Shown in pieces: positions 1 through 64,000 of a stretch of DNA of 64,000 nucleotides. Source of the DNA: Cellulosimicrobium cellulans (GTDB lineage Bacteria > Actinomycetota > Actinomycetes > Actinomycetales > Cellulomonadaceae). The notes under the pieces are model-generated. The model was not told where the DNA came from. It was given only the letters and a program-made list of their open reading frames with translations, and did not search any database. Both the position numbers and the translations under genes were made by a program. Location of the stretch: NCBI RefSeq assembly GCF_024124905.1, contig NZ_JAMXST010000005.1:186001-250000 (forward strand), written 5' to 3'. Position 1 is the stretch's first letter. Every line of letters starts with the position of its first letter.

Positions 1-711
1 GGCGCCAAGCAGCAACCCGGGCAGACGCGCATCGACCTCGCCGCCCGGACCGTCGGCCTGGCGCGCACGCTCATGCCCCAGCTCGTCGAGGTCGCGCCCC
101 ACGCCGTCTACCTCATGGTCACCAACCCCGTCGACGTCGTCACCTACGCCGCCCTGAAGTACTCCGGACTGCCGCGCGCGCAGGTCCTCGGCTCCGGCGC
201 GGTTCTGGACTCGTCACGGTTCCGGTACCTCATCGCGGACCACGTCGGCGTGGCCGTGCAGAACGTGCACGCCTACGTCGCCGGCGAGCACGGCGACACC
301 GCCGTGCCGCTGTGGTCGTCCGCGACGATCGGCGGCGTGCCGCTCCTGGAGCTCGACCCGTTCGACGGCCGGGACCCGCTGACCGAGGAGGTGCGCCGGG
401 CCATCGCGCACGACGTCGTCCACTCCGCCTACGACATCATCGCCGGCAAGGGCGCCACCGCCTACGCGATCGGCCTCGCCGCCTCCCGCGTCGTCGAGGC
501 GATCACCAACGACGAGCACCGCGTCATGCCGGTCTCCTCGCTCCTGAACGGTTACCGAGGCATCGACGACGTGTGCCTCTCCGTCCCGACCATGGTCAGC
601 CACGACGGCGCCGGGACCCTGCTGCGGACACCCTTGTCCGACGGCGAGCTCACCGCGCTGCACCGGTCCGCCGACGCACTGCGAGCCGCGGCAGCCGAGG
701 TCGGGCTCTGA
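1..711 (+). CDS. ldh: L-lactate dehydrogenase, 3' part (partial at window start)
   Basis: Reduces pyruvate to L-lactate with NADH in the cytoplasm. The reading frame is open from the first base, so the start and the N-terminal Rossmann glycine motif lie outside the window. Visible family marks are a GAKQ-PGQTR loop at the left edge, the NPVDV segment of the NAD site, and the GEHGDTAVPLW block with the catalytic histidine at about residue 100 of the visible part. The C-terminal alpha/beta substrate domain is complete and ends in a normal stop. Malate dehydrogenases share the fold, but the loop and GEHGD block favour L-LDH. It converges with the DUF1992 gene 13 bp away. Confidence 0.93.
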   Translation, partial: GAKQQPGQTRIDLAARTVGLARTLMPQLVEVAPHAVYLMVTNPVDVVTYAALKYSGLPRAQVLGSGAVLDSSRFRYLIADHVGVAVQNVHAYVAGEHGDTAVPLWSSATIGGVPLLELDPFDGRDPLTEEVRRAIAHDVVHSAYDIIAGKGATAYAIGLAASRVVEAITNDEHRVMPVSSLLNGYRGIDDVCLSVPTMVSHDGAGTLLRTPLSDGELTALHRSADALRAAAAEVGL

Positions 712-724
712 GGGGAACGTGCGG

Positions 725-1249
725 CTAGCGGTGCCGCCCCAGGAAGCGCCGACGGCGACGTCGACCCTCGGCAGGCGCGTCCGCACACGACCACGCCTCC
801 GCCTCCGCGGCGCGTGCGGCCCGGCGGCGGGCCCATGCGGCGACCGTCTCGTCCACGTCCCGCGGCATGGTGACCAGGGGCGGGCCCGCGGGCGGCTGGT
901 AGCGGCCGCGCAGCACGCGCCGGTTGAACTCCTCGACCTCGTGCCGCACGTCTTCCTCGACCCAGATCTCGTCGAGGCGCTCGTCGAGCGCGGCGTCTTC
1001 TCTGCGCAGTTCGATGGAGGGTGGGAGAACCACGAGCCGCTCGCGCTTGACGAGGTTCTTCAGCCACCAGTCGGGGTCGTAGCGGTCGGGCATGGGGAGC
1101 GGCTTGCCGCTGCCGGGCAGGTCGTCGAACTCGCCGCGTTCGATCGCTCTGCGGATGTGCATGTCGGCCAGCAGGGCGATGGCCACCTCGTCATCGATGG
1201 CGACCGCGCACGGGTTGAAGAACGCCGGGGGCGGGTGCGGGTCGGCCAT
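725..1249 (-). CDS. DUF1992 domain protein
   Basis: A 174-residue cytoplasmic protein of unknown function. The DUF1992 core fills residues 20-90: an acidic IDDEVAIALLADMHIRRAIERG-like helix is followed by the family's conserved DDLPGSGKPLP turn and a YDPDWWLKN segment. The family is related to C-terminal parts of DnaJ-like proteins, but no J-domain is present. The C-terminal 35 residues are Arg/Ala-rich and probably disordered. It is transcribed divergently from the TetR gene at 1320, and the 70-bp gap holds an inverted repeat, so it may be that regulator's target. The assignment rests on the motif; no role is inferred. Confidence 0.8.
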   Translation of the reverse strand: MADPHPPPAFFNPCAVAIDDEVAIALLADMHIRRAIERGEFDDLPGSGKPLPMPDRYDPDWWLKNLVKRERLVVLPPSIELRREDAALDERLDEIWVEEDVRHEVEEFNRRVLRGRYQPPAGPPLVTMPRDVDETVAAWARRRAARAAEAEAWSCADAPAEGRRRRRRFLGRHR

Positions 1250-1270
1250 CGCTGCTCCGTTCCGTCGTTG

Positions 1271-1288
1271 ACAATACGGCTGTATTGT
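1271..1288. promoter_or_regulatory. Inverted repeat, likely TetR operator
   Basis: A perfect 7-bp inverted repeat, ACAATAC-GGCT-GTATTGT, lies in the gap between the divergent DUF1992 and TetR genes. A TTGACA hexamer overlaps its left edge on the + strand. The position suits an operator through which the TetR protein represses itself and possibly the DUF1992 gene. The link to this regulator is inference from position. Confidence 0.6.
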
Positions 1289-1319
1289 GTCACGCGAATC
1301 GTCAACGAGGGGGGCCTGA

Positions 1320-1937
1320 ATGCCGAAGCTGGTGGACTACCAGGAGCGTCGCGCGGCGATCGCGCGTGCGCTGTGGCGCGTCGTCGACCAGCAAGGCTGG
1401 ACCAAGGCCACGATGCGCGAGGTCGCGAGCGAGGCCGGGGTCTCGCTCGGGCACGTGCAGCACTACTTCGCGTCACGCACCGCGTTGTTGACCTTCGCGA
1501 TGGAGTTCGCCGCCGAGCAGACCGCCGACCGCGTCGCGCGAGGACTGGCCGCGCTCGACCAGCCCCCGCACCCGCGGGACGTGCTCCGGCTGGTCCTCGT
1601 CGAGATGCTCCCCCTGCACCCCGATGCGCGGGCGTCGAGCCGCATGAGCGCCGCCTACGTCCTGGAGGCGCTGCACGACCCGACGCTGCGCAAGCAGGCG
1701 AGCCTCGGGCTGCGTGACGGCCGCGCCCTGTTGGAACGGCTCGTCCGCGAGGCGATCAGGCAGGGCCAGATCGCACCGGACCGCGACCCGGACATCGAGA
1801 CGGATCTCCTTCTGGCGCTGACCGGGTTCACTCCGCTGCTCGAGCTCGATGTGATCGAATCCCAAGCTGCGCTCACAGCGATCGACCAGCACCTGAATCG
1901 CCTCTTCGCTGGCGCAGGACCGCGTTCCCTGCGGTAG
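1320..1937 (+). CDS. TetR/AcrR family transcriptional regulator
   Basis: A 205-residue DNA-binding regulator. The N-terminal helix-turn-helix runs over residues 8-55 (TMREVASEAGVSLGHVQHYFASRTALL), with the GVSLG-VQHYF recognition block typical of the BetI-like branch of TetR proteins. The rest is a helical ligand-binding and dimerisation domain that gives no clue to the ligand. The ATG at 1320 is preceded by a GAGGGGGG stretch that can act as ribosome binding site. It probably binds the palindrome at 1271-1288 and controls itself and the DUF1992 gene. Confidence 0.88.
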   Translation: MPKLVDYQERRAAIARALWRVVDQQGWTKATMREVASEAGVSLGHVQHYFASRTALLTFAMEFAAEQTADRVARGLAALDQPPHPRDVLRLVLVEMLPLHPDARASSRMSAAYVLEALHDPTLRKQASLGLRDGRALLERLVREAIRQGQIAPDRDPDIETDLLLALTGFTPLLELDVIESQAALTAIDQHLNRLFAGAGPRSLR

Positions 1938-2682
1938 TGCCAGGAGGTCGGCCCAGATCGCGATGTCAGGTGTCGAGCCAGCCTAGGTCAACGAGACCTC
2001 GTCGCGTTTCGCCCGAGTCCGACGGAGCGCCCAAGGCCGCGGAGTAACGCAAGCGGACCCTTCGTGCGAGAGTAACGGTGGGCTTGGCGCGTTCCACGCC
2101 GTCGGATGGCCGCGTCAGAAACGACCTCTGACTCGCGACGGCTCGCGGGCGCAACTCGGATGGGATTGTGCGCGACACCACCCGCGCTTCCGTTCTCCGC
2201 TACGAGCGCCGCGCATGGCTGCATCGTGGGTCGCTTCTGCGGCGCTTCGTACCTGGCAGGACAGGTCCGCGATGTCTGGCCGACAGACTGACATCTCAGA
2301 TGCTGTTGCGGCCGCAGGCCAGATGGCCAGATGCGCGACGCCCTTTGGTAGCACTGAGGGACACCGATTTGGGCGGGCCGTGGACTGCGAGAGTTCGTGC
2401 GTGACGCGGGCGTCCGGGTCGTCGGCGCGGCCGGCGACTCTTGGCGAGGTCAGCGGTACTGGCGGTAACGCATGGTCAATACCTGGCGAGGCGGTCTCGG
2501 GATGCCACCGAGGCCGCCCTTACTATATGGGCGCCTCGACGGGTAGGTGTGCGGAGCGCGGGGCTCGCCCGGAGTGCAGCCCGCGCGCGAGCGACACGAT
2601 TGAGCCAGCATTGACAGCCCTCGACCCATCGGGGCCGAGGACGCATAGCGCGTGCCCCGTCCAGAACGTGTTTGTCGAACAG
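1938..2682. other. Gene-free stretch at the edge of the foreign segment
   Basis: No open frame here resembles a known family or has a convincing start. Short frames exist on both strands, but their composition is unlike the neighbouring genes. Base composition falls from the host level toward the lower G+C of the DUF4062 gene, so this may be the decayed left part of the integrated element. I looked for a second copy of the tRNA-Ser 3' end and saw none. Confidence 0.5.
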
Positions 2683-3744
2683 CTAGGCGTTCTCTGCCGC
2701 GCCGTCGTCTACGGCACTCTCGTCGCCTTCAACTTCACCTTCAGGCTCAGAACTCTTCAGGTTCCTGAGCCGAATCCTGTTGTGCAATTCGACTCCAAGC
2801 GAAGTCACGCTCCAATACTCACCCTTGTCCGAAACCCCGTGCCGCCGCCTCGACGGCTCGACTAGACCCAGCGCCATGAGATCTGCCAGCACCTCCTGCG
2901 TCTGGTTCTTTGCAACGATCCACCAAGCTCGATTCATCTTGTCTTCGCGCAACTCCATCGCCAAGAGTCCGGCCGCCTCCATCAGTTCGACTTCAGTCAA
3001 GAGAGACGACGAGAGATAATGAAACAGATCGAGCAGGTTAGTTTCTGCATCGCTCCAGTCGGAATCAGCCTTAGAGTACTTGTAGCTCAACTCCCTCTTA
3101 TAGCCAGAGATCTCGTCGATCAAGCTATTGAGCTCGGATCTTTGGTCTGCTTCGCGGCTTGCCTCAAGCTTAGAAATCTCGTTACGCAGCCGCGCATTCT
3201 CTGCGCTGAGCCTGGTGAGCTCATCAGCAGTCTCAGGGCTCATCGACGCCGCGCCTCTTGACCAGCCTTCCCTTGGATTCGCCGTGAACGCCTTGGATAG
3301 GGATATCGAGACGCGCCCGTACAAATCGTCAGCACTCTTCCAGAAGCTAACGGGCTTGGATCTCACCAGGTCCTTAAATTCTCCCAATAGCTTCACCTCA
3401 GGGTTCTTTCGGTCGATCTTTGCCGGTGGCCACTCGGCCGAATCGTCGATCACAAACCCCAAGACAGGCACTCCGCATGAGACCGCATACTCATACTCCT
3501 TACGAGTAAAGCTCACGCCCTCGACAATCGATCCGTATCGGTGCGCCACAATTACGCAGTAGTAGTCCGATTCTTCGATATGCCGCTCAATAATCTTCCA
3601 TTGCTCCTCGTCGGCGGCACTAAACATCTCCATTCCGACAGGAATGTGGCCCATTTCGAGAATCGCCTTGATGACTACATCCCGCTCCTCCTTTAGATCC
3701 TCGAACGTAGAGCTCACGAAGATCTGATACTTCTTCTCACTCAT
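2683..3744 (-). CDS. DUF4062 domain protein, foreign low-GC gene
   Basis: A 353-residue protein. Residues 5-100 are a DUF4062 domain: YQIFVSSTFEDLKEERD at the N-terminus, a YYCVIVAHRYGS strand and a SFTRKEYEYAVS helix. DUF4062 has an alpha/beta fold related to TIR-type domains and is often found in nucleotide-signalling or conflict proteins. Residues 170-220 look like a coiled coil, and residues 245-325 like a winged helix ending in YWSVTSLG. The start at 3744 is chosen because the family begins right before YQ-FVSST; the longer frame upstream has no homology. G+C is near 50% by eye against about 74% around it, a strong sign of transfer. It lies between an empty stretch and an integrase remnant. 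A defence role is inference. Confidence 0.8.
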   Translation of the reverse strand: MSEKKYQIFVSSTFEDLKEERDVVIKAILEMGHIPVGMEMFSAADEEQWKIIERHIEESDYYCVIVAHRYGSIVEGVSFTRKEYEYAVSCGVPVLGFVIDDSAEWPPAKIDRKNPEVKLLGEFKDLVRSKPVSFWKSADDLYGRVSISLSKAFTANPREGWSRGAASMSPETADELTRLSAENARLRNEISKLEASREADQRSELNSLIDEISGYKRELSYKYSKADSDWSDAETNLLDLFHYLSSSLLTEVELMEAAGLLAMELREDKMNRAWWIVAKNQTQEVLADLMALGLVEPSRRRHGVSDKGEYWSVTSLGVELHNRIRLRNLKSSEPEGEVEGDESAVDDGAAENA

Positions 3745-3844
3745 TCGCCTGCCCCGCATCTCTACGACCCACAACCTGACCTTCCTGCCAAGACCGTCCG
3801 TAAATCCGACCGTGGAACTCTGAGATATCCAGGCTAGATCGAGC

Positions 3845-4490
3845 GTCATCGCGCCGCTCCGCGATGCCATGCGCGAGTGGGAGGACCGCCCCACCCTCGC
3901 TCGCGGCCGTCGCAACGTCACGATCCTGCCGCAGATCGTAGACATGTTGCTCGGTACCGGGCTGCGGATCGGCAAACTCCTTGCGATGCGGGATGCGGAC
4001 GTCGACCTCGATACCGAGGTCCCAACGCTCATCGTCACCGGGAACCGTCGTCCGGGCGGAGGGCTGGCTCGTGCGGCAGCCCATGCCGAAGTCCGACTCG
4101 TCACGGCGCACGATCACGCTCCCCGCGTTCGTCGTCACCGCGATCCGCGAGGCGCTGGACCTCGGGCTGGACGGCGGTCCGGACGCCCTGGTGTTCCCGT
4201 CCACGCGGGCCACTCCGCGCTCCCCCAGCCGAGTGCGCGACCAGCTCCGCGAGGCGCAGGCCTCCATCGGCACCACGGTCACCCCGCACGACTTCCGCCG
4301 GACCGTGGCGACGCAGGTCGCGAACTCCACGACGATCGGCAACGCGACCGCGCTGCTCGGCCATGCCAACGAGGGCACGACCGTCCGCCACTACGTAAAG
4401 CGCACGCACGTCGCACCGGACCTGCGGGTCGTCATCGACCAGCTCGTCCAGCAGGCCGCAGCCGACGACCCGCAGGGCAAAACGGAGTAA
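3845..4490 (+). pseudogene. Tyrosine recombinase/integrase remnant, 5'-truncated and frameshifted
   Basis: The catalytic half of a phage-type integrase. From about 3845 one frame reads VIAPLRDAMREWEDRP and then DMLLGTGLRIGKLLAMRDADVDL, containing the first catalytic arginine. Near 4045, in the run accgggaacc, the match moves to the next frame, as if one A had been inserted. That frame carries on with VRQPMPKSDSSRRTITLP, the HDFRRTVAT box, LLGHANEGTTVRHY with the catalytic tyrosine, and a normal stop. The N-terminal arm and core-binding domains are missing; the sequence is interrupted where the low-GC DUF4062 segment begins. Its end lies 70 bp from the tRNA-Ser 3' end, the usual place for integration. 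Confidence 0.8.
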
Positions 4491-4511
4491 AAGCGGAGGG
4501 CCGGGCACGGC

Positions 4512-4553
4512 GAAGGGCCCCACAACCGCAGGATTCTGCGGGTGGGGCCCTTC
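4512..4553. terminator. Strong bidirectional hairpin
   Basis: A perfect 12-bp outer stem (GAAGGGCCCCAC with GTGGGGCCCTTC) encloses a second stem, CCGCA-GGATTC-TGCGG. It follows the tRNA-Ser gene on the minus strand and the integrase remnant on the plus strand, so it can end both transcripts. Confidence 0.8.
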
Positions 4554-4560
4554 GGGTGGC

Positions 4561-4646
4561 GGTAGCGGTGGGATTTGAACCCACGGTGGACTTTCACCCA
4601 CACACGCTTTCGAGGCGTGCTCCTTAGGCCGCTCGGACACGCTACC
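4561..4646 (-). tRNA. tRNA-Ser (anticodon CGA)
   Basis: An 86-nt type II tRNA on the minus strand. The acceptor stem pairs GGTAGCG with CGCTACC. The anticodon stem CACGC/GCGTG holds the loop CTCGAAA with anticodon CGA, reading UCG. The long variable arm (GTGTGGGTGAAAGTCCACC region) is typical of serine tRNAs, and the T-arm contains GGTTCAAATCC. CCA is not encoded. Its 3' end faces the integrase remnant. Confidence 0.95.
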
Positions 4647-4744
4647 TTCGCCGGGAAACCCGGCCCAGGAAGGATACCTGGTCAGACCCCCGGACACCGA
4701 ATCGGCCGGTCACGCCGCCCGATCTGACGCCCGGGAGCCCACCA

Positions 4745-5758
4745 TCACGATCCGCCGAGCGCGTCGGCGAACAGCGGCGTGACGTTGTCGATCGCGTAGA
4801 TCACGGCCGTGGGCGTGCCGAGCGAGAAGGCGTTGGAGAGGTCCTTGTCGTCGAACACGACGTAGCGACCGTCGGCGACGGACGGCACGGTCTGGAAGAT
4901 CGGGAGCGCCTCGACGTCCGCGGCGGTGAAGCCGATGGGCTGGATGACGGTGAGGTCGGCGTCGAGCAGGTCGACGTTCTCGGTGCCGAGGTTCGCGGAG
5001 AACTCCTCGCCGGCGGCCTCGTCGATCTCGGGCTTGGTCTCGAACCCGAGGCCCTGCATGAACTCGCCGCGGCTGGACGTCGAGACGTAGGCGCCGAAGC
5101 CCTCGGCCCAGTACGACCCGATGACGGCGGTCTTGCCCGCGAACTCGGGGTGCTCGTCGCGGGCGGCGACGAACGCGTCGTCGACCTCGGCGAGCAGCTC
5201 GTCGCCGGCCTCACTCCGCCCGAGCGCGGCGGCGATCATGCCGACCTGGTCCTCCATGGGCGTGAGGTAGGCCTCGCCGCCCTCGGGGATGGCGACGGTC
5301 GGCGCGATCTCGGAGAGACGCTCGTACCGCTCGGGGTCGCCCGACGACTTCACGTCGAGGATGACGTCGGGGTCGAGCACGGCGATCTGCTCGTACGACG
5401 GCTCGAGCGTCCCGATGATCTCGGGCGACTCGTCGTACGCGCCGTCGAGCCACGGGCCGACGCCGTCGCCGCCGAACGCGAGCCAGTCGCTCGCCCCGAC
5501 GGGCTGGACGCCGAGCGCGAGCGCGGTCTCGGCGTCGCCCCAGCCGAGGGCGACGACGCGCTCCGGCTCCTCGGGGATCTCGACGTCCCCGAACGCGGTG
5601 GGGATCGTCACGGGGAAGGCGTCCGCGGCGCCGTCGGCGCTCTGGCTGCCCGACGGCGCGGCGTCGCCCGAGTCGTCCCCGGACGCGCACGCGGCGAGCG
5701 CGAGGACGGCGAGCGCGGACGTCGCCGCGAGCGCGCGGCGCAGGGTGGTGCGGTGCAT
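4745..5758 (-). CDS. Iron-siderophore ABC transporter substrate-binding lipoprotein
   Basis: A 337-residue FecB/FepB-type binding protein that captures ferric siderophore outside the membrane. A signal peptide ends in the lipobox LAAC (Cys at about 26), followed by a Ser/Asp/Gly linker. The binding fold starts with a VTIPTAFGDVEIPEEPERVVALGWGDAE-like segment, and a long central helix separates two lobes (LDPDVILDV and DADLTVIQP). The ATG at 5758 starts the signal peptide; the longer upstream frame is a shadow of the SIP gene. It is the second gene of a pair, 8 bp after the siderophore-interacting protein, under the iron box at 6627. No permease or ATPase is in this window, so partners must be encoded elsewhere. 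Confidence 0.9.
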   Translation of the reverse strand: MHRTTLRRALAATSALAVLALAACASGDDSGDAAPSGSQSADGAADAFPVTIPTAFGDVEIPEEPERVVALGWGDAETALALGVQPVGASDWLAFGGDGVGPWLDGAYDESPEIIGTLEPSYEQIAVLDPDVILDVKSSGDPERYERLSEIAPTVAIPEGGEAYLTPMEDQVGMIAAALGRSEAGDELLAEVDDAFVAARDEHPEFAGKTAVIGSYWAEGFGAYVSTSSRGEFMQGLGFETKPEIDEAAGEEFSANLGTENVDLLDADLTVIQPIGFTAADVEALPIFQTVPSVADGRYVVFDDKDLSNAFSLGTPTAVIYAIDNVTPLFADALGGS

Positions 5759-5766
5759 GGGACTCC

Positions 5767-6606
5767 TCAGTCCTCGAAGATCTGGCCGACGGGCTCGCGC
5801 TTCTCCGCCTGGAAGCGGTCCTCCGCGCGGCCGTAGGCCCAGTAGCCGGAGAGCGACAGGTCGGCGCGCGGGACGCCGCGCTCGGCGAACACGCGGCGCA
5901 GCGCCTTCATGGCCTCGCGCTCGCCGTGCGCGAAGACGTGCACGCGGCCCTCGCGCCACGCGAGGTCGGCGACGGCGTCGGGCAGGAGCGTCGTCGTCCC
6001 GGCGGGCGCGTCGCCGCGCAGCACCCAGGTGACCTCGACGCCGTCGGGCGCCTCGAGCGGGAGCCGGTCCGCCTCGGTGCCGACCTCCAGCACGGCGTGC
6101 CCGACGGCGTCGCGCGGCATGGCCTCGAGCGCGGCGGCGATCGCGGGGAGCGCGGAGTCGTCGCCCGCGAGCAGGTGCCAGTCGGCGTCGGGGTCGGGCG
6201 CGTACCCGCCGCCGGGGCCGGAGAGGACGATGCGGTCGCCGGGCTTCGCGCGCGCGGCCCACGGCCCGGCGAGGCCCTCGTCGCCGTGCACGACGAAGTC
6301 GATCGCGAGGCGCTGCGCCGCCTCGTCGACCCACCGCACCGTGTATGTGCGGGTCACGGGCAGGTCCTCGGGCGCGAGCGTCTCGCGCAGCGCCGCGATG
6401 TCGTAGGGCGGCTCCAGCCCGAGCTCGGGCTTGGCGAAGATGATCTTGACGTACTTGTCGGTGTGCTCGTTCGTGGTGAACGCGGCGAACCCCTCGCCCC
6501 CTGCCACGACCCGCACGAGGTGCGGGGAGAGCCACGCGGTCTCGAGGACCTCGAGGACGGTCTGGGGGCGGGCGCGCCGCGGCGCGGGCGCGGTGGTGGT
6601 CGACAT
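5767..6606 (-). CDS. Siderophore-interacting protein (ferric-siderophore reductase)
   Basis: A 279-residue cytoplasmic flavoprotein of the ViuB/SIP family that releases iron from imported siderophore by reduction. The FAD-binding beta-barrel (residues 18-130) contains the family RTYTVRW motif, and GPGGGYAPD follows at the start of the NAD(P)-binding lobe. The C-terminal half has the characteristic HVFAHGEREAMKALRR helix and ends with LSGYWAYGRAEDRF. It is the first gene of the iron pair and probably acts on the same siderophore as the lipoprotein behind it. The iron box about 20 bp before the start predicts repression when iron is plentiful. Confidence 0.92.
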   Translation of the reverse strand: MSTTTAPAPRRARPQTVLEVLETAWLSPHLVRVVAGGEGFAAFTTNEHTDKYVKIIFAKPELGLEPPYDIAALRETLAPEDLPVTRTYTVRWVDEAAQRLAIDFVVHGDEGLAGPWAARAKPGDRIVLSGPGGGYAPDPDADWHLLAGDDSALPAIAAALEAMPRDAVGHAVLEVGTEADRLPLEAPDGVEVTWVLRGDAPAGTTTLLPDAVADLAWREGRVHVFAHGEREAMKALRRVFAERGVPRADLSLSGYWAYGRAEDRFQAEKREPVGQIFED

Positions 6607-6626
6607 GACAACCTCTCGTCGGTGAC

Positions 6627-6645
6627 TTAGGTGAGGCTAACATCA
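6627..6645. promoter_or_regulatory. Iron box (IdeR/DmdR/DtxR operator)
   Basis: The 19-mer TTAGGTGAGGCTAACATCA agrees at 16 of 19 positions with the actinobacterial iron-box consensus TTAGGTTAGGCTAACCTAA. It sits 20 bp before the start of the siderophore-interacting protein gene and should repress the pair when Fe2+ is abundant. Confidence 0.88.
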
Positions 6646-6789
6646 CGGCTCGTGCCCTCGCCGTGACCCCGGTCACGAGGCCGCGAGCGCCGCGGCGGCC
6701 CGCGTGACCTCGACGCGATGCCCCGCGGAACGGGACTCATACACACGGCCTGTGCCCTCCACAGCGACCGCACAGGCTCCTCCGGCGGA

Positions 6790-7584
6790 ATGGGAACGTC
6801 CTCGACCACGGCGCCCAGCGCCCCGGCACCCGGAGGCCTCGTGTCCCAGCCCGTCCTGTACCTCGTCGACCTCGTCGCGGTCACCGTCCTCGCGTTCGGC
6901 CTCTACTTCCCGCGTCACCGGCGACGCGACCTCGTGGTCGCGTACCTCGGCGTCAACGTGGGGGTGCTCGCGGTCGCGGCGACTCTCGCGACGAGCAGCG
7001 TGGGCGCCGGGCTGGGGCTCGGGCTCTTCGGGGTCCTGTCGATCATCCGGCTCCGCTCGACCGAGCTGTCCCAGACCGAGGTCGCCTACTACTTCGCTGC
7101 TCTCGCGCTGGGCCTCCTCGGCGGCCTCGGCGCGACGACCGGTTGGCTGTCCCTCGCGGGCACGGCGCTCGTCGTCGGCGTGATGGCCGTCGTCGACCAC
7201 CCGCGGGTCCTGCGCCGCGCGCAGAGCCAGAGCGTCGTCGTCGACCGCGCCCTCACCGACCGCGCCGAGCTCACCCGCCACCTGGAGGAGCTCCTCGGCG
7301 CGGAAGTCCGCGGCGTGAGCGTGCAGCGCCTCGACCTCGTCAACGACACCACCTGGGTGGACGTCCGCTACACCGAGCCGCGCACCGGCCGTCGTGCGAC
7401 GCCGGCTCCTGCCCCGGCAGCCGCCGCGCCCCTCCCCGTGCCCGACGGCGCACTCCGAGCCTCGCACGAGGCGGCGCCCTTCGCGCCGATCGCCCCGGCG
7501 ATCGCGCCGACGCCTCCGACCCCGGCAGGGGCCACGACGCCCGGCCCGGCAGCCCGGCCCGAGCGGACCGAGGCGCGCGCGTGA
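6790..7584 (+). CDS. DUF4956 membrane protein
   Basis: A membrane protein of about 264 residues with four predicted hydrophobic segments in its first 130 residues (YLVDLVAVTVLAFGLYF, LVVAYLGVNVGVLAVAATLA, a Gly/Leu-rich GLGLGLFGVLSIIRL, and ALALGLLGGLGATTGWLSL). The family's cytoplasmic part (RRAQSQSVVVDRALTDRAEL, VRGVSVQRLDLVNDTTWVDVRY) follows. The last 65 residues are Pro/Ala-rich. The start is uncertain: ATG 6718 and GTG 6841 are in frame too; 6790 is chosen because 6718 adds an unlikely non-conserved lead. It overlaps the VTC gene by GTGA, and the trio is probably one operon. DUF4956 proteins are often found beside VTC-domain proteins; the biochemical role is unknown. Confidence 0.82.
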   Translation: MGTSSTTAPSAPAPGGLVSQPVLYLVDLVAVTVLAFGLYFPRHRRRDLVVAYLGVNVGVLAVAATLATSSVGAGLGLGLFGVLSIIRLRSTELSQTEVAYYFAALALGLLGGLGATTGWLSLAGTALVVGVMAVVDHPRVLRRAQSQSVVVDRALTDRAELTRHLEELLGAEVRGVSVQRLDLVNDTTWVDVRYTEPRTGRRATPAPAPAAAAPLPVPDGALRASHEAAPFAPIAPAIAPTPPTPAGATTPGPAARPERTEARA

Positions 7585-8465
7585 GCCCCCGGACCGTGAC
7601 GGCCGACGACCGCGTCCGCGCCGTCCTCTACCCGCTCGACGGCGTCGGCCTGGACGAGCTCGTCGACGCGGCCGCGCTGCTCACCCGGGTCGACCGCAAG
7701 TACGTCCTGCCGGTCGACGACGCGGTGACGGTGCTCGACGCGCTCGCCCGGACGGCCCCCGCTCGCGTCCTCGAGATCGACGGCGCGCGCAGCGCGGCGT
7801 ACGAGTCGGTGTACTTCGACACCCCCGACCTCGCGTCGTTCCGGCTCACCGCGACGCGCCGCCGTCGGCGGTTCAAGGTCCGCACCCGCACCTACCTGGA
7901 CTCGGGCGCGAGCTTCCTCGAGGTCAAGACCCGGGCGGCGCGCGGCACGACGCTCAAGCAGCGCGTCGCGCACGACGGGTGCCCGACGGCGCTCGGCGCC
8001 GACCGCACGTTCGTGGGCCGGACGCTCGCGGCCGAGGGCATCGAGGGCGTGCCGGAGCACGCGCTCGCGCCCGGCCTCGTGTCGCGGTACCGCCGCACGA
8101 CGCTCCTGCTCCCCCGGGCCGACGGCGCCGCACGCGCCACCGTCGACACGGGCCTCACGTGGGAGCTCGACCAGCCGGGCGCGCACGCGCCGCTCGCCTG
8201 GTTGGTCCCGCACCTGGTGGTCGTCGAGACGAAGGGCGGCTCGACGCCGTCGGACCTCGACCGCCTGCTGTGGCGGCACGGCCACCGGCCCGAGCGGATC
8301 TCCAAGTACGGCACCGGTCTGGCGCTCCTGCGCCCCGACCTTCCCGACGGCCCGTGGCGCCGCGTGATCCGCCGCCACCTCTCCCCCTCCCCCGACGCGA
8401 CCGCGCCCGCGGGGACCACGACCCCTCCCGCCCGCACCCCCGGGCACGACGACAGGAGCCTCTGA
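7581..8465 (+). CDS. VTC-domain (polyphosphate polymerase-like) protein
   Basis: A 294-residue cytoplasmic protein with the triphosphate-tunnel fold known from the yeast Vtc4 polyphosphate polymerase. Candidate tunnel residues are K40 (RVDRKYVLP), R101 and R103 (KVRTRTY), E114/K116 (FLEVKTR), E216/K218 (VVETKGG) and K242 (SKYGTG). Full conservation of this charged ring suggests a working phosphate-binding site. The GTG at 7581 overlaps the stop of the DUF4956 gene by four bases, and its own TGA overlaps the next ATG, so all three are translationally coupled. Whether it makes polyphosphate or modifies a cell-envelope component is unknown. Confidence 0.87.
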   Translation: MSPRTVTADDRVRAVLYPLDGVGLDELVDAAALLTRVDRKYVLPVDDAVTVLDALARTAPARVLEIDGARSAAYESVYFDTPDLASFRLTATRRRRRFKVRTRTYLDSGASFLEVKTRAARGTTLKQRVAHDGCPTALGADRTFVGRTLAAEGIEGVPEHALAPGLVSRYRRTTLLLPRADGAARATVDTGLTWELDQPGAHAPLAWLVPHLVVVETKGGSTPSDLDRLLWRHGHRPERISKYGTGLALLRPDLPDGPWRRVIRRHLSPSPDATAPAGTTTPPARTPGHDDRSL

Positions 8466-10393
8466 TGCGCATCCGCCGACCCCTGACCACCCTGGCCGTC
8501 GCCGCGGCGGCCGCCGTCCTCGCGAGCTGCTCCGTGCTGGGGAGCGGCGCGACCACCGACAGCGCCTCGACCGACACGAACGCGACGACCACCGCGAGCG
8601 TCGTCTCGGACGCCGTCGCCGGGCTGACCCCCGACGAGGCCCGCGCCGACAACGCCGAGGTGACGGTGGACGACACCGATCTCGCGTACGACGAGTCCTC
8701 CGCGGTGACCGTCACGCTGGACGGCGACACCGCCACGGCGGACGGCGACGGCGTGACCGTCGACGGCTCGACCGTCACGATCACCGCCCCCGGCACGTAC
8801 GTGCTCAGCGGCACGCTGGAGGGGCAGGTCGTCGTGGACACCGCGGGGGACGGGCTCGTCCAGCTCGTCCTCGACGGCGCGGACGTCACCGCGACGACGA
8901 ACGCCGCCGTGACCGTGCAGGACGCGGAGAAGGTCGCCGTGATCCTCGCCGACGGCTCCACCAGCAGCCTCAACGACGCCGAGACGTACTCCGCCCAGGA
9001 CGCCGACGGCGAGCCCGACGGCGCGCTGTTCTCGACGGCCGACCTCGTGATCGGCGGCGACGGCGCGCTCAGCGTGACGTCGCACGCGAACGACGGCATC
9101 GTCTCCCAGGACGGGCTCGTCATCGCGGGCGGTGACCTCACCGTCGACGCGGGCGACGACGGGATCCGCGGCAAGGACTACCTCGTCGTCACGGGCGGGA
9201 CGCTCGACGTCACCGCCGCGAAGGACGGGCTGAAGTCGACCGAGGACGGCGACGAGACCCTCGGGTTCGTCGACGTGCGTGGCGGGACGATCACCATCGC
9301 GTCGGGCGACGACGGCGTGCAGGCCGTCACCGACGTCGTCGTCTCCGGCGGGACGCTGTCCGTGACCGCCGCGGGCGGTGCGGGCGCGGCCGTCGCCGAG
9401 GACGCCTCCGCGAAGGGCCTCACGGGGGACGTCGGCGTCGTGCTCGGCGACGACGCGACGGTCACGCTCGACTCCGCCGACGACGCACTGCACTCGAACG
9501 GCTCCGTGTCCGTCTCGGGCGGGACCGTCGAGCTGTCGTCGGGCGACGACGGCGTCCACGCCGACGGCGACGTCACCGTCTCGGGCGGCGACCTCGCCGT
9601 CACGACGTCCGTCGAGGGCATCGAGGGCGCAGCCATCACGATCGCCGGCGGCGACCTCGACGTCACGGCGAGCGACGACGGCCTCAACGCGACCGTGGGG
9701 TCGACGACCGCCGAGACAGCGACCGCGACCGACGGCGCGACCGACGGCACCCCGCCGGAGATGCCCGCCGACGGCCAGATGCCCGAGCCCCCGCAGGGCG
9801 GCGAGCTCCCCGACGGCACCGAGATGCCCCAGGGCGGCCCCGGCGGCATGGGTGGCGGCATGGACACCGACGACGGCTCGACGCTGACGATCTCCGGCGG
9901 CACCCTCACCGTCGACGCGGGCGGCGACGGGATCGACTCGAACGGCTCGCTCACCGTCACGGGCGGCGAGATCGTCGTCCAGGGTCCGACGAACGACGGC
10001 AACGGCGCTCTGGACGTCAACGGCACGTTCACGATCAGCGGCGGCTCGCTCGTCGCGGCGGGCAGCGCGGGCATGGTCGTCGTGCCGTCCACGGACTCCG
10101 CGCAGGGCTGGCTCGCGGCGGACGTGTCCGCGAGCGCCGGCGACACCGTCACCGTCACGACCACCGACGGCACCGTCCTCACCGAGCGCACGGTCACCAA
10201 GGACACCGCGAACGTCGTCGTCTCCTCGCCCGACGTGACGACCGGCGAGACCTACACGGTCACGACACCCGCCGGCTCGACGACCGCCGTCGCCGGCGAG
10301 TGGACCGGCGGCGGCATGGGCGGCCGGACCGGCGGGGGCCGCCCGGGCACCCAGGACGGCACCACGACCCAGGACGGCACCACCGAGTCCTGA
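8465..10393 (+). CDS. Carbohydrate-binding-domain lipoprotein with Asp/Gly repeats
   Basis: A 642-residue exported lipoprotein: the signal peptide ends in LASC (Cys at about 23). Residues 60-560 consist of repeated short strands of the type GG-LTV-AGDDGI (SHANDGI, GDDGIRGK, AKDGLKSTE, GDDGVQA, ADDALHSNG, GDDGVHADG), which predict a right-handed beta-helix with Asp-rich turns able to bind calcium. Such proteins are annotated as carbohydrate-binding-domain proteins. A Met/Pro/Gly-rich insertion lies near residues 425-470, and the tail is Gly/Thr-rich. It is the third gene of the DUF4956-VTC trio (TGATG overlap), which suggests a joint function at the cell surface. A strong terminator follows. 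Confidence 0.85.
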   Translation: MRIRRPLTTLAVAAAAAVLASCSVLGSGATTDSASTDTNATTTASVVSDAVAGLTPDEARADNAEVTVDDTDLAYDESSAVTVTLDGDTATADGDGVTVDGSTVTITAPGTYVLSGTLEGQVVVDTAGDGLVQLVLDGADVTATTNAAVTVQDAEKVAVILADGSTSSLNDAETYSAQDADGEPDGALFSTADLVIGGDGALSVTSHANDGIVSQDGLVIAGGDLTVDAGDDGIRGKDYLVVTGGTLDVTAAKDGLKSTEDGDETLGFVDVRGGTITIASGDDGVQAVTDVVVSGGTLSVTAAGGAGAAVAEDASAKGLTGDVGVVLGDDATVTLDSADDALHSNGSVSVSGGTVELSSGDDGVHADGDVTVSGGDLAVTTSVEGIEGAAITIAGGDLDVTASDDGLNATVGSTTAETATATDGATDGTPPEMPADGQMPEPPQGGELPDGTEMPQGGPGGMGGGMDTDDGSTLTISGGTLTVDAGGDGIDSNGSLTVTGGEIVVQGPTNDGNGALDVNGTFTISGGSLVAAGSAGMVVVPSTDSAQGWLAADVSASAGDTVTVTTTDGTVLTERTVTKDTANVVVSSPDVTTGETYTVTTPAGSTTAVAGEWTGGGMGGRTGGGRPGTQDGTTTQDGTTES

Positions 10394-10412
10394 CCCGTCC
10401 AGGCCCGAACGC

Positions 10413-10446
10413 TCTGCCCGGCGGCCACCACAGGCCGCCGGGCAGA
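10413..10446 (+). terminator. Terminator after the DUF4956-VTC-lipoprotein operon
   Basis: A perfect 14-bp stem (TCTGCCCGGCGGCC with GGCCGCCGGGCAGA) and six-base loop ACCACA starts 20 bp after the stop codon of the lipoprotein gene. There is no U-run, as is usual in these GC-rich genomes. Confidence 0.85.
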
Positions 10447-10899
10447 ACGCTGCCCGCCGACGCTGAACCGTGGTCGTTCCTTCAGCCTTGCGGAGTCGGG
10501 TACGCGGCGTCCTCGAGTCTCAAGCCCGCGGGTCGGGTCCGCGGCGCGGGTGGCCTCGGTGCTCGGGGCTGCGGCGCCGTCACCCCGGTCACTCGGCCGT
10601 GGGTTCGAGGAGCGCCGCTCTGACGCCCCTTCGCATCCGAGCCCACCCCCACCGCTCGGCGATCGTCTCGCCCGGGACGTCGGTCGCCGCTTGCGACCAT
10701 CGGGTTGCCCGCCGGAGCAGGGTGCCCGTGGCGGCTCGGCGCGAGGCCGACCAGGCCGTCCTGGTGGGTCGAGCAGGCGACGCGGGTTCGTCCCGCGCGC
10801 CGGACGCGCCCGAATCACCTGCTCGACGTGACGGCGCCGCGACCGGCGACCGTCCCGCGCGCGAGGTCGCGCGGCCTGGGCCGAACGCACCCGCGGGCG
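10447..10899. other. Gene-free stretch
   Basis: I see no supported gene. Long frames cross it, but they have only the Arg/Pro-rich composition of GC-rich shadow frames. A 10-bp inverted repeat, GTCGAGCAGG (10768-10777) with CCTGCTCGAC (10818-10827), encloses 40 bp. Together with the repeat element that follows, it separates the trio from the sirtuin gene. Confidence 0.5.
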
Positions 10900-11110
10900 G
10901 TCGCCCACGGTGAGGACCGACCAGGGCGGGACGACGTAGGGCGGGGTGGGTGGTGGTGCCGCGTCGTGGCGGGCCTGGCGGGAGCCGCGAGGAACGAGCG
11001 GCGGATGGTAGACGCGGCACCACCACCCACCCCGCCCACCCAGGGCAACCACACGCCGTCGAACACAGAAACCACGGCTCTACCTCGCGCGACCACGGCT
11101 CTACCTCGCG
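10900..11110. repeat. Interspersed hairpin element, copy 1
   Basis: A perfect 27-bp inverted repeat (10939-10965 with 11011-11037) encloses 45 bp. The right flank continues with AACCACACGCCGTCGAACAC and two inverted 21-bp words, GGCTCTACCTCG at 11076 and 11097. The same arrangement occurs at 48000-48240: both arms are identical, the inner 45/46 bp differ only at one spot, and the right flank is very similar. There is no recognisable transposase. It lies upstream of the sirtuin gene. Confidence 0.85.
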
Positions 11111-11129
11111 CCGTCGTACCGTGGGAGAC

Positions 11130-12134
11130 GTGTCCACCGACCCGACCGCGCCGTACCCGAGTGACTCCACCGAACCCTCGACCTCGTCCCCCGCGCACGT
11201 GGCGACGTCGGCGGCGGACCTGCCGCGGTCGACCGTCCCGACCCTGACGTCGCGGCTCGCGTGGCGCCCGAGCCAGCCGCCGCCGTCGGGCACGGAGCCG
11301 GAGCCGCCGCTGGGGACGGCGGAGGACGCGGTGCGGCTCCTGCGCGGGCTGCGGGTGACGGCCCTGACGGGCGCGGGCCTGTCCACGGACTCGGGCATCC
11401 CGGACTACCGCGGTCCGGACTCGCCGCCGCGCAACCCGATGACGTACCAGCAGTTCGTGCAGGACGAGGCGTTCCGGCGCCACTACTGGGCGCGCAACCA
11501 CGTGGGCTGGCAGCACGTGCACCGCACGCAGCCGAACGCGGGCCACCGTGCGCTGGCCCGGCTGGAGGACGCGGGGGTGCTCGTGGGGCTGATCACGCAG
11601 AACGTAGACCTGCTGCACGAGGACGCGGGCAGCCGGAACGTCATCGACCTGCACGGCCGGTACGACCGCGTGATCTGTCTCCAGTGCGGGCGCGTCATCT
11701 CGCGCGAGCACCTCGCGGACCGGCTGACGGCGCTCAACCCGGGGTTCATCGAGAGCATCGGCGACGTCGCGGACGTGGAGATCGCGCCGGACGCGGACGC
11801 GGTGATCGAGCAGACGTCGCACTTCCGGCCCGCGCCGTGCGAGTTCTGCGGCGGGGTGCTCAAGCCGGAGATCGTGTACTTCGGGGAGAACGTGCCGCGC
11901 GAGCGGGTGGAGCGGGCGTACGCGATGGTCGACGAGGGCGACGCGCTGCTCGTGGCGGGGTCGTCGCTGACGGTGATGAGCGGGCTGCGGTTCGTGCGGC
12001 ACGCGGCGAAGGCGGGCAAGCCGGTCGTGATCGTCAACCGCGGCTGGACGCGCGGCGACCCGCTCGCGACGCTCAAGGTCGACGCCGGCACCACCGAGAC
12101 CCTCACGACGCTCGCTGCGACCCTCCCCCGCTGA
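11130..12134 (+). CDS. Sir2-family NAD-dependent protein deacylase
   Basis: A 334-residue sirtuin that removes acyl groups from lysine using NAD. The first 60 residues are a Pro/Ser/Thr-rich lead. The NAD site reads TALTGAGLSTDSGIPDYRG, followed by TQNVDLLHEDAG and the catalytic histidine in DLHG. A four-cysteine zinc site is formed by CLQCG and CEFCGG about 50 residues apart. The C-terminal NAD-binding segments are VAGSSLTVMSG and VIVNRG. The sequence most resembles the SIRT4-like class II group. GTG 11130 is chosen because TACCGT ends 7 nt before it, as in a leaderless promoter; no Shine-Dalgarno with proper spacing is visible. It converges with tadA across a hairpin. Confidence 0.9.
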   Translation: MSTDPTAPYPSDSTEPSTSSPAHVATSAADLPRSTVPTLTSRLAWRPSQPPPSGTEPEPPLGTAEDAVRLLRGLRVTALTGAGLSTDSGIPDYRGPDSPPRNPMTYQQFVQDEAFRRHYWARNHVGWQHVHRTQPNAGHRALARLEDAGVLVGLITQNVDLLHEDAGSRNVIDLHGRYDRVICLQCGRVISREHLADRLTALNPGFIESIGDVADVEIAPDADAVIEQTSHFRPAPCEFCGGVLKPEIVYFGENVPRERVERAYAMVDEGDALLVAGSSLTVMSGLRFVRHAAKAGKPVVIVNRGWTRGDPLATLKVDAGTTETLTTLAATLPR

Positions 12135-12139
12135 CGCCG

Positions 12140-12214
12140 AGCACGACACGAGCCCGCGTCGAGCACGACATGAGGGACGTCATCCGCTCGATAGCGACCC
12201 TCATGTCGTGTTCG
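12140..12214. terminator. Hairpin between convergent sirtuin and tadA genes
   Basis: The 16-mer at 12161-12176 (GAGCACGACATGAGGG) pairs with 12198-12213 at 15 of 16 positions. A further direct copy of the word GAGCACGACA begins near 12140. It fits a terminator serving both genes and follows the word-repeat design seen at other junctions. Confidence 0.7.
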
Positions 12215-12227
12215 GCGGGGGTCAGCG

Positions 12228-12851
12228 TCAGCGCTGGGTCGCGAAGAAGGCGCGCAGGAGGCGGGCGCACTCGTCCTCGCGGACGCCGCCCACCACCTCG
12301 ACGGCGTGGTTGGCGCGCTGGTCGCGCACGAGGTCCCAGACGGAGCCGGTCGCGCCGGCCTTGGGGTCCCACGCGCCGAGCACGAGCCGTTCGACGCGCG
12401 CGAGGACGAGCGCCCCGGCGCACATGACGCACGGCTCGAGCGTGACGACGAGCGTGCAGCCCTCGAGCCGCCACTCCCCGCGCGTCGCGGCGGCCTGCCG
12501 CAGCGCGAGCACCTCGGCGTGCGCGGTCGGGTCGCCGGTCTCCTCGCGCCGGTTGCGCCCCACGCCCAGCAGCCGCCCGTCCGGCCCGACGACGAGCGCC
12601 CCCACGGGCACGTCGTCGCTGGCGAGCGCGTGGGTCGCCTCGTGCAGCGCGAGCCCCATGAGCGCGTCCCAGACCTGGCGGCGCCCCGCGACGGTCCCGG
12701 GCGGGAACGTCCCGTCCGCCCACGGCAGGTCGAGCCCGCGTGGCTCCGGGGAGCCGCCGACCGCCGTCGTTCCCGTCGGCCCTTCGGTGCCCGACGCCGT
12801 CCCCGCGCCCGGGTGGGCGGGGTCGCCGGGGCGAGCGACGTCGTCGGGCAC
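12228..12851 (-). CDS. tadA: tRNA-specific adenosine deaminase TadA
   Basis: A 207-residue zinc hydrolase that converts A34 to inosine in the tRNA-Arg(ACG) anticodon. The zinc/proton-shuttle motif THAEVLALR and the TLEPCVMCAGA motif give the expected His, Glu and two Cys; ARVERLVLGAWDPKAGATGS follows as in TadA. The family core begins only near residue 60 (VWDALMGLALHEA). The first 55 residues are a Pro/Gly-rich lead that may be disordered or may mean that translation starts further in. It is divergent from upp, a common neighbour of tadA in actinobacteria. Confidence 0.9.
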   Translation of the reverse strand: MPDDVARPGDPAHPGAGTASGTEGPTGTTAVGGSPEPRGLDLPWADGTFPPGTVAGRRQVWDALMGLALHEATHALASDDVPVGALVVGPDGRLLGVGRNRREETGDPTAHAEVLALRQAAATRGEWRLEGCTLVVTLEPCVMCAGALVLARVERLVLGAWDPKAGATGSVWDLVRDQRANHAVEVVGGVREDECARLLRAFFATQR

Positions 12852-12862
12852 GGGACCTCCGG

Positions 12863-12972
12863 TGTGTCAGCGGCACGTCGCGGCGTGCCGCGACGAGGCG
12901 CCGACACCTCGGTGGCACGGAGAGCTGTCGGTGCGTCACCAGGCTATAGACCGACGAGGCGCTGACAACTCG
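12863..12972. repeat. Four-copy word repeat in the tadA-upp gap
   Basis: Two direct copies of a 21-bp word starting CGACGAGGCGC (12891-12911 and 12952-12972) match at 19 of 21 positions. Two weaker inverted copies lie near 12865 (TGTCAGCGGCACGTCGCGG) and 12921 (AGAGCTGTCGGTGCGTC). Orientation alternates. The element occupies the promoter side of tadA, unlike the similar elements at convergent gene ends. Confidence 0.65.
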
Positions 12973-13030
12973 CGCGTCGGGCGGTTACCGGGCGGTACGG
13001 GAGGGCTCGTGGTCGGATACCGTTGTCGCC

Positions 13031-13666
13031 ATGCGCCTGCACGTCGCCGACCACCCGCTCGTGGCCCACAAGCTGACCGTCCTGCGGAACAAGGAGACGG
13101 CGTCCCCGACGTTCCGGCTCCTCGTCGACGAGCTGGTCACGCTGCTCGCCTACGAGGCCACGCGCGACGTGCGGGTCGAGCCGCACGAGATCGAGACGCC
13201 GGTGACGACGACGATCGGCGTGCGCCTCGCGGAGCCGCGTCCCCTGGTCGTCCCCATCCTGCGGGCAGGCCTGGGGATGCTCGAGGGCATGACGCGCCTC
13301 CTGCCGACGGCCGAGGTCGGGTTCCTCGGCATGCAGCGCGACGAGGAGACGCTCGAGGCGGTCACGTACGCGAACCGCCTGCCCGACGACCTGACGGGTC
13401 GGCACGTGTTCCTCCTGGACCCGATGCTCGCGACGGGCGGCACGCTCGTGGCCGCGATCGACTACGTGTTCGCGCGCGGTGCGCGGGACGTCACGGCGGT
13501 CTGCCTGCTCGCGGCGCCCGAGGGGATCCAGGTGCTGGAGAACGCGGTCGGCGACCGCGTGGACGTCCAGCTCGTGGTCGCCGCGGTCGACGAGCGCCTC
13601 AACGAGAAGGCGTACATCGTCCCGGGCCTCGGCGACGCCGGGGACCGCCTCTACGGCGTCGTCTGA
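13031..13666 (+). CDS. upp: Uracil phosphoribosyltransferase
   Basis: A 211-residue salvage enzyme making UMP from uracil and PRPP. Full length for the family. Marks in order: [22 protein letters not shown] at the N-terminus, [13 protein letters not shown], the PRPP loop DPMLATGGT, and the C-terminal uracil-binding [12 protein letters not shown]. The start is firm from family length. TACCGT ends 7 nt before the ATG with no Shine-Dalgarno, suggesting a leaderless mRNA. The gene stands alone. Confidence 0.96.
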
Positions 13667-13809
13667 CCCCTCCCACCTGGGCGGACGCGCGCGACCGAGC
13701 CCCCGGTCGAACGGCCCCGCCACCGCCCGCGCCCGGAACGCGAGACTCCGACCGTCCGCATGATGAGAAGTTGCCGGGCTCCTCTTGGCGTACCGCGCGG
13801 TGCACTGCC

Positions 13810-13902
13810 ATGCTCGCTCCCGTGAGCACCTCGACCCGTCCCGCCAGCGCGCCGTCCGGCGCGCTCCCGGGCGCGGTCATGTGCGTCTGTTGTCAGGCCT
13901 GA
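13810..13902 (+). CDS. Possible Cys-rich leader peptide
   Basis: A 30-codon frame starting MLAPVSTSTRP and ending VMCVCCQA with a TGA, 91 bp before the winged-helix regulator gene. Three Cys codons in four positions just before the stop recall cysteine-responsive leader peptides described in actinobacteria, in which ribosome stalling controls the next gene. No clear Shine-Dalgarno is present; GTG 13822 is an alternative start. The downstream gap has no obvious terminator/antiterminator pair that I can fold by eye. Translation and function are inference. Confidence 0.4.
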   Translation: MLAPVSTSTRPASAPSGALPGAVMCVCCQA

Positions 13903-13993
13903 ACCCTCTCCCGCACCTCGGTTCAGCCCTCGACCCCTGCCGACCCGCCGGTCTCCCGGCGATGCCGTCGGCCCGACGCACCCGGAGCCACCC

Positions 13994-14680
13994 ATGACGC
14001 TCACCGCTACCCGTCCCGCCCGCCGCACCTCGTCCCGCGCCGCCGCGCCCCGGGCCCTCGCACCGCAGCACCCCGCCGCGCCGCGCACCGCGCTCGCGCC
14101 GGCCCGCCCGGCCGCCACCGACCCGGCCACGCCGCGCCGCAACCCGGGATTCGTCCTCTACGTCGGCGTCGACGCGGCGCCGGGCGAGCAGCCGCAGGCC
14201 CAGCTCGTCGAGCTCGCCGAGGCGCTCGGCGAGCTCGCCCGCGACTGGCTGCCGAGCGCCGAGACGTACACGGCCCTCGCGCTCGCCGAGCCCACGACCA
14301 CGACGTCGTCGCCCGTACAGGACATCGCGGCGTTCCGCGAGCGGCTCGCGACCCTGTCGCCCGTGCCGCGCGTCGTCATCGACCCCGCGGGCCGCACGGT
14401 CACGGTCGAGGGCAGGTCGGCGCGCCTGACGTTCCGGGAGCTCGAGCTCCTGTCGTACCTCGCCCGCACGGCGCACCGCGTCGTGACGCGGGCCGAGCTG
14501 CTCGAGACCGTGTGGGCCGACCACGAGGTCGCCGCGGGCAGCCGCACCATCGACGTCCACGTGCGACGCCTGCGCGAGAAGCTCGGGCTGGAGCACGTCA
14601 TCACCACGGTCCGCGGGCTCGGCTACCGGTTCGACCCGCAGACCCCCGTCGTCCTCGGCGGCACGGGGGACGCCGCCTGA
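13994..14680 (+). CDS. Winged-helix (OmpR/PhoB-type) regulator without receiver
   Basis: A 228-residue protein with a C-terminal Trans_reg_C DNA-binding domain (residues 125-215: LTFRELELLSYLARTAHRVVTRAELLETVWADHEVAAGSRTID, then VDVHVRRLREKLG and GLGYRF). The N-terminal half begins with 50 Ala/Pro/Arg-rich residues and a small domain of unknown type. It has no response-regulator receiver with a phosphoacceptor Asp, so it is not a normal two-component protein. GGAG lies 6 nt before the ATG. The Cys-rich mini-ORF before it may set its expression. Its targets are unknown. Confidence 0.82.
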   Translation: MTLTATRPARRTSSRAAAPRALAPQHPAAPRTALAPARPAATDPATPRRNPGFVLYVGVDAAPGEQPQAQLVELAEALGELARDWLPSAETYTALALAEPTTTTSSPVQDIAAFRERLATLSPVPRVVIDPAGRTVTVEGRSARLTFRELELLSYLARTAHRVVTRAELLETVWADHEVAAGSRTIDVHVRRLREKLGLEHVITTVRGLGYRFDPQTPVVLGGTGDAA

Positions 14681-14842
14681 GGACCCGCGCTGCCGGGCCA
14701 CGGTCGACGTGGGGGTACGTGGGGGACCGCGCGCCCGGCAGCGCAACCCCCGCCCCAGGAGCGCCCGGCGTCCCTGCCCAGATGCCCCGGGACGGCGTCG
14801 CTTCACCGGGCGCGGACGCCCGCACGGCGATACGTTCGGCCC

Positions 14843-15565
14843 ATGCGCACAGTCATCGCGGGAGGTCACGGCCAGGTCGGCCGTCGCCTGGCCCGGACCC
14901 TCGTGGAGCGAGGCGACGACGTCGTCGCCTTCGTGCGGTCCGCCGCGCAGATCACGGACCTCACCGAGCTGGGCGCACACGTCGCGCTCATCGACCTCGA
15001 GAAGGACGACGCCGTCGCGGTGTCGTTCGAGCTGGAGGGCGTCGACGCGGTCGTGTTCGCGGCCGGCGCCGGTCCCGGGAGCGGAGCACCGCGCAAGGAC
15101 GCGGTCGACCGGGCCGGCGCGGCGCTGCTGGCCGACGCCGCCGAGCGCGCGGGCGTCGGGCGCTACGTCCTCGTCTCCTCCCGCGGCGTCGAGGCCGCGC
15201 GGGCCGACGAGCGTCCCGACGACGTCGACGACGTGTTCTGGGCCTACCTGCGCGCCAAGGCTGCGGCCGAGGACGACCTGCGCGCCCGCGACGACCTCGC
15301 CTGGACCATCGTGCGGCCCGGGCACCTCACCGACGACCCGGGTGTCGGCCTCGTCGCGCTCGCGCCCGTCGGGGACACGGACAAGCCGCGCGGCAAGCGC
15401 CGCAAGCCCGGCGCAGCCGTCGGGGAGCGCTCGGACGTGACGCGCGACGACGTCGCGCTCGTCCTCGCCGCGGTGCTCCACGAGCCGCGGTCCGCCGGGC
15501 TCGTCCTCGACCTCGTCGGCGGCGACACGCCCGTCGACGACGCCCTCGAAGGCGTCCTGCCGTAG
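14843..15565 (+). CDS. NAD(P)-binding SDR-like (NmrA/atypical) protein
   Basis: A 240-residue cytoplasmic protein with a Rossmann fold. The dinucleotide motif is at the start (VIAGGHGQVGRRLARTL). LVSSRGVEAAR and a YLRAKAAAEDDLRA segment stand where atypical SDRs place the Tyr-Lys pair. IVRPGHLTDDP follows, as in the YwnB/NmrA-like group that often acts as sensors or reductases. The length is normal for the group. TACGTT ends 6 nt before the ATG, suggesting leaderless transcription. It converges with the sigma-factor gene. The substrate cannot be read from sequence. Confidence 0.85.
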   Translation: MRTVIAGGHGQVGRRLARTLVERGDDVVAFVRSAAQITDLTELGAHVALIDLEKDDAVAVSFELEGVDAVVFAAGAGPGSGAPRKDAVDRAGAALLADAAERAGVGRYVLVSSRGVEAARADERPDDVDDVFWAYLRAKAAAEDDLRARDDLAWTIVRPGHLTDDPGVGLVALAPVGDTDKPRGKRRKPGAAVGERSDVTRDDVALVLAAVLHEPRSAGLVLDLVGGDTPVDDALEGVLP

Positions 15566-15614
15566 GGCGGACCGGCTCACCCGTCGCGTCGCCGCTCGGG
15601 GCGACCGACGCTCG

Positions 15615-18600
15615 TCAGCCCTCGCCGCAGCGCTCCCCGCGCTCCCAGAAGAGCCCGATCAGGTCGCGGTCCGGTCGCACGAAGGCGCTGCCGTTGCGCG
15701 CCGTGTAGTTCCAGCCGTCGTAGGAGACCTCGGCGTCGTGGTCGTACCAGACGCCCGCCTGCCACTCCGGGGCGCACTCGGCCACGGCGGTGAAGCCCTC
15801 GACCTTGAGCTGCTCGGTCCACGAGCGCGTGTGGACGACGTACGTCGCGCCGGACCAGGGCGCCTCGCCCAGGCTCTCGGTGCGCCGCTCCCCGGCTCCG
15901 ACGGTCCACTCGCCCTTGGCGTGCCCCGTCACCCGGAACGTCACCGGGACGTTCGACCCGGAGTTGTCGAGCAGCACCGACACGGCGCGGTACGAGTGGC
16001 CGCGCCTCGCGTCGTAGTACGGGTCGCCGAGGACGAGGCTCGCCGCCGGCTGCTCGACGGCGCAGTCGACCGCGTCGAAGCGCACCGGGAGCGTCTCGGT
16101 GAAGGGCACCCCGAGGACCGTGCGCGACAGCACGAGCTCGACCTTGCCGGCCTTGATCGCGAGCGCGCCCGTCGCGAGGTCGGCGCCCGCGCTCGCCCCG
16201 GGGGCGACGTCGCCCAGGTCACGGTCACCGAACGGCGTGCGCGCGACGACGTGCATCGCCTCGGTCGAGTCGTTGCGCAGCCCGACGGAGAGCACGACCC
16301 CGCCCGTCCCCGGGGCGCACTGCGCGGACACCGTCGGGGTGGCCGACCAGTCAGGCTGGTAGCCGGCACCCTGGTACCGCGCGGTGAGGCGCGCGTCCGC
16401 GAAGGGCGTGCCGAGCACGGTGCGCGACTGGCGGAACGTGACGGCGCCGGCCTTCACGTCGAGCGCTCGCGTGTCCACGGTGAGGGTCACGGTCACGCCG
16501 GGCGCGACCTGCCGCGCGGGAGCCGAGTCCCCGTAGCCCGCGGCCGACATGACGACGTCGATCGTCTCGGGCGAGTCGTTGGTGAGCGTGCCGACGATCT
16601 TCACCGACCCGTCCTGCCAGCCGGCGTCGACCGTCGCCGAGGTCGCCCACCGCGGGTCGTACGTCACGGCGGCGTAGCGGGCCTCGACCGTCGTCGGCGC
16701 CGGGCCCGCAGGCGCCGCGCGCTCGACCGTGAACGTCGCCGTCCCGGCCGGGACGGACAGCGCCTTCGCGTCCACGGTGAACGTCGCGTCCGCGCCCGGG
16801 GCCACGTCGACCGGTGCGGCGTCGCCGTGCGGCGTCGACATCCCGACGCGGAGCGTGGTCGTCGAGTACGGGTTGTGGAACGTGCCCGTCACGACGGACG
16901 TCCCGACCCCGGCACCGGACGGCACCGCCCAGGCCGCCGTCGCGCGCGCCGCGCCCGTGACCGGCTTCCAGTCGAAGCAGTCGATCGCCGGGTGCTCGCC
17001 GGCGACGATCTCGTGGGTGAACTGCCGTCCCGCCACCGTGGTCGAGAGGACGACCCGGGCGTCCCCGGCGGGCAGCCAGCCCCCGGTCCCGCCGCGCAGG
17101 TCGACGCTCCGTCCCGGGGCGACCGGAACGGCGTCGTGGGCGGTGCCGGCGACCACGAGGGCTGCCCGGAGATCGCCGTAGGCCGTGCGATTCGTGAAGG
17201 GGACCGTCACCGATGCGGCACCGGCCTCACCACGGGCGCTGCACTGCACGCGCAGGCCGTCCCCGTCGACCCCCGACGCCGCGCCCTCCCACGGCCGGGC
17301 CACGTCGACCGAGGCGTCCGCGCTCCCGGCTCGCGCGTCCGGGGCCGTCCCGCGCAGGCGGACCACGGCCTTCTCGACCGCCCGGTCACGGTCCGCGACG
17401 AGCGTCAGCGGGACCGTGGACGCGGCGCCGGGTGCGAGGCTCGTGCCGGAGGGGGCGGCACACGTCACGCTCCGACCCTCGTCCGTGGCGCACGTCCAGA
17501 CCCCGGCGGACCCGCCGGCGAGGGTGACGCCGGGCGGGAGGTCGACGGCGAGGCGCGGCTCGACGAGCGGCTGGTCACCGCTGTTGCGCACCACGACGCG
17601 CAGGACTCCCTCTCCCGGGTTGTCCAGGCGCAGTCCGTCGGACGGCGCCACGACGCGGACCTCGGGCCCGTAGTACCGGACGGGCGCCGACGGGAAGGTC
17701 CACGGCTTCGCCGGGATGCCGGTGGCGCGCACGGACGCGGCGAAGGGCGGGTAGTCGCCCCCGGACTCGGCCTCGACGCGGACGACGAGCTCCTGGCTCT
17801 CTCCGGGGTCGAGGATGCCGACCGAGCACGTGACCAGGCTCGTCCCGTCCGGCTGGGGCACCGCGCTGCCGCACGGGAGCGAGGCCGCGGACAGGGGGCT
17901 GCCGACGACGGTCCCGCGCGCGACGAGCGACGAGCCCGGGGTCGTCACGCCCGCCGGGAGCGTGAGGTCGACGAAGACCTCCTCCGCCGCTCGACCGCCG
18001 GTGTTCGAGGCGGTGATGACGAGGTCCGCGGGGACGCGCGCCGCGAGCGTGACCGGGGCGAGCGACAGCTCGAGGGCCGCCGGCGCGGGCTCGGGCGTTC
18101 CCGTGCCCGGGTCGGTCGGCCCGGGCGTGCCCGTCCCGGGATCGGTGGGCGCAGGCGTGCCGGGGCCGGTGGACCCGCCCGGCGTCGTCGTGCCCGGCGT
18201 CGACCCGACGGGCGTGGAGCCGTCGGTGGACCCGCCGCCGGTCCCGGTCGTGTCGCCCGAACCGGCGGTGGTCTGGTCGGTCGGGGCGGGCGGGATGTTC
18301 GTGGGCGACGTCGGGTCGGTGGTGGGGTCCGGCGTCGTCGTGGTCCCCGTGGTCGGTGACGCGGACGGGGACGGAGAGGACTGCGAGGTCGGGGTGGGGG
18401 CCGGGTCCGACGAGAACGCGCCGAGCGCGCCCGCGACGCCGAGCCCGGCGACCGTGAGCACGCCGACCGTGACGGCGGCCGCGGCGAGCGGCGCGGACGT
18501 GACGAGCGCGACGAGCCCACCGGCACCCGCGGCGGCGAGCGCGCCGCTGCCCGCGGCAGCGCCTCCGGCCGCCGCTGCCGCCCCGCCGACGGACGCCGCG

Positions 18601-19625
18601 CCGGTCCCGACCGCGGCGCCGGAACCACCGGCCGCGCTCGCGGCCGCTCCCGCTCCCCCGACGGCACCGGTGCCCGCCGCGCCACCACCGGCGCCCGCGC
18701 CCGCATCGCCGGACCCGCCGGCCGCACCGGACCCGCCGGCCGATCCCGCGCCACCGCTCGACGAGCCCTGCAGGGCGGCACCGACACCGCCGGCGACGGC
18801 CGCGCCGCCGACCGTCGGGAGCGCCGTCCCGACGAGGCCGAGCGCGCCGACGCCGAGGACCAGGGGGGCGATGACGGCGCGCATGCCGTGCGACACGTCG
18901 CCCAGCTCCAGCACGAGCGCGCGGCACTCGCCGCAGCCGTCGAGGTGCGACTCCACGCGCGCCGTCTCGCGCTTGGCGAGCCCGCCGCGCACGTACGACC
19001 CGAGGAGCGCGTTGACCGTGCGGCACTCCTCGGCGGGCACGGACGTCAGGTGCTGCTGGAGGTACGCCTGCCGCAGCCCCTCGCGCGCGCGGTAGGCGAG
19101 CGCGGACACGCCGTTCGCGGTGAGACCCAGGATCGGCGCGATCTCGGCCGGGGAGAGGTTCTCGACCTCCGTGTACCAGAGCACGGCGCGCCACCGCTCG
19201 GGGAGGTCCTGGTAGGCGCGCGTGACCGTCGAGCGCTCGAACCCCTCGAGGGTCGGGTCCTCGGTGGACGCCATGGGACCGAACGCCGTCTCGAACGTGC
19301 GCTCGTCGTCCGTCGGCTGGGTGCGCCGCGCGCCGTTGACGAGGTCGTAGGAGAGGCGTCGGACGACGGTGAAGAGGTAGGCGCGGAAGGTGACGTCGGG
19401 CCCGCCCCCGCCCTGCAGGACGGAGAGCGTGCGGGCGAACGCGTCGGAGACGACGTCGTCGGCGTCGGCGGTCGAGCGGACGTACTGGCGCGCGACCGTC
19501 CGGGCCGCGGCGGCGTGGCGCTCGTACAGCACGCCGTAGGCGCTGGTGTCGCCCTCGCGCACGGCGGAGATGAGCTCGGCGTCGCTGAAGGCCTCGCTCC
19601 ACACCCGTTCCTGCGCCTGCGTCAT
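15615..19625 (-). CDS. ECF sigma factor fused to zinc finger, membrane segments and surface domains
   Basis: A 1336-residue single protein. Residues 20-95 are sigma region 2 (DADDVVSDAFARTL, FRAYLFTVVRRLSYD) and 135-190 region 4 (LPERWRAVLWYTEVENLSPAEIA, GLTANGVSALAYRAREGLR). Residues 201-234 form an anti-sigma-type zinc finger (Cys201, then HLDGCGEC with His227, Cys231, Cys234). A hydrophobic stretch lies at 250-272, a Gly/Ala-rich part at 285-368, and a clear membrane segment at 369-403. Then comes a Ser/Thr/Pro linker (405-515), repeated Ig/CARDB-like beta domains (515-1280) and a terminal 50-residue module with WQAGVWYDHDAEVSYDGWNY like CBM5/12 chitin-binding modules. Regulator, inhibitor and sensor are thus one chain; release probably needs proteolysis. 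Actinobacterial ECF groups with such extensions are known. Targets are unknown. Confidence 0.9.
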   Translation of the reverse strand: MTQAQERVWSEAFSDAELISAVREGDTSAYGVLYERHAAAARTVARQYVRSTADADDVVSDAFARTLSVLQGGGGPDVTFRAYLFTVVRRLSYDLVNGARRTQPTDDERTFETAFGPMASTEDPTLEGFERSTVTRAYQDLPERWRAVLWYTEVENLSPAEIAPILGLTANGVSALAYRAREGLRQAYLQQHLTSVPAEECRTVNALLGSYVRGGLAKRETARVESHLDGCGECRALVLELGDVSHGMRAVIAPLVLGVGALGLVGTALPTVGGAAVAGGVGAALQGSSSGGAGSAGGSGAAGGSGDAGAGAGGGAAGTGAVGGAGAAASAAGGSGAAVGTGAASVGGAAAAAGGAAAGSGALAAAGAGGLVALVTSAPLAAAAVTVGVLTVAGLGVAGALGAFSSDPAPTPTSQSSPSPSASPTTGTTTTPDPTTDPTSPTNIPPAPTDQTTAGSGDTTGTGGGSTDGSTPVGSTPGTTTPGGSTGPGTPAPTDPGTGTPGPTDPGTGTPEPAPAALELSLAPVTLAARVPADLVITASNTGGRAAEEVFVDLTLPAGVTTPGSSLVARGTVVGSPLSAASLPCGSAVPQPDGTSLVTCSVGILDPGESQELVVRVEAESGGDYPPFAASVRATGIPAKPWTFPSAPVRYYGPEVRVVAPSDGLRLDNPGEGVLRVVVRNSGDQPLVEPRLAVDLPPGVTLAGGSAGVWTCATDEGRSVTCAAPSGTSLAPGAASTVPLTLVADRDRAVEKAVVRLRGTAPDARAGSADASVDVARPWEGAASGVDGDGLRVQCSARGEAGAASVTVPFTNRTAYGDLRAALVVAGTAHDAVPVAPGRSVDLRGGTGGWLPAGDARVVLSTTVAGRQFTHEIVAGEHPAIDCFDWKPVTGAARATAAWAVPSGAGVGTSVVTGTFHNPYSTTTLRVGMSTPHGDAAPVDVAPGADATFTVDAKALSVPAGTATFTVERAAPAGPAPTTVEARYAAVTYDPRWATSATVDAGWQDGSVKIVGTLTNDSPETIDVVMSAAGYGDSAPARQVAPGVTVTLTVDTRALDVKAGAVTFRQSRTVLGTPFADARLTARYQGAGYQPDWSATPTVSAQCAPGTGGVVLSVGLRNDSTEAMHVVARTPFGDRDLGDVAPGASAGADLATGALAIKAGKVELVLSRTVLGVPFTETLPVRFDAVDCAVEQPAASLVLGDPYYDARRGHSYRAVSVLLDNSGSNVPVTFRVTGHAKGEWTVGAGERRTESLGEAPWSGATYVVHTRSWTEQLKVEGFTAVAECAPEWQAGVWYDHDAEVSYDGWNYTARNGSAFVRPDRDLIGLFWERGERCGEG

Positions 19626-19775
19626 GTCACCCGCCCCGGAGACCGCCCCGATCCGAGGCGTACGGTGGCCATAGTAGACGGCCGTCCAACTTCGGGGCAG
19701 AGGGCGTCCGGCGACGGAACGGTAACGGCCGGAGTCCTCCCCGTTCGCCCGATTTCACCTCGGACCCCGCGTCCC

Positions 19776-19800
19776 GGAAACTTCTTCGCCGACTCGCGTC
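19776..19800 (+). promoter_or_regulatory. ECF-type promoter-like sequence
   Basis: GGAAAC at 19776-19781 and CGTC at 19797-19800 are 15 bp apart, resembling the GGAAC/CGTC elements read by many ECF sigma factors. It directly precedes the degenerate GGDEF gene, beside the ECF-fusion gene. If real, transcription would begin inside the predicted start, favouring the in-frame ATG at 19831. Tentative. Confidence 0.3.
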
Positions 19801-20598
19801 ATGGATCGGCCGCTCGTCCGTCTCATCGACATGGACCACCTCCACGGGTACACCGTGCCCGCTCCCGACGCGGTACGCGAGCGCTGGCGTCGCGCGAGCG
19901 CCGAGAGCGTCTGGCTGCGACCGGGCGACTGGTACCACCCTGCCGTCGACGCCCTCGCCGAGGCGCTGTGCGAGGAGCGGGACGGGACGCCGGCCGCCGA
20001 ACGGCTCGGCCGGGTGCGGGCCGAGGCGGGGGTCGGGATCGGCGAGGCCATCGACGACGTGGTGTGCCTGTACCGGGCGCACGACCGCGAGCCGGGGACC
20101 GACCTGCTCCGCGCGGTCGCGGTCGGGTGGTCCGACGGCTACGAGGCGACCCCCGTGACGCCCGAGGTCATGGACCCCGAGTCCGGCCTCGCGACGTCCC
20201 AGTACCTGGTCCAGCGGCTCCGGGAGACGTACGGCGTCGCCCAGCGCGCCGGGGTCGACGCCGCCGCGACGCACGGCCTGCTCGTCGTGGACGTCGCGCT
20301 CGACCACCTGACCGGGTGGCAGCGCTTCGCGCGGTCGGCGGCGATGGGTCGCGCGCTCACCCACACGTTCGGCGACGGCCACCCCATGGCCTCGCTCGGC
20401 AACGGGCTCTTCGTCGTGCTCGGGGAGCGCGGCGCCGACGACGACGCGCTGCGCACCGTGCTCCGCCACAACATCGAGCGCACGGGGCTCGCGCTGGGCG
20501 TCACGGCGATCCTGCGGCGACCGCCGCGCGTCTGGGCCGAGCCGCTCCCCCGCACCCACGCCGCTGCTGTCCAGCTGCTCGACGCGCTCCAGCGCTGA
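19801..20598 (+). CDS. Degenerate GGDEF-like protein
   Basis: A 265-residue cytoplasmic protein. Residues 1-115 are a helical N-terminal region of unknown type. Residues 120-230 follow the outline of a GGDEF domain: DPESGLATSQYLVQRL in place of the usual D-LTGL-N, a central LLVVDVALDHLTGW strand in place of the metal-binding D--FK, and ASLGNGLFVVLGERG in place of GGDEF. The catalytic GGDEF residues and the metal Asp are lost, so it should not make c-di-GMP and may be a sensor. The start is ATG 19801, or 19831 if the promoter at 19776 is used. It is divergent from the sigma-factor fusion, 175 bp apart. Confidence 0.65.
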   Translation: MDRPLVRLIDMDHLHGYTVPAPDAVRERWRRASAESVWLRPGDWYHPAVDALAEALCEERDGTPAAERLGRVRAEAGVGIGEAIDDVVCLYRAHDREPGTDLLRAVAVGWSDGYEATPVTPEVMDPESGLATSQYLVQRLRETYGVAQRAGVDAAATHGLLVVDVALDHLTGWQRFARSAAMGRALTHTFGDGHPMASLGNGLFVVLGERGADDDALRTVLRHNIERTGLALGVTAILRRPPRVWAEPLPRTHAAAVQLLDALQR

Positions 20599-20627
20599 CG
20601 ACCGCCGACGACCGCCGACGACGCGGC

Positions 20628-20667
20628 GACGCCCCGGCCGCGCGGGCGAGCGCGCGGACGGGGCGTC
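20628..20667. terminator. Hairpin between convergent GGDEF-like and DUF1540 genes
   Basis: The 17-mer at 20628-20644 (GACGCCCCGGCCGCGCG) pairs with 20651-20667 at 16 of 17 positions around a six-base loop. It lies between two convergent genes and can end both transcripts. Confidence 0.75.
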
Positions 20668-20725
20668 CGGGGGCGTCTGCGGCCGGTGGGTGACCGGCCG
20701 CCTCCGAGGAGGTCGAGGTCGCGCG

Positions 20726-21034
20726 TCAGCGCGGGGTGAAGGTGAGGCAGTCGGCCTTGTCCTCGCCGGACGCGCCGGCGCCCACGCGGATCGACGGGGC
20801 CGAGCACTCGAGCGAGGAGTTGTGGACGCACTCGGTGCGCTGGCACGCCCCGACGTGCGCGAGCACCTTCTCGAGGCCGCCCTTGGTCCCCAGCGGGATG
20901 AAGGTCGCGCACTCGGCGTCGCCCGCGTGACCGGCGATGGTCACCGCGCCGGCGTGGCACCCGTGGTCGTGGTTGTAGCCGCAGCCGTCGATGGAACACT
21001 CGACGACCTGGGGCATCTCCGTGAGGCTGCTCAT
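20726..21034 (-). CDS. DUF1540 protein with two Cys-rich units
   Basis: A small 102-residue protein with two DUF1540 units. The first (residues 8-50) has CSIDGCGYNHDHGCHAGAVTI ending in C-TF; the second (58-100) has CQRTECVHNSSLECSAPSI ending in C-TF. The regular cysteines suggest bound metal, probably zinc, but no function is established. The start at 21034 is set by AGGAG seven bases upstream. The promoter region is unusually AT-rich for this genome and holds the palindrome at 21112-21131. Confidence 0.85.
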   Translation of the reverse strand: MSSLTEMPQVVECSIDGCGYNHDHGCHAGAVTIAGHAGDAECATFIPLGTKGGLEKVLAHVGACQRTECVHNSSLECSAPSIRVGAGASGEDKADCLTFTPR

Positions 21035-21111
21035 CGCGATCTCCTGTTCTCCGAGGACCCGTGGCGGGCCGGGCTTCCGCGTCCACGGTATTCCCGGAAT
21101 TCTGCGGTGTA

Positions 21112-21131
21112 TAGCAAGGAAGGCCTTGCTA
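21112..21131. promoter_or_regulatory. Palindrome upstream of the DUF1540 gene
   Basis: TAGCAAGG-AAGG-CCTTGCTA, a perfect 8-bp inverted repeat in an AT-rich stretch about 80 bp before the DUF1540 start. It could be an operator. It does not match the iron-box or Zur consensus well, so no regulator is proposed. Confidence 0.45.
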
Positions 21132-21243
21132 AGAAATGCAGAAATATCCATCAATTAGCGCACGGCATTCTTGCGGAAATGCCTGACCAGGGCTGATGCC
21201 GCGGCCCTCGTCAGGAGGGCAGGAGAGGCGTAGCGTCGTTCTC

Positions 21244-21972
21244 ATGGCCCCCTCGCTCGGCGCGCCGCTGTTCTCGGGCGCCGACGCCGACCTGTACGCG
21301 GTCGGCGCCGACCGCGTCCTGCGACGCTCGCGCTCGGGGGCCGACTCGGTCGGCACCGCGGAGGTGATGCGGCACGTGCGCGCCGCGGGCTTCCCGGCCC
21401 CGCGCGTCGACGCCGCGTCGGACGGCGACCTCACCATGGAGCTCCTGCGGGGCCCGACGCTCCTGCAGTCGATCCTCGGCGGCCGGACGTCGCTCGCCGC
21501 GGCGGCCCGGACCCTCGTCGCGCTGCACGACGCGCTGCACGCCGTCCCGCCCCCGGCGCGGGGCGGACCCGCGTACGCCGCGCTCACCGCGCCGTCGCCC
21601 GCGGCCCTCGACGAGCCCGCCGCCGGGCGGTCGTGCGTCGTGCACCTCGACCTGCACCCGGCGCACGTCGTGCTCACCGCCGACGGCCCCGCCGTCCTGC
21701 ACTGGACGAACGCCCGGCTCGGACCACCCGGACTCGACCTCGCCGTGACCGCCGTCGTCCTCGCGGAGGTCGCCGCCGACGAGGACGACGAGCTCGCGCC
21801 CGGCGCACGGGTCCTGCTGGACGCGTTCCTCCACCTGGCCGACCCGGCGCTCCTGCGGCACCTCGACGCCGCCGCGCGGACCCGCGCCGCGGACCCCGGC
21901 CTCGACCCCTCGGAGGCCGCGCTCGTCCCGGCCGCCGCGGCGCTCGTCGCGCGCGAGGCGCGCCGGAGCTGA
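21244..21972 (+). CDS. Degenerate APH/kinase-fold protein
   Basis: A 242-residue protein with the outline of aminoglycoside phosphotransferase-type kinases: an N-lobe with TMELLRGPTLLQSI as hinge, and VVHLDLHPAHVVLT in place of the catalytic loop H-D----N. The catalytic His and Asp remain, but the metal-binding Asn is His. The following Asp-Phe/Trp-Gly position reads LHWTNA, so the second metal Asp is absent. It is probably inactive or altered. The start is ATG 21244; TAGCGT ends 7 nt before it (leaderless). ATG 21196 is in frame but has no support. It converges with hspR. Confidence 0.7.
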   Translation: MAPSLGAPLFSGADADLYAVGADRVLRRSRSGADSVGTAEVMRHVRAAGFPAPRVDAASDGDLTMELLRGPTLLQSILGGRTSLAAAARTLVALHDALHAVPPPARGGPAYAALTAPSPAALDEPAAGRSCVVHLDLHPAHVVLTADGPAVLHWTNARLGPPGLDLAVTAVVLAEVAADEDDELAPGARVLLDAFLHLADPALLRHLDAAARTRAADPGLDPSEAALVPAAAALVAREARRS

Positions 21973-21994
21973 GACCTGGGCGGAACGGCCGAGG

Positions 21995-22528
21995 TCAGGG
22001 CCCCGCGTCGTCGGGCCGGGGCCGCCAGATGACGAGCGCGCGCGCCTCGCCGTGCTCGACGAGCGTCTCGCGCAGCGCCTCCTCGACCCCGCGGCGCACG
22101 CTGCGCCCGCGCGGCACGACGACGACGTCGCCGCTCGCCGCCGCCGCGAACACCCGGCCGCCGGGCTCGACGCGCGCGGAGAGCGCCTCGATGCGGCGCT
22201 CCAGGCGCTCGACCTGCGACTCGAGCGCGAGGATGCGCTGGATGCCCGCGAGGTTGATGCCCTCGTCGTGGCTGAGCCGCTGCACCTCGAGCAGCTTCGC
22301 GACGTCGCGCAGCGAGTAGCGCCGGCCGCGGCCCGCGGTCCGGCGCGGCACGACGAGGCCGAGGCGGTCGTACTGGCGCAGCGTCTGCGGGTGCATCCCC
22401 GCGAGCGTCGCGGCCTGGGAGATGACGAGGACGGGCGCGTCCTGGTCGACGTCGCTCGCCGGAGCCCGTCCGGCGCCCCGTGGTGAGTCCTCGCCGACCG
22501 GGAGGCTCTGAGTCTTCCGGTGGGCCAT
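21995..22528 (-). CDS. hspR: HspR, MerR-family heat-shock repressor
   Basis: A 177-residue repressor of the dnaK operon. A MerR-type winged helix covers residues 35-105: VLVISQAATLAGMHPQTLRQYDRLGLVVPRRT, then RRYSLRDVAKL, with the HspR/GlnR-like HPQTLRQYD box. SQVERLERRIEAL forms the short coiled coil behind it. The C-terminal region contains basic and Val-rich stretches. AGGAGG lies before the ATG at 22528; a GTG at 22531 is one codon earlier. Last gene of dnaK-grpE-dnaJ-hspR, 10 bp after dnaJ. It should bind the two HAIR sites before dnaK and so repress its own operon, with DnaK as co-repressor as known in Streptomyces. Confidence 0.95.
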   Translation of the reverse strand: MAHRKTQSLPVGEDSPRGAGRAPASDVDQDAPVLVISQAATLAGMHPQTLRQYDRLGLVVPRRTAGRGRRYSLRDVAKLLEVQRLSHDEGINLAGIQRILALESQVERLERRIEALSARVEPGGRVFAAAASGDVVVVPRGRSVRRGVEEALRETLVEHGEARALVIWRPRPDDAGP

Positions 22529-22538
22529 CACGGCCCTC

Positions 22539-23531
22539 CTACTCCGCGGCCTGGCGGACCAGGTCGGCCCGCACGTCCTGACCGTCCGTCTCGGCCGCGA
22601 ACGTCTCGACCGCCTCGCGCGCCGCCTTCGAGAGCTTCTGCGGCACCGCGACCTGCACGGTGACGAGCAGGTCGCCGGTCGCCTTCGCCGTCTTCACGCC
22701 GCGGCCCTTGACGCGCAGCGTGCGACCGGACGGCGTCCCGGCCGGGACCTTGACCTTGACCGACGCGCCGTCGAGCGTGGGCACGCTGATCGTCGCCCCG
22801 AGCGCGGCCTCGGCGAACGTCACCGGGACGGTCGCCCGCAGGTTGTTCCCGTCGAGCGAGAACACCGGGTGCGGGGTGACGTGGACGGTGACGACGAGGT
22901 CGCCGTCGGGACCGCCGGCCATGCCCGGGCGGCCCTTGCCGCGCAGCCGGATCTTCTGGCCGTCGCGCACGCCCGGCGGGATGCGGGTGGTGACGTTGCG
23001 GCCGTCGACCGTGAAGGTGACGGTGGACCCCTCGACCGCCTGGCGGAACGGGAGGGTCGTGGCCGCGGCCACGTCCGCCCCGGCCCGCGGGCGGGGCCCG
23101 CCGCCGAACTGCTGCGCTCCCGCGCCGCCGAACATCGAGCCGAGGATGTCCTCGAAGCCGCCCGCGCCCTGGCCGCCGGTCGAGTAGCGGACCCGGGTGC
23201 CGCCCGGGCCGCCGCCGCCGAACATGCCGCCGAACACGTCCTCGAACCCGGCGCCCCCGGCGCCGCCGGGGCCCGCGGAGAAGCGAGCACCGCCGCCGGC
23301 CATCGCCCGGATCGCGTCGTACTGCTCGCGCTCCTTGGCGTCCGACAGCACGGCGTACGCCTCGCCGATCTCCTTGAACTTCGCCTCGGCGCCCGCGTCA
23401 CCCTGGTTCTGGTCGGGGTGGTACTTGCGCGCGAGCTTGCGGTAGGCCTTCTTGATCGTGGCGTCGTCGGCGTCCTTGGGGACGCCGAGCGCGGCGTAGA
23501 AGTCCTTCTCCATCCAGTCCTGTCCGGTCAC
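22539..23531 (-). CDS. dnaJ: DnaJ co-chaperone lacking the zinc-finger domain
   Basis: A 330-residue J-protein that stimulates DnaK ATPase. The J-domain (residues 8-75) has DFYAALGVPKDADDATIKKAYRK and the catalytic HPD in RKYHPDQNQG. A Gly/Phe-rich region (80-150) follows, then two beta-sandwich substrate domains (GKGRPGMAGGPDGDLVVTV, RVKGRGVKTAKATGDLLVTV). The four CxxCxGxG zinc repeats of canonical DnaJ are absent, as in CbpA. The GTG at 23531 is preceded by GGAGGG; ATG 23513 is a weaker alternative. It lies 160 bp after grpE, behind a strong two-tier hairpin, and 10 bp before hspR. Confidence 0.95.
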   Translation of the reverse strand: MTGQDWMEKDFYAALGVPKDADDATIKKAYRKLARKYHPDQNQGDAGAEAKFKEIGEAYAVLSDAKEREQYDAIRAMAGGGARFSAGPGGAGGAGFEDVFGGMFGGGGPGGTRVRYSTGGQGAGGFEDILGSMFGGAGAQQFGGGPRPRAGADVAAATTLPFRQAVEGSTVTFTVDGRNVTTRIPPGVRDGQKIRLRGKGRPGMAGGPDGDLVVTVHVTPHPVFSLDGNNLRATVPVTFAEAALGATISVPTLDGASVKVKVPAGTPSGRTLRVKGRGVKTAKATGDLLVTVQVAVPQKLSKAAREAVETFAAETDGQDVRADLVRQAAE

Positions 23532-23610
23532 GGCGCCTCCCTCCTGTCGGTGGTCGTGGTCCTGGTCCTTCGTGTCGTGCCTGCTGTCGATGCTGCTGCT
23601 CGTGATCCTC

Positions 23611-23670
23611 GCGTGCCCGACGGCGGAGCGCACCTCCGCGCGGGAGGTGCGCCCGCGCCGTCGGGCACGC
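23611..23670 (-). terminator. Two-tier hairpin inside the dnaK operon
   Basis: A perfect 15-bp outer stem (23611-23625 with 23656-23670) encloses a perfect 10-bp inner stem (23628-23637 with 23643-23652). It lies between grpE and dnaJ in the transcribed direction and may lower or stabilise expression of parts of the operon. Partial terminator or processing site; the choice cannot be made from sequence. Confidence 0.65.
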
Positions 23671-23691
23671 GGGGGACGCCGGTGGTCCCGC

Positions 23692-24350
23692 CTACTGGGG
23701 GCCGACGACCGAGACGCGCGCGGCGCGCACGACACGGTCCCCGATCCGGTAGCCCGGCTCGATGACGAGGTTCACCGTGGTGGCGGTGGCCTCGGGGTCG
23801 GGCTGGTGCATGAGCGCCTCGTGGACGGTGGGGTCGAACTCGTCCCCGACCGCGCCGTAGCGCTCGATCCCGAACTTCTCGAGCGACGCGTCGAGCTTGT
23901 CGGAGATGGCCGCGAACGGCCCCGTCAGCTCGCCGTGCTGCCGCGCGCGGTCGATGTCGTCGAGGACCGGGAGGAGGGCGGTGAGCACGTCCTCGATCCC
24001 CTTCGTGCGCGCGGCCTCCTGGTCGCGCAGCGACCGGTTGCGGTAGTTCGTGAAGCTCGCCCGCTCGCGCTGGAGCGCGTCGAGGTGCTCCGCGGCCTCG
24101 GCCTTGGCGGCCAGGACGGCCGCGTCGACCTCGGCCTCGTCGGACGGCTCGAAGTCGAGGCCCGCGAGCGGGTCCGTCTCCGCGTCGTCCCCGGCCGAGC
24201 CACGGGCGGAGCCGGCGCCCGCGCCCTCGCGCGGGCGGCCGGTCTCCGGGTCGACCTTGCGCTTGTCGGTGAACTGGAACGGCTTGTCCTCGGGGCCCTG
24301 ACCGGGCTCGCGCCCGGCCTGCTCCTCGGGGCCCCGGTCCTCGGGGGACG

Positions 24351-24354
<4 letters not shown>
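23692..24354 (-). CDS. grpE: GrpE nucleotide exchange factor
   Basis: A 220-residue dimeric cofactor that releases ADP from DnaK. The first 75 residues are acidic and Gly/Pro-rich. The long coiled-coil helix (about 78-135) contains [20 protein letters not shown], followed by [15 protein letters not shown]. The C-terminal beta domain has [14 protein letters not shown] and [20 protein letters not shown], the family signature. The GTG start overlaps the dnaK stop as GTGA, so translation is coupled. Heat regulation comes from the HAIR sites before dnaK. Confidence 0.96.
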
Positions 24355-26234
<1,880 letters not shown>

Positions 26235-26294
26235 GTGTGCTGCCTCCGTTGTGGATGGGGTGCCCGACGGCGCACGCGCGCCCGGGCACACCGG

Positions 26295-26315
26295 GTTGAG
26301 TCTGCTTCACTCAAG
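26295..26315. promoter_or_regulatory. HAIR operator 1 (HspR site)
   Basis: GTTGAGT-N7-ACTCAAG matches the HspR-associated inverted repeat CTTGAGT-N7-ACTCAAG at 13 of 14 positions. It lies 61 bp before the dnaK start. Confidence 0.92.
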
Positions 26316-26357
26316 GTAGGCACCGGGTGCGCTCGCACGCAAGCCCGATCACCAGAA

Positions 26358-26378
26358 CTTGAGTCCATCAGGCTCAAC
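26358..26378. promoter_or_regulatory. HAIR operator 2 (HspR site)
   Basis: CTTGAGT-N7-GCTCAAC matches HAIR at 12 of 14 positions. It lies 42 bp upstream of the first HAIR site and only 17 bp from the end of the alanyl-tRNA synthetase-like gene. Two sites suggest cooperative HspR binding. Confidence 0.88.
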
Positions 26379-26394
26379 CTTCACCCAGGGCGAA

Positions 26395-27792
26395 CTATTC
26401 CCCGCTCGTCGCGGCCGCCCGCGAGCGCGCCCGCTGGCGCTCGCGCTGCAGCGCGTAGCCCTCCCGCCAGTCCGGGGCGAGGGCCATGTCGCGGCGCCGG
26501 ACCTCGTCGACCGACAGCTCGACGGGGAAGCCCCAGGTGTCCGCCAGCACGAACAGGTCGTCCCCGGTGACCGTCGCGCCCCCGAGCTTCTCGAGCTCCC
26601 GGAGCCCGCGGTGCACCGTGCGACGGAAGCGCGACTCCTCGTCGCGCAGGACCGTGCTCAGCTCCTCGCGCTGCGCGACCAGGCCCGGGTAGCCGTCGCC
26701 GTACGTCTCGGCCACGACGGCGACGAGGTCGTCGGCGAACCGCTCCTCCAGGCCGAGGTGGAGGGCGTGCACGACCGCCCGGCGGACGAGCCGCCGCAGG
26801 ACGTACCCGTGCGCCTTGTTGCTCGGGCGCACCCCGTCGGCGGCGAGGAACGTCGCGGCCCGGACGTGGTCGGCGATCACGCGGAACGGGCGCGGGTCGT
26901 CCTCGTACGCGCGACCGCTGAGCGACTCGAGCCGGTCCACCAGCGGGCGCAGGAGGCTCACGTCGAACACGTCGGCGGTCGCCAGGGCGGCCGCGGCGAT
27001 GCGCTCGAGCCCGCCACCGAAGTCGATGCTCGGGTCGTCGAGGGGGACGAAGCCCTCGGTGGTCCGGCGGTAGCGCATGAACACCTGGTTGCCGATCTCG
27101 ACGAACCGGCCCCCGTCGCTCGCGGGATGGGGCTCACCGGCCGCCGGGTCGTGGTGCTCGGGGCCGAGGTCGTAGAAGACCTCCGAGTCGGGCCCGCACG
27201 GGTCTCCCACCGGCGTGCCCTCCAGGCCGCCTCCCCGGCTCCACCAGTTCTCCTCGGCGTCGTAGAAGAAGACGCGACCGCCGCGCGTCCCGTCGCGGTC
27301 GCCGTCCGCGCGGGAACCCACGTCCACGAGCGGCGCCTCGATCCCGTGCTCGGCGAACACCGTGACCCAGGCGCGAGCCGCCGCGTCGTCACGCGGGATC
27401 CCGTGCTCGGGCGCCCCTCGGAAGCACGTGACGTACAGCCGCTCGAGGTCGACGCCGACCTGCGCGAGGAAGTCGGCGAACCACCGGATCTGCTGCTCCA
27501 CGTCGGCAGACCCCAGGCTCCAGTTGCCCAGCATCTCGAAGAAGGTCGTGTGCCGCCGGTCCCCGACCTCGTCGATGTCCTGCGCCCGCACGCACGGCTG
27601 CGAGTCGACCAGGAGACACCCCGCGTCGTGCTCCCGCACGCCCAGCAGGTAGGGCATCAGCGGCTGCATCCCCGCGCCCGTGAACAGCGTCGTCGGGTCG
27701 TCGCGGAGCACCAGGGGCGCTCGCTCGATCACGGCGTGCCCCCGGGAGGCGAAGAACTCGAGATAGGCCGCGCGGATCTCCTGGGCGTTCAT
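26395..27792 (-). CDS. Alanyl-tRNA synthetase core only (no editing or C-Ala domain)
   Basis: A 465-residue protein with the AlaRS aminoacylation and tRNA-recognition domains. Class II motif 1 lies in NAQEIRAAYLEFFASRGH, motif 2 in TTFFEMLGNWSLGSA and motif 3 in FGGGLERIAA. RVIADHVRAATFLAADGVRPSNKAHGYVLRRLVRRAV is the conserved tRNA-recognition helix. The protein ends where the editing domain of a normal 880-residue AlaRS begins, at almost the length (461) of the E. coli N-terminal fragment known to charge tRNA-Ala. It is likely a second AlaRS paralogue without proofreading; a full-length alaS should exist elsewhere. It is the gene before the dnaK operon, same strand. Confidence 0.88.
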   Translation of the reverse strand: MNAQEIRAAYLEFFASRGHAVIERAPLVLRDDPTTLFTGAGMQPLMPYLLGVREHDAGCLLVDSQPCVRAQDIDEVGDRRHTTFFEMLGNWSLGSADVEQQIRWFADFLAQVGVDLERLYVTCFRGAPEHGIPRDDAAARAWVTVFAEHGIEAPLVDVGSRADGDRDGTRGGRVFFYDAEENWWSRGGGLEGTPVGDPCGPDSEVFYDLGPEHHDPAAGEPHPASDGGRFVEIGNQVFMRYRRTTEGFVPLDDPSIDFGGGLERIAAAALATADVFDVSLLRPLVDRLESLSGRAYEDDPRPFRVIADHVRAATFLAADGVRPSNKAHGYVLRRLVRRAVVHALHLGLEERFADDLVAVVAETYGDGYPGLVAQREELSTVLRDEESRFRRTVHRGLRELEKLGGATVTGDDLFVLADTWGFPVELSVDEVRRRDMALAPDWREGYALQRERQRARSRAAATSGE

Positions 27793-27910
27793 CCGACGAC
27801 CCTAGGGACGGCGCCCGCGGTCTTCCAGGGCATATCGTCGTCGACGGGCGACGGCTCTCGCGCGGCGAGGCCGCTCGGGCCGCTCAGGCCCGACGCCGGC
27901 TGCCGGACGG

Positions 27911-27943
27911 GGTGGGGTCGGCGCGCCGGGCACCGACCCCACC
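27911..27943 (-). terminator. Terminator after the cold-shock protein gene
   Basis: A perfect 11-bp stem, GGTGGGGTCGG with CCGACCCCACC, and an 11-base loop directly follow the stop codon of the four-domain cold-shock gene. Confidence 0.8.
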
Positions 27944-27948
27944 CGCGC

Positions 27949-28896
27949 TCACAGCAGCTCGACGCGGTCGGCCTGCGGGCCCCGGTCGCTCTGGCGCACC
28001 GCGAACCGGACGCGGTCGCCCTCCTCCAGGACCTCGTCGCCCCGGACGACCGACACGTGCACGAACAGGTCCTCGCCCCCGGCGTCGGGCGTGATGAACC
28101 CGAAGCCACGGTCCGCGTCGTAGCGCGCGACGGTGCCCTCGCCCCCGCGCACCGGCCTGCCGGACCCGCTCGGGCGACCGGAGCGGTCCACGCGGCCGGG
28201 TCGACCGCGGTCGGCGGACGGGCGCGCGCCGCCGGAGCCGCGCACGAGCTGCACGTTGCGGGCGTTGGGCCCCTTGTCCCCCGCGACGACGTCGTACGTC
28301 ACGCGCGCGCCCTCGGCGAGCTCGGACAGGCCGTGGCCGAGCGCGCTGACGTGGACGAAGACGTCGTCGCCACCGCCGTCGGGGACGACGAAGCCGAAGC
28401 CCTTGACGTCGTCGTACCAGGACACCGTGCCGTCCGCGCCGTCGGACGCCGGACGCGCGGCCTCCGCCCCGAGCGGCAGCAGATGGTCGGCCTGCGGACC
28501 CTTCTCCCCCTCGACGACGAGGAACGCGACCCGCTGCCCCTCCGAGACCACGCCGCCCCCGACGATCGCGGAGCTGTGCAGGAAGATCTCGGCGCTGCCG
28601 CCGTCGGGCGTCACGAAGCCGTACCCCTTGCTCGGCTCGTACCACGCGACGGTGCCGAGCACGCCCAGGGGCGCGTCGGCAGCCCGGTCACCCGTGACAC
28701 GGACACGGCGCGCCTGCGGGCCCCGGTCGCCCTCGCCCACCTCGAACTCGACGGCCTGCCCCTCGCGGAGCTGCTTCGGTCCGTCGTCGCCGACGATCTC
28801 GGACGCGTGGACGAACAGGTCCTCCGCCTCGTTCCCGAGGTCGATGAAGCCGAACCCTCGGTCGGCGTCGAACCATCGGACAGTTCCCTGGGGCAC
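27949..28896 (-). CDS. Protein with four tandem cold-shock domains
   Basis: A 315-residue cytoplasmic nucleic-acid-binding protein. Four cold-shock domains lie at residues 4-67, 80-141, 155-218 and 253-315. Each has the GTV-W/RY opening, an RNP1-like (K/R)G(F/Y)GF(I/V) motif (RGFGFI, KGYGFV, KGFGFV, RGFGFI) and an RNP2-like (D/E)(L/I/V)F(V/L)H motif (DLFVH, EIFLH, DVFVH, DLFVH). A basic Arg/Gly/Ser linker (219-252) separates domains 3 and 4. Ordinary bacterial Csps have one domain of about 67 residues. GTG 28896 is set by AGGAG six bases upstream. The likely role is RNA binding or melting; all four RNA faces look intact. It stands alone with its own terminator. Confidence 0.9.
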
Positions 28897-29057
28897 GGAG
28901 TACTCCTCGTCTTGGCAGGCAGTGCTGCCACCCATTGTCCCCCAGGTCTCGGCGCCCACCGCGCGCCGCCCTTGACGAACCGCTGCCCGGTGCGGGTTCA
29001 TAAGGAGTGCATCGTTAAGTTCCCTGAGAGTTTGATTCGACCTGCAACGGAGCAGAC

Positions 29058-30977
29058 ATGAACAGACTTCGCACCGCCGCCGCGGCACTGGCCGTGGCCC
29101 TCGTCACCAGCGTCGCCCTGACCGCCGCCCCCGCCTCCGCCGAGGAGGTGCTGGTCAACGGGGGCTTCGAGTCGGGCACGCTCAGCCCCTGGACCTGCTC
29201 GGGTTCGTCCGGGGCCGCCGTCTCCACCCCCGTGCGCACGGGGACCAGGGCGCTGCAGGGGACCCCCTCGGGTCTCGACAACGCGCGCTGCACGCAGTCC
29301 GTCCCGACCGTCGCCGGCACGCAGTACACCCTCTCCGCCTGGGTGCGCGGCAGCTACGTCTACCTCGGAGTCGAGGGCGGCACCTCGACCTGGACCCCGA
29401 GCGCGACCGACTGGACCCGCCTCACGGTCACGTTCACCGCCGCGGGCAGCACGACGCAGGTCTACCTGCACGGCTGGTACGGCACGGGCGCCTACCAGGC
29501 GGACGACGTCTCGCTCCAGGGCGCGGGCGGCCCGCCGCCCGTCGTCCCGGGCACGCCGGGCACCCCCGTCGCCGGGACGGTCACCTCGACGTCGGCCGCC
29601 CTCTCGTGGGGCGCGTCGTCCGGCACCGTGACGGGCTACCGCGTCTACGAGGGCAGCACGGTCGTGGCAATGGCCACGGGCACGTCGGCCACCGTGTCCG
29701 GGCTCGCCGCGTGCACCCCGCACACGTACTCGGTCGCGGCCTACAACACGGCGGGCGAGTCGCCCCGCTCCGGGAGCGTCACGGTCACGACCGCCGGGTG
29801 CGGGACCGGCGTCCCCGGCGCGCCCACCGGGCTGCGCGTCGCGACGACCGCCGACACCTCGCTCGGCCTCGCCTGGACGGCCTCGACCGGGAGCGTCACG
29901 GGGTACCGCGTCTACGAGGGGACGGCCCTGCGGGCGACCGTCACCGGGACGAGCGCGACGCTGACCGGCCTCGCGGCCTGCTCGAGCCACACCTACACGG
30001 TGCGCGCCTACAACGCGACGGGCGAGTCCCCGGCCGCCACCGTGACGGGCTCGACGAGCGGCTGCCAGACCGGCGCCCTGCCGAAGCACCTGCTCACGGG
30101 CTACTGGCAGAACTTCGTCAACGGGGCCACGCCGCTGCGGCTGTCGGCGGTCCCGACGTCCTACGACCTCGTCGCGGTCGCGTTCGCGGACGCCGTCCCG
30201 AGCACGCCCGGCGCCGTCACGTTCGGCGTCGACCCCGGCCTGTCCGCCGCGCTGGGCGGCTACACGAACGACCAGCTCAAGGCCGACGTCGCGACGCTGC
30301 ACTCCCGCGGCCAGCACGTGATCCTGTCCGTGGGCGGCGAGAAGGGCACGGTGTCGGTCGGCAGCGCGGCCGCGGCGTCGGCCTTCGCGACCAGCGTGAT
30401 CGGGCTCATCGACGCCTACGGGTTCGACGGCGTCGACATCGACCTCGAGAACGGGGTCGACCCGACGTACATGGCCCAGGCGCTGCGCCAGGTCCGGGCG
30501 GCGGTCGGGCCGGACCTCATCATCACGATGGCGCCGCAGACCATCGACATGCAGTCGACGGGCAGCTCCTACTTCCGGCTCGCGCTCGACATCAAGGACA
30601 TCCTCACGATCGTCCACACGCAGTACTACAACTCGGGCACCATGCTCGGCTGCGACCAGATGCAGGCGTACGGGCAGGGCACGGTGAACTTCCTCACCGC
30701 GCTGTCGTGCATCCAGCTCCAGAGCGCGCTGCGGCCCGACCAGGTCGCGCTCGGCCTGCCGGCCACCACCCAGGCGGCGGGCGGCGGGTACGTGAACCCG
30801 TCGGTCGTGAACGACGCGCTGAGCTGCCTCGCCGCGGGCACCCGCTGCGGGAGCTTCGTGCCGCCCGCGCGCTGGCCGGACATCCGTGGGGCGATGACCT
30901 GGTCGATCAACTGGGACGCGAGCAACGGGTACGCCTTCGCGACCTCGGTGGACGCCCACCTGGCGAGCATGCCGTAG
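29058..30977 (+). CDS. Secreted multidomain chitinase (GH18)
   Basis: A 639-residue exported enzyme hydrolysing chitin. A signal peptide (1-28, ending ASA-EE) is followed by a beta-sandwich carbohydrate-binding domain (30-155, [19 protein letters not shown] to [10 protein letters not shown]) and two fibronectin type III domains (about 165-250 and 258-340). The GH18 barrel (about 350-639) has the motif FDGVDIDLE with catalytic Glu464, and [11 protein letters not shown] as the first conserved strand. It ends [11 protein letters not shown]. Length and order match Streptomyces-type chitinases. GGAG lies before the ATG. The neighbouring genes do not form an operon with it. Chitin-responsive control is likely, but no operator was recognised. 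Confidence 0.95.
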
Positions 30978-30993
30978 CCGCGCCGTCCTCGGA

Positions 30994-31052
30994 CGAGACG
31001 TGAGACGTGGCCCCTCGGAGCGTGACCCGGGGGGGCCACTTCTCACGTCTCG
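30994..31052. terminator. Long hairpin after the chitinase gene
   Basis: A 21-bp stem (30994-31014 with 31032-31052) with one mismatch and a 17-base loop lies 17 bp after the chitinase stop. It should terminate the chitinase transcript. Confidence 0.85.
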
Positions 31053-31094
31053 GCCCGTCACCGGCACGATGCGGCGAGTCGCTAGCATCCAGGC

Positions 31095-31391
31095 ATGCAG
31101 ATGACGTTCGCCGTCGGGCAGCACGAGCGCCATCTCGTCGTCTTCTCGTGGGACCAGTTCTGGGGTCGCCTGACGATCACGGTCGACGGTTGGAGCGTCG
31201 TGGACCAGGTGCGGATGTTCTCCGTCTCGCGCGTCAAGGTCTACGAGTTCTGGGTCGGCACGCACGAACGCCACCACGTGCACATCGAGAAGCACCGCGA
31301 GGTGCTCTTCGCGGGGTTCCGCCCCCAGCCCGTCCTGGCCTACGTGGACGGCACGCTCGTCGCGCGCTCCGACGGCGCGCTCGGCCGCTGA
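31095..31391 (+). CDS. Small conserved-looking beta-rich protein
   Basis: A 98-residue protein with no signal peptide. The sequence looks all-beta with evenly spaced aromatic residues (VVFSWDQFWGRLTITVDG, YEFWVGTHERHHVHIEK, FRPQPVLAYVDGTLV). Two turns of the form VDG and a His/Arg-rich middle suggest a compact beta-sandwich. I recognise it as a kind of actinobacterial hypothetical protein but know no function. TAGCAT ends 6 nt before the ATG, a leaderless pattern that supports it as a real gene. Its last 52 bases overlap the end of the convergent peptidase gene. Confidence 0.6.
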   Translation: MQMTFAVGQHERHLVVFSWDQFWGRLTITVDGWSVVDQVRMFSVSRVKVYEFWVGTHERHHVHIEKHREVLFAGFRPQPVLAYVDGTLVARSDGALGR

Positions 31392-33508
31392 CCCGGCGAC
31401 CGCTCCTCGCCCGACGTCGGCTCGTCGCCCCCGGTCGGCGCGCCCTCGGCAGGCGTCACGTCGGCGACGGGCGACCCGTCCGCGACGGGCGTCGCGTCGG
31501 CGGCGGGCGTCCCGTCGTCCGGCCGGGCGCCGTCGACGGCGGGCACGCCCTCGGGCTGGGTGCGACGTCGCGCGCGGCGCCGGACGAGCAGGACGACCAC
31601 GCCGGCGAGCGCAGCGACGACGAGGAGCACGCTGCCGGTCCCGAGCCAGGGCGCGGCGGCCGCCCGGGACGACGCGTCGTCGGCCGCGGTCGCGGCGTCG
31701 TCCAGCCGACCGGCGTCGAGGGCGGCGCGGGCGTCGGCGACGGAGCCGTCGACGTCCAGGAGCAGGCGCCCGAGGTCCGCGAGCGGGCCACCGCCCGAGG
31801 CGGCGGCGACCGCGTCGCCGACGGACCCCACGACCTCGACCGCGCGCGGCAGCACGGTCGCGAGCACCGCGTACTCCTCGGCGGACGCCGCGCCCTCGTA
31901 CTGCTCGCGCACGGCGGCCGGGTCGGGCAGGCCCGCGGCGCGGGCAGCCTCCTGCACCTGCCCGGCGGCCGCCGCCGCGTCGGTGCCGATCGCGGCGCGA
32001 GCCGCCTCGGCGTCGTCGAAGGCCCAGTCGGTCATCGCCGCGCGCAGGCCGGAGGGCGGCGACCACGCGCCGTCCGCCTCGTCGAGGACGGCGTACGCCT
32101 CGCGGGCGGGGGCCCGCGCGTCGAGCAGGGCGGCCTCGGCGTCGTCGGCGACCCACGTCCGGTACGTCGCCTCGGCGCCCGTCACCCCGCCGCGCACCTC
32201 GACGAGGTCGAGGAGGCGACGGCCGTCGGTCACGCCCGGGTGGTCGAGGGCGCCGGGCTCGTCGTAGGCGCTCTCGCCCGCGTACGCCGCCGCGACGAGC
32301 CCGCCGAGGGCGTCCTCGTCCAGGCCGCCGACGAGCTCCGACATCGCGGTCCACGCGGCGGCGTAGGCGTACTCCTCGGCGGCGCCCCCGCCGTCGTCGA
32401 GGTCGACCTCCTGCCACGCGGCGAGCGGCAGGGCGTCCGCCGCGTCGCGCGCGGGCGCGGGGCGCGGCACCGCGGGGCCGCCGGTCTCGGCGGCGACGCG
32501 CTGCCCGACGACCTCGGCCAGGCCCTCGTACACCCACCGGTCCGCGAACCGGTCCCCCGCGAGCCACGCGTGGGAGAGCTCGTGGAACAGGAGCCCGGCG
32601 TCCAGGTCCTCGGGGATGACGATCTCCCAGGAGGCCGAGTCGAACCACGCGTACCCGAGCACGCCGGGCGACACGTCCTCGCGGATGCGCTCCAGGCTGC
32701 CCGGCCACGGCATGCCCACCGTGCGCTCCAGCACGGGCATGCCGGCCACCACCTGCTCCTCGACGAAGCCGCTCCACTCGGTGTCGCCCGGGAAGCTCTC
32801 CAGCACGAGCTCGTTCCCGCCGACGTCGACGCTGGTCTCGTCCGCCTGCTCGGGGTCGCGCAGCGAGACGAAGGCCCAGGTGCCGTAGTCGTCCGTGCTC
32901 TCGGTCGCGCGGTGGGTGCGGGTCTCCCCGTCGAGGATCGGCGTGAACCCGTCCCACGTGCTGTCGAAGTCCATCGACGTCGGCGTGGCGATCTCGACCG
33001 TGACCTGCCCCGGGTCGCCGGCCGCGTTCACGGCGAACGTCGCGTAGCCGGGCCCGACGCGCGTGTACCCCTCGGAGCGGATCGGCTCGCCCGGGATCGT
33101 GTAGGACCACTCGACGGTCCGCTCGCGACCGTAGTTCAGCGGGGAGAACGACACCCCGGCGATGCGGGTCGACGGGTCCTCGGTCGGCTCGAAGGTGACC
33201 GGGAGCGTGGTCCCACCGCTCGTGGCGGTGACGTCGGTCGCGCTCGCCGGCACGGGGATCCCGTACGCGTCCCAGTAGTAGACGTACATCCCGCTGGCGG
33301 GCTGCTCGTTGCGGATCGTCGTCGTGACCGTCACGCGGACCGGGCCCGACCCGTCGACCTCGTACCGCGTGCGGGACGTCTCCGACAGCCCGTCGCCCGT
33401 GTCCGCGGTCGCGACCGTCGGAACGCCGAGGAGGACCGCGCACACGAGCGCGACCCCCGACCCCGCGCGCGCCGTCCACCGCGCGCGACGCACCCGCCCT
33501 GCGACCAC
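31340..33508 (-). CDS. Membrane-anchored HExxH metallopeptidase-like protein
   Basis: A 722-residue exported protein. A signal peptide (1-35) is followed by a beta-rich N-terminal domain (50-280) like the leading domain of M1-type peptidases. The zinc motif HELSHAW is at 309-315, and RWVYEGLAEVVG at about 323-334 supplies the third ligand Glu, giving a gluzincin arrangement. A helical domain full of Ala/Asp follows. One membrane helix (WLGTGSVLLVVAALAGVVVLLV) near residue 640 precedes an Arg-rich stop-transfer and a Pro/Ala/Asp cytoplasmic tail of about 60 residues. The active site faces outward. The substrate is unknown. Its 3' end overlaps the small gene on the other strand by 52 bp. Confidence 0.75.
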   Translation of the reverse strand: MVAGRVRRARWTARAGSGVALVCAVLLGVPTVATADTGDGLSETSRTRYEVDGSGPVRVTVTTTIRNEQPASGMYVYYWDAYGIPVPASATDVTATSGGTTLPVTFEPTEDPSTRIAGVSFSPLNYGRERTVEWSYTIPGEPIRSEGYTRVGPGYATFAVNAAGDPGQVTVEIATPTSMDFDSTWDGFTPILDGETRTHRATESTDDYGTWAFVSLRDPEQADETSVDVGGNELVLESFPGDTEWSGFVEEQVVAGMPVLERTVGMPWPGSLERIREDVSPGVLGYAWFDSASWEIVIPEDLDAGLLFHELSHAWLAGDRFADRWVYEGLAEVVGQRVAAETGGPAVPRPAPARDAADALPLAAWQEVDLDDGGGAAEEYAYAAAWTAMSELVGGLDEDALGGLVAAAYAGESAYDEPGALDHPGVTDGRRLLDLVEVRGGVTGAEATYRTWVADDAEAALLDARAPAREAYAVLDEADGAWSPPSGLRAAMTDWAFDDAEAARAAIGTDAAAAAGQVQEAARAAGLPDPAAVREQYEGAASAEEYAVLATVLPRAVEVVGSVGDAVAAASGGGPLADLGRLLLDVDGSVADARAALDAGRLDDAATAADDASSRAAAAPWLGTGSVLLVVAALAGVVVLLVRRRARRRTQPEGVPAVDGARPDDGTPAADATPVADGSPVADVTPAEGAPTGGDEPTSGEERSPGQRPSAPSERATSVPST

Positions 33509-33687
33509 CCCTGCACCGCCGTCCTCGCCGTAGCGACAGCCCGTCTCCCCGTGCGACGGGGCCGGTCGACGACGACCGGGAACGGGACTCCGGCGGGAAC
33601 TGTACCCGCTCGCCGACGCCCGTCCCGACCACTCCCCGGGACGAGCGTCGACACCTGCCGGACACCTTGCCCTGGCACGCTGTCCGG

Positions 33688-34944
33688 GTGACCACCACCC
33701 CGGGCCAGCCCTCGCTCGTGCGACGCCTCGGCACGGCGGACGCTGTCGTCGTCGGGCTCGCGTCGATGATCGGCGCGGGCGTGTTCTCCGCGTTCGCCCC
33801 CGCGGCCGCCGCCGCGGGCGCGGGGCTGCTCGTCGGGCTGGGTCTGGCGGCGGTCGTCGCGTACGCGAACGCGACGTCGTCGGCCCAGCTCGCGGCGCAG
33901 CACCCCACGTCGGGCGGCACGTACGTGTACGGGCGCGAGCACCTCGGCCCGTGGTGGGGCTACCTCGCCGGGTGGGGGTTCGTCGTCGGGAAGACGGCGA
34001 GCTGCGCGGCCATGGCGCTCGTGCTCGCCGCCTACGCGGCCCCTCCCGGGTGGGAGCGGCCCGTGGCCGCCGCGGCCGTCGTGCTGCTCACGGCCGTGGG
34101 CTACCGGGGCGTGACGCGGACGGCGCGCCTCGCCCGGGCGATCGTCGCGGTGGCGCTCCTCGCTATCACGACGGCCGTCGTCGCGAGCCTCGCGGGCACC
34201 GCGCCGCGCTGGTCGGCCGTGCTCGACCCCGACGGCGCGCACGGCGGGGGGTACGGCGTCCTCCAGTCCGCGGGCCTGCTGTTCTTCGCGTTCGCGGGGT
34301 ACGCGCGCGTCGCGACCCTCGGCGAGGAGGTGCGCGACCCGCGCCGCACGATCCCGCGCGCGGTCCTCGTGTCGCTCGGGGCCGTCGTCGTGCTCTACGC
34401 CGTGGTCGCGGTGGTCCTGCTCGCGGTGCTCGGCCCGGACGGGCTCGCGGCCTCCGCGGCGCCGCTCGCCGACGCGGTCGCCGCCGGGTCGTGGACGTGG
34501 GCCGGCCCGGTCGTGAGCGTCGGCGCCGTCGCCGCGAGCGCCGGTGCCCTCCTCGCCCTGCTCGCCGGCGTGAGCCGGACGGGCCTCGCGATGGCGCGCA
34601 CGGGCGACCTGCCCGGGTGGTTCGCGGCCGTGCACCCCCTGCACCGGGTGCCGCACCGGGCCGAGCTCGCGGTCGGAGCGGTCGTCGTGGTGCTCGTGCT
34701 GACGACGGACCTGCGGGGCGCGATCGGGTTCTCGTCGTTCGGGGTGCTCGTCTACTACCTCGTGGCGAACCTCTCGGCGCTGCGCCAGACCGCCCCGCAC
34801 CGGCTGTACCCGCGCGCGCTCCAGGTGCTCGGCGCGCTCGGCTGCGTCGCGCTGGTCGCCACGCTCCCCCTCCCGAGCGTCGCCGCGGGAGCGCTGGTGC
34901 TGGCGACAGGCATCACCCTCCGCGCGGTACGCGTCCGCTCATGA
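33688..34944 (+). CDS. APC-superfamily amino acid permease
   Basis: A 418-residue inner-membrane transporter with about 12 hydrophobic segments. The first transmembrane segment has the APC glycine motif GLASMIGAGVFSAF that binds the substrate carboxylate. GYARVATLGEEVRDPRRTIPRA is the conserved cytoplasmic loop, and LSRTGLAMARTGDLPGWF-like sequence follows segment 8. Family length is normal. GTG 33688 is chosen, since the upstream TTG at 33667 adds residues with no homology. The cargo cannot be read from sequence. It stands alone, divergent from the peptidase gene and convergent with the epoxide-hydrolase-like gene. Confidence 0.88.
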   Translation: MTTTPGQPSLVRRLGTADAVVVGLASMIGAGVFSAFAPAAAAAGAGLLVGLGLAAVVAYANATSSAQLAAQHPTSGGTYVYGREHLGPWWGYLAGWGFVVGKTASCAAMALVLAAYAAPPGWERPVAAAAVVLLTAVGYRGVTRTARLARAIVAVALLAITTAVVASLAGTAPRWSAVLDPDGAHGGGYGVLQSAGLLFFAFAGYARVATLGEEVRDPRRTIPRAVLVSLGAVVVLYAVVAVVLLAVLGPDGLAASAAPLADAVAAGSWTWAGPVVSVGAVAASAGALLALLAGVSRTGLAMARTGDLPGWFAAVHPLHRVPHRAELAVGAVVVVLVLTTDLRGAIGFSSFGVLVYYLVANLSALRQTAPHRLYPRALQVLGALGCVALVATLPLPSVAAGALVLATGITLRAVRVRS

Positions 34945-34946
34945 CA

Positions 34947-35017
34947 GCGAGATCGGCCCCGCCCGTCGCCAGATCGACCTCCCGAGGGTCGATCTCGGAC
35001 GCACGGGTCGATCTGCC
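34947..35017. repeat. GATCGACC word-repeat element, copy 1 (convergent gene ends)
   Basis: The word AGATCGACC and its complement occur twice each in alternating blocks. A hairpin AGATCGACC-TCCCGA-GGGTCGATCT can form. Its reverse complement matches the element at 37511-37580 with about 3 differences in the first 48 bases. It separates the permease and hydrolase genes and probably ends both transcripts. Confidence 0.75.
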
Positions 35018-35036
35018 GACACCGACGGCGTAGACG

Positions 35037-35945
35037 TCACGCCGCGCGATCGAACCAGTCGCGCGAGAGGGCGGCCACGGCGGCGGGCGCGTCGTCGGTG
35101 ATGAAGTGCGCGGCGTCGTCGACGAAGGCGAGCTCGGCCCGGTCCGCGTGCCGCTCCGGCGCACGGCAGACCTGTCCCATGAGCTCCTCGGTCCACGGCC
35201 GGTCGCGGCGGCCGAAGACGAAGAGGGTCGGCACCGTGAGCCGACGGCGACGGTAGACGCCCCGCATCATGCGCGTGGCCTCCGGCAGCACCATGTGCCG
35301 CACGAGCGGACGCACGGCGGCGTCGACCTCCGTCCGACCCATCGGGGCGAGGTGGGCGTCGACGTCGTCCTCCGACAGCGGGTGGGCGACGTACGCGCTG
35401 GAGAAGATGCCCCGCAGCGACGCGCCCCGACGGTGCCAGACCAGGGCGGGCAGGTGCCGGAACCCGGGGAGCAGTCGAGGGCTGGGACGCATGAAGCCCG
35501 GTGGCACCGAGAGCTCGACGGCCGCGCGGACCCGGTCGGGGTGCTCGTAGCAGAGCTGCATCGCCGTGATCGCGCCCATGTCGTGCGAGACGAGGTGGGC
35601 TCGGTCGACGTCGAGCGCGTCGAGGAGGGCGAGCAGGTCGCGGAGCCGGGTCTCGCGCTCGACGTGCGCGTCGTCGGCCGTGGTCCAGCCCGCGCCGCGC
35701 AGGTCGGGACACAGGACGCGGTAGCCCGCGGCGGCGAGGACGGGCGCGACGTCGCGCCACTGCCACCAGTGCTCGGGGAAGCCGTGCAGCAGCACGACCG
35801 GGTCGCCGGTACCGACGGTCGCGACGTGGGTGCGCAGGCCGGGCGTCTCCACGACGAGGTGGTCGAAGCCCGGCGCCTCCGGGAGCGGCGGGGACCATGC
35901 CCGGGCGTCGGCGGGGCGGGTGGTGCGGGGCTGAGGCGTAGTCAT
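35037..35945 (-). CDS. Alpha/beta hydrolase, epoxide-hydrolase-like
   Basis: A 302-residue enzyme. The oxyanion motif VVLLHGFPEHWWQWRDV is typical of epoxide hydrolases. The nucleophile elbow LVSHDMGA places Asp at the nucleophile position, as in epoxide hydrolases and haloalkane dehalogenases rather than esterases. FVFGRRDRPW and the late VDDAAHFITDD give the acid and the catalytic His. The longer upstream frame is dropped because AAGGAG precedes ATG 35945. It is divergent from the TetR gene, with a perfect palindrome between them, so this hydrolase is the probable target of that regulator. Confidence 0.87.
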   Translation of the reverse strand: MTTPQPRTTRPADARAWSPPLPEAPGFDHLVVETPGLRTHVATVGTGDPVVLLHGFPEHWWQWRDVAPVLAAAGYRVLCPDLRGAGWTTADDAHVERETRLRDLLALLDALDVDRAHLVSHDMGAITAMQLCYEHPDRVRAAVELSVPPGFMRPSPRLLPGFRHLPALVWHRRGASLRGIFSSAYVAHPLSEDDVDAHLAPMGRTEVDAAVRPLVRHMVLPEATRMMRGVYRRRRLTVPTLFVFGRRDRPWTEELMGQVCRAPERHADRAELAFVDDAAHFITDDAPAAVAALSRDWFDRAA

Positions 35946-35968
35946 GGCGAGCTCCTTCGGGCGAGCGA

Positions 35969-35986
35969 CTACTATGTTCATAGTAG
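35969..35986. promoter_or_regulatory. Perfect 18-bp palindrome, TetR operator
   Basis: CTACTATG-TT-CATAGTAG lies midway between the divergent hydrolase and TetR genes, 24 bp from the first and 22 bp from the second start. It is the expected place for autoregulation and control of the hydrolase. Confidence 0.8.
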
Positions 35987-36007
35987 ATCGGTCGAGAGAG
36001 GGAGTCC

Positions 36008-36562
36008 ATGGCCGCAGCCACCCGGGAACGAGCGCTCGACGCGGCCGTGGAGGTGCTCGGTGCGGACGGCGTGCGCGCGCTGAGCCACGCGCGGGTCGAC
36101 CAGCGGGCCGGTCTCCCGCCCGGGTCGACGTCGAACTGGTTCCGCACCCGGCGCGCGCTCCTCGCCGGCGTGGTCGACCGGATCGCCGAGCAGGAGCGCG
36201 CCGACCTCGACGTGACCGCGATGCCGCAGATCACGAGCGTCGACGACCTGGTCGACGGTCTGTGCGCCATGACCGAGGCACAGTCCGGTCCGTTCGCGTC
36301 GCGCACCCGGGCGCGCTACGCCCTCTTCCTCGAGCTCGCCGACGACCCCGAGCTCGGTGAGCCCCTCCGACGCCAGCGCCGCACGTTCGAGCGGTGGACC
36401 GAGCGGATCGTGGCCGCCGTCGGCATCGCCGACCCCGTCCCGGCGACCCGGGCGCTCATGGCCCTCGGCGACGGGCTGCTCCTGCACCGCCTCACCGTCG
36501 ACCCCGGCCTCGACCTGCGCCCCGCGATCGAGCGCACGGTGCGCGCGCTCGCGGCGTCGTGA
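36008..36562 (+). CDS. TetR/AcrR family transcriptional regulator
   Basis: A 184-residue regulator. The DNA-binding domain covers residues 4-52 (RERALDAAVEVLGADGVRALSHARVDQRAGLPPGSTSNWFRTRRALL), with the GLPPGSTSNWFRTR recognition block of a common actinobacterial TetR subgroup. The helical C-terminal domain contains SRTRARYALFLELADD. GGGAG precedes the ATG. It probably represses itself and the divergent hydrolase through the palindrome at 35969. The inducer is unknown. Confidence 0.92.
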   Translation: MAAATRERALDAAVEVLGADGVRALSHARVDQRAGLPPGSTSNWFRTRRALLAGVVDRIAEQERADLDVTAMPQITSVDDLVDGLCAMTEAQSGPFASRTRARYALFLELADDPELGEPLRRQRRTFERWTERIVAAVGIADPVPATRALMALGDGLLLHRLTVDPGLDLRPAIERTVRALAAS

Positions 36563-36626
36563 CGGCGTCGGTCCGGGGATGCCGCACCGGCTGCAAGAAA
36601 CCCGGCGCCGGAGACAGGATCGGGGC

Positions 36627-37496
36627 ATGGACGGACACGAGCCCGGGCGCCCACGGGTGCCGCGCGCCGTCGTCCTGACGTTCCTGGTGTCCGTCCTCGC
36701 CGCGGCCTGCACCGTCCCCGACGACGGGACCGTCGGCAGCCCGGGTGACGGCGAGGTCGGTTCGGACCCGGTCGCGCTCGTCGGGATGTGGCGGGTCTCG
36801 GGGGCGGACGGCGAGGGCCCCGACACGTGGCTGCGGCTCGATGCCGGGCGGTACACGCTGTGGGGCGACTGCGGTGCGTACGTGGAGGGCGGCTGGGACG
36901 CGGCCGGCCGGACCTTCGTCGCCTCCGACCCGTACGCCGCCGCCGGGGCGTGCGGCACGGCCGGGATCCCCGAGGCGCCGTGGCTCCGCTCGGTGGTCGC
37001 GTACGAGCCCGACGGCGAGGGCTGGCGGCTCCTCGACGCGGACGGCGACGTCGTCGCCGGCCTGCGGGTCGACGGCGCCCCGGCGCCGATCCCCGACGCC
37101 GCGGAGCAGCTCGCGCAGGCGCCGGACGTGACCGACGACGTGCGCGCGGCGTTCGAGCCGCCCGCACCGCTGCCCGACGGCCTCGCACCCGCCTCCGTCC
37201 GGGACGTCGTCGGGCGCTGGGAGCCGGTCGCACGCGCCGCCACCGACCCCCACGTCGTCTTCCACGAGGACGGGACGTGGTCGGGCTCCGACGGGTGCAA
37301 CGGCAGCGGGGGCGCGTGGGCCCTGGACGACGGCGGTCGGCTGCTCGCCACCTCCGGTCTCCAGACCCTGATGTGGTGCGAGGGCGAGAGCGTCCCGGGC
37401 TACGTCGCCGCGTCCGCCCGTGCCGGCCTGGACGGCGGCCGGCTGGTGCTCGTCGGCCCGGACGGCGCGGAGATCGCCCGTCTCGTCCGGGGATGA
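36627..37496 (+). CDS. META-domain-like lipoprotein
   Basis: A 289-residue exported lipoprotein; the signal peptide ends in LAAAC (Cys at about 28). Two similar beta-rich units follow. The first (50-140) opens ALVGMWRVSGADGEGPDTWLRLDAGRYTLWGDCG. The second (190-285) opens VVGRWEPVARAATDPHVVFHEDGTWSGSDGCNGSGGAW, with the DGCN-GGxW motif of META/HslJ-type domains. GLQTLMWCEG supplies a second Cys for a likely disulfide. The start is ATG 36627, since an earlier in-frame stretch overlaps the TetR gene and lacks a signal peptide. The function is unknown. Confidence 0.75.
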   Translation: MDGHEPGRPRVPRAVVLTFLVSVLAAACTVPDDGTVGSPGDGEVGSDPVALVGMWRVSGADGEGPDTWLRLDAGRYTLWGDCGAYVEGGWDAAGRTFVASDPYAAAGACGTAGIPEAPWLRSVVAYEPDGEGWRLLDADGDVVAGLRVDGAPAPIPDAAEQLAQAPDVTDDVRAAFEPPAPLPDGLAPASVRDVVGRWEPVARAATDPHVVFHEDGTWSGSDGCNGSGGAWALDDGGRLLATSGLQTLMWCEGESVPGYVAASARAGLDGGRLVLVGPDGAEIARLVRG

Positions 37497-37510
37497 GGCC
37501 GCTCCGCCCC

Positions 37511-37580
37511 GAGATCGACCCGAGCGTCCGAGATCGACCCTCAGGAGGTCGACCTGGCGCCGGACGGGTCGACCTCGGCG
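37511..37580. repeat. GATCGACC word-repeat element, copy 2 (convergent gene ends)
   Basis: Same element as 34947-35017 in the opposite orientation, again with two forward and two inverted copies of the word AGATCGACC or GGTCGACCT. It fills the gap between the lipoprotein and aspartase genes, reaching the aspartase stop codon, and probably terminates both. Confidence 0.75.
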
Positions 37581-39110
37581 TCAGTCTTCGGGTTCCGGGT
37601 CGGACGGGGCGCCCAGTGCGTCGTCCGATTCCACGATGCGCGACGACTCGCCCTCCTCGCCCACGGCCGGCAGGCCGCGCTCGTCGGGGGCGTAGTAGCG
37701 GCCGGTGTAGCGCGGGCGGAGGAAGTTCTCGGTCGTGAGCACCGCGTCCACCTCCTCCGGCGTGAGCAGGCCGCGCGCCACGACGACGTCGCGCACCGAG
37801 GCGCCGGTCCGGGCGGCCTCGGCACCCACGAGGTCGCCGTTGCGGTGCCCGATGATCTCGTTGAGGTAGGTGACGATCCCGATCGAGTCCAGCACGTGGC
37901 GGCGGCACACCTCGACGTTCGCCGTGATGCCCGTGACGCACTTGGTGCGCAGCGCGACGCACGCGTTGGTCAGCAGGTGCAGCGACTCGAACATCGACTG
38001 CGCGAGCCCGGGCTCCATGACGTTGAGCTGGAGCTGCCCGGCCTCGGCCGCGTGCGTGATCGTCACGTCGTTGCCCATGACCTTGAAGCACACCTGGTTG
38101 ACGACCTCGGGGATCACCGGGTTCACCTTGGCGGGCATGATCGACGACCCGGCCTGGAGCTCGGGCAGGTTGATCTCCCCGAGGCCGGCGCGCGGCCCGG
38201 ACGACAGCAGGCGCAGGTCGTTGCAGATCTTCGAGAGCTTGGCCGCGAGCCGCTTGAGCGCGGAGTGCACGGCGAGGTAGGCGCCGTTGTCGTACGTCGC
38301 CTCCACGAGGTTCTCGGCCGGCACCGTGGGCAGCCCGCTCACCTCGGCGAGGCGGCGCGTCGCGACCTTGGGGTATCCGGGCGGGGTGTTGAGTCCGGTC
38401 CCGATCGCGGTCGCGCCGAGGTTGACCTCGAGCAGCAGCTCGCCGGCGACCTCGAGACGCCGGACCTCCTCGCCCACGTTCACGGCGAACCCCGCGAACT
38501 CCTGGCCGAGGCTCATGGGCACCGCGTCCTGGAGCTGCGTGCGGCCCATCTTGAGGACGTCGGCGAACTCGGACGCCTTCTCGTCGAACGCGCGCTCGAG
38601 CAGCAGCACCTCGTCCTGCAGCCGCCGGACGAGCTGGTGCACGGCGAGGCGGAACCCCGTGGGGTACGCGTCGTTGGTCGACTGCGAGCGGTTCACGTGG
38701 TCGTTCGGGTTGATGACGTCGTAGCGGCCCTTCTCGAACCCGGAGAGCTCGAGCGCGAGGTTGGCCACGACCTCGTTGGTGTTCATGTTGACGCTCGTGC
38801 CCGCGCCGCCCTGGAACACGTCCACCGGAAACTGGTCGAGGCACCGCCCGTCGTCGAGGATCGCGTCGCACGCGGCGACGATCGCGTCCGCGACGTCGCG
38901 CTGGATCGTGCGCAGCTCGCGGTTCGCGAGCGCCGACGCCTTCTTGACCATCACCATGCCGCGGACCATCTCGGGGACGTCGCTGACGGTCGTCCCCGAG
39001 ATGCGGAAGTTCTCCACGGCCCGGACGGTGTGGACCCCGTAGTACGCGTCCGCCGGGACCTCGAGGGGTCCCAGCAGGTCCTCCTCGACCCGTGTCCGTG
39101 CGCTCGACAT
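37581..39110 (-). CDS. aspA: Aspartate ammonia-lyase
   Basis: A 509-residue tetrameric enzyme interconverting L-aspartate and fumarate plus ammonia. Marks in order: [15 protein letters not shown] at the N-terminus, [50 protein letters not shown] and the signature [12 protein letters not shown] with the catalytic Ser loop. These favour aspartase over fumarase C, particularly the NDHVN and TQLQDA segments. The C-terminal 40 residues are an acidic extension beyond the usual end near 470. The start is ATG 39110. It is the first gene after the GH43 gene, 47 bp away on the same strand, but a functional link is not evident. Confidence 0.93.
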
Positions 39111-39157
39111 GCCCCGACGGTATCGCCCGCCGGGACGCCGCGCGCGGAGCGGACCCC

Positions 39158-40735
39158 TCAGCCGACTGGTGCGTAGACGAACCGCTCGACCCGGACGACG
39201 GACGTCGAGGGCCGTCCCTCGCTCGTCGCGTGCACGCCCAGCCACAGCCCGAGGAACCCTCCGGTCGCGGCGCTGTCGAGGGTGCGGCCGTCCACGGTCG
39301 CGAGCGGCTCGGGTGCACCCGCCGGGCCGACGACGAGCCCGTAGTCCTGCCCGCGCACGCGCAGCCCGACGACGACCGGCTCCCCGGGGGCGGCGGCCAC
39401 CGTCGTCTCCCCGACCACCGCGTCCGCGCCGCCGCGCCGGTGCACCGCGACGACGCGCCGCTCGTCCCCCGGGCCGCCGTCGACGAGGAGCCGCACGTGG
39501 TCGTCCTCGGACTGGCGCACGACGACGCCCGCGCGCTCCCCCGCCACGGCCGGGACCTGCACGGTGACCGTCACGTCGACGTCGCGGTGCTGCTGGCGCA
39601 CGCCGAGGAACGCGGGCGCGCCCGGCTCGGCGAGCGTCGTCGGGCGCACCGGGAGGTCCCAGCCCTCGCCCGCCGGGGTCGCGACGTCGCGCGGCAGGGC
39701 GCGCACCGCCGTCCAGCGCGGGTCGTCGGGGCGGACGACGCCGCTCGCCCCGCCCTGGACCGCCGTCCGGGGCGCCGGGCTCGCGAACGGGACCTCGACG
39801 GCGTCGGGCACGCGGCCCTCGCCGGGCGCGAGGACGGGCCAGCCGTCCTCCCACACGACGGGGACGAGGAACGTCTCGCGGCCGAGCGGGTAGTGGTAGC
39901 CGCCGTCGACGCGCATCGCGAGCAGCACGGCCCACCACGAGCCGTCGGGCGCCTCGACGAGGTCGGCGTGGCCCACGCCGACGACGTCCACGCCGCGCCC
40001 GAGGTGGCGGTGCGTGAGCACCGGGTTGGCCTTGTTGCCCTCGTACGGCCCCGTGACCGACGACGCCCGTGCGACGGACACCGCGTGGTGGAAGTCCGTC
40101 CCGCCCTCTGCCGCGAGCAGGTAGTAGGTGCCGTCGACCTTGTACAGGTGCGGGCCCTCGGCCCACACGGCGCCGCGCACGGCCCCCGTCCACACGACGT
40201 GCTCGGGACCCACGAGCGTGCACGTCGCGGGGTCGAGCTCGCGCACCCAGACCTCGGTCTGGTGGAACCACTCCGGCTCGGTCGCGAGCCGCGTGCCGTG
40301 CAGCCAGACGCGGCCGTCGTCGTCGAAGAAGATCGACGGGTCGATCCCCGCGACCCGCTCGCCGTCCTCGTCGCGCAGCCACACCGGGTCGGACCACGGC
40401 CCGGCCGGGTCGGTCGCCGTCATGACGAAGTTGCCGCCGCGGGAGTCGTCGTCCGGGTCCACGAGCGTGCACACGAGCCAGAACGTGCCGTCGTGGTGGC
40501 GCAGCGTCGGGGCGAACAGGCCGCCCGACGACCGGATGCCGTCGTAGTCGAGCTGCCCGGACCGGTCGACGACGTCCCCGACGTGCTCCCACGTCGCGAG
40601 GTCGCGGCTGCGCAGCACCGGCAGGCCGGGCAGGTACTCGAACGTGGACGTGACGAGGTAGAAGTCGTCGCCGACGCGGCAGACCGACGGGTCGGGGTTG
40701 CACCCGGGCAGGATCGGGTTCGGGACGAGCGTCAT
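39158..40735 (-). CDS. GH43-family beta-xylosidase/arabinofuranosidase
   Basis: A 525-residue cytoplasmic glycosidase (no signal peptide). The five-bladed propeller starts [38 protein letters not shown], containing the catalytic-base Asp of GH43. [19 protein letters not shown] carries the pKa-modulating Asp and [22 protein letters not shown] the catalytic acid Glu. The second half (330-525) is a beta-sandwich with [10 protein letters not shown], as in bacterial GH43 beta-xylosidases. ATG 40735 overlaps the GH3 stop by ATGA, so the two are coupled. Last gene of the sugar-uptake operon; it should split xylo- or arabino-oligosaccharides after import. Confidence 0.93.
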
Positions 40736-43290
40736 GCGGGGCGCTCCCCCGCCTCGACCGGTCCGGAGACCTCGACGGCGACGAGCCGCTCGTCCGCGGC
40801 CGTGACCTCGTGCACGGTCCCGGTCACGGCGAGCGTCGCGCGCGGCGTCGCCGCGCCGGGCACGACCCGCCGCTCGGCCGGCGCGGACTCGTTGACGATC
40901 GCGCCCCCGGTCGTCGAGCCGAGGTCCCCGGTGCCGGGGGCGGCGTCGACCGCGCCGGCGTGCGCGCCGACCCACACCTCGACGTCGCCCGGCTCGACCA
41001 CGCGCACGAGGCGGCGGTCGGAGAACGCGAGCCGCGTCGTCGGGACGCGGAACGTCACGCGGCGCGACTCGCCCGCGGCGAGGTCGACGCGCGCGTACCC
41101 GAGGAGCTGCGCGACGGGCCGCGGGACCGACCCGACGACGTCGCGCGCGTAGAGCTGCACGACGTCCGTCCCCGCGACGGCGCCGGCGTTCGTCACGGTC
41201 ACCGAGGCCGCGAACGTCCCGCCCGCGGCGACGCTCGTGTCGACCGCCAGGTCCGCGTACGCGAACTGCGTGTACGACAGCCCGAACCCGAACGGCCGCA
41301 CGGGCGTCGGGTCCGCGGACGTCACGTCCGACGGCCCGCCGAGCACGGGGTGCAGGTAGGAGAACGGCTCCGCGCCGCCCGCGCGCGGCAGCGACACGGG
41401 CAGGCGGCCCGAGGGGTTCACGGCGCCCACGAGCACGTCGGCCACCGCGCGGCCGCCCTCCTCGCCCGGGAAGAAGCCCTGCACGACGGCGGCCGGGTGG
41501 CCGGACGCCGCACCGTCCGTCCCCGCGTGGTCCCCGAACGCCCAGCCGATCGCGTACGGGCGGCCCGTGAGCAGCACGAGCACGACGGGGGTGCCCGTCG
41601 CGACGACCTCCTCGACGAGCCGCCGCTGCACGCCCGGGAGCTCGAGCGACTCGACGTCGTTGCCCTCGCCGACCGTGCCGCGCCCGAACAGTCCGGCCTC
41701 GTCGCCCACGACGACGACCGCGACGTCCGCGTCCCGCGCGACGGCGACCGCCTCCGCGATCCCCGAGGTGTCGAGACCGTCCACCGTGCAGCCGACGGCG
41801 TGCGTCACGTCGGTGCCGGGGAGGGCGTCGCGCAGCGACTCCAGGACCGTCGGCAGCGCGATGCCCGCCGGGGTGCCGGGGTGGTGCGCGAGCACGTGGT
41901 TGACGAACGAGTAGCAGCCCATGAGCGCCTCGGACGAGTCCGCGTTCGGCCCGACGACGGCGACGCGCCCCGGGGCGGTCGTCGCACCGTCAGCGCTGTC
42001 GCGGCGCGCGAGCGGCAGCACGCCGTCGTTCGCGAGCAGCACGAGCGACTCCTGCGCGAGGCGGCGTGCGGTCGCGCGCTGCCGCGGGGTGTCGAGGTCG
42101 ACGGTCGTCGGCGGCTCGTCGGCGTAGGCGGCCGGGTCCAGGAGACCCAGCTCCTCCTTCTGGTCGAGCACACGCAGCACCGCGCGGTCGACCCACGCCT
42201 CGTCGAGCGCGCCGGACCGCACGCGCTCGGCGAGCGGGGCGAGGTAGGCGTCGCCCGTGGGGAGCTCGACGTCGAGGCCCGCCTCGAGCGCCTGCGCGGC
42301 GGCCTCGCCGCGGTCCGCCGCGACGCGGTGCATGACCTCCAGGAACGCGACGCCGAAGTAGTCGGCGACGACGACGCCGTCGAACCCCCAGCGCTCGCGC
42401 AGGATCTCGGTGAGGTACTCCGAGCTGCCGTGCAGGGGCACGCCGTCGACGTCGACGTAGGACGCCATGACCGACCGGGCGCCGCCGTCGCGCACGGCCA
42501 TCTCGAACGGCGGGAGGTAGACGTCGGCGAGCTCGCGCGGTCCCGCGCTCACCGGCGCGTGGTTGCGCCCGGCGCGCGAGCCCGAGTACCCGACGAAGTG
42601 CTTGAGCGTCGCGTGCACGCCCGCGTCCTGGAGGCCGCGCACGTACGCCGTGCCGACGGTGCCCACGAGGTACGGGTCCTCGCCCACACACTCGTCGACG
42701 CGGCCCCAGCGCGGGTCGCGCACGACGTCGAGCACGGGCGCGAGGCCCTGGTGCACGCCGAGCGCGCGCATCGACTCCCCGACCTCGCGCGCCATCTCCT
42801 CGACCAGCGCCGGGTCGAACGACGCTCCCCACGCGAGGGGCGTCGGGTACGTCGCGGCCCGCCACGCGGCGAGGCCCGTGAGGCACTCCTCGTGCACGAT
42901 CGCGGGGATGCCCAGCCGGGTCTCCTCCTTGAGGCGGCGCTGCTCCGCCCACAGCCACGCCGCGCGCTCCGCGGGCTCGACGGGCCGCGTGCCGTAGACG
43001 CGCGTGTAGTGCCCCATGCCGTGCCGCGTGATCTCCGCGAGCCGGCCGCCGTCCGCCTGGCCCGCCGTCATCTCCGACTGCATCGGGGCGACGGTGCCGT
43101 TCTGGTCGAGCCAGTAGCCCACGAGCTGGGCGAGCTTCTCGTCGAGGGTCATGCGCGCGTGGAGCGCACGCACGCGCTCGGAGACGGTGGGCATCTGCGG
43201 GGGTGCCGGGCGTGGGGTCGGCGCGGCGGCGGCGCCCGGGTCCGGGCTGCCGAGGGGTGCCGTCGGGACGGCAGGGACGACGTCGGTCAC
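40732..43290 (-). CDS. GH3-family beta-glycosidase
   Basis: An 852-residue cytoplasmic enzyme. The N-terminal (beta/alpha)8 domain has [58 protein letters not shown] and the nucleophile loop [12 protein letters not shown]. The second domain carries [18 protein letters not shown] and [13 protein letters not shown] fibronectin-III-like domain (about 660-740) with [11 protein letters not shown] and a 90-residue beta tail follow. GTG 43290 is preceded by AAGGAG; the longer upstream frame is a shadow. Beta-xylosidase or beta-glucosidase activity fits. It sits between the importer permeases and GH43; a hairpin separates it from the permease gene. Confidence 0.92.
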
Positions 43291-43314
43291 GGGACCGTTC
43301 TCCTTCGGTGGTGG

Positions 43315-43343
43315 CCCCGTCCCGCGCGCGGCGCGGGACGGGG
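43315..43343 (-). terminator. Intra-operon hairpin between permease and GH3 genes
   Basis: A perfect 13-bp stem, CCCCGTCCCGCGC with GCGCGGGACGGGG, and a three-base loop in the 74-bp gap. It may lower glycosidase expression relative to the transporter or protect the upstream mRNA. Confidence 0.7.
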
Positions 43344-43364
43344 CGGGGTGCGGACGGGCGGTGG

Positions 43365-44258
43365 TCAGCCCTTCACGGCGCCGGTGAGGCCCCCGACGAT
43401 GCGCCGCTCGAACAGCGAGAAGAAGACGAGCGCGGGGATCATCGACAGGGAGGTGAAGGCGAGCACACGGGCGGTGTCCACGGAGTACTGCGACGCGAAC
43501 GCCTGCACGCCCAGCGGGAGCGTGTACGACGTCTCGTCGTTGAGGATGAAGAGCGGGAGCATGTAGCTGTTCCAGCTCGCGACGAACGCGAGGATCCCCA
43601 CGGTGATGACGCCCGGCAGCGACAGCGGCACGACCATGCGGAAGAAGAAGCCCAGCCGGCTCGCCCCGTCGATCGACGCCGCCTCCTCGATCTCGCGCGG
43701 GATCGCGCGCAGGAACGGGACGAGGATGATGACGGTCGTCGGGAGCGCGAACGCGATCTGCGGGAGCACGAGCCCGCCCACGGAGTTCATCAGCCCGAGC
43801 GAGCGGATCATGATGTACAGCGGGGTGATCGCGACGGTCATGGGGAACATGAGCCCCGCCGCGAACAGCGCGTACAGCGCCCCGCGCCCCACGAACGAGT
43901 AGCGCGCGATGACGTAGCTCGCCATGAGACCGAGGACGACGACCCCGAGGGTCGTGAGGAGCCCGGCCACGAGCGAGTTCCCGAGCTGCTGCCAGAACAG
44001 CGAGCTCGTCAGGACCCCGACGTAGTTCTCGATCTGCCACGGGTCGGGCAGGCCCGACGGGTCGGCCGTGATCTGCGCGTTCGTGCGGAACCCGCCCACC
44101 ACGATGTACGCGATCGGGGCGAGGCAGACGCCCACGAGCAGCCACGCCACCACGTAGGTCAGGGGGCCGCCCCGGCCGATGCCGGAGCCGCGCGGCTCCT
44201 TCGGGGTCTGGACGCCGGCGGCACGCTCGGGCGCGGGTGCGGCGGTGACGGTGGCCAT
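43365..44258 (-). CDS. Sugar ABC transporter permease (MalG-type)
   Basis: A 297-residue inner-membrane protein with six hydrophobic segments. The EAA loop that contacts the ATPase is EEAASIDGASRLGFFFRMVVPLSLPG at about 200-225. The last residues, FERRIVGGLTGAVKG, are typical of the MalG subfamily (CUT1). The start is ATG 44258; GTG 44261 is immediately before it. The codon shares a base with the stop of the preceding permease, so they are coupled. No ATPase gene is in the operon; a shared MsiK-type ATPase elsewhere is likely. Confidence 0.93.
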   Translation of the reverse strand: MATVTAAPAPERAAGVQTPKEPRGSGIGRGGPLTYVVAWLLVGVCLAPIAYIVVGGFRTNAQITADPSGLPDPWQIENYVGVLTSSLFWQQLGNSLVAGLLTTLGVVVLGLMASYVIARYSFVGRGALYALFAAGLMFPMTVAITPLYIMIRSLGLMNSVGGLVLPQIAFALPTTVIILVPFLRAIPREIEEAASIDGASRLGFFFRMVVPLSLPGVITVGILAFVASWNSYMLPLFILNDETSYTLPLGVQAFASQYSVDTARVLAFTSLSMIPALVFFSLFERRIVGGLTGAVKG

Positions 44259-45277
44259 CACTTCTTCCCTTCCGTGATCGCGCCCGCGGTGTCACGGCGC
44301 AGGACGTACCGCTGGTAGACGAGCGCCACCGCGAGGGAGATGAGGAACAGCACCACGGCGACCGCGCTGCCGAACCCGTAGTTCCCCGCGTTGCGGCCGT
44401 TCGCCACCATGTAGGTCGCCATGGTCGACGTCCCCGCCGTCGAGGCCACGTACTGGCCCCAGATGATGTAGACGAGGTCGAAGAGCTGGAGCGAGCCGAT
44501 GATCGACAGGAACGCCCAGATGCGGACGGTCGGGCCGAGCAGCGGGAGGGTGACGTAGCGCTGCGTCTTCCAGTACGACGCGCCGTCGATCGCCGCGGCC
44601 TCGCCCAGCTCGTCGGGGATGCCCTGCAGGCCCGCGAGGAAGAGGATCACGGCGAAGCCGATGTACTTCCACGTGATGATGAGCAGGAGGGTCCAGATCG
44701 CGACGTCGGGGTCGGCGAGCCAGTCGACCGAGAGGAACCCGAGACCGATCTTGTCGAGCAGGTCGTTCACGGCGCCCGTGGTCGCGAGCATGAGGCTGAA
44801 GCCCGTCCCGACGATCACCTCGGACACCACGTACGGCACGAACACGAGCACCCGGATCACCGAGCGGCCGCGGATGCGCCGGTTGAGCATGAGCGCCACG
44901 ACCACGGCGACCGGGCCCTGCAGCACGAGCGACATCACGACGATGAACGCGTTGTGCCGCAGCGCCGCGAGGAACTCGGGGTCGCGGAAGATGATGAGGT
45001 AGTTCTCCAGCCCGACGAAGTCCGTCGGCGGGCCGAAGCCCTTCCACTTGAAGAACCCGTAGTACGCCGCCATCACCACGGGGACGATGACGAAGGTCAG
45101 GAAGACGACGAGCGCGGGCCCGGCGAGCACCGCGATCTCGGCTCGCTGGGCCCAACGGCCGCCGCGCGGGGGGCGCCGCGCGGCGACCGGGGCGGCCGGG
45201 GGCGGCGTGACGCCGCCTCCGGCCCGGTCCTCGGGCGTCGTCGTGCTCGGCGAGATCTCGCCCTGGGACACGTTCAT
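44258..45277 (-). CDS. Sugar ABC transporter permease (MalF-type)
   Basis: A 339-residue inner-membrane permease. A 45-residue Pro/Arg-rich cytoplasmic lead precedes six hydrophobic segments (first: IAVLAGPALVVFLTFVIVPVV). The EAA loop is GEAAAIDGASYWKTQRYVTLPLLGP near residue 240. A periplasmic loop, LLDKIGLGFLSVDWLADPD, lies before it. The start is ATG 45277, 8 bp after the stop of the binding-protein gene; the longer frame is a shadow. It pairs with the MalG-type permease behind it to form the channel of a CUT1 importer. Confidence 0.93.
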   Translation of the reverse strand: MNVSQGEISPSTTTPEDRAGGGVTPPPAAPVAARRPPRGGRWAQRAEIAVLAGPALVVFLTFVIVPVVMAAYYGFFKWKGFGPPTDFVGLENYLIIFRDPEFLAALRHNAFIVVMSLVLQGPVAVVVALMLNRRIRGRSVIRVLVFVPYVVSEVIVGTGFSLMLATTGAVNDLLDKIGLGFLSVDWLADPDVAIWTLLLIITWKYIGFAVILFLAGLQGIPDELGEAAAIDGASYWKTQRYVTLPLLGPTVRIWAFLSIIGSLQLFDLVYIIWGQYVASTAGTSTMATYMVANGRNAGNYGFGSAVAVVLFLISLAVALVYQRYVLRRDTAGAITEGKK

Positions 45278-45285
45278 GGAAGGTG

Positions 45286-46572
45286 CTACTCCTTGGCGGC
45301 CGCGTCGTTGACGGCGGTGACGATGTCCTCGGGAGTGCCCTGGCCGGCGAGCAGGTTGACGACGGCCGTGTTCAGCGCGTTCCCGATGTTCTGGCCGTAG
45401 AGCGTGTCGAGCCAGACGGAGACGTACGGCGCCTCGTTGTACGCCTCGAGGATCGAGACGAGGGCCGGGTCGACGACGGCGGCCTGCGCCTCCTTGCTCG
45501 CGGGCAGCGTCTGGAACGCGGTGGCGTAGGCCTCCTGCGACTCCTTCGACATGGCGTAGTTGAGGAAGTCGGCGCACGCGTCCGGGGCGTCCACGTAGCA
45601 CGAGTAGCCGTCGACGCCGCCCATCATCGCGCCGGGCTCGCCGTCACCGCCCTCGACCTCGGGGAACGGGAACCACTGGAGGTCGGGCAGGGGCTTCTCG
45701 TCCGGCGTGAGGGACGCGATGACGCCCGGGTCCCACGCACCCATGAGCTCCATCGACGCCTGGTGGTTCGCGAGCAGGCCGGCCGACGAGCCGGCGCCCT
45801 GCTGCGCGGACGTGGTGAGGAAGCCCTCGTTGAACGGCTCGGTCGCCGCGAAGTCCGCGAGCGCGTTGCCGGCGTCGAGCCAGCACGGGTCGTCGAAGGT
45901 CCGCGTCTCGGCGGCCTCGTTCATCGCGTCCTGGGAGCAGTACCGGAGCGCGAAGAAGTAGTACCAGTGCGCAGCGGGCCACGCGTCCTTGGCGCCGAGC
46001 GCGATGGGCGCGATGCCGGCGGCCTTGAGCTGCTCGGTCGCCGCCTCGAGGTCGGTGATCGTCCCGGGGGTCTCGGTGATGCCGGCCTGCTCGAAGAGCT
46101 CGGTGCTGTAGAACATGCCGCCGGGCAGGATCGACACCGGCATGCCGTAGACCTTGCCGTCGACCGAGAGCGCGCTCAGCGACCCGCCGACCGCCTCCTT
46201 GACCGCCGGGTCGATGAGGTCGGTCAGGTCCTTGACCTGACCCGCCTCGACGACGTCCGCGAGCTTGCCGCCGCCGCGCGCCATGAAGATGTCGGGAGCG
46301 TCACCCGAGTTCAGCGCGGTCTGGAGCTTGCCGTCCATGTCCTCGTTCTGGATGGCCTGGATCTTGATCGTCACGCCGGGGTTCTCGTCCTCGAACGCCG
46401 CGGCCGTGGTCTTCCAGTACTCCATGCCGGGGCCGGTCGTGGAGTTGTGCCAGAACGTCAGGGTGACGTCGCCGTCCTCCGTGCCGGACCCCCCTCCGCC
46501 GCCACAGGCCGAGAGCGCCATCGCACTCGCCACCAGCGCGGCCGATGCCGCCAGGAACTTCCGAGACCTCAT
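45286..46572 (-). CDS. Sugar-binding lipoprotein of the ABC importer
   Basis: A 428-residue extracellular binding protein of the CUT1 type. The signal peptide ends in the lipobox LSACG (Cys near 23), then a Gly-rich linker. VTLFWHNSTTGPGMEYWKTTAAAFEDENPGVTIKI is the characteristic first strand-helix. WAAHWYYFFALRY and GAWDPGVIASL are aromatic-rich sugar-binding segments. First gene of the operon; the palindrome at 46686 lies 114 bp upstream. The importer most likely takes up xylo- or cello-oligosaccharides for GH3 and GH43, which is inference from the operon. Confidence 0.92.
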   Translation of the reverse strand: MRSRKFLAASAALVASAMALSACGGGGGSGTEDGDVTLTFWHNSTTGPGMEYWKTTAAAFEDENPGVTIKIQAIQNEDMDGKLQTALNSGDAPDIFMARGGGKLADVVEAGQVKDLTDLIDPAVKEAVGGSLSALSVDGKVYGMPVSILPGGMFYSTELFEQAGITETPGTITDLEAATEQLKAAGIAPIALGAKDAWPAAHWYYFFALRYCSQDAMNEAAETRTFDDPCWLDAGNALADFAATEPFNEGFLTTSAQQGAGSSAGLLANHQASMELMGAWDPGVIASLTPDEKPLPDLQWFPFPEVEGGDGEPGAMMGGVDGYSCYVDAPDACADFLNYAMSKESQEAYATAFQTLPASKEAQAAVVDPALVSILEAYNEAPYVSVWLDTLYGQNIGNALNTAVVNLLAGQGTPEDIVTAVNDAAAKE

Positions 46573-46685
46573 GATTCGTCCTCTTCGTCGAGCCGCACGG
46601 GCGCGCGCTCCGTCGAGCGCGCCGGGCCGCCCCCGCGTCGGGGCCGCCAGAGCGACTCTCGCAAACGCAGGGCCAGCCTGTCAAT

Positions 46686-46699
46686 CGTTATCGATAACG
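46686..46699. promoter_or_regulatory. LacI-family operator
   Basis: The perfect palindrome CGTTATCGATAACG, with extra AT-rich flanks, is a typical LacI-family operator. It lies between the sugar importer operon and the divergent LacI gene, and is one of few AT-rich spots here. Confidence 0.85.
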
Positions 46700-46837
46700 T
46701 TTTACACACGATGTGGCGGGCACGATCGACCCGCGCGGCCGCAGGGGTGCGGGCGCGGCCCGCGACGCGTCGGCGGTCCGGGCCGCGCGCCCGGCGGGGC
46801 GCCGCCGAGGCGTCGCATCACGGGCTACTGTCTCCCC

Positions 46838-47839
46838 ATGCGCTCCACGGGAAGAGTCACGATCGGCGATGTCGCGCGCACCGCCGGCGTCTCCGTCGCG
46901 ACCGTCTCCAAGGTGATCAACGGTCGCTACGGCGTCGCCCTGGAGACATCCCGGCACGTCCAGGAGATCATCGACCAGCTCGGGTACGAGTCGTCCATCG
47001 TCGCGCGCAGCCTGCGCAGCCGTCGCACCAACGTCATCGGCATCCTGGTCGCCGAGTTCGAGCCGTTCTCGACCGAGCTGCTCAAGGGCATCTCGGACGC
47101 GGTCGACGGCACCGGCTACGAGCTCCTCGCCTACTCCGGCGGGCTGCGCCGCGACGACCGCGTGGGCTGGGAGCAGCGCTATCTCTCACGGCTCGGCGGC
47201 ACGCTGATCGACGGCGCCATCCTCGTCACGCCGACCGTCGTCGCGCCCGGCAACTCCATCCCGGTCGTCGCCGTCGACCCGCACCGCGGCCCGTCGGGCC
47301 CGCCGACCGTCGACTCCGACAACCTCGCCGGCGCGCGCGCCGCGACCGAGCACCTGCTCTCCCTCGGCCACCGCCGCATCGGCTTCCTCGCCGGCCGCCC
47401 CGACCTCGAGTCCGCGCGCCTGCGCGAGCAGGGGTACCGCGACGCGCTCGCCGACGCCGGCATCCCCTTCGACCCCGACCTCGTCCGCGTCGGTGGCTAC
47501 CGCCCCGACCTCGCGGACTCCCCCGCGCACGAGCTCCTCTCCCTCCCCGACCGGCCCACGGCGATCTTCGCCGCGAACGACCTGTCCGCCATCCGCACCA
47601 TGGAGGTCGCCGCCGAGCTCGGCCTGCGCGTGCCCGACGACGTGTCCGTCGTCGGGTTCGACAACGTCCCCGAGTCGGCCCTCACCACCCCGCCCCTGAC
47701 GACCGTCGACCAGCCGATCCACCGCATGGGCGCCGAGGCCCTGCGCCTCATCGTCGACCTCGTCGAGGGCAACCCCCGCGAGCCCCACCTCCGCCTCCCC
47801 ACGACCCTCGTCGTCCGCGGCACCACCCGGGCCCTCTGA
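46838..47839 (+). CDS. LacI-family transcriptional regulator
   Basis: A 333-residue repressor. The N-terminal helix-turn-helix and hinge (VTIGDVARTAGVSVATVSKVINGRYGVALETSRHVQ) contain the LacI recognition helix. The periplasmic-binding-protein-like core has NVIGILVAEFEPFSTELLKGISDAV, IPVVAVDPHRG, HRRIGFLAGRPDLESARLREQGYRDAL and PTAIFAANDLSAI. TACTGT ends 6 nt before the ATG, a leaderless pattern. It is divergent from the sugar importer/GH3/GH43 operon and is its probable repressor through 46686-46699. The inducer is probably an imported oligosaccharide. Confidence 0.94.
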   Translation: MRSTGRVTIGDVARTAGVSVATVSKVINGRYGVALETSRHVQEIIDQLGYESSIVARSLRSRRTNVIGILVAEFEPFSTELLKGISDAVDGTGYELLAYSGGLRRDDRVGWEQRYLSRLGGTLIDGAILVTPTVVAPGNSIPVVAVDPHRGPSGPPTVDSDNLAGARAATEHLLSLGHRRIGFLAGRPDLESARLREQGYRDALADAGIPFDPDLVRVGGYRPDLADSPAHELLSLPDRPTAIFAANDLSAIRTMEVAAELGLRVPDDVSVVGFDNVPESALTTPPLTTVDQPIHRMGAEALRLIVDLVEGNPREPHLRLPTTLVVRGTTRAL

Positions 47840-47891
47840 CCCCACCGCCCGCGAGCGAACCCCGGTCGCACGCGAGAGAAAGGCGGTCCGC

Positions 47892-47975
47892 CGAGGCAGA
47901 GCCCTGGTCACCCGAGGTAGAGCCGAGGCCACGCGAGGTAGAGCCGTGGTTGGGCGAGGTAGAGCCCTGGTGGGC
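47892..47975. repeat. Four tandem 21-bp units (CGAGGTAGAGCC family)
   Basis: Units begin at 47892, 47913, 47934 and 47955, exactly 21 bp apart, each starting CGAGGYAGAGCC and followed by a variable 9 bases. Inverted units lie at 48182, 48203 and 48224, again 21 bp apart. The same word occurs at 11076, 52099 and 56072. They lie after the LacI gene. Confidence 0.85.
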
Positions 47976-47999
47976 CGAAAGAGATCCCTAGCCACGAGG

Positions 48000-48240
48000 C
48001 GTGCGGTCGCCCGGGCGAGCGAGGACCTGGGTGAGACGGCGTAGGGCGGGGTGGGTGGTGGTGCCGCGTCGTGGTCGGGCCTGGCGGGAGCCGCGAGGAA
48101 CGAGCGGCGGATGGTAGACGCGGCACCACCACCCACCCCGCCCACCCAGGGCAACCACACGCCGTCGAACACAAGAACCACGGCTCTACCTCGGCAGACC
48201 GGGGCTCTACCTCGCGCGACCAGGGCTCTACCTCGCCGCG
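48000..48240. repeat. Interspersed hairpin element, copy 2
   Basis: The 27-bp arms 48044-48070 and 48117-48143 are perfect inverted repeats and identical to those at 10939-10965 and 11011-11037. The inner 46 bp differ from copy 1 by one small change. The right flank continues with the same AACCACACGCCGTCGAACAC stretch and then three inverted 21-bp units. The 474-bp gap between LacI and the hexapeptide gene consists almost wholly of this element and the 21-bp repeats. Confidence 0.88.
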
Positions 48241-48313
48241 GGGGGCTGGAATCCTGGGCACCGCTCCGACGTTATGTCAGCAGAACACCGCCGACAGACC
48301 CTGAGGAGGTCAC

Positions 48314-48733
48314 ATGGCCCGCCTCGCACGCCGTGTCCAGGTAGAGAACGACTACGGCGAGATCATGCACTACGAGCGCCACACCGGCGGCGGCCTCGTG
48401 TCGCCGCACGCCCGCGTCCCCGAGTCCGTCCCCGTCGGGTCGGGCACGTACGTCGAGAAGGGAGCCGTCGTCGGGTACGGCTCGCAGCTCGGCGAGGGAA
48501 GCTGGATCGACCGCGACGTCACCCTCGGCCGGGACGTCCGCATCGGCGACAACGTGCGCCTCTGCCCCGAGACCCGGGTCGGCGACCGCGCCCGCGTCGG
48601 CAGCGGCGCGCGCGTCGGGCGCCGCGTGCTCGTGGAGCCGGGCGCCGTCGTCCCGCCGGACGAGATCGTCCCCGACGACGCGACCGTGCGCCGCCGGGGC
48701 GGCGTCCGCTCGGGGTACGACGTCGCCGCCTGA
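48314..48733 (+). CDS. Hexapeptide-repeat (left-handed beta-helix) protein
   Basis: A 139-residue protein. From residue 33 to 120 it is built of imperfect hexads (VPVGSG TYVEKG AVVGYG, VTLGRD VRIGDN VRLCPE TRVGDR ARVGSG ARVGRR VLVEPG AVVPPD), predicting about four turns of a left-handed beta-helix as in acyltransferases and gamma-carbonic anhydrases. It is short for a full acetyltransferase and lacks an obvious catalytic His in the coil, so activity is uncertain. GAGGAGG lies five bases before the ATG. It stands alone. Confidence 0.75.
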   Translation: MARLARRVQVENDYGEIMHYERHTGGGLVSPHARVPESVPVGSGTYVEKGAVVGYGSQLGEGSWIDRDVTLGRDVRIGDNVRLCPETRVGDRARVGSGARVGRRVLVEPGAVVPPDEIVPDDATVRRRGGVRSGYDVAA

Positions 48734-48742
48734 GCACCGCCA

Positions 48743-48826
48743 AACCCGGGGTCGCCGGCGTCGAACCCGGGGACGTCCCGGGTTCGACGCCGCGGGGCAC
48801 CCACGGCCCCGGGTTCGGCGCCGCGG
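48743..48826. terminator. Palindromic word-repeat hairpin (GAACCCGGGG family)
   Basis: A perfect 16-bp stem (48756-48771 with 48777-48792) has a five-base loop. One more forward word, AACCCGGGG, precedes it at 48743 and one inverted copy, CCCCGGGTTCGGCGCC, follows near 48808. Two forward and two inverted copies together. It lies after the hexapeptide gene and probably terminates it. Confidence 0.7.
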
Positions 48827-48876
48827 CCCGTGGACGTCCTTCCGTCGCGGCGGTCGGGTGCGTAGCCTTGCCGACC

Positions 48877-50175
48877 GTGACCTTCCCGCCGCACGGCCCC
48901 GCCGTCCCCCCGCCGCACCCGCAGCCGACGCCGGTGCACCCGCACCCGCAGGGGCCCGCGGGCGCCGTGGGGCCGCTCGACCCGCGCGCCGTGCTCGAGG
49001 GCCGGCCGCCGGGCCGGGCTCGCGTGGGCGTGATCGTGACGATCGCGGTCGCGAGCCTGTGCCTGCTGGTCGGCCTGGTGCTCGCGGCGCTGTCCGGGGT
49101 CGGGACGTTCACCGTCGGCCTGCTGCTGGCGCTCGTGCCGCTCGGCATCTGGGTGCCGGTCGTGCTCGCGCTCGACCGCCTCGAGCCGGAGCCGCCGAGC
49201 GCGCTCGTCGTGGCGTTCCTGTGGGGCGCCGGGATCGCGACGCTCGTCGCGGGGATCCTCAACACGCTCGGCCTGGAGCTCCTCACCGCGCCGCTGTTCG
49301 GCGAGGAGGTCGGCTGGTACGTCGTCGCGTCGTTCGGGGCGCCGTTCGTCGAGGAGATCCTCAAGGGCGCGGTGCTGTTCGGGATGCTGTGGTTCCGCCG
49401 GCACGAGATCGACGGCTGGACCGACGGCGTCATCTACGCCGCGATGGTCGCGCTCGGGTTCGCGGCGGTCGAGAACGTCACGTACTTCATCATGGCGGCG
49501 CAGGACGGCACGCTCGGCCCGACGTTCGTGCTCCGCGCGCTCGTCACTCCCCTGCTGCACCCGCTGTGCACGGCGCTCACGGGCCTCGGCGTCGCGAGCG
49601 CGGCCACGAGCCCGCCCGGCCCGCGCCGGGTCCTCGCGCCGATCGGCGGTCTGGCGGCGGCCGTCGCGCTCCACATGCTGTGGAACGCCTCGACGGGGTT
49701 CGGCACGCTCGCGCTCGGGGTCGCCTACCTCGCCGGGCTCGGGGTGCTGGTCACGCTGATCGTCCTGCTCGTGCGGGACCGGCGCCGCACGGTCGCGACG
49801 ATCCAGCGCCAGCTCGTGCCGTACGTCCCGACCGGGCTGGTCACACCGGCCGACCTCACGATGCTCTCGACGCTCGCCGCACGTCGGCAGGCGCGCGACT
49901 GGGCGCGTCGCACGGGTGGTGCCGGCGCCGCGCACGCCATGCGGGACTACCAGCAGGCGGCGACCGAGCTCGCGCTGCTCCACGACCGCGTCGCGCGCGG
50001 TGCGGTCGAGGCGTGGCGCGTCGAGGGGCAGCGCCGCGCGCTGCTGCAGCTCATGCTCACGGCGCGCCAGGCGTTCCTCGTGCGGACGCCTCAGCCGCCG
50101 CCCGCACCGTGGTCCCCGGGCGCGCCGTCCGGCTTCACGACCGACGCGTGGGTGCCCGGCCAGGGCGCGTACTAG
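48877..50175 (+). CDS. PrsW-family intramembrane metalloprotease
   Basis: A 432-residue membrane protein with about eight hydrophobic segments after a 50-residue Pro/His-rich lead. PrsW family marks: APFVEEILKG (the EExxK motif), AMVALGFAAVENVTYF, LVTPLLHPLCTALTG and AVALHMLWNAS with late His. Relatives cleave membrane anti-sigma factors or other membrane proteins. The C-terminal 130 residues are cytoplasmic and helical. GTG 48877 is chosen; TAGCCT ends 8 nt before it (leaderless). It is an attractive but unproven candidate for processing the membrane-bound sigma fusion at 15615; the genes are not neighbours. Confidence 0.88.
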   Translation: MTFPPHGPAVPPPHPQPTPVHPHPQGPAGAVGPLDPRAVLEGRPPGRARVGVIVTIAVASLCLLVGLVLAALSGVGTFTVGLLLALVPLGIWVPVVLALDRLEPEPPSALVVAFLWGAGIATLVAGILNTLGLELLTAPLFGEEVGWYVVASFGAPFVEEILKGAVLFGMLWFRRHEIDGWTDGVIYAAMVALGFAAVENVTYFIMAAQDGTLGPTFVLRALVTPLLHPLCTALTGLGVASAATSPPGPRRVLAPIGGLAAAVALHMLWNASTGFGTLALGVAYLAGLGVLVTLIVLLVRDRRRTVATIQRQLVPYVPTGLVTPADLTMLSTLAARRQARDWARRTGGAGAAHAMRDYQQAATELALLHDRVARGAVEAWRVEGQRRALLQLMLTARQAFLVRTPQPPPAPWSPGAPSGFTTDAWVPGQGAY

Positions 50176-50196
50176 CCCGGCGGACTCCGCCGACGA

Positions 50197-50817
50197 CTAC
50201 CCGGCGCCGCCGCGGGGCGGCGTCCGGATGACGAGCACCGCGTCGACCGGGGCGCCGTCGAGCGCCCGGTAGGAGTGGTCGGCGTCCGACACCCAGCGCA
50301 GCTCGTCGCCCTCCTCGACGACCGCCTCCGCCCCGTGGCGCCCGGCACGCAGGCGACCGCGCGTGATGAGCAGGTGCTCGACGACGCCCGGCCCGTGGGG
50401 CGGCGAGGTCCGGTCCGCGTGGGCCTCGAGGTGCAGGTGGTAGATCTCGACGGCCGTGCCGCCGGGCAGGTGGTGCGCATCGAGCAGGCGCGCGGTGACG
50501 CCCTCGGACGACACCTCCGTGCCCGCCCGCTCGGCGAGGAGCGTCGCGAGCGGGACGCCGAGCGCCCCGGCCAGCGCGTAGAGGGTCGCGAGCGTCGGGT
50601 TGCGCGCGCCGTGCTCGATCTCGGAGAGCGAGCCCTTGCCGATGCCCGCCGCGGCGGCGAGCGCCGAGAGGGAGAGGCCTCGCTCCGCACGCAGCGCACG
50701 GAGCTGCGCGGCGACCGCCGCGAGCGTCCCGTCCCCGGCCCGTTCCGGCGGGCGCCCAGGCGCTCCCCCGGTGTCCTCGTCCGGCTGACCTTCCGCGCGC
50801 CCCGCCCCGTCGCTCAC
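50197..50817 (-). CDS. XRE-cupin transcriptional regulator
   Basis: A 206-residue regulator. After a 30-residue acidic lead, a helix-turn-helix domain (32-90) reads LRALRAERGLSLSALAAAAGIGKGSLSEIEHGARNPTLATLYALAGAL. A cupin fold (105-195) has VEHLLITRGRLRAG and EEGDELRWVSDADHSYRAL. This domain order is typical of regulators of small-molecule transport. It is divergent from benE, and the palindrome at 50861 lies between them, so it is probably the regulator of benE. The GTG at 50817 is the longest sensible start. Confidence 0.9.
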   Translation of the reverse strand: MSDGAGRAEGQPDEDTGGAPGRPPERAGDGTLAAVAAQLRALRAERGLSLSALAAAAGIGKGSLSEIEHGARNPTLATLYALAGALGVPLATLLAERAGTEVSSEGVTARLLDAHHLPGGTAVEIYHLHLEAHADRTSPPHGPGVVEHLLITRGRLRAGRHGAEAVVEEGDELRWVSDADHSYRALDGAPVDAVLVIRTPPRGGAG

Positions 50818-50860
50818 GGGCCGCAGCCTACCGGCGCGAGTGTCGCGAGGCCTCTGCTAC

Positions 50861-50878
50861 CGTTCCATGAACAGAACG
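50861..50878. promoter_or_regulatory. Operator-like palindrome before benE
   Basis: GTTC-CAT-GAAC (50862-50872) is nested in CGTTC-N8-GAACG (50861-50878). It directly follows a TACCGT hexamer (50858-50863) that may be the -10 element of the benE promoter, so a bound regulator would block it. Confidence 0.6.
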
Positions 50879-50905
50879 CTTCCTCCGCCGTCCGCCAGGA
50901 GCAGC

Positions 50906-52126
50906 ATGGACCCCGCCCCGGACCGCCTGCGCCCCGTCCTCGCCGGCCTCGTGACCGCGCTCGTCGGCTTCACGAGCTCGTTCGCCGTCGTGCTCGCCGG
51001 GCTGCGCGCCGTCGGCGCGACCCCCGACCAGGCGGCCTCGGGGCTCCTCGCCCTGTGCGTCACGCAGGCCGTCGGGATCCTCTGGCTGACCACCCGGCAC
51101 CGCACCCCCCTCACGCTCGCGTGGTCCACGCCCGGCGCCGCGCTGCTCGTGAGCACGGGCGCCGTCGCGGGCGGGTGGCCCGCCGCGGTCGGGGCCTTCT
51201 GCGTCGTCGGCGGGCTCGTGCTGCTCACCGCGCTCTGGCCGCGACTGGGCGACCTCGTCGCCGCCATCCCGACCCCGATCGCCCAGGCGATGCTCGCCGG
51301 CGTGCTCCTCACGCTGTGCCTCGCTCCCGTGCGCGCGGTCGTCGCGACACCGCTGCTCGTCGCGCCGGTGATCGTCACGTGGCTTGTCCTGCTGCGGGTC
51401 GCGCCGCGCTGGGCGGCGCCCGCAGCGCTCGCGGTGACGCTCGCGATCGTCGGGTACGAGGCCGTGCACGGCGGCACGCTCACGTGGTCCGACGCCGTCC
51501 CGCGCCTCGACCTCACGGCGCCCACGCTCTCGTGGCAGGCGGTGGTCGGGCTCGCGGTCCCGCTCTACGTCGTGACGATGGCGTCGCAGAACGTGCCGGG
51601 TGTCGCCGTCATGGCGTCGTTCGGCTATCGCGTGCCGTGGCGCGAGACGATGACCGTCACCGGGCTCGCGACTCTCGCCGGGGCGACGGCGGGCGGCCAC
51701 ACGATCAACCTCGCGGCGATCTCCGCCGCGCTCGCCGCGGGGCCCGAGGCGCACCCCGACCCCCGGCGCCGCTGGCTCGCCGCCCACACCGCCGGGTGGG
51801 CGTACCTCGTGCTCGCCGTCGGTTCCGCCGGCCTCGCCGCGCTCGTCGCCGCCGCGCCCGCGGGCCTCGTCGAGGCTGCGGCGGGGCTCGCGCTCGTCGC
51901 GACGCTCGGCGCGGCCGTCGCGGGCGCCGTCGCCGAGCCGCGCGGTCGCGAGGCGGCCGTCGTGACGTTCCTCGTCGCGGCGAGCGGCGTCGTCGTCGCC
52001 GGCATCGCCGCCGCGTTCTGGGCGATCCTCGCCGGGCTCACCGTCCACGCGGTGCTCACGGCTCGCCGTCGGCCGCCGAACAAGAACCCGGACCCCCGCG
52101 AGGTAGAACACCCCGTCGCGAGGTAG
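50906..52126 (+). CDS. benE: BenE-family (benzoate/H+ symporter-like) transporter
   Basis: A 406-residue membrane transporter with about 11 hydrophobic segments. The BenE signature includes LAWSTPGAALL, IPTPIAQAMLAGVLL, LYVVTMASQNVPGVAVM and the glycine-rich GATAGGHTINLAAISAAL. ATG 50906 is chosen for the AGGAG four bases before it; ATG 50867 lies on the operator. The last nine residues, REVEHPVAR, and the stop codon are encoded by an intergenic repeat. The same nine residues end the convergent oxidoreductase. Transport substrate is likely an aromatic or other weak acid. Confidence 0.9.
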   Translation: MDPAPDRLRPVLAGLVTALVGFTSSFAVVLAGLRAVGATPDQAASGLLALCVTQAVGILWLTTRHRTPLTLAWSTPGAALLVSTGAVAGGWPAAVGAFCVVGGLVLLTALWPRLGDLVAAIPTPIAQAMLAGVLLTLCLAPVRAVVATPLLVAPVIVTWLVLLRVAPRWAAPAALAVTLAIVGYEAVHGGTLTWSDAVPRLDLTAPTLSWQAVVGLAVPLYVVTMASQNVPGVAVMASFGYRVPWRETMTVTGLATLAGATAGGHTINLAAISAALAAGPEAHPDPRRRWLAAHTAGWAYLVLAVGSAGLAALVAAAPAGLVEAAAGLALVATLGAAVAGAVAEPRGREAAVVTFLVAASGVVVAGIAAAFWAILAGLTVHAVLTARRRPPNKNPDPREVEHPVAR

Positions 52127-52171
52127 AACCCTGCGTCCTCTACCTCGCGACGGGGTGTTCTACCTCGCGGG
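52095..52171. terminator. Perfect 33-bp inverted repeat at convergent gene ends
   Basis: Arms 52095-52127 and 52139-52171 are fully complementary around an 11-base loop. Each arm is two tandem CGCGAGGTAGAACMC units 20 bp apart. The stop codons of benE (52124-52126) and of the oxidoreductase (52160-52162) lie inside it. It should terminate both genes. Confidence 0.9.
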
Positions 52172-54490
52172 TGCCGGTGCTGGCTCGAGCGGGTCCGGTC
52201 CGAGGACGGGGAGGTTGTCGCGGAAGACGTTCGTCGGGTCGACGCGGCGCTTGACCTCGCGCAGTCGCTCCAAGGTCGCGGGCGGGAACGCGTCCGTCAC
52301 CCGCTCGGGGCGGCTGTCGGTGTCGAAGCTCAGGTACATGCCCTCGAACACGTCCGCCAGCGCGTCCCAGCGCGCGTCGAGCCGGGAGCGGCTCGCTCCC
52401 ATCGCCACGACCGAGAAGTTCGCGGACCGGTGCGCGTACGCCGTCGCGTCCACCGGGACGTCCGACGCCGCGCCGCCGGTCGAGCGGATCTGGAAGAAGT
52501 ACGTGTCGCCGCTCGCGACGAGGCCCGCGAGCCGGGCCGCCGCCTCGGGCGTGAGGTGCTCCAGCAGGCCGGAGCGCGACACCGGCTCGCCCTGACCGCC
52601 GTGCGGGCCGGGCGCGGGCGCGGAGACGACGGCGTCGTACGGCACGATCTGCGCCGTCGCCTGCGCGAGCAGCGGGGAGATCGCCGCGAACGGCTGCAGC
52701 CGGGCGAGGACGGTGTCGGGGTCGTCGGAGTCGACCATGGTCATGGACTGTGCGACGACCGGCTGCCCCGGCCGCGGGCGCCCGACGATCAGGAAGCTCG
52801 TCGTGTCGCGCGGCGACGCCTCGACCGTCGCACCCCAGCGCTCGAGGAACCCGGCGAGGTCGGAGGCGTCGTGCACCATCTGCGCGAACCCCACCGCGGA
52901 CACCTCGTCCGCGACGAGCTCGAACGACGTCACGATCCCGACCTGCGACCCCGCGCCGCGCACGGCCCAGAACAGGTCCGGGTTCTCCTCCGCGCTCGCC
53001 CGCACCACCGACCCGTCGGCGAGCACGACCTCGACGGCGCGCACGTGGTCGATCGTCAGACCGTGGGCGCGGCCGAGGAAGCCGATGCCGCCCGCGGTCG
53101 CGAGCCCGCCCACACCGACGCCGCCGTAGTCGCCGGACGTGATCGCCCAGCCCCGCGGCGCGAGCGCCGCCGCGACCTCGCCCCAGCGTGCGCCGGGCCC
53201 GACGCGCACGAGGCGCGCGGCGTCGTCGAGCACCTCGACGGCGTCGAGCGCGCCCAGGTCGAGGACGATCCCGCCGTCGTTCGTCGAGCGCCCGCTGATG
53301 CCGTGGCCGCCGGAGCGGACGGACAGCGGCACGGTGCGCGTCACCGGCTGGGCGCGTGCGAAGGCGAGCGCCTCGACCACCTCGGCGGTGTCGCGCGGGC
53401 GGAGCACGAGCCCGGGTGAGCCGCCGCGCAGGTAGTTCGAGCGCACGCCCGCGTACGCCGCGTCCCCGGGCTCGACCGCGCGCTCCGCGAGCGGGGCGGG
53501 GACGTCGTCGTACGCGATGCCCGGACGGCGCGCCGTGCGGACGGCGAGCGGCACGACGCGCGACGTGTCGGTCCCGCGCGCGGCACGCCCGGCGGCGACC
53601 GCGTCGCGCAGCGCGGGCGCGACCTCCTCGGCGAACCGGCGGGTCGTGCTTTCGTCGTCGGTCGCGAGGATCAGCGTCGAGACGCCCTCCTCCAGGACGA
53701 GCGGCACGAGCCGCTCCACCCAGGCCTCGGGCGGTCCGGCGAGGTCGGGCGCGCCGCCCAGGCCGCCACCGCCGTCGTCCGCCCCGAAGGTCCCGGACAC
53801 GTTGAGCAGGCGCGTGACCTCGCGCGGGTCGCGCCCGACGGCGGTCGCGGCCTCGTCGATGCGCGCGTTGCCCGCGCGCAGCCCGTCCAGGCCGATGCGA
53901 CCCAGCGACGGGAGCCAGCCGTCGGCCTTCTCGCCGACGAGGCGCAGCATGCGGGGGCCGAGCGCGCCCAGCCACACGGGGATGCGGCGCGTGGTGCCCG
54001 GGCCGGGGGTCGCGCCGTCGAGCCGGTGGTGGCGCCCGGGGACGAACAGATCGCCGGCACCGTCCTCGCCCCAGATCGCGCGGATCACCTCGATCGCCTC
54101 GGCGAGCGCGTCGACCGACTCGCCCGGGGTGAGCCGCTCGACGCCCATCGAGACCATGGCGTCCCAGAACGCGCCGGCACCCAGGGCGAGGTCGACGCGC
54201 CCGTCGGACAGCAGGTCGAGGCTCGCCGCCGCGCGCGCGAGCACCCCGGGCTGGCGCATCGGGACGTTGACGACGTCGGGCGCGACGTGGATGCGCTCCG
54301 TCGTGGACGCGACGTACGACAGCAGCGTCCACGTGTCGAGGAAGCGCGGCTGGTAGGGGTGGTCCTGGAACGTCACGAGGTCGTAGCCGAGGTCCTCGGC
54401 GAGACGCGCGAGCCCGACCGTCGCGTCCGGGTCCTGCGCCGAGGGCGTGACGAACGTGCCGAGCCGGAGCGGGTGGCCGTAGTCGGTCAT
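52160..54490 (-). CDS. Fusion of LLM flavin oxidoreductase and BBE-type FAD oxidase
   Basis: A 776-residue two-enzyme protein. Residues 1-300 are a luciferase-like (LLM) oxidoreductase: GTFVTPSAQDPDATVGLARLAEDLGYDLVTFQDHPYQPRFLDTW, DGRVDLALGAGAFWDAMVSMG and PVWLGALGPRMLRLVGEKADGWLP. Residues 330-760 are a PCMH/BBE-type FAD domain: VRSGGHGISGRSTNDGG with the His that BBE enzymes use for covalent FAD, VGGLATAGGIGFLGRAHGLTIDHV and the end DPTNVFRDN. The start ATG 54490 overlaps the stop of the paralogous LLM gene. The last residues and the stop come from the intergenic repeat. The MarR gene at 55523 is the probable regulator. Substrate unknown. Confidence 0.9.
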   Translation of the reverse strand: MTDYGHPLRLGTFVTPSAQDPDATVGLARLAEDLGYDLVTFQDHPYQPRFLDTWTLLSYVASTTERIHVAPDVVNVPMRQPGVLARAAASLDLLSDGRVDLALGAGAFWDAMVSMGVERLTPGESVDALAEAIEVIRAIWGEDGAGDLFVPGRHHRLDGATPGPGTTRRIPVWLGALGPRMLRLVGEKADGWLPSLGRIGLDGLRAGNARIDEAATAVGRDPREVTRLLNVSGTFGADDGGGGLGGAPDLAGPPEAWVERLVPLVLEEGVSTLILATDDESTTRRFAEEVAPALRDAVAAGRAARGTDTSRVVPLAVRTARRPGIAYDDVPAPLAERAVEPGDAAYAGVRSNYLRGGSPGLVLRPRDTAEVVEALAFARAQPVTRTVPLSVRSGGHGISGRSTNDGGIVLDLGALDAVEVLDDAARLVRVGPGARWGEVAAALAPRGWAITSGDYGGVGVGGLATAGGIGFLGRAHGLTIDHVRAVEVVLADGSVVRASAEENPDLFWAVRGAGSQVGIVTSFELVADEVSAVGFAQMVHDASDLAGFLERWGATVEASPRDTTSFLIVGRPRPGQPVVAQSMTMVDSDDPDTVLARLQPFAAISPLLAQATAQIVPYDAVVSAPAPGPHGGQGEPVSRSGLLEHLTPEAAARLAGLVASGDTYFFQIRSTGGAASDVPVDATAYAHRSANFSVVAMGASRSRLDARWDALADVFEGMYLSFDTDSRPERVTDAFPPATLERLREVKRRVDPTNVFRDNLPVLGPDPLEPAPAPAR

Positions 54491-55431
54491 GCGCGGACCT
54501 CGCCGTCGGTCGTGGCGCCCGAGGCCGGGCCGCCGGCGCCCCGCGCGGCCGCGACCAGCTCGCGCGCCGCGGGGGCGACCTCCTGACCGACGACGGCGAG
54601 CGTCGTCGGGTCGTCGCCCGCGACGATCCACGTGGACACGCCGTGCTCGAGCGTCACCTCCGCGACCTGCTCGGCCCACTGGCGCGGCGAGCCCTGGAGG
54701 AAGCCCGCACCGCCGTCGGCGGTGAACCGGCCGCCGACGTTGAGCAGCCGACGCACGGCGCGCGGATCACGACCCGCGGCCTCGGCGGCGGCGTCGATCG
54801 TCGCGTTGCCCTGCGCCAGCGCCTCGAAGCTCTGCAGGTACGCGAGCGACGGGAGCCAGCCGTCGGCCTTCGCCCCGACGAGGCGCAGCATGCGGGGCTT
54901 GAGCGCGCCGACCCAGATCTCCACGTCGTGCGCGGGTGCGGGCCCACGCTTGGGCCCGTCGACGCGGTGGTGCGTCCCGCCTGCGACGAGGCGGTCTCGG
55001 GTCGACGTGTCCCACAGCCCGCGGACGACGTCGATGCCCTCGGAGAGCGCGTCGACCGACTCCCCCGGTGTCAGGCGCTCGCCGCCCATGGCGACGATCG
55101 GGTCCCAGAACCCGCCCGCGCCGAGCCCCAGCTCGACGCGCCCGCCCGAGAGCCGGTCGAGGCTCGCCACGGCCCGCGCGAGCACGGCCGGCGGGCGCAG
55201 CGGCAGGTTGAGCACGTTGCCCGCGATCCGGACGCGCTCGGTGCGCGCGGCGACCCAGGACATCAGCGTCCACGTGTCGAGGAACGCCGCCTGGTACGGG
55301 TGGTCCTGGAACGTGACGAGGTCCAGCCCCACCTCCTCGGAGAGCTGAGCCAGCGCGACGGCCTGGTGCGGCGCCGCGGCGGTGGGCGTGACGAAGGACC
55401 CGAAGCGCAGGTCGTGGCCGTAGTCGGGCAT
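54487..55431 (-). CDS. LLM-class flavin-dependent oxidoreductase
   Basis: A 314-residue luciferase-like barrel protein, probably using F420 or FMN. It is a close paralogue of the first half of the next gene: FGSFVTPTAAAPHQAVALAQLSEEVGLDLVTFQDHPYQAAFLDTW, GGRVELGLGAGGFWDPIVAMGGERLTPGESVDALSEGIDVVRGLW and IWVGALKPRMLRLVGAKADGWLP. ATG 55431 is preceded by GAGG; a longer upstream frame is a shadow. It is coupled to the fusion gene by ATGA. The palindrome at 55471 in its promoter indicates control by the divergent MarR regulator. Confidence 0.93.
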   Translation of the reverse strand: MPDYGHDLRFGSFVTPTAAAPHQAVALAQLSEEVGLDLVTFQDHPYQAAFLDTWTLMSWVAARTERVRIAGNVLNLPLRPPAVLARAVASLDRLSGGRVELGLGAGGFWDPIVAMGGERLTPGESVDALSEGIDVVRGLWDTSTRDRLVAGGTHHRVDGPKRGPAPAHDVEIWVGALKPRMLRLVGAKADGWLPSLAYLQSFEALAQGNATIDAAAEAAGRDPRAVRRLLNVGGRFTADGGAGFLQGSPRQWAEQVAEVTLEHGVSTWIVAGDDPTTLAVVGQEVAPAARELVAAARGAGGPASGATTDGEVRA

Positions 55432-55470
55432 AGCTCCTCGCGATCTCGGAATGCGTTGTTGAGCAGAACA

Positions 55471-55485
55471 TATCTGTAACAGATA
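55471..55485. promoter_or_regulatory. MarR operator
   Basis: TATCTGT-A-ACAGATA is a perfect palindrome in the 91-bp gap between the divergent LLM oxidoreductase and MarR genes, with the form and size of MarR operators. Confidence 0.8.
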
Positions 55486-55522
55486 GGTGGTGCAACCGCA
55501 TTCCCGGCGGTAGGCTGGGCGG

Positions 55523-56080
55523 ATGAGCACGACCACGACGACCGCCGCACCCACCGGCCCGGCCGAGCTCCCCGGGCGCCTCGAGGACCTCGGCTGGCAC
55601 CTCGGCGTGCTCCTGCGTGCCTACCGCGCGACGGTCGAGCAGGCCCTCGACGACGTCCCCCACGGCACGCGTGGCTACCAGGTCCTCGTCACCGTCGCAC
55701 AGGGCGACCACCCCACCCAGCTCGCGCTCGCCGAGCACCACGGCATCGACCGGACCGTCATGACCTACCTCGTCGACGACCTCGTCGCCGCAGGCCTCGT
55801 CGAGCGGCAGCAGAACCCCGCCGACCGCCGCGCGCGCCGCGTCGTCGCGACGCCCGAAGGCCGCCGTCGGCTCGCCGGGTGGGCCTCCGCCGTGCACGAC
55901 GCCGAGGAGCACCTCCTCGACATGCTCTCCCCCGACGAGCGCAGCGCCTTCCGCACACTCATGCGCCGCGTCGCGTGCGACCTGCGCGACGTCGACGCCA
56001 CCACCGACCCCTGCACCGTCGCCGAGCACACCCTCGGCAACACCACTCCGCCGAAGCAGACCCCCGCTCGACCGAGGTAG
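55523..56080 (+). CDS. MarR-family transcriptional regulator
   Basis: A 185-residue winged-helix regulator. Dimerisation helix LEDLGWHLGVLLRAYRATVEQAL is followed by GYQVLVTVAQGDHPTQLALAEHHGIDRTVMTYLVDDLVAAGLVERQQNPADRRARRVVATPEGRR, which contains the MarR DNA-binding and wing motifs (DRR-R---T--G). TAGGCT ends 6 nt before the ATG (leaderless). The stop codon TAG lies in the repeat word CCGAGGTAG. It probably represses itself and the LLM oxidoreductase pair through 55471-55485. Confidence 0.93.
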   Translation: MSTTTTTAAPTGPAELPGRLEDLGWHLGVLLRAYRATVEQALDDVPHGTRGYQVLVTVAQGDHPTQLALAEHHGIDRTVMTYLVDDLVAAGLVERQQNPADRRARRVVATPEGRRRLAGWASAVHDAEEHLLDMLSPDERSAFRTLMRRVACDLRDVDATTDPCTVAEHTLGNTTPPKQTPARPR

Positions 56081-56155
56081 AACCCTGGTCGCGCGACCCG
56101 GGTTGCACCGCGTGCAACCACGGCTCTACCTCGCGCGGGCGGGGTTCTACCTCGG
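56072..56155. terminator. CGAGGTAG repeat pair and hairpin at convergent gene ends
   Basis: The 13-mer CCGAGGTAGAACC (56072-56084) is perfectly inverted at 56143-56155. Between them lie a perfect 8-bp hairpin, GGTTGCAC-CGC-GTGCAACC (56101-56119), and another inverted word at 56122. The stop codons of the MarR gene and of the GPH transporter both fall inside the outer 13-mers. Confidence 0.8.
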
Positions 56156-57595
56156 GAGCGGGTCGGCCGCGGTGGGCGAGGCGTCGGCCTCGGTGAGGGC
56201 GGCGTCGGTGTCGTCGGAGTCGTGGCCGCGGAGGGGGTAGAACCAGAAGCACACGAACGCGAGCGCGGCGAGGACCACGGGCACGCCGCCGAGGAGGAGG
56301 CGCACGCCCGTCGCGACGCTGTCCGGCTGCACGACGTCGCCCGCGCCCTCGACGTACCCGCTGGCCGAGAGCACTCCGGCGACGAGCACGGCCTGGACGA
56401 TGACGGACCCGCGCACGACGAACCCGTTGGCGCCGAAGTACATGCCCTCGCGGCGCAGGCCGGTGCGGCGCTCGTCGTCGTCGATGACCTGCGCCAGCGC
56501 CACCTCGAGCACCTGCATGAGGCCCGCGACGCCGACGCCCACGGCGAGGCCGGCGAGCGCGGCGCCGAGGACGGTGGACGGGATCAGGTAGAGGCACGTC
56601 GCGAGGCCGTACACGGCGACGACCCACAGCATGGCCGAGCGCGGGCCGATGCGCCGCACGACCCACGACCACCCGACGATCGACGGGATCGCGGCGACGA
56701 AGATCGGGGCGAGCAGCAGCGTCGCGTCGGCCTCGGCGCCGCCCAGCGTGTACCGCACGTAGAACGGGATCGCGGCGAGCACGATCGCGGTCGTGCTCTG
56801 GAGCAGGAGCGACCCGAGCACGTAGGTGACGAACGCCCGGTTGGCGAACGTGTACCGGAGCTGGTCCCCCAGCCCGACGGCGGCCTCGCGCTCGCGCACG
56901 GTCGCGACGTCGACCGGGCGCTCGACCATGCCGGCGAGGGACCACACGAAGAACGCGAGGCTCACGACCGCGAGCAGCAGCGCCATCCAGGTCCACCCGA
57001 GCGTGCCGTACAGCAGGGGCGCGCCGGCGGTGCCCAGGATCATCCCGACGAGGCCGAAGATCTGGCGCGGGGTGTTCCCGCGGGCGCGCTCCGCCGTCGT
57101 GCGGAAGATCTCGGGGAACAGCGCCGAGATGTTGAGCGCGACGACGACGTACGCGACGTCGAACAGGGCCACGACGACGAGGAACCACACGACGAGGCCG
57201 ACGGGGCCGACGGCGGGCGGCATCCACACGAGCGCGAACGCGACGACGAGCGGCACGATCCCGAGCACGATCCAGGGGACGCGGCGGCCCCACCGCGTGC
57301 GACGCCGGTCGGAGGCGGCGCCGACGAGCGGGTTGAGCAGGGCGTTGAGGATGCCGTGCGCGACCATCGCGCCCGCGACCCAGCCCGCGCGCACGCCGAG
57401 GTGGTCGACGTAGAAGTAGACGACGAACGCGGAGAACGTCTGCATGAGCAGGTTCGAGGGGAACGCGGACGCTCCGTAGGCGATCGTCCGTGCGCGCGAG
57501 GGCGCGCCGACGAGCCGGCGGTCCCGCGTCCGGGCGAGCAGCCCTCCGCCCGCCGTCGGCACGCTGCCCGACGGCGCCGGCTGCGGGGCGCTCAC
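56147..57595 (-). CDS. GPH-family (MelB-like) sugar transporter
   Basis: A 482-residue membrane protein with about 12 hydrophobic segments, of the glycoside-pentoside-hexuronide:cation symporter family. The GPH motif is NPLVGAASDRRRTRWGRRVPWI in the loop after segment 2. SALFPEIFRTTAERARGNTPRQIFG is the second conserved loop. The GTG start overlaps the ChbG-type gene's stop (GTGA). The long frame upstream is a shadow. It is the third gene of ROK-ChbG-GPH. Its stop codon is supplied by the repeat at 56143. A glycoside or pentoside cargo is likely. Confidence 0.9.
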   Translation of the reverse strand: MSAPQPAPSGSVPTAGGGLLARTRDRRLVGAPSRARTIAYGASAFPSNLLMQTFSAFVVYFYVDHLGVRAGWVAGAMVAHGILNALLNPLVGAASDRRRTRWGRRVPWIVLGIVPLVVAFALVWMPPAVGPVGLVVWFLVVVALFDVAYVVVALNISALFPEIFRTTAERARGNTPRQIFGLVGMILGTAGAPLLYGTLGWTWMALLLAVVSLAFFVWSLAGMVERPVDVATVREREAAVGLGDQLRYTFANRAFVTYVLGSLLLQSTTAIVLAAIPFYVRYTLGGAEADATLLLAPIFVAAIPSIVGWSWVVRRIGPRSAMLWVVAVYGLATCLYLIPSTVLGAALAGLAVGVGVAGLMQVLEVALAQVIDDDERRTGLRREGMYFGANGFVVRGSVIVQAVLVAGVLSASGYVEGAGDVVQPDSVATGVRLLLGGVPVVLAALAFVCFWFYPLRGHDSDDTDAALTEADASPTAADPLPR

Positions 57596-58542
57596 CGCTC
57601 GCCCCGCTGCACCGCGCGCAGGTCCCGCCAGCCGACGCGGACGATGCCCTCCTCGGCGATCACGGCCGCGACGGCCGGGTCCGCGAGGAGCCGGTGCTCG
57701 AAGCCGCGCTTCGCGACGCCGTAGTCGGCGACGTCGCCGAGCTCGTCGTCGTCGAGCATGGGGTGGAGGAAGATCTCGGTCACGCCGGACGGGACGCGGC
57801 GCAGCAGGTCGAGGAAGTCGGCCCGGACGTCCTCGTAGTCCTCCTCCTCGACCGTCCCGGCGCCGTCGAGCTCGAACGGGTGGGTCCAGAGCCGGTCGAC
57901 CAGGACGACGCCGAGCGCGTCCGCGGCGGCCGTCGCCTCGTCGAGCAGCGGCTGGAAGTCGCCCGGGGGCAGCACCATCCCGTCGGTCGTGCGGGGCAGA
58001 CGGAACGGCAGCCGGTGCCGGGCGGCGAGCTCGAAGACCTGCGGCAGGAACGAGCGCCCCGTCTCGAGCCCGTAGACGGAGCCCATGTGGTTGTCGAGGT
58101 GCGAGACGTCGACCCCGGCCGCGAGCGCCGCGTCGAGCTGGGCCGTGAGCTCGGCGACGACGTCCTCGACGCGCGCCTGGCGCTCGACGGTCAGCACGTC
58201 GCGCGGGAAGTAGCCCGCGTCGTCGACCAGGGACGTGCCCGTGCCGGTGAGCGGGCGCCACCGGTACCGCGTCCACTCGCTGGTCAGCACGAGGTGCACG
58301 CCCACGTCGACGGGGTGCGCGGCCGCGAACGCGAGCGCGTCCGGCGCCCACCCGCACGGGACCATGACCGTCGCGGAGTCGACGTGCCCCGCGAGGAGGA
58401 GCTCGGAGACCGCGCGGTTGGCGGCGCGGCACATGCCGTAGTCGTCGGCGTTGAGGATGATCGCGCGCGCGTCGGCGGCGAGGCCCAGCCGGGAGACCAG
58501 GTCCGACGGCGGCGCTCCGCCGCCCGGTGCTGCCGCGGTCAC
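57592..58542 (-). CDS. ChbG/HpnK (YdjC-type) carbohydrate deacetylase
   Basis: A 316-residue metal-dependent deacetylase of the kind that removes an acetyl group from chito-oligosaccharides. AIILNADDYGMCRAAN supplies the metal Asp pair. DVGVHLVLTSEWTRYRW and VSHLDNHMGSVYG supply the histidines, and VTEIFLHPMLDD closes the site. The GTG start overlaps the ROK gene's stop (GTGA), and its stop overlaps the GPH start, so all three are coupled. The physiological sugar is unknown; an N-acetylated disaccharide imported by the GPH transporter would fit. Confidence 0.9.
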   Translation of the reverse strand: MTAAAPGGGAPPSDLVSRLGLAADARAIILNADDYGMCRAANRAVSELLLAGHVDSATVMVPCGWAPDALAFAAAHPVDVGVHLVLTSEWTRYRWRPLTGTGTSLVDDAGYFPRDVLTVERQARVEDVVAELTAQLDAALAAGVDVSHLDNHMGSVYGLETGRSFLPQVFELAARHRLPFRLPRTTDGMVLPPGDFQPLLDEATAAADALGVVLVDRLWTHPFELDGAGTVEEEDYEDVRADFLDLLRRVPSGVTEIFLHPMLDDDELGDVADYGVAKRGFEHRLLADPAVAAVIAEEGIVRVGWRDLRAVQRGER

Positions 58543-59750
58543 GACGCCGCCTCCTCGCGCTCGTCGGCGATGTCGCCCTCGCCCGGCGCGGGGTGGGCGG
58601 CGGCGGAGCGGAACACCTCGTCGCGCAGCGCGTCGCTGGCCGAGCGGGCGGCCCCCACCACGACGGCGTCGCACGTGAGGTCCGACGAGACGACCCGGAC
58701 GGGGAGGACGGCGATCTTCTCCGCGAGGAAGCGCGTCACGCGGTCCGCGATCGGCGCGCGCGCCGCCTGGTTGGTGAGGACGAAGAGCTCCGGCTCCACC
58801 ACGAGCGCCACCGACGCGGCGACGACCCCGATCCGCTCGGCGACCTCGTCGAGCACGTCGTTCGAGGCGCCGTCGCCGTGCTCGGCCCGGTCCACGACGT
58901 CCTTGACGGTCACGTCGTCGGGCAGGCCGTGCTCCTTCGCGAGCGACGCGAGGGACGACGCCCCCAGCGCCTCGGAGCCCAGCGCTCGGGCGGGGTGCGG
59001 CAGGAACGAGACCTCGCCGGCACCGCCCGCGAACCCGCGGTGGAGCTTCCCGTCGAGCACCAGCCCGGCCCCGAAGCCGTCGCCCAGCCCGAGCACGACG
59101 AACGAGCGCGCCCCGGCCGCGGCGCCGTCGCGCTGCTCGGCGAGCGCCGCGAGGTTGAGGTCGTTCTCGAGGGTCACCGGGCACCCGAGGGCGTCCTCGA
59201 GCGCGTCGACGAGCTCGGTCCCGCCCTTCTCGTAGCCGGGGACGCGGCGGATCGTCCGCAGGTCCGACCCGACGATCAGCGGGACGGCCGCGACCGCGCG
59301 CGTCACCTCGATCGTCGGCCCCTCCGCGAGCCGCGCCTGGGCGTCGCTCACGCACGCGCGGGCGAGCTCCGCGGCCGCACGGGCGCGCGCCGTCGTCGTC
59401 GGCTTGACGTCCCGGCGCTCCGCACGGGCCCGGATCGCACCCGTGACGTCGACGAGCGCGACCCGCACCCGGTCGCGCGCGACGTCGATGCCCAGCCCGA
59501 ACGCGTAGTCCGGGTCGACGCGGTACAGCGTCGCGGCGGGCCCCCGCCGGTCCCGGTCGAGCCCGGCCTCCGTGACCACGCCCGTGGCCTCGAGCGCCCG
59601 CAGCGTCTGCGCCACGGTCGTCTTGGACAGACCGGTCGCCGAGACGACGTCGGGCCGCGCGACCCGCGCGCCCGTGCCGAGCACGTCGAGCACGGCGCGT
59701 GCGTTGAGGGTGCGCAGGAGGGCGGGCGTACCGGCGGGAGTGGTGTCCAT
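58539..59750 (-). CDS. ROK-family transcriptional regulator
   Basis: A 403-residue protein. The N-terminal winged helix (15-75) reads LNARAVLDVLGTGARVARPDVVSATGLSKTTVAQTLRALEATGVV. The ROK kinase-like fold follows with FGLGIDVARDRVRVALVDVTG, ENDLNLAALAEQRDGAA, VVLGLGDGFGAGLVLDGKLHRGFAGGAGEVS and a Gly-rich end. The zinc-binding CxCGxxGC of ROK kinases is absent, as expected for a pure regulator. First gene of ROK-ChbG-GPH and likely its controller, responding to a sugar. A 29-bp palindromic region lies 51 bp upstream. Confidence 0.9.
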   Translation of the reverse strand: MDTTPAGTPALLRTLNARAVLDVLGTGARVARPDVVSATGLSKTTVAQTLRALEATGVVTEAGLDRDRRGPAATLYRVDPDYAFGLGIDVARDRVRVALVDVTGAIRARAERRDVKPTTTARARAAAELARACVSDAQARLAEGPTIEVTRAVAAVPLIVGSDLRTIRRVPGYEKGGTELVDALEDALGCPVTLENDLNLAALAEQRDGAAAGARSFVVLGLGDGFGAGLVLDGKLHRGFAGGAGEVSFLPHPARALGSEALGASSLASLAKEHGLPDDVTVKDVVDRAEHGDGASNDVLDEVAERIGVVAASVALVVEPELFVLTNQAARAPIADRVTRFLAEKIAVLPVRVVSSDLTCDAVVVGAARSASDALRDEVFRSAAAHPAPGEGDIADEREEAAS

Positions 59751-59800
59751 CTGGTCTCCGTCGAGCAGTGGGTGGGTCGATCAGACATGTCCGGGGCCGT

Positions 59801-59829
59801 GCGGGTAGAGCGGGAAGTTCCCTACCCGC
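59801..59829. promoter_or_regulatory. Nested palindrome before the ROK operon
   Basis: Outer arms GCGGGTAG and CTACCCGC are perfect over 8 bp and enclose GGGAA-G-TTCCC. It is a good candidate operator for the ROK protein in the promoter region of its own operon. No consensus for this protein is known to me. Confidence 0.55.
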
Positions 59830-59903
59830 CCGGAGACTAACCAAGGTCCCGGAGGTTGTCGACGGCAACCGGTCTCCCTGTGGACGGCCTGTACCGTGGC
59901 GTG

Positions 59904-60482
59904 GTGATCCGCCGAGCCCTCGCCCGCGCCTACTGGGCGACCAGCCGGTGGTCCCTGCGCTCCGAGCCGTACGACACCCGCCGCCCGACGCTCCTCGTCG
60001 GCGCCCCGCACACGTCGAACTGGGACTTCGTCCTCATGCTCGCCATCGCCTGGAGCACGGGCATCCACGTGCGCTGGCTCGGCAAGCACACGCTGTTCGC
60101 GGGCCCGGCCGGCCCGCTCATGCGCGCGCTCGGCGGCATCCCCGTCGACCGGCGCGATCCGAGCCGGGTCGTGGCCGACGTCGTCGCGCGCCTCCGCGCC
60201 GGCGAGGTGTTCTCGCTCGTCGTGACGCCCGAGGGCACGCGCGGCGCGGGGTCGTACTGGAAGTCGGGCTTCTACCGGATCGCGCGCGAGGCGCACCTGC
60301 CGGTGACCCTCGGGTACGTCGACCGCACCACCATGACGACCGGCCTCGGCCCGACCATCGAGCTCACGGGCGACGTGCGCGCCGACATGGACGTCGTGCG
60401 CGCGTTCTACGCCGACAAGTCCGGCCTCCGCCCGGCGCTGCGCACCGAGCCGCGGCTCCGCGAGGAGGACGCGGCCGCCTGA
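59904..60482 (+). CDS. 1-acylglycerol-3-phosphate O-acyltransferase-like protein
   Basis: A 192-residue lysophospholipid acyltransferase (PlsC-type). The catalytic HX4D is in VGAPHTSNWDFVLM. The phosphate-binding motif VTPEGTRGAGSYWKSGFYRIA corresponds to PEGTR. ALGGIPVDRRDPSRV lies between, as in the family. It is shorter than E. coli PlsC and closer to a short actinobacterial group. GTG 59904 is chosen: TACCGT ends 6 nt before it (leaderless). TTG 59856 and GTG 59901 are alternatives. Divergent from ROK, convergent with the ABC permease. Confidence 0.85.
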   Translation: MIRRALARAYWATSRWSLRSEPYDTRRPTLLVGAPHTSNWDFVLMLAIAWSTGIHVRWLGKHTLFAGPAGPLMRALGGIPVDRRDPSRVVADVVARLRAGEVFSLVVTPEGTRGAGSYWKSGFYRIAREAHLPVTLGYVDRTTMTTGLGPTIELTGDVRADMDVVRAFYADKSGLRPALRTEPRLREEDAAA

Positions 60483-60510
60483 CGCCCGCGCATCGGCCGG
60501 CCCGCCGCGC

Positions 60511-61629
60511 TCAGGGAACCCGGAGGATCCGCACCGGGTCCCGTCGAGCGGCGACGACCGCGGGAGGGACCGCGCCGACGACGCAGACGGCCAGGGCGAG
60601 CACCGCGACGCCGACCAGGAACGACGCTGACGGGAGCTCGCCCGCGAGCACGACCACCGTCGCCGCGCCTGCCGCCGCGCCGAAGGCCACTCCCAGGGAC
60701 GCCGCGACCGCCGTCTGGACGAGCACGAGGACCACGATCGCGCTGCGCGTCGCGCCGAGCGCACGTCGTCGTCCGAAGTCCCGTCGCCGGGCCGAGACCG
60801 CACCGAACACCGTCGCGCACACGATCACGAGGCCGACGGCGAGGACCGTCGTCATGAGCCGTCGCGACGCCGCGCCGAGCTGACCGGCGACGACGTCCCG
60901 CAGCGCGATCGCACCCGTGGGTTCCTCGACCACGACGCCACCGGGCGACCGTGCGGGCAGCACGTCGGGGAGCAGCCGCGCCAGCGCGGGGACGGTCGCG
61001 ACGTCGCGCGCCATCGCGTAGACGTAGCGCACCTCGTGACCCGCCGGGTCGGTGGCGACGAGCGCCGTCTCGCGCAGCGACGCGAGCGGACCCGCCGCGT
61101 CGACCACCCCGACGACCTCCCACGACCGCACGCCGTCGGTGAGGACGCCGACCCCGTCCACGAGCCCCAGCGCTCTCGCCGCGTCCACGCCGACGACGGC
61201 CTCGCCCTCCGCCGGCGCGCGCCCGGAGACCGTACCGACGTCGGCGGGAAGAGACCCGTACAGAGCCCGCAGCGGGACGACGTCACGCGCCGTGGCGTTC
61301 GCGTTGCGCACGTCCGTCGCCGAACCGGTCCCGAAGGCCCATGTGACGCCGTCGATCCGTGCCAGGGCCGCGACGCCGTCCGCGGCGACGCCGGCGTCGC
61401 CCTTGGCGTCCGCCGCCGTGACCAGTCGCGTACCGGTCGAGTCGATCGTCGCCATGACGGCGCGCTCCCCCGCCGCAGACTGCCCGGTCGTCGCGAGCAC
61501 GACGAGGCAGACGACGGCGACGACGACCGCCGTCGTGAGGGTCGCGACCGGTTGCGCCAACGCGGACCGGACGCCGTCGCGGACGAGCGCCGTCGGACGT
61601 GGGCTGCCGGGCGCGCGGGACGTGCTCAC
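60511..61629 (-). CDS. ABC transporter permease (MacB/FtsX-type)
   Basis: A 372-residue membrane protein with one N-terminal segment (ALAQPVATLTTAVVVAVVCLVVLAT), a large extracellular domain (40-250) and three C-terminal segments, the FtsX/MacB layout. The cytoplasmic loop SARRRDFGRRRALGATRSAIVVLVL is the typical FtsX coupling motif, and AARRDPVRILRVP the typical end. The GTG start overlaps the ATPase stop as GTGA. Works with the ATPase and the periplasmic adaptor upstream; probably exports a peptide or lipid-like molecule or exerts force on the envelope. Confidence 0.87.
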   Translation of the reverse strand: MSTSRAPGSPRPTALVRDGVRSALAQPVATLTTAVVVAVVCLVVLATTGQSAAGERAVMATIDSTGTRLVTAADAKGDAGVAADGVAALARIDGVTWAFGTGSATDVRNANATARDVVPLRALYGSLPADVGTVSGRAPAEGEAVVGVDAARALGLVDGVGVLTDGVRSWEVVGVVDAAGPLASLRETALVATDPAGHEVRYVYAMARDVATVPALARLLPDVLPARSPGGVVVEEPTGAIALRDVVAGQLGAASRRLMTTVLAVGLVIVCATVFGAVSARRRDFGRRRALGATRSAIVVLVLVQTAVAASLGVAFGAAAGAATVVVLAGELPSASFLVGVAVLALAVCVVGAVPPAVVAARRDPVRILRVP

Positions 61630-62270
61630 GAGAGCACCAGCCGGTGGTCCGCCTCGGCCGCGAGCTCCTCGTCGTGCGTCGCGACCACCACGGTCGCGCC
61701 GTCGCGCGCGTGCTCGACGAGCGCCTCCCACACGACACGCGCCGACGCGTGATCGAGGTTCCCGGTCGGCTCGTCGCCGAAGAGGACGCGCGGCGACGTG
61801 AGCAGCGCGCGGCACAGAGCGACGCGCTGCGCCTGGCCTCCGGAGATCTCGCCGGGTCGGTGGGTCGCCCGGTGTCCGACGCCGAACCTCGCCAGGAGCT
61901 CCTCGGCCCGCGACCGTGCGGCACGAGTCCCCATCCCGGCGAAGAGCGCCGACTCGCACACGTTGTCCAGGATCGAACGCGCCGGGTCGAGCATCGCGTC
62001 CTGGAACACGAAACCGACGTGGGCAGCGCGCAGTCGTGCCGCCTCCGCGTCTGCCAGGCCCGACGCCGGCTCGCCGTCCCACAGCACCTCGCCGCTCTCG
62101 GCACGCAGCATCAGGGCGAGCACGTACAGCAGCGTCGACTTGCCCGACCCGGACGGCCCCGTCACGGCAGTCACGGCACCGGGCGCGAAGGCGGTCGTCA
62201 GGTCGTCGATGACGGGCGGCGTGCCGTGGCGGTACGCGAACGTCAGACCGTCCGTCGCCAGGACGGTCAC
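61626..62270 (-). CDS. ABC transporter ATP-binding protein (MacB/LolD-type)
   Basis: A 214-residue cytoplasmic ATPase. Walker A is GPSGSGKST, the Q-loop VGFVFQDAMLD, the signature EISGGQAQRVALCRALL, Walker B VLFGDEPTGNLD and the switch His ATHDEEL. The EPTGNLD form and size are those of LolD/MacB-type transporters. The GTG start overlaps the adaptor stop and its own stop overlaps the permease start, so all are coupled. Confidence 0.94.
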   Translation of the reverse strand: MTVLATDGLTFAYRHGTPPVIDDLTTAFAPGAVTAVTGPSGSGKSTLLYVLALMLRAESGEVLWDGEPASGLADAEAARLRAAHVGFVFQDAMLDPARSILDNVCESALFAGMGTRAARSRAEELLARFGVGHRATHRPGEISGGQAQRVALCRALLTSPRVLFGDEPTGNLDHASARVVWEALVEHARDGATVVVATHDEELAAEADHRLVLS

Positions 62271-63403
62271 CCCGTGTCCGCCTCGAAGAGTCGGACGACG
62301 TCGCCGACCTCGACGCCCTCCACCACCGAACGGCCCGAACCGCTCGACACGATCGTCACCGCGGCCTCGCGCCCGTCGGCGGTGCCGTCCTCCACGACGA
62401 CCTGCACGGAGCCGTCCGCCCGCGTGCGCAGCGCCGCGGCGGGCACCGTAGGCCCGGTCGCCTCCTCGACGACGACGATCTCTCCGTCGAGGACGACGGA
62501 CGCGACCACGTCAGCGGATGGCGCAGGTCCGCCGCCGGCGGTCCCGCCCTCGACGGCCCGCACGACGTCGAGCGCGGCGCAGTCCGACCCGCACACCGGG
62601 CCTCCGTCGGGCGCCGTGAGCAGCAGCCGCAGCGACCCGTCGCTCGTGCTCGTCGCGGACGAGATCGTGGCGTCCCAGGTCGACTCGCCGCTCCGCACGC
62701 GCGCAGGACCGCTCGTGGGGACGAGCGACGCCTGCTCGACGCTCAGCACCATCTCGAAGACCGGGTCCCCGGTGATCGTCGACACCAGGCGCTCGCCCGG
62801 CGCGAGCACCGCGCCGACGACCACACCCGGATCGAGCACGATCCTGGCCGGGAGGTCGGTGACGAAGTAGACGTCGCCCGTGCGCACGACACCGTCGACC
62901 GGGAACCCGGCATCCTTCTGCCACGCGCGCACCGCGCGCTCGGTCGCGGGCCCGAAGACGCCGTCGCCGCGACGCGCCGTCAGGTACCCGGCCTCGCGGA
63001 GGTACGCCTGGAGCTGGGCGACGTCCTGCCCCTCGGTACCCGCGCCGAGGTCGCGGAAGGCGGGCACACTGCCCGCGAGGACGACGACGGGGCGCAGCCC
63101 GACCGTGAGGAGCCGGTCCCCGGCCGCGACCGTCGCGCCCGGCTCCACGTCGACCGTCGTGACCGTGCCGGTACTCGCCCCGGCAACGAGGTCCGCCGTC
63201 GGCCAGGTCACCGTGACGGGCACGCTCACTGAGTGCCCGACGGTCTCCTCCGCCACGGTGTAGGTGAGCGCCTCCACCGAGGCGGTCTCGACCGTGGGCG
63301 GGGCGAGCGTCGCTCGCCCCGCCCACGCTCCGGCGCCGAGCGCCACCAGCACCGCGAGGACCCAGCCCGTCGTGGTGCGCCACGACCGACGTGCCGCTCT
63401 CAC
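62267..63403 (-). CDS. Periplasmic adaptor-like protein with peptidoglycan-binding domain
   Basis: A 378-residue exported protein with an N-terminal membrane anchor (WVLAVLVALGAGAWAG). VETASVEALTYTVAEETVGHSVSV and the lipoyl-like VTTVDVEPGATVAAGDRLLTV are shared with MacA/HlyD adaptors. Inserted at about 118-175 is a PG_binding_1 domain (GTEGQDVAQLQAYLREAGYLTARRGDGVFGPATERAVRAWQKDAG). The second half is beta-rich with a CGSDC pair. In a Gram-positive cell this domain could fix the pump to the wall. First of the three ABC genes; 55 bp after the lipoprotein gene. Confidence 0.85.
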   Translation of the reverse strand: MRAARRSWRTTTGWVLAVLVALGAGAWAGRATLAPPTVETASVEALTYTVAEETVGHSVSVPVTVTWPTADLVAGASTGTVTTVDVEPGATVAAGDRLLTVGLRPVVVLAGSVPAFRDLGAGTEGQDVAQLQAYLREAGYLTARRGDGVFGPATERAVRAWQKDAGFPVDGVVRTGDVYFVTDLPARIVLDPGVVVGAVLAPGERLVSTITGDPVFEMVLSVEQASLVPTSGPARVRSGESTWDATISSATSTSDGSLRLLLTAPDGGPVCGSDCAALDVVRAVEGGTAGGGPAPSADVVASVVLDGEIVVVEEATGPTVPAAALRTRADGSVQVVVEDGTADGREAAVTIVSSGSGRSVVEGVEVGDVVRLFEADTG

Positions 63404-63458
63404 GGAGCCGTCCTGCCGCGTCGGGCTCGACTCCTAGCGTCTCGCTCCGGTGCCGAGA

Positions 63459-64000
63459 TCACGACCCGAGCCCCGCCGGTGGGTCGCTGAGATCAGGAGA
63501 GAAGACGATTCCGGACTCGACACAGATCCCCTTGAGCCGGAACCACTCCGACTCCTCGATCTCGGGATCCTGCTCGTAGAGGTCCATGTAGGGCGCCCAG
63601 ACCTCCTCGCCGGCGTCGAACCCCTCGACCCACGACGCCTTCGACGGCGGATCCGGCAGGTCGTACCCCTGCGCCGCGAGGCACTCCCACGTCTCGACGG
63701 ACTGGTCGTAGACCGTCCCCGTCGGATAGTCGACGAAGCCGGCGAGCGGCTCGGACTCCTCCCAGCACTCGTAGGCCGCGGCCTGGAGCCGCTCGACCTG
63801 CGCGGGCGGCACGCCGTCCGCCGAGTAGCTCGCGCTCCCGTCGACCTCGGCCTGCGCGTACGGCAGCCCACGTTCTCCCATGCACGCGGCGACGGCACGA
63901 TCGAGCCGCTCGTGGGCCTGCAGGGTCTCGAGCATCCACCCCGGCTGCGCGTAGGACGCCGTGGGTGCCGGAGCAGGGAGCTCCGCGGTGCACGCCGTGG
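63459..64000 (-). CDS. Putative lipoprotein (partial at window end)
   Basis: The frame is open to the right edge. Before the first visible ATG (63935) it reads TACTAELPAPAPTASYAQPGW, and the Cys near the edge could be a lipobox cysteine with the signal peptide outside the window. The mature part (about 175 residues) is acidic and aromatic, with four Cys residues (AACMGERGLPYAQ, YECWEESEPLAGFVDYPTG, WECLAAQGYDLPDPPSKASWV, GICVESGIVFS) that could form two disulfides. I do not recognise a family with a known function. Being upstream of the adaptor on the same strand, it may belong to the ABC operon. Confidence 0.7.
   Translation of the reverse strand, partial: TACTAELPAPAPTASYAQPGWMLETLQAHERLDRAVAACMGERGLPYAQAEVDGSASYSADGVPPAQVERLQAAAYECWEESEPLAGFVDYPTGTVYDQSVETWECLAAQGYDLPDPPSKASWVEGFDAGEEVWAPYMDLYEQDPEIEESEWFRLKGICVESGIVFSPDLSDPPAGLGS

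Follow-up and report, generated by a model that had tools for sequence, protein, structure and literature searches.

A one-chain ECF sigma factor with a predicted adhesin-like outer arm and a candidate promoter motif before surface adhesin genes in Cellulosimicrobium

The locus raises the question of what a sigma factor does at one end of a very long protein whose other end is predicted to lie outside the cell, and which genes it may control. The open reading frame occupies positions 15615–19625 (stop included) on the minus strand of the window, the whole 64,000-nucleotide stretch of DNA from the soil bacterium Cellulosimicrobium that was analysed. It starts with ATG and runs uninterrupted for 1336 aa; the same frame on the plus strand is interrupted by a stop. 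Sigma-70 region 2 (residues 33–101, 19323–19529; all domains are on the minus strand) was recognized by Pfam PF04542 Sigma70_r2 (1.1e-10, 41.5 bits against a cut-off of 24), and region 4 (136–182, 19080–19220) by PF08281 Sigma70_r4_2 (3.7e-6, 26.9 bits against 25.7). TIGR02937 sigma70-ECF matches as well, with 69.1 bits (cut-off 42.9), and these curated models identify an ECF sigma factor. An HxxxCxxC zinc finger follows (201–235, 18921–19025; PF13490 zf-HC2, 8.4e-10, 39 bits against 22.2). A profile of 34 family members matched RslA (3hug, 1.5e-5), RsiW (0.062) and ChrR (0.1), which assigns the finger to the ZAS type, the class I zinc anti-sigma domain. The predicted model of the sigma and ZAS domains (pLDDT 76.4, pTM 0.39) does not fix the domain packing, and its Foldseek matches were sigma chains from sigma/anti-sigma complexes.

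The zinc finger is succeeded by a hydrophobic stretch with a conserved APLVLG core, which probably does not span the membrane (251–270, 18816–18875), a Gly/Ala-rich linker of variable length (271–361, 18543–18815), a membrane segment recognized by its hydrophobicity (361–404, 18414–18545) and a Ser/Thr/Pro linker (406–514, 18084–18410). The arm beyond begins with a DUF11-like domain (about 515–640, 17706–18083), which is beta-only in the model and matches PF01345 at 536–626 with 24.5 bits, marginally below the cut-off of 24.6. A second DUF11-like beta domain (about 650–775, 17301–17678) is supported by alignment and model only. Four repeated beta modules were delimited by iterated profiles: 794–869 (17019–17246, 1.7e-17), 892–970 (16716–16952, 5.9e-24), 993–1075 (16401–16649, 3.6e-34) and 1093–1175 (16101–16349, 2.4e-26). 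A C-terminal beta domain (about 1181–1265, 15831–16085), which alignment A6 shows to be conserved and the model predicts as beta, precedes a CBM5/12-like end module found by profile match (1284–1336, 15618–15776). For the outer arm, Foldseek matches were limited to generic proteins of tandem beta domains at low TM scores. The first-pass annotation, which gave no strand, had placed sigma regions 2 and 4, zinc finger, hydrophobic segments, Ser/Thr/Pro linker, beta domains and CBM5/12-like end in one frame, and Pfam and profiles agree. As judged from sequence, the sigma factor, anti-sigma-type zinc finger, membrane segment and predicted exported module share one chain. The inner end of this giant protein can probably switch genes on, and its outer end is probably a long adhesin-like arm.

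An ortholog with 85–100% identity over the sigma–ZAS part (residues 1–250) is present in all 17 genomes of the genus set, which includes the window's own. The gene is complete in twelve of them, every time as a single frame of 1336–1771 aa, and in the remaining five it reaches a contig end. Because the twelve complete orthologs are single frames, the open reading frame is not an assembly join, which rules out the sequencing error joining two genes that had been named as a way to refute the fusion. The sigma–ZAS part is near-invariant within the genus, whereas modules of the outer part are lost and exchanged.

Exposure of the C-terminus requires an odd number of membrane passes, and it had been suspected that one of the two hydrophobic stretches does not span. 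We surveyed the topology of 71 family proteins by a hydrophobicity threshold and charge bias. The second segment is strongly hydrophobic in all 71; for the first, just 51 proteins pass this threshold. Around the second segment, the 71 proteins contain 69 Lys/Arg and 52 Asp/Glu residues before it, and 51 Lys/Arg and 243 Asp/Glu residues within 30 residues after it. This charge bias favours a single predicted span running from inside to outside, which largely settles the matter for the family. In the window protein, however, the first stretch matches the second in hydrophobicity (scores of 2.20 and 2.14). One relative (L129) ends in a sortase anchor, LPLTG, in agreement with an exported C-terminus. 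The window protein itself lacks a sortase signal; its export is predicted from its sequence.

The coupling of an extracellular module to a sigma factor is shared with the SigI/RsgI systems of Clostridium. SigI and RsgI are two proteins, and autoproteolysis of RsgI is on record, whereas the window protein is one chain with a ZAS domain; no RsgI domain was present among its Pfam matches at E ≤ 1. Its layout, as far as sequence tells, is that of the known ECF48/52/53 fusions. The suggested kinship to ECF52/53 is borne out in layout by the shared order of sigma factor, zinc finger, membrane part and exported extension in one chain, as these groups are outlined in PMC8999054. There, ECF53 and ECF48 are sigma factors fused to a zinc finger and one or two membrane helices, for which proteolytic activation is expected; their likeness to the window protein is one of layout, compared by description only. 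The ECF52 protein SCO4117 of Streptomyces coelicolor is described as a single chain of sigma factor, pfam13490 zinc finger, membrane region, Pro-rich linker and exported carbohydrate-binding domain, the same order as in the window protein (PMC5826349). Proteolytic release has been proposed for SCO4117, whose expression is activated by a truncated protein that has lost its zinc finger, its membrane part and its binding part (PMC5826349). The same account, which calls one ECF52 member the first characterised, gives SCO4117 a smart00776 module, the putative motif CSGYN-17-SRHA and a position beside atrA. The window protein differs in its CBM5/12-like end, its array of four to six beta modules, its degenerate-GGDEF partner and the motif GCGTCAT-N17-[GC]TCTC, and Pfam detected no smart00776-type binding module in it at E ≤ 1. 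IutY (ECF243) of Pseudomonas putida joins a sigma factor to a membrane anti-sigma factor in one protein, is released by proteolysis and responds to a siderophore through cell-surface signalling; the description of IutY in PMC8999054 mentions neither a ZAS domain nor an adhesin-like arm. For fused ECF sigma factors, few triggers, targets or promoter codes are known. The candidate promoter code, conserved partner gene and short list of adhesin targets added here make the question directly testable.

The partner gene (19831–20598, plus strand) is divergent from the sigma gene and encodes 255 aa from an inner ATG, within a frame open from 19801. It accompanies the sigma gene divergently and within 0.5 kb in 52 of 80 relatives. 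The product is GGDEF-like by Pfam in five of 39 members and by a PDB profile match to 7e6g (2.1e-6). None of the 39 sequences contains GGDEF/GGEEF, the active-site motif of diguanylate cyclases. The proposal that the switch works without separate partners must be amended for this gene, which lies alongside in most of the relatives.

The junction of the two genes carries GCGTCAT-N17-GTCTC at 19796–19824 on the plus strand, facing the partner, in 16 of 17 genus genomes and 38 of 80 relatives, and the form GCGTCAT-N17-[GC]TCTC is kept there across genera. In the loci of the 80 relatives, the 33.6 kb of DNA upstream of the sigma genes holds 39 matches, spread over 38 loci, and the other 1.02 Mb holds five. 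The backwards motif matched once against 110 forward matches in the 17 genomes, a weak control because GTCATG is common at start codons. The variant CGTCATN{16,18}STCTCAT was set aside, as it also matches a recurring site with the look of coding DNA. Alignment of the 17 upstream regions revealed a different footprint before the sigma gene, CCNCTG-N18-GTCTA[CG][TC]AT (19671–19703, minus strand), probably its own promoter; another sigma factor could therefore transcribe the sigma gene. The pattern CCNCTG-N17/19-GTCTANNAT is found in 15 of 17 genus genomes, each time as a single copy located at the sigma gene, and this footprint therefore defines no regulon. Two occurrences of GTCTACCAT, at window positions 11005 and 48111, were dismissed as promoters, since both lie inside near-identical copies of an interspersed repeat.

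Ten exact matches to the junction motif are present in the host genome. Four directly precede the partner, a paralogous sigma factor (+49 nt), a 3146-aa sortase-anchored protein with pAdhesive_15 and DUF5979 repeats (+59 nt) and a TED/TQ thioester adhesin with LPATG (+60 nt); one precedes a small membrane ORF. The relaxed pattern CGTCATN{16,17}GTCT gave 30 host matches against four backwards. A script located 29 of the 30, and six lay outside coding-like frames with an open frame starting within 130 nt; two of these (L261, L271) were judged implausible by eye, and the same four targets remained. The only two exact matches in an Oerskovia genome precede the partner (+6) and a pAdhesive_15/DUF5979 protein (+47); their number is about that expected by uniform chance, and their evidential weight lies in placement only. 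Among eight chosen exact sites in other genus genomes, three precede adhesins (L236, from the same species, L237 and L242) and one a paralogous sigma factor (L234), and the other four (L240, L241, L243, L244) have an unrelated ORF or nothing convincing downstream. In four genomes outside this set, 18 exact sites were read; besides those before the partner, a sigma factor and the Oerskovia adhesin, several have another or no clear target, and three are in coding-like DNA. The other targets are an LRV-like gene (Demequina flava), a MerR/BldC-like gene and a small secreted protein, and in a second Demequina an exact site precedes a similar small protein without a Pfam match. This conserved DNA signal suggests that the sigma factor may switch on sticky cell-surface proteins.

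The motif might instead be read by another sigma factor, or serve as an operator of the divergent gene alone, its adhesin copies being coincidence or part of another regulon. The orientation of 36 of the 39 upstream matches towards the divergent gene fits such a reading, as do the remaining five exact host sites, which lie in coding-like DNA or have no clear target. However, the motif faces the sigma gene itself in three relatives (L138, L147, L152) and a paralogous sigma gene in the host, and its adhesin placement recurs in Oerskovia and in two further species (G010, G012); we consider this reading unlikely. A paralogous sigma factor, where present, could read the adhesin sites. In G012, which has the adhesin and motif, the sole family sigma factor is the window ortholog, and the next match is only 30% identical (40.7 bits).

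The explanation that we prefer, and hold to be reasonably probable, is that a membrane-held one-piece ECF sigma factor, probably freed by proteolysis, controls surface adhesins via GCGTCAT-N17-[GC]TCTC. The ZAS domain and membrane span of the same chain would keep the sigma domain (residues 1–190) in the cytoplasm, a form of self-inhibition. The exported part would consist of the Ser/Thr/Pro linker and a modular Ig/DUF11-like arm ending in the CBM5/12-like module. A surface event, most likely binding to or tension on the arm, may lead to proteolysis that frees the sigma domain. The freed domain would transcribe the partner and the sortase-anchored adhesins, the DUF5979/pAdhesive giant and the thioester adhesin, from the motif, and the regulon may also be linked to paralogous sigma factors.

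The trigger had been proposed to be a polysaccharide: in a one-chain counterpart of SigI/RsgI, the end module would bind chitin or another glycan and the sigma factor would control glycosidases. CBM_5_12 is only weakly matched by the last 71 aa (E 0.022; 15.2 bits where the cut-off is 26.2; positions 1–23 of the 44 in the model), and single family members fall below the Pfam cut-off. The profile built from 11 orthologs detects the chitinase C chitin-binding domain (2d49) at E 1.1e-5 over profile positions 8–61 of 61, and ECF52 members carry carbohydrate-binding domains, as reported in the account of that group (PMC5826349). The adjacent Trp pair of chitinase C (AKWW in 2d49) is absent from the orthologs, which align RN-[GADS] or similar, ARNG-type residues there. 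This surface pair has a role in binding by chitinase C. A GGAAC/CGTC-type promoter near glycosidase genes had been suggested as a check; the GCGTCAT-type sites examined precede adhesins, a sigma factor and the partner, and none a glycosidase. The polysaccharide trigger is not supported by these observations; sensing of a polysaccharide by the window protein is unproven, and we regard this reading as improbable.

The arm could also be an adhesin in its own right, with the sigma factor reporting that it has been made, exported or anchored, as a checkpoint of surface assembly. Within the arm, the number of beta modules, and with it the length, varies (four versus five to six), and the middle cassette has diverged far beyond its flanks, synonymous sites included, as might befit a business end. 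Yet the exported part is short in most of the 80 relatives, and the extracellular fate of the window protein, which lacks a sortase signal, is a prediction; we find such a checkpoint quite unlikely. Under the preferred explanation, the swapping of a sensor arm on an invariant sigma factor suggests a natural sensor-exchange platform. More tentatively, and with somewhat less than even confidence, we speculate that the window protein represents one branch of an actinobacterial family whose transcription factor is a physical part of the surface apparatus that it regulates. The adhesin-like arm, or in Arthrobacter the pilin, would be linked covalently across the membrane to the sigma factor, with contact, tension or wall-anchoring of the arm gating sortase-anchored adhesins and partner through a family-wide promoter code. 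A limited literature search found no connection of such sigma factors to GGDEF, sortase, pilin or adhesin. Nor are surface genes regular neighbours of the sigma gene: three of the 80 loci contain pilus genes, and a sorting-signal detector found three ORFs in two of the 80 loci (1.06 Mb) against one in 110 kb of control DNA, which is no enrichment. No motif common to the Arthrobacter sigma and pilus promoters was found by eye. In an Arthrobacter relative, the sigma protein is fused to a complete sortase pilin, a fusion that also accords with the checkpoint; if true, it would link a cell-wall structure directly and covalently with the transcription machinery at RNA polymerase.

The fused sigma gene occupies positions 15615-19625 on the minus strand and forms one open frame encoding 1336 residues. 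Sigma regions 2 and 4 are recognised by curated models, as is a zf-HC2 zinc finger; a single DUF11 domain matches marginally. Residues 10-190 match ECF sigma factors (PDB phmmer, Foldseek), and the zinc finger profile of 34 family members finds the anti-sigma factor RslA (1.5e-5), with RsiW and ChrR next (0.06-0.1). The sigma factor and anti-sigma-type zinc finger noticed in the first-pass annotation are thus confirmed within one frame. The same annotation allowed for a sequencing error joining two genes. All 17 genus genomes, including the host's own, contain an ortholog of residues 1-250 (sigma-ZAS, the sigma regions plus the ZAS zinc finger) with 85-100% identity; the 12 complete orthologous genes are each a single frame encoding 1336-1771 residues, and the other five run past contig ends. 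The fused gene is no artefact. Sigma-ZAS is nearly constant between species, with a dN of 0.01-0.07 (seven orthologs compared). The host genome encodes paralogs with 47% and 38% identity, each with its own extension, and a third (44%) without one. The second paralogous fused sigma gene (in locus L054, host-genome interval C4:1-19999) lies near genes for an Ig/cadherin-like surface protein, an acyltransferase-SGNH protein, and a glycosyltransferase 2.

Among 272 relatives of sigma-ZAS the best 80 were kept; all are recorded as Actinobacteria, and most share the layout, with very diverse extensions that reach 2149 residues. Scanning of 55 extensions (the window protein and 54 relatives) identified DUF11 in fifteen, CARDB in seven, CBM_5_12 in one, and a complete sortase pilin in one. 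The sigma-pilin fusion, from Arthrobacter sp. efr-133-TYG-118 (locus L129, 6941-9544, plus strand), is a single 867-residue frame comprising sigma, zinc finger, membrane segment, Pro-rich linker, GramPos_pilinD1 (3e-24), pilinBB, SpaA (1.2e-22), and an LPLTG anchor, and its neighbours include an ancillary pilin-like gene and another gene for a separate pilin. Family sigma genes also adjoin class C sortase and pilin genes on two annotated plasmids, from Paenarthrobacter sp. OM7 (NZ_CP123580.1, L153) and Arthrobacter alpinus (NZ_CP013746.1, L154, with two occurrences). Pilus genes were detected in just three of the 80 loci, and a search for a general excess of sortase signals around the family genes gave none; the pilus linkage is a trait of the Arthrobacter/Paenarthrobacter branch.

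The terminal LPXTG anchor of the pilin fusion makes sense only if the C terminus is outside. Topology was compared in 71 family proteins (the window protein and 70 relatives; ten relatives, mostly truncated, were left out). A mean Kyte-Doolittle value of 1.6 is reached by the first hydrophobic stretch in 51 proteins and by the best later segment in all 71, partly by construction, as that segment was picked as the maximum. The region between the two stretches contains 69 Lys/Arg and 52 Asp/Glu residues across the family, and the 30 residues past the second stretch 51 and 243, respectively. Hydrophobicity and charge distribution together favour a single span with the C terminus outside. The suggestion that one of the two stretches may not span is consistent with the family-wide pattern, but in the window protein itself hydrophobicity does not set the two apart (2.20 and 2.14).

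The outer arm is predicted to be all beta (822 residues, pLDDT 83, pTM 0.37, six sequences). An iterated profile detects four homologous beta modules in the window protein and in the species' second genome, and five to six in ten complete orthologs from other species, which contain 203-400 residues absent from the window protein at about residue 880. Residues 515-880 diverge strongly between species, with dS of 0.55-0.94 against genomes G002 and G004, although part of the excess at 641-880 may reflect alignment of non-equivalent modules; the flanks reach 0.04-0.24 (sigma-ZAS) and 0.12-0.28 (residues 881-1336). High synonymous divergence between low-divergence flanks suggests cassette replacement, beyond mere relaxed selection. 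The proposed CBM5/12-like end is recovered by profile (1.1e-5), but the single sequence falls below the Pfam cut-off and lacks the Trp pair of chitinase C.

Across the promoter region from the sigma gene lies a conserved, GGDEF-like partner gene (19831-20598, plus strand, in the window), found by tblastn in 54 of the best 80 of 272 relatives' loci, divergent and within 0.5 kb in 52. Its profile matches a GGDEF protein (2.1e-6) and FimX (1.5e-3) in the PDB, and Pfam GGDEF_2 matches five of 39 members, the window's partner not among them. The partner is probably not a cyclase, because the GGDEF active-site motif is missing from all 39 sequences.

Of 69 upstream regions (260 nt each, thinned set), 43 contain ATGACGC, the reverse of GCGTCAT, where shuffles predict 1.5. 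Within the 33.6 kb upstream of the sigma genes, GCGTCAT-N16/18-[GC]TCTC matches 39 times, in 38 of the same 80 loci; 36 matches are directed toward the partner and three toward the sigma gene. Elsewhere in these loci there are five matches in 1.02 Mb, four of them in Microbacteriaceae loci, three of these four directly behind the sigma gene. The junction motif is present in 16 of 17 genus genomes, and the window's copy stops 6 nt short of the partner's inner ATG, as in a leaderless transcript.

The exact motif GCGTCAT-N17-GTCTC has 110 matches in the 17 genus genomes and one in a backwards control; since start codons often carry GTCATG, that control is imperfect. Each of the ten host-genome matches was examined. 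One lies ahead of the partner, and one 49 nt ahead of a paralogous sigma gene that in turn follows the gene of a DUF5979 protein bearing a sorting signal. Another is 59 nt ahead of a 3146-residue protein that carries pAdhesive_15, LAVTG, and DUF5979 repeats in 24 matched stretches split over two halves. A further match is 60 nt ahead of a TED/TQ adhesin with LPATG, one is ahead of a small membrane ORF, and five are in coding-like DNA or lack a clear target. Genome G012, whose sole family sigma is the window's ortholog, retains the motif at the giant adhesin; in G010 the motif stands 62 nt before a shorter pAdhesive/DUF5979 protein, and its spacer differs. Four further genomes provided a fresh test. 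Oerskovia has two sites, 6 nt before the partner and 47 nt before a pAdhesive_15/DUF5979 protein, and in Compostimonas the motif lies at the sigma gene itself. The two Demequina genomes have sites ahead of the partner and of other genes, with no adhesin among them. One Demequina site (L295, genome G200) is 3 nt ahead of a MerR/BldC-like gene, leaderless-like, and one in each genome precedes a small LRV-like protein, matching Pfam LRV in L288 and similar to it, without a Pfam match, in L292.

Layout, conservation, partner, motif, and motif positions are read directly from the sequence, and a mechanism can be proposed. The ZAS would inhibit the sigma factor while the outer part is exported; a trigger at the surface would lead to proteolytic release of the sigma, as proposed for ECF52 (PMC5826349) and ECF48/52/53 (PMC8999054), and the released sigma would read the motif. 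We regard this entire chain as somewhat more probable than not. By published descriptions, the window protein shares the known fused layout of ECF48/52/53 (PMC8999054, PMC10766802, PMC5826349). In the papers searched, no adhesin regulon, degenerate-GGDEF partner, motif, or sigma-pilin fusion of this kind turned up.

Two other features were observed in the window. Near-identical interspersed-repeat copies with inverted arms and GGTAGAGCC repeats lie at 10850-11110 and 47950-48300. The stretch 24537-26570 (plus strand) strongly matches PF10712 (NAD-GH), a family that may be spurious. A long frame runs opposite it on the minus strand, close to a DnaJ gene, and the matching stretch may be antisense to a chaperone gene.
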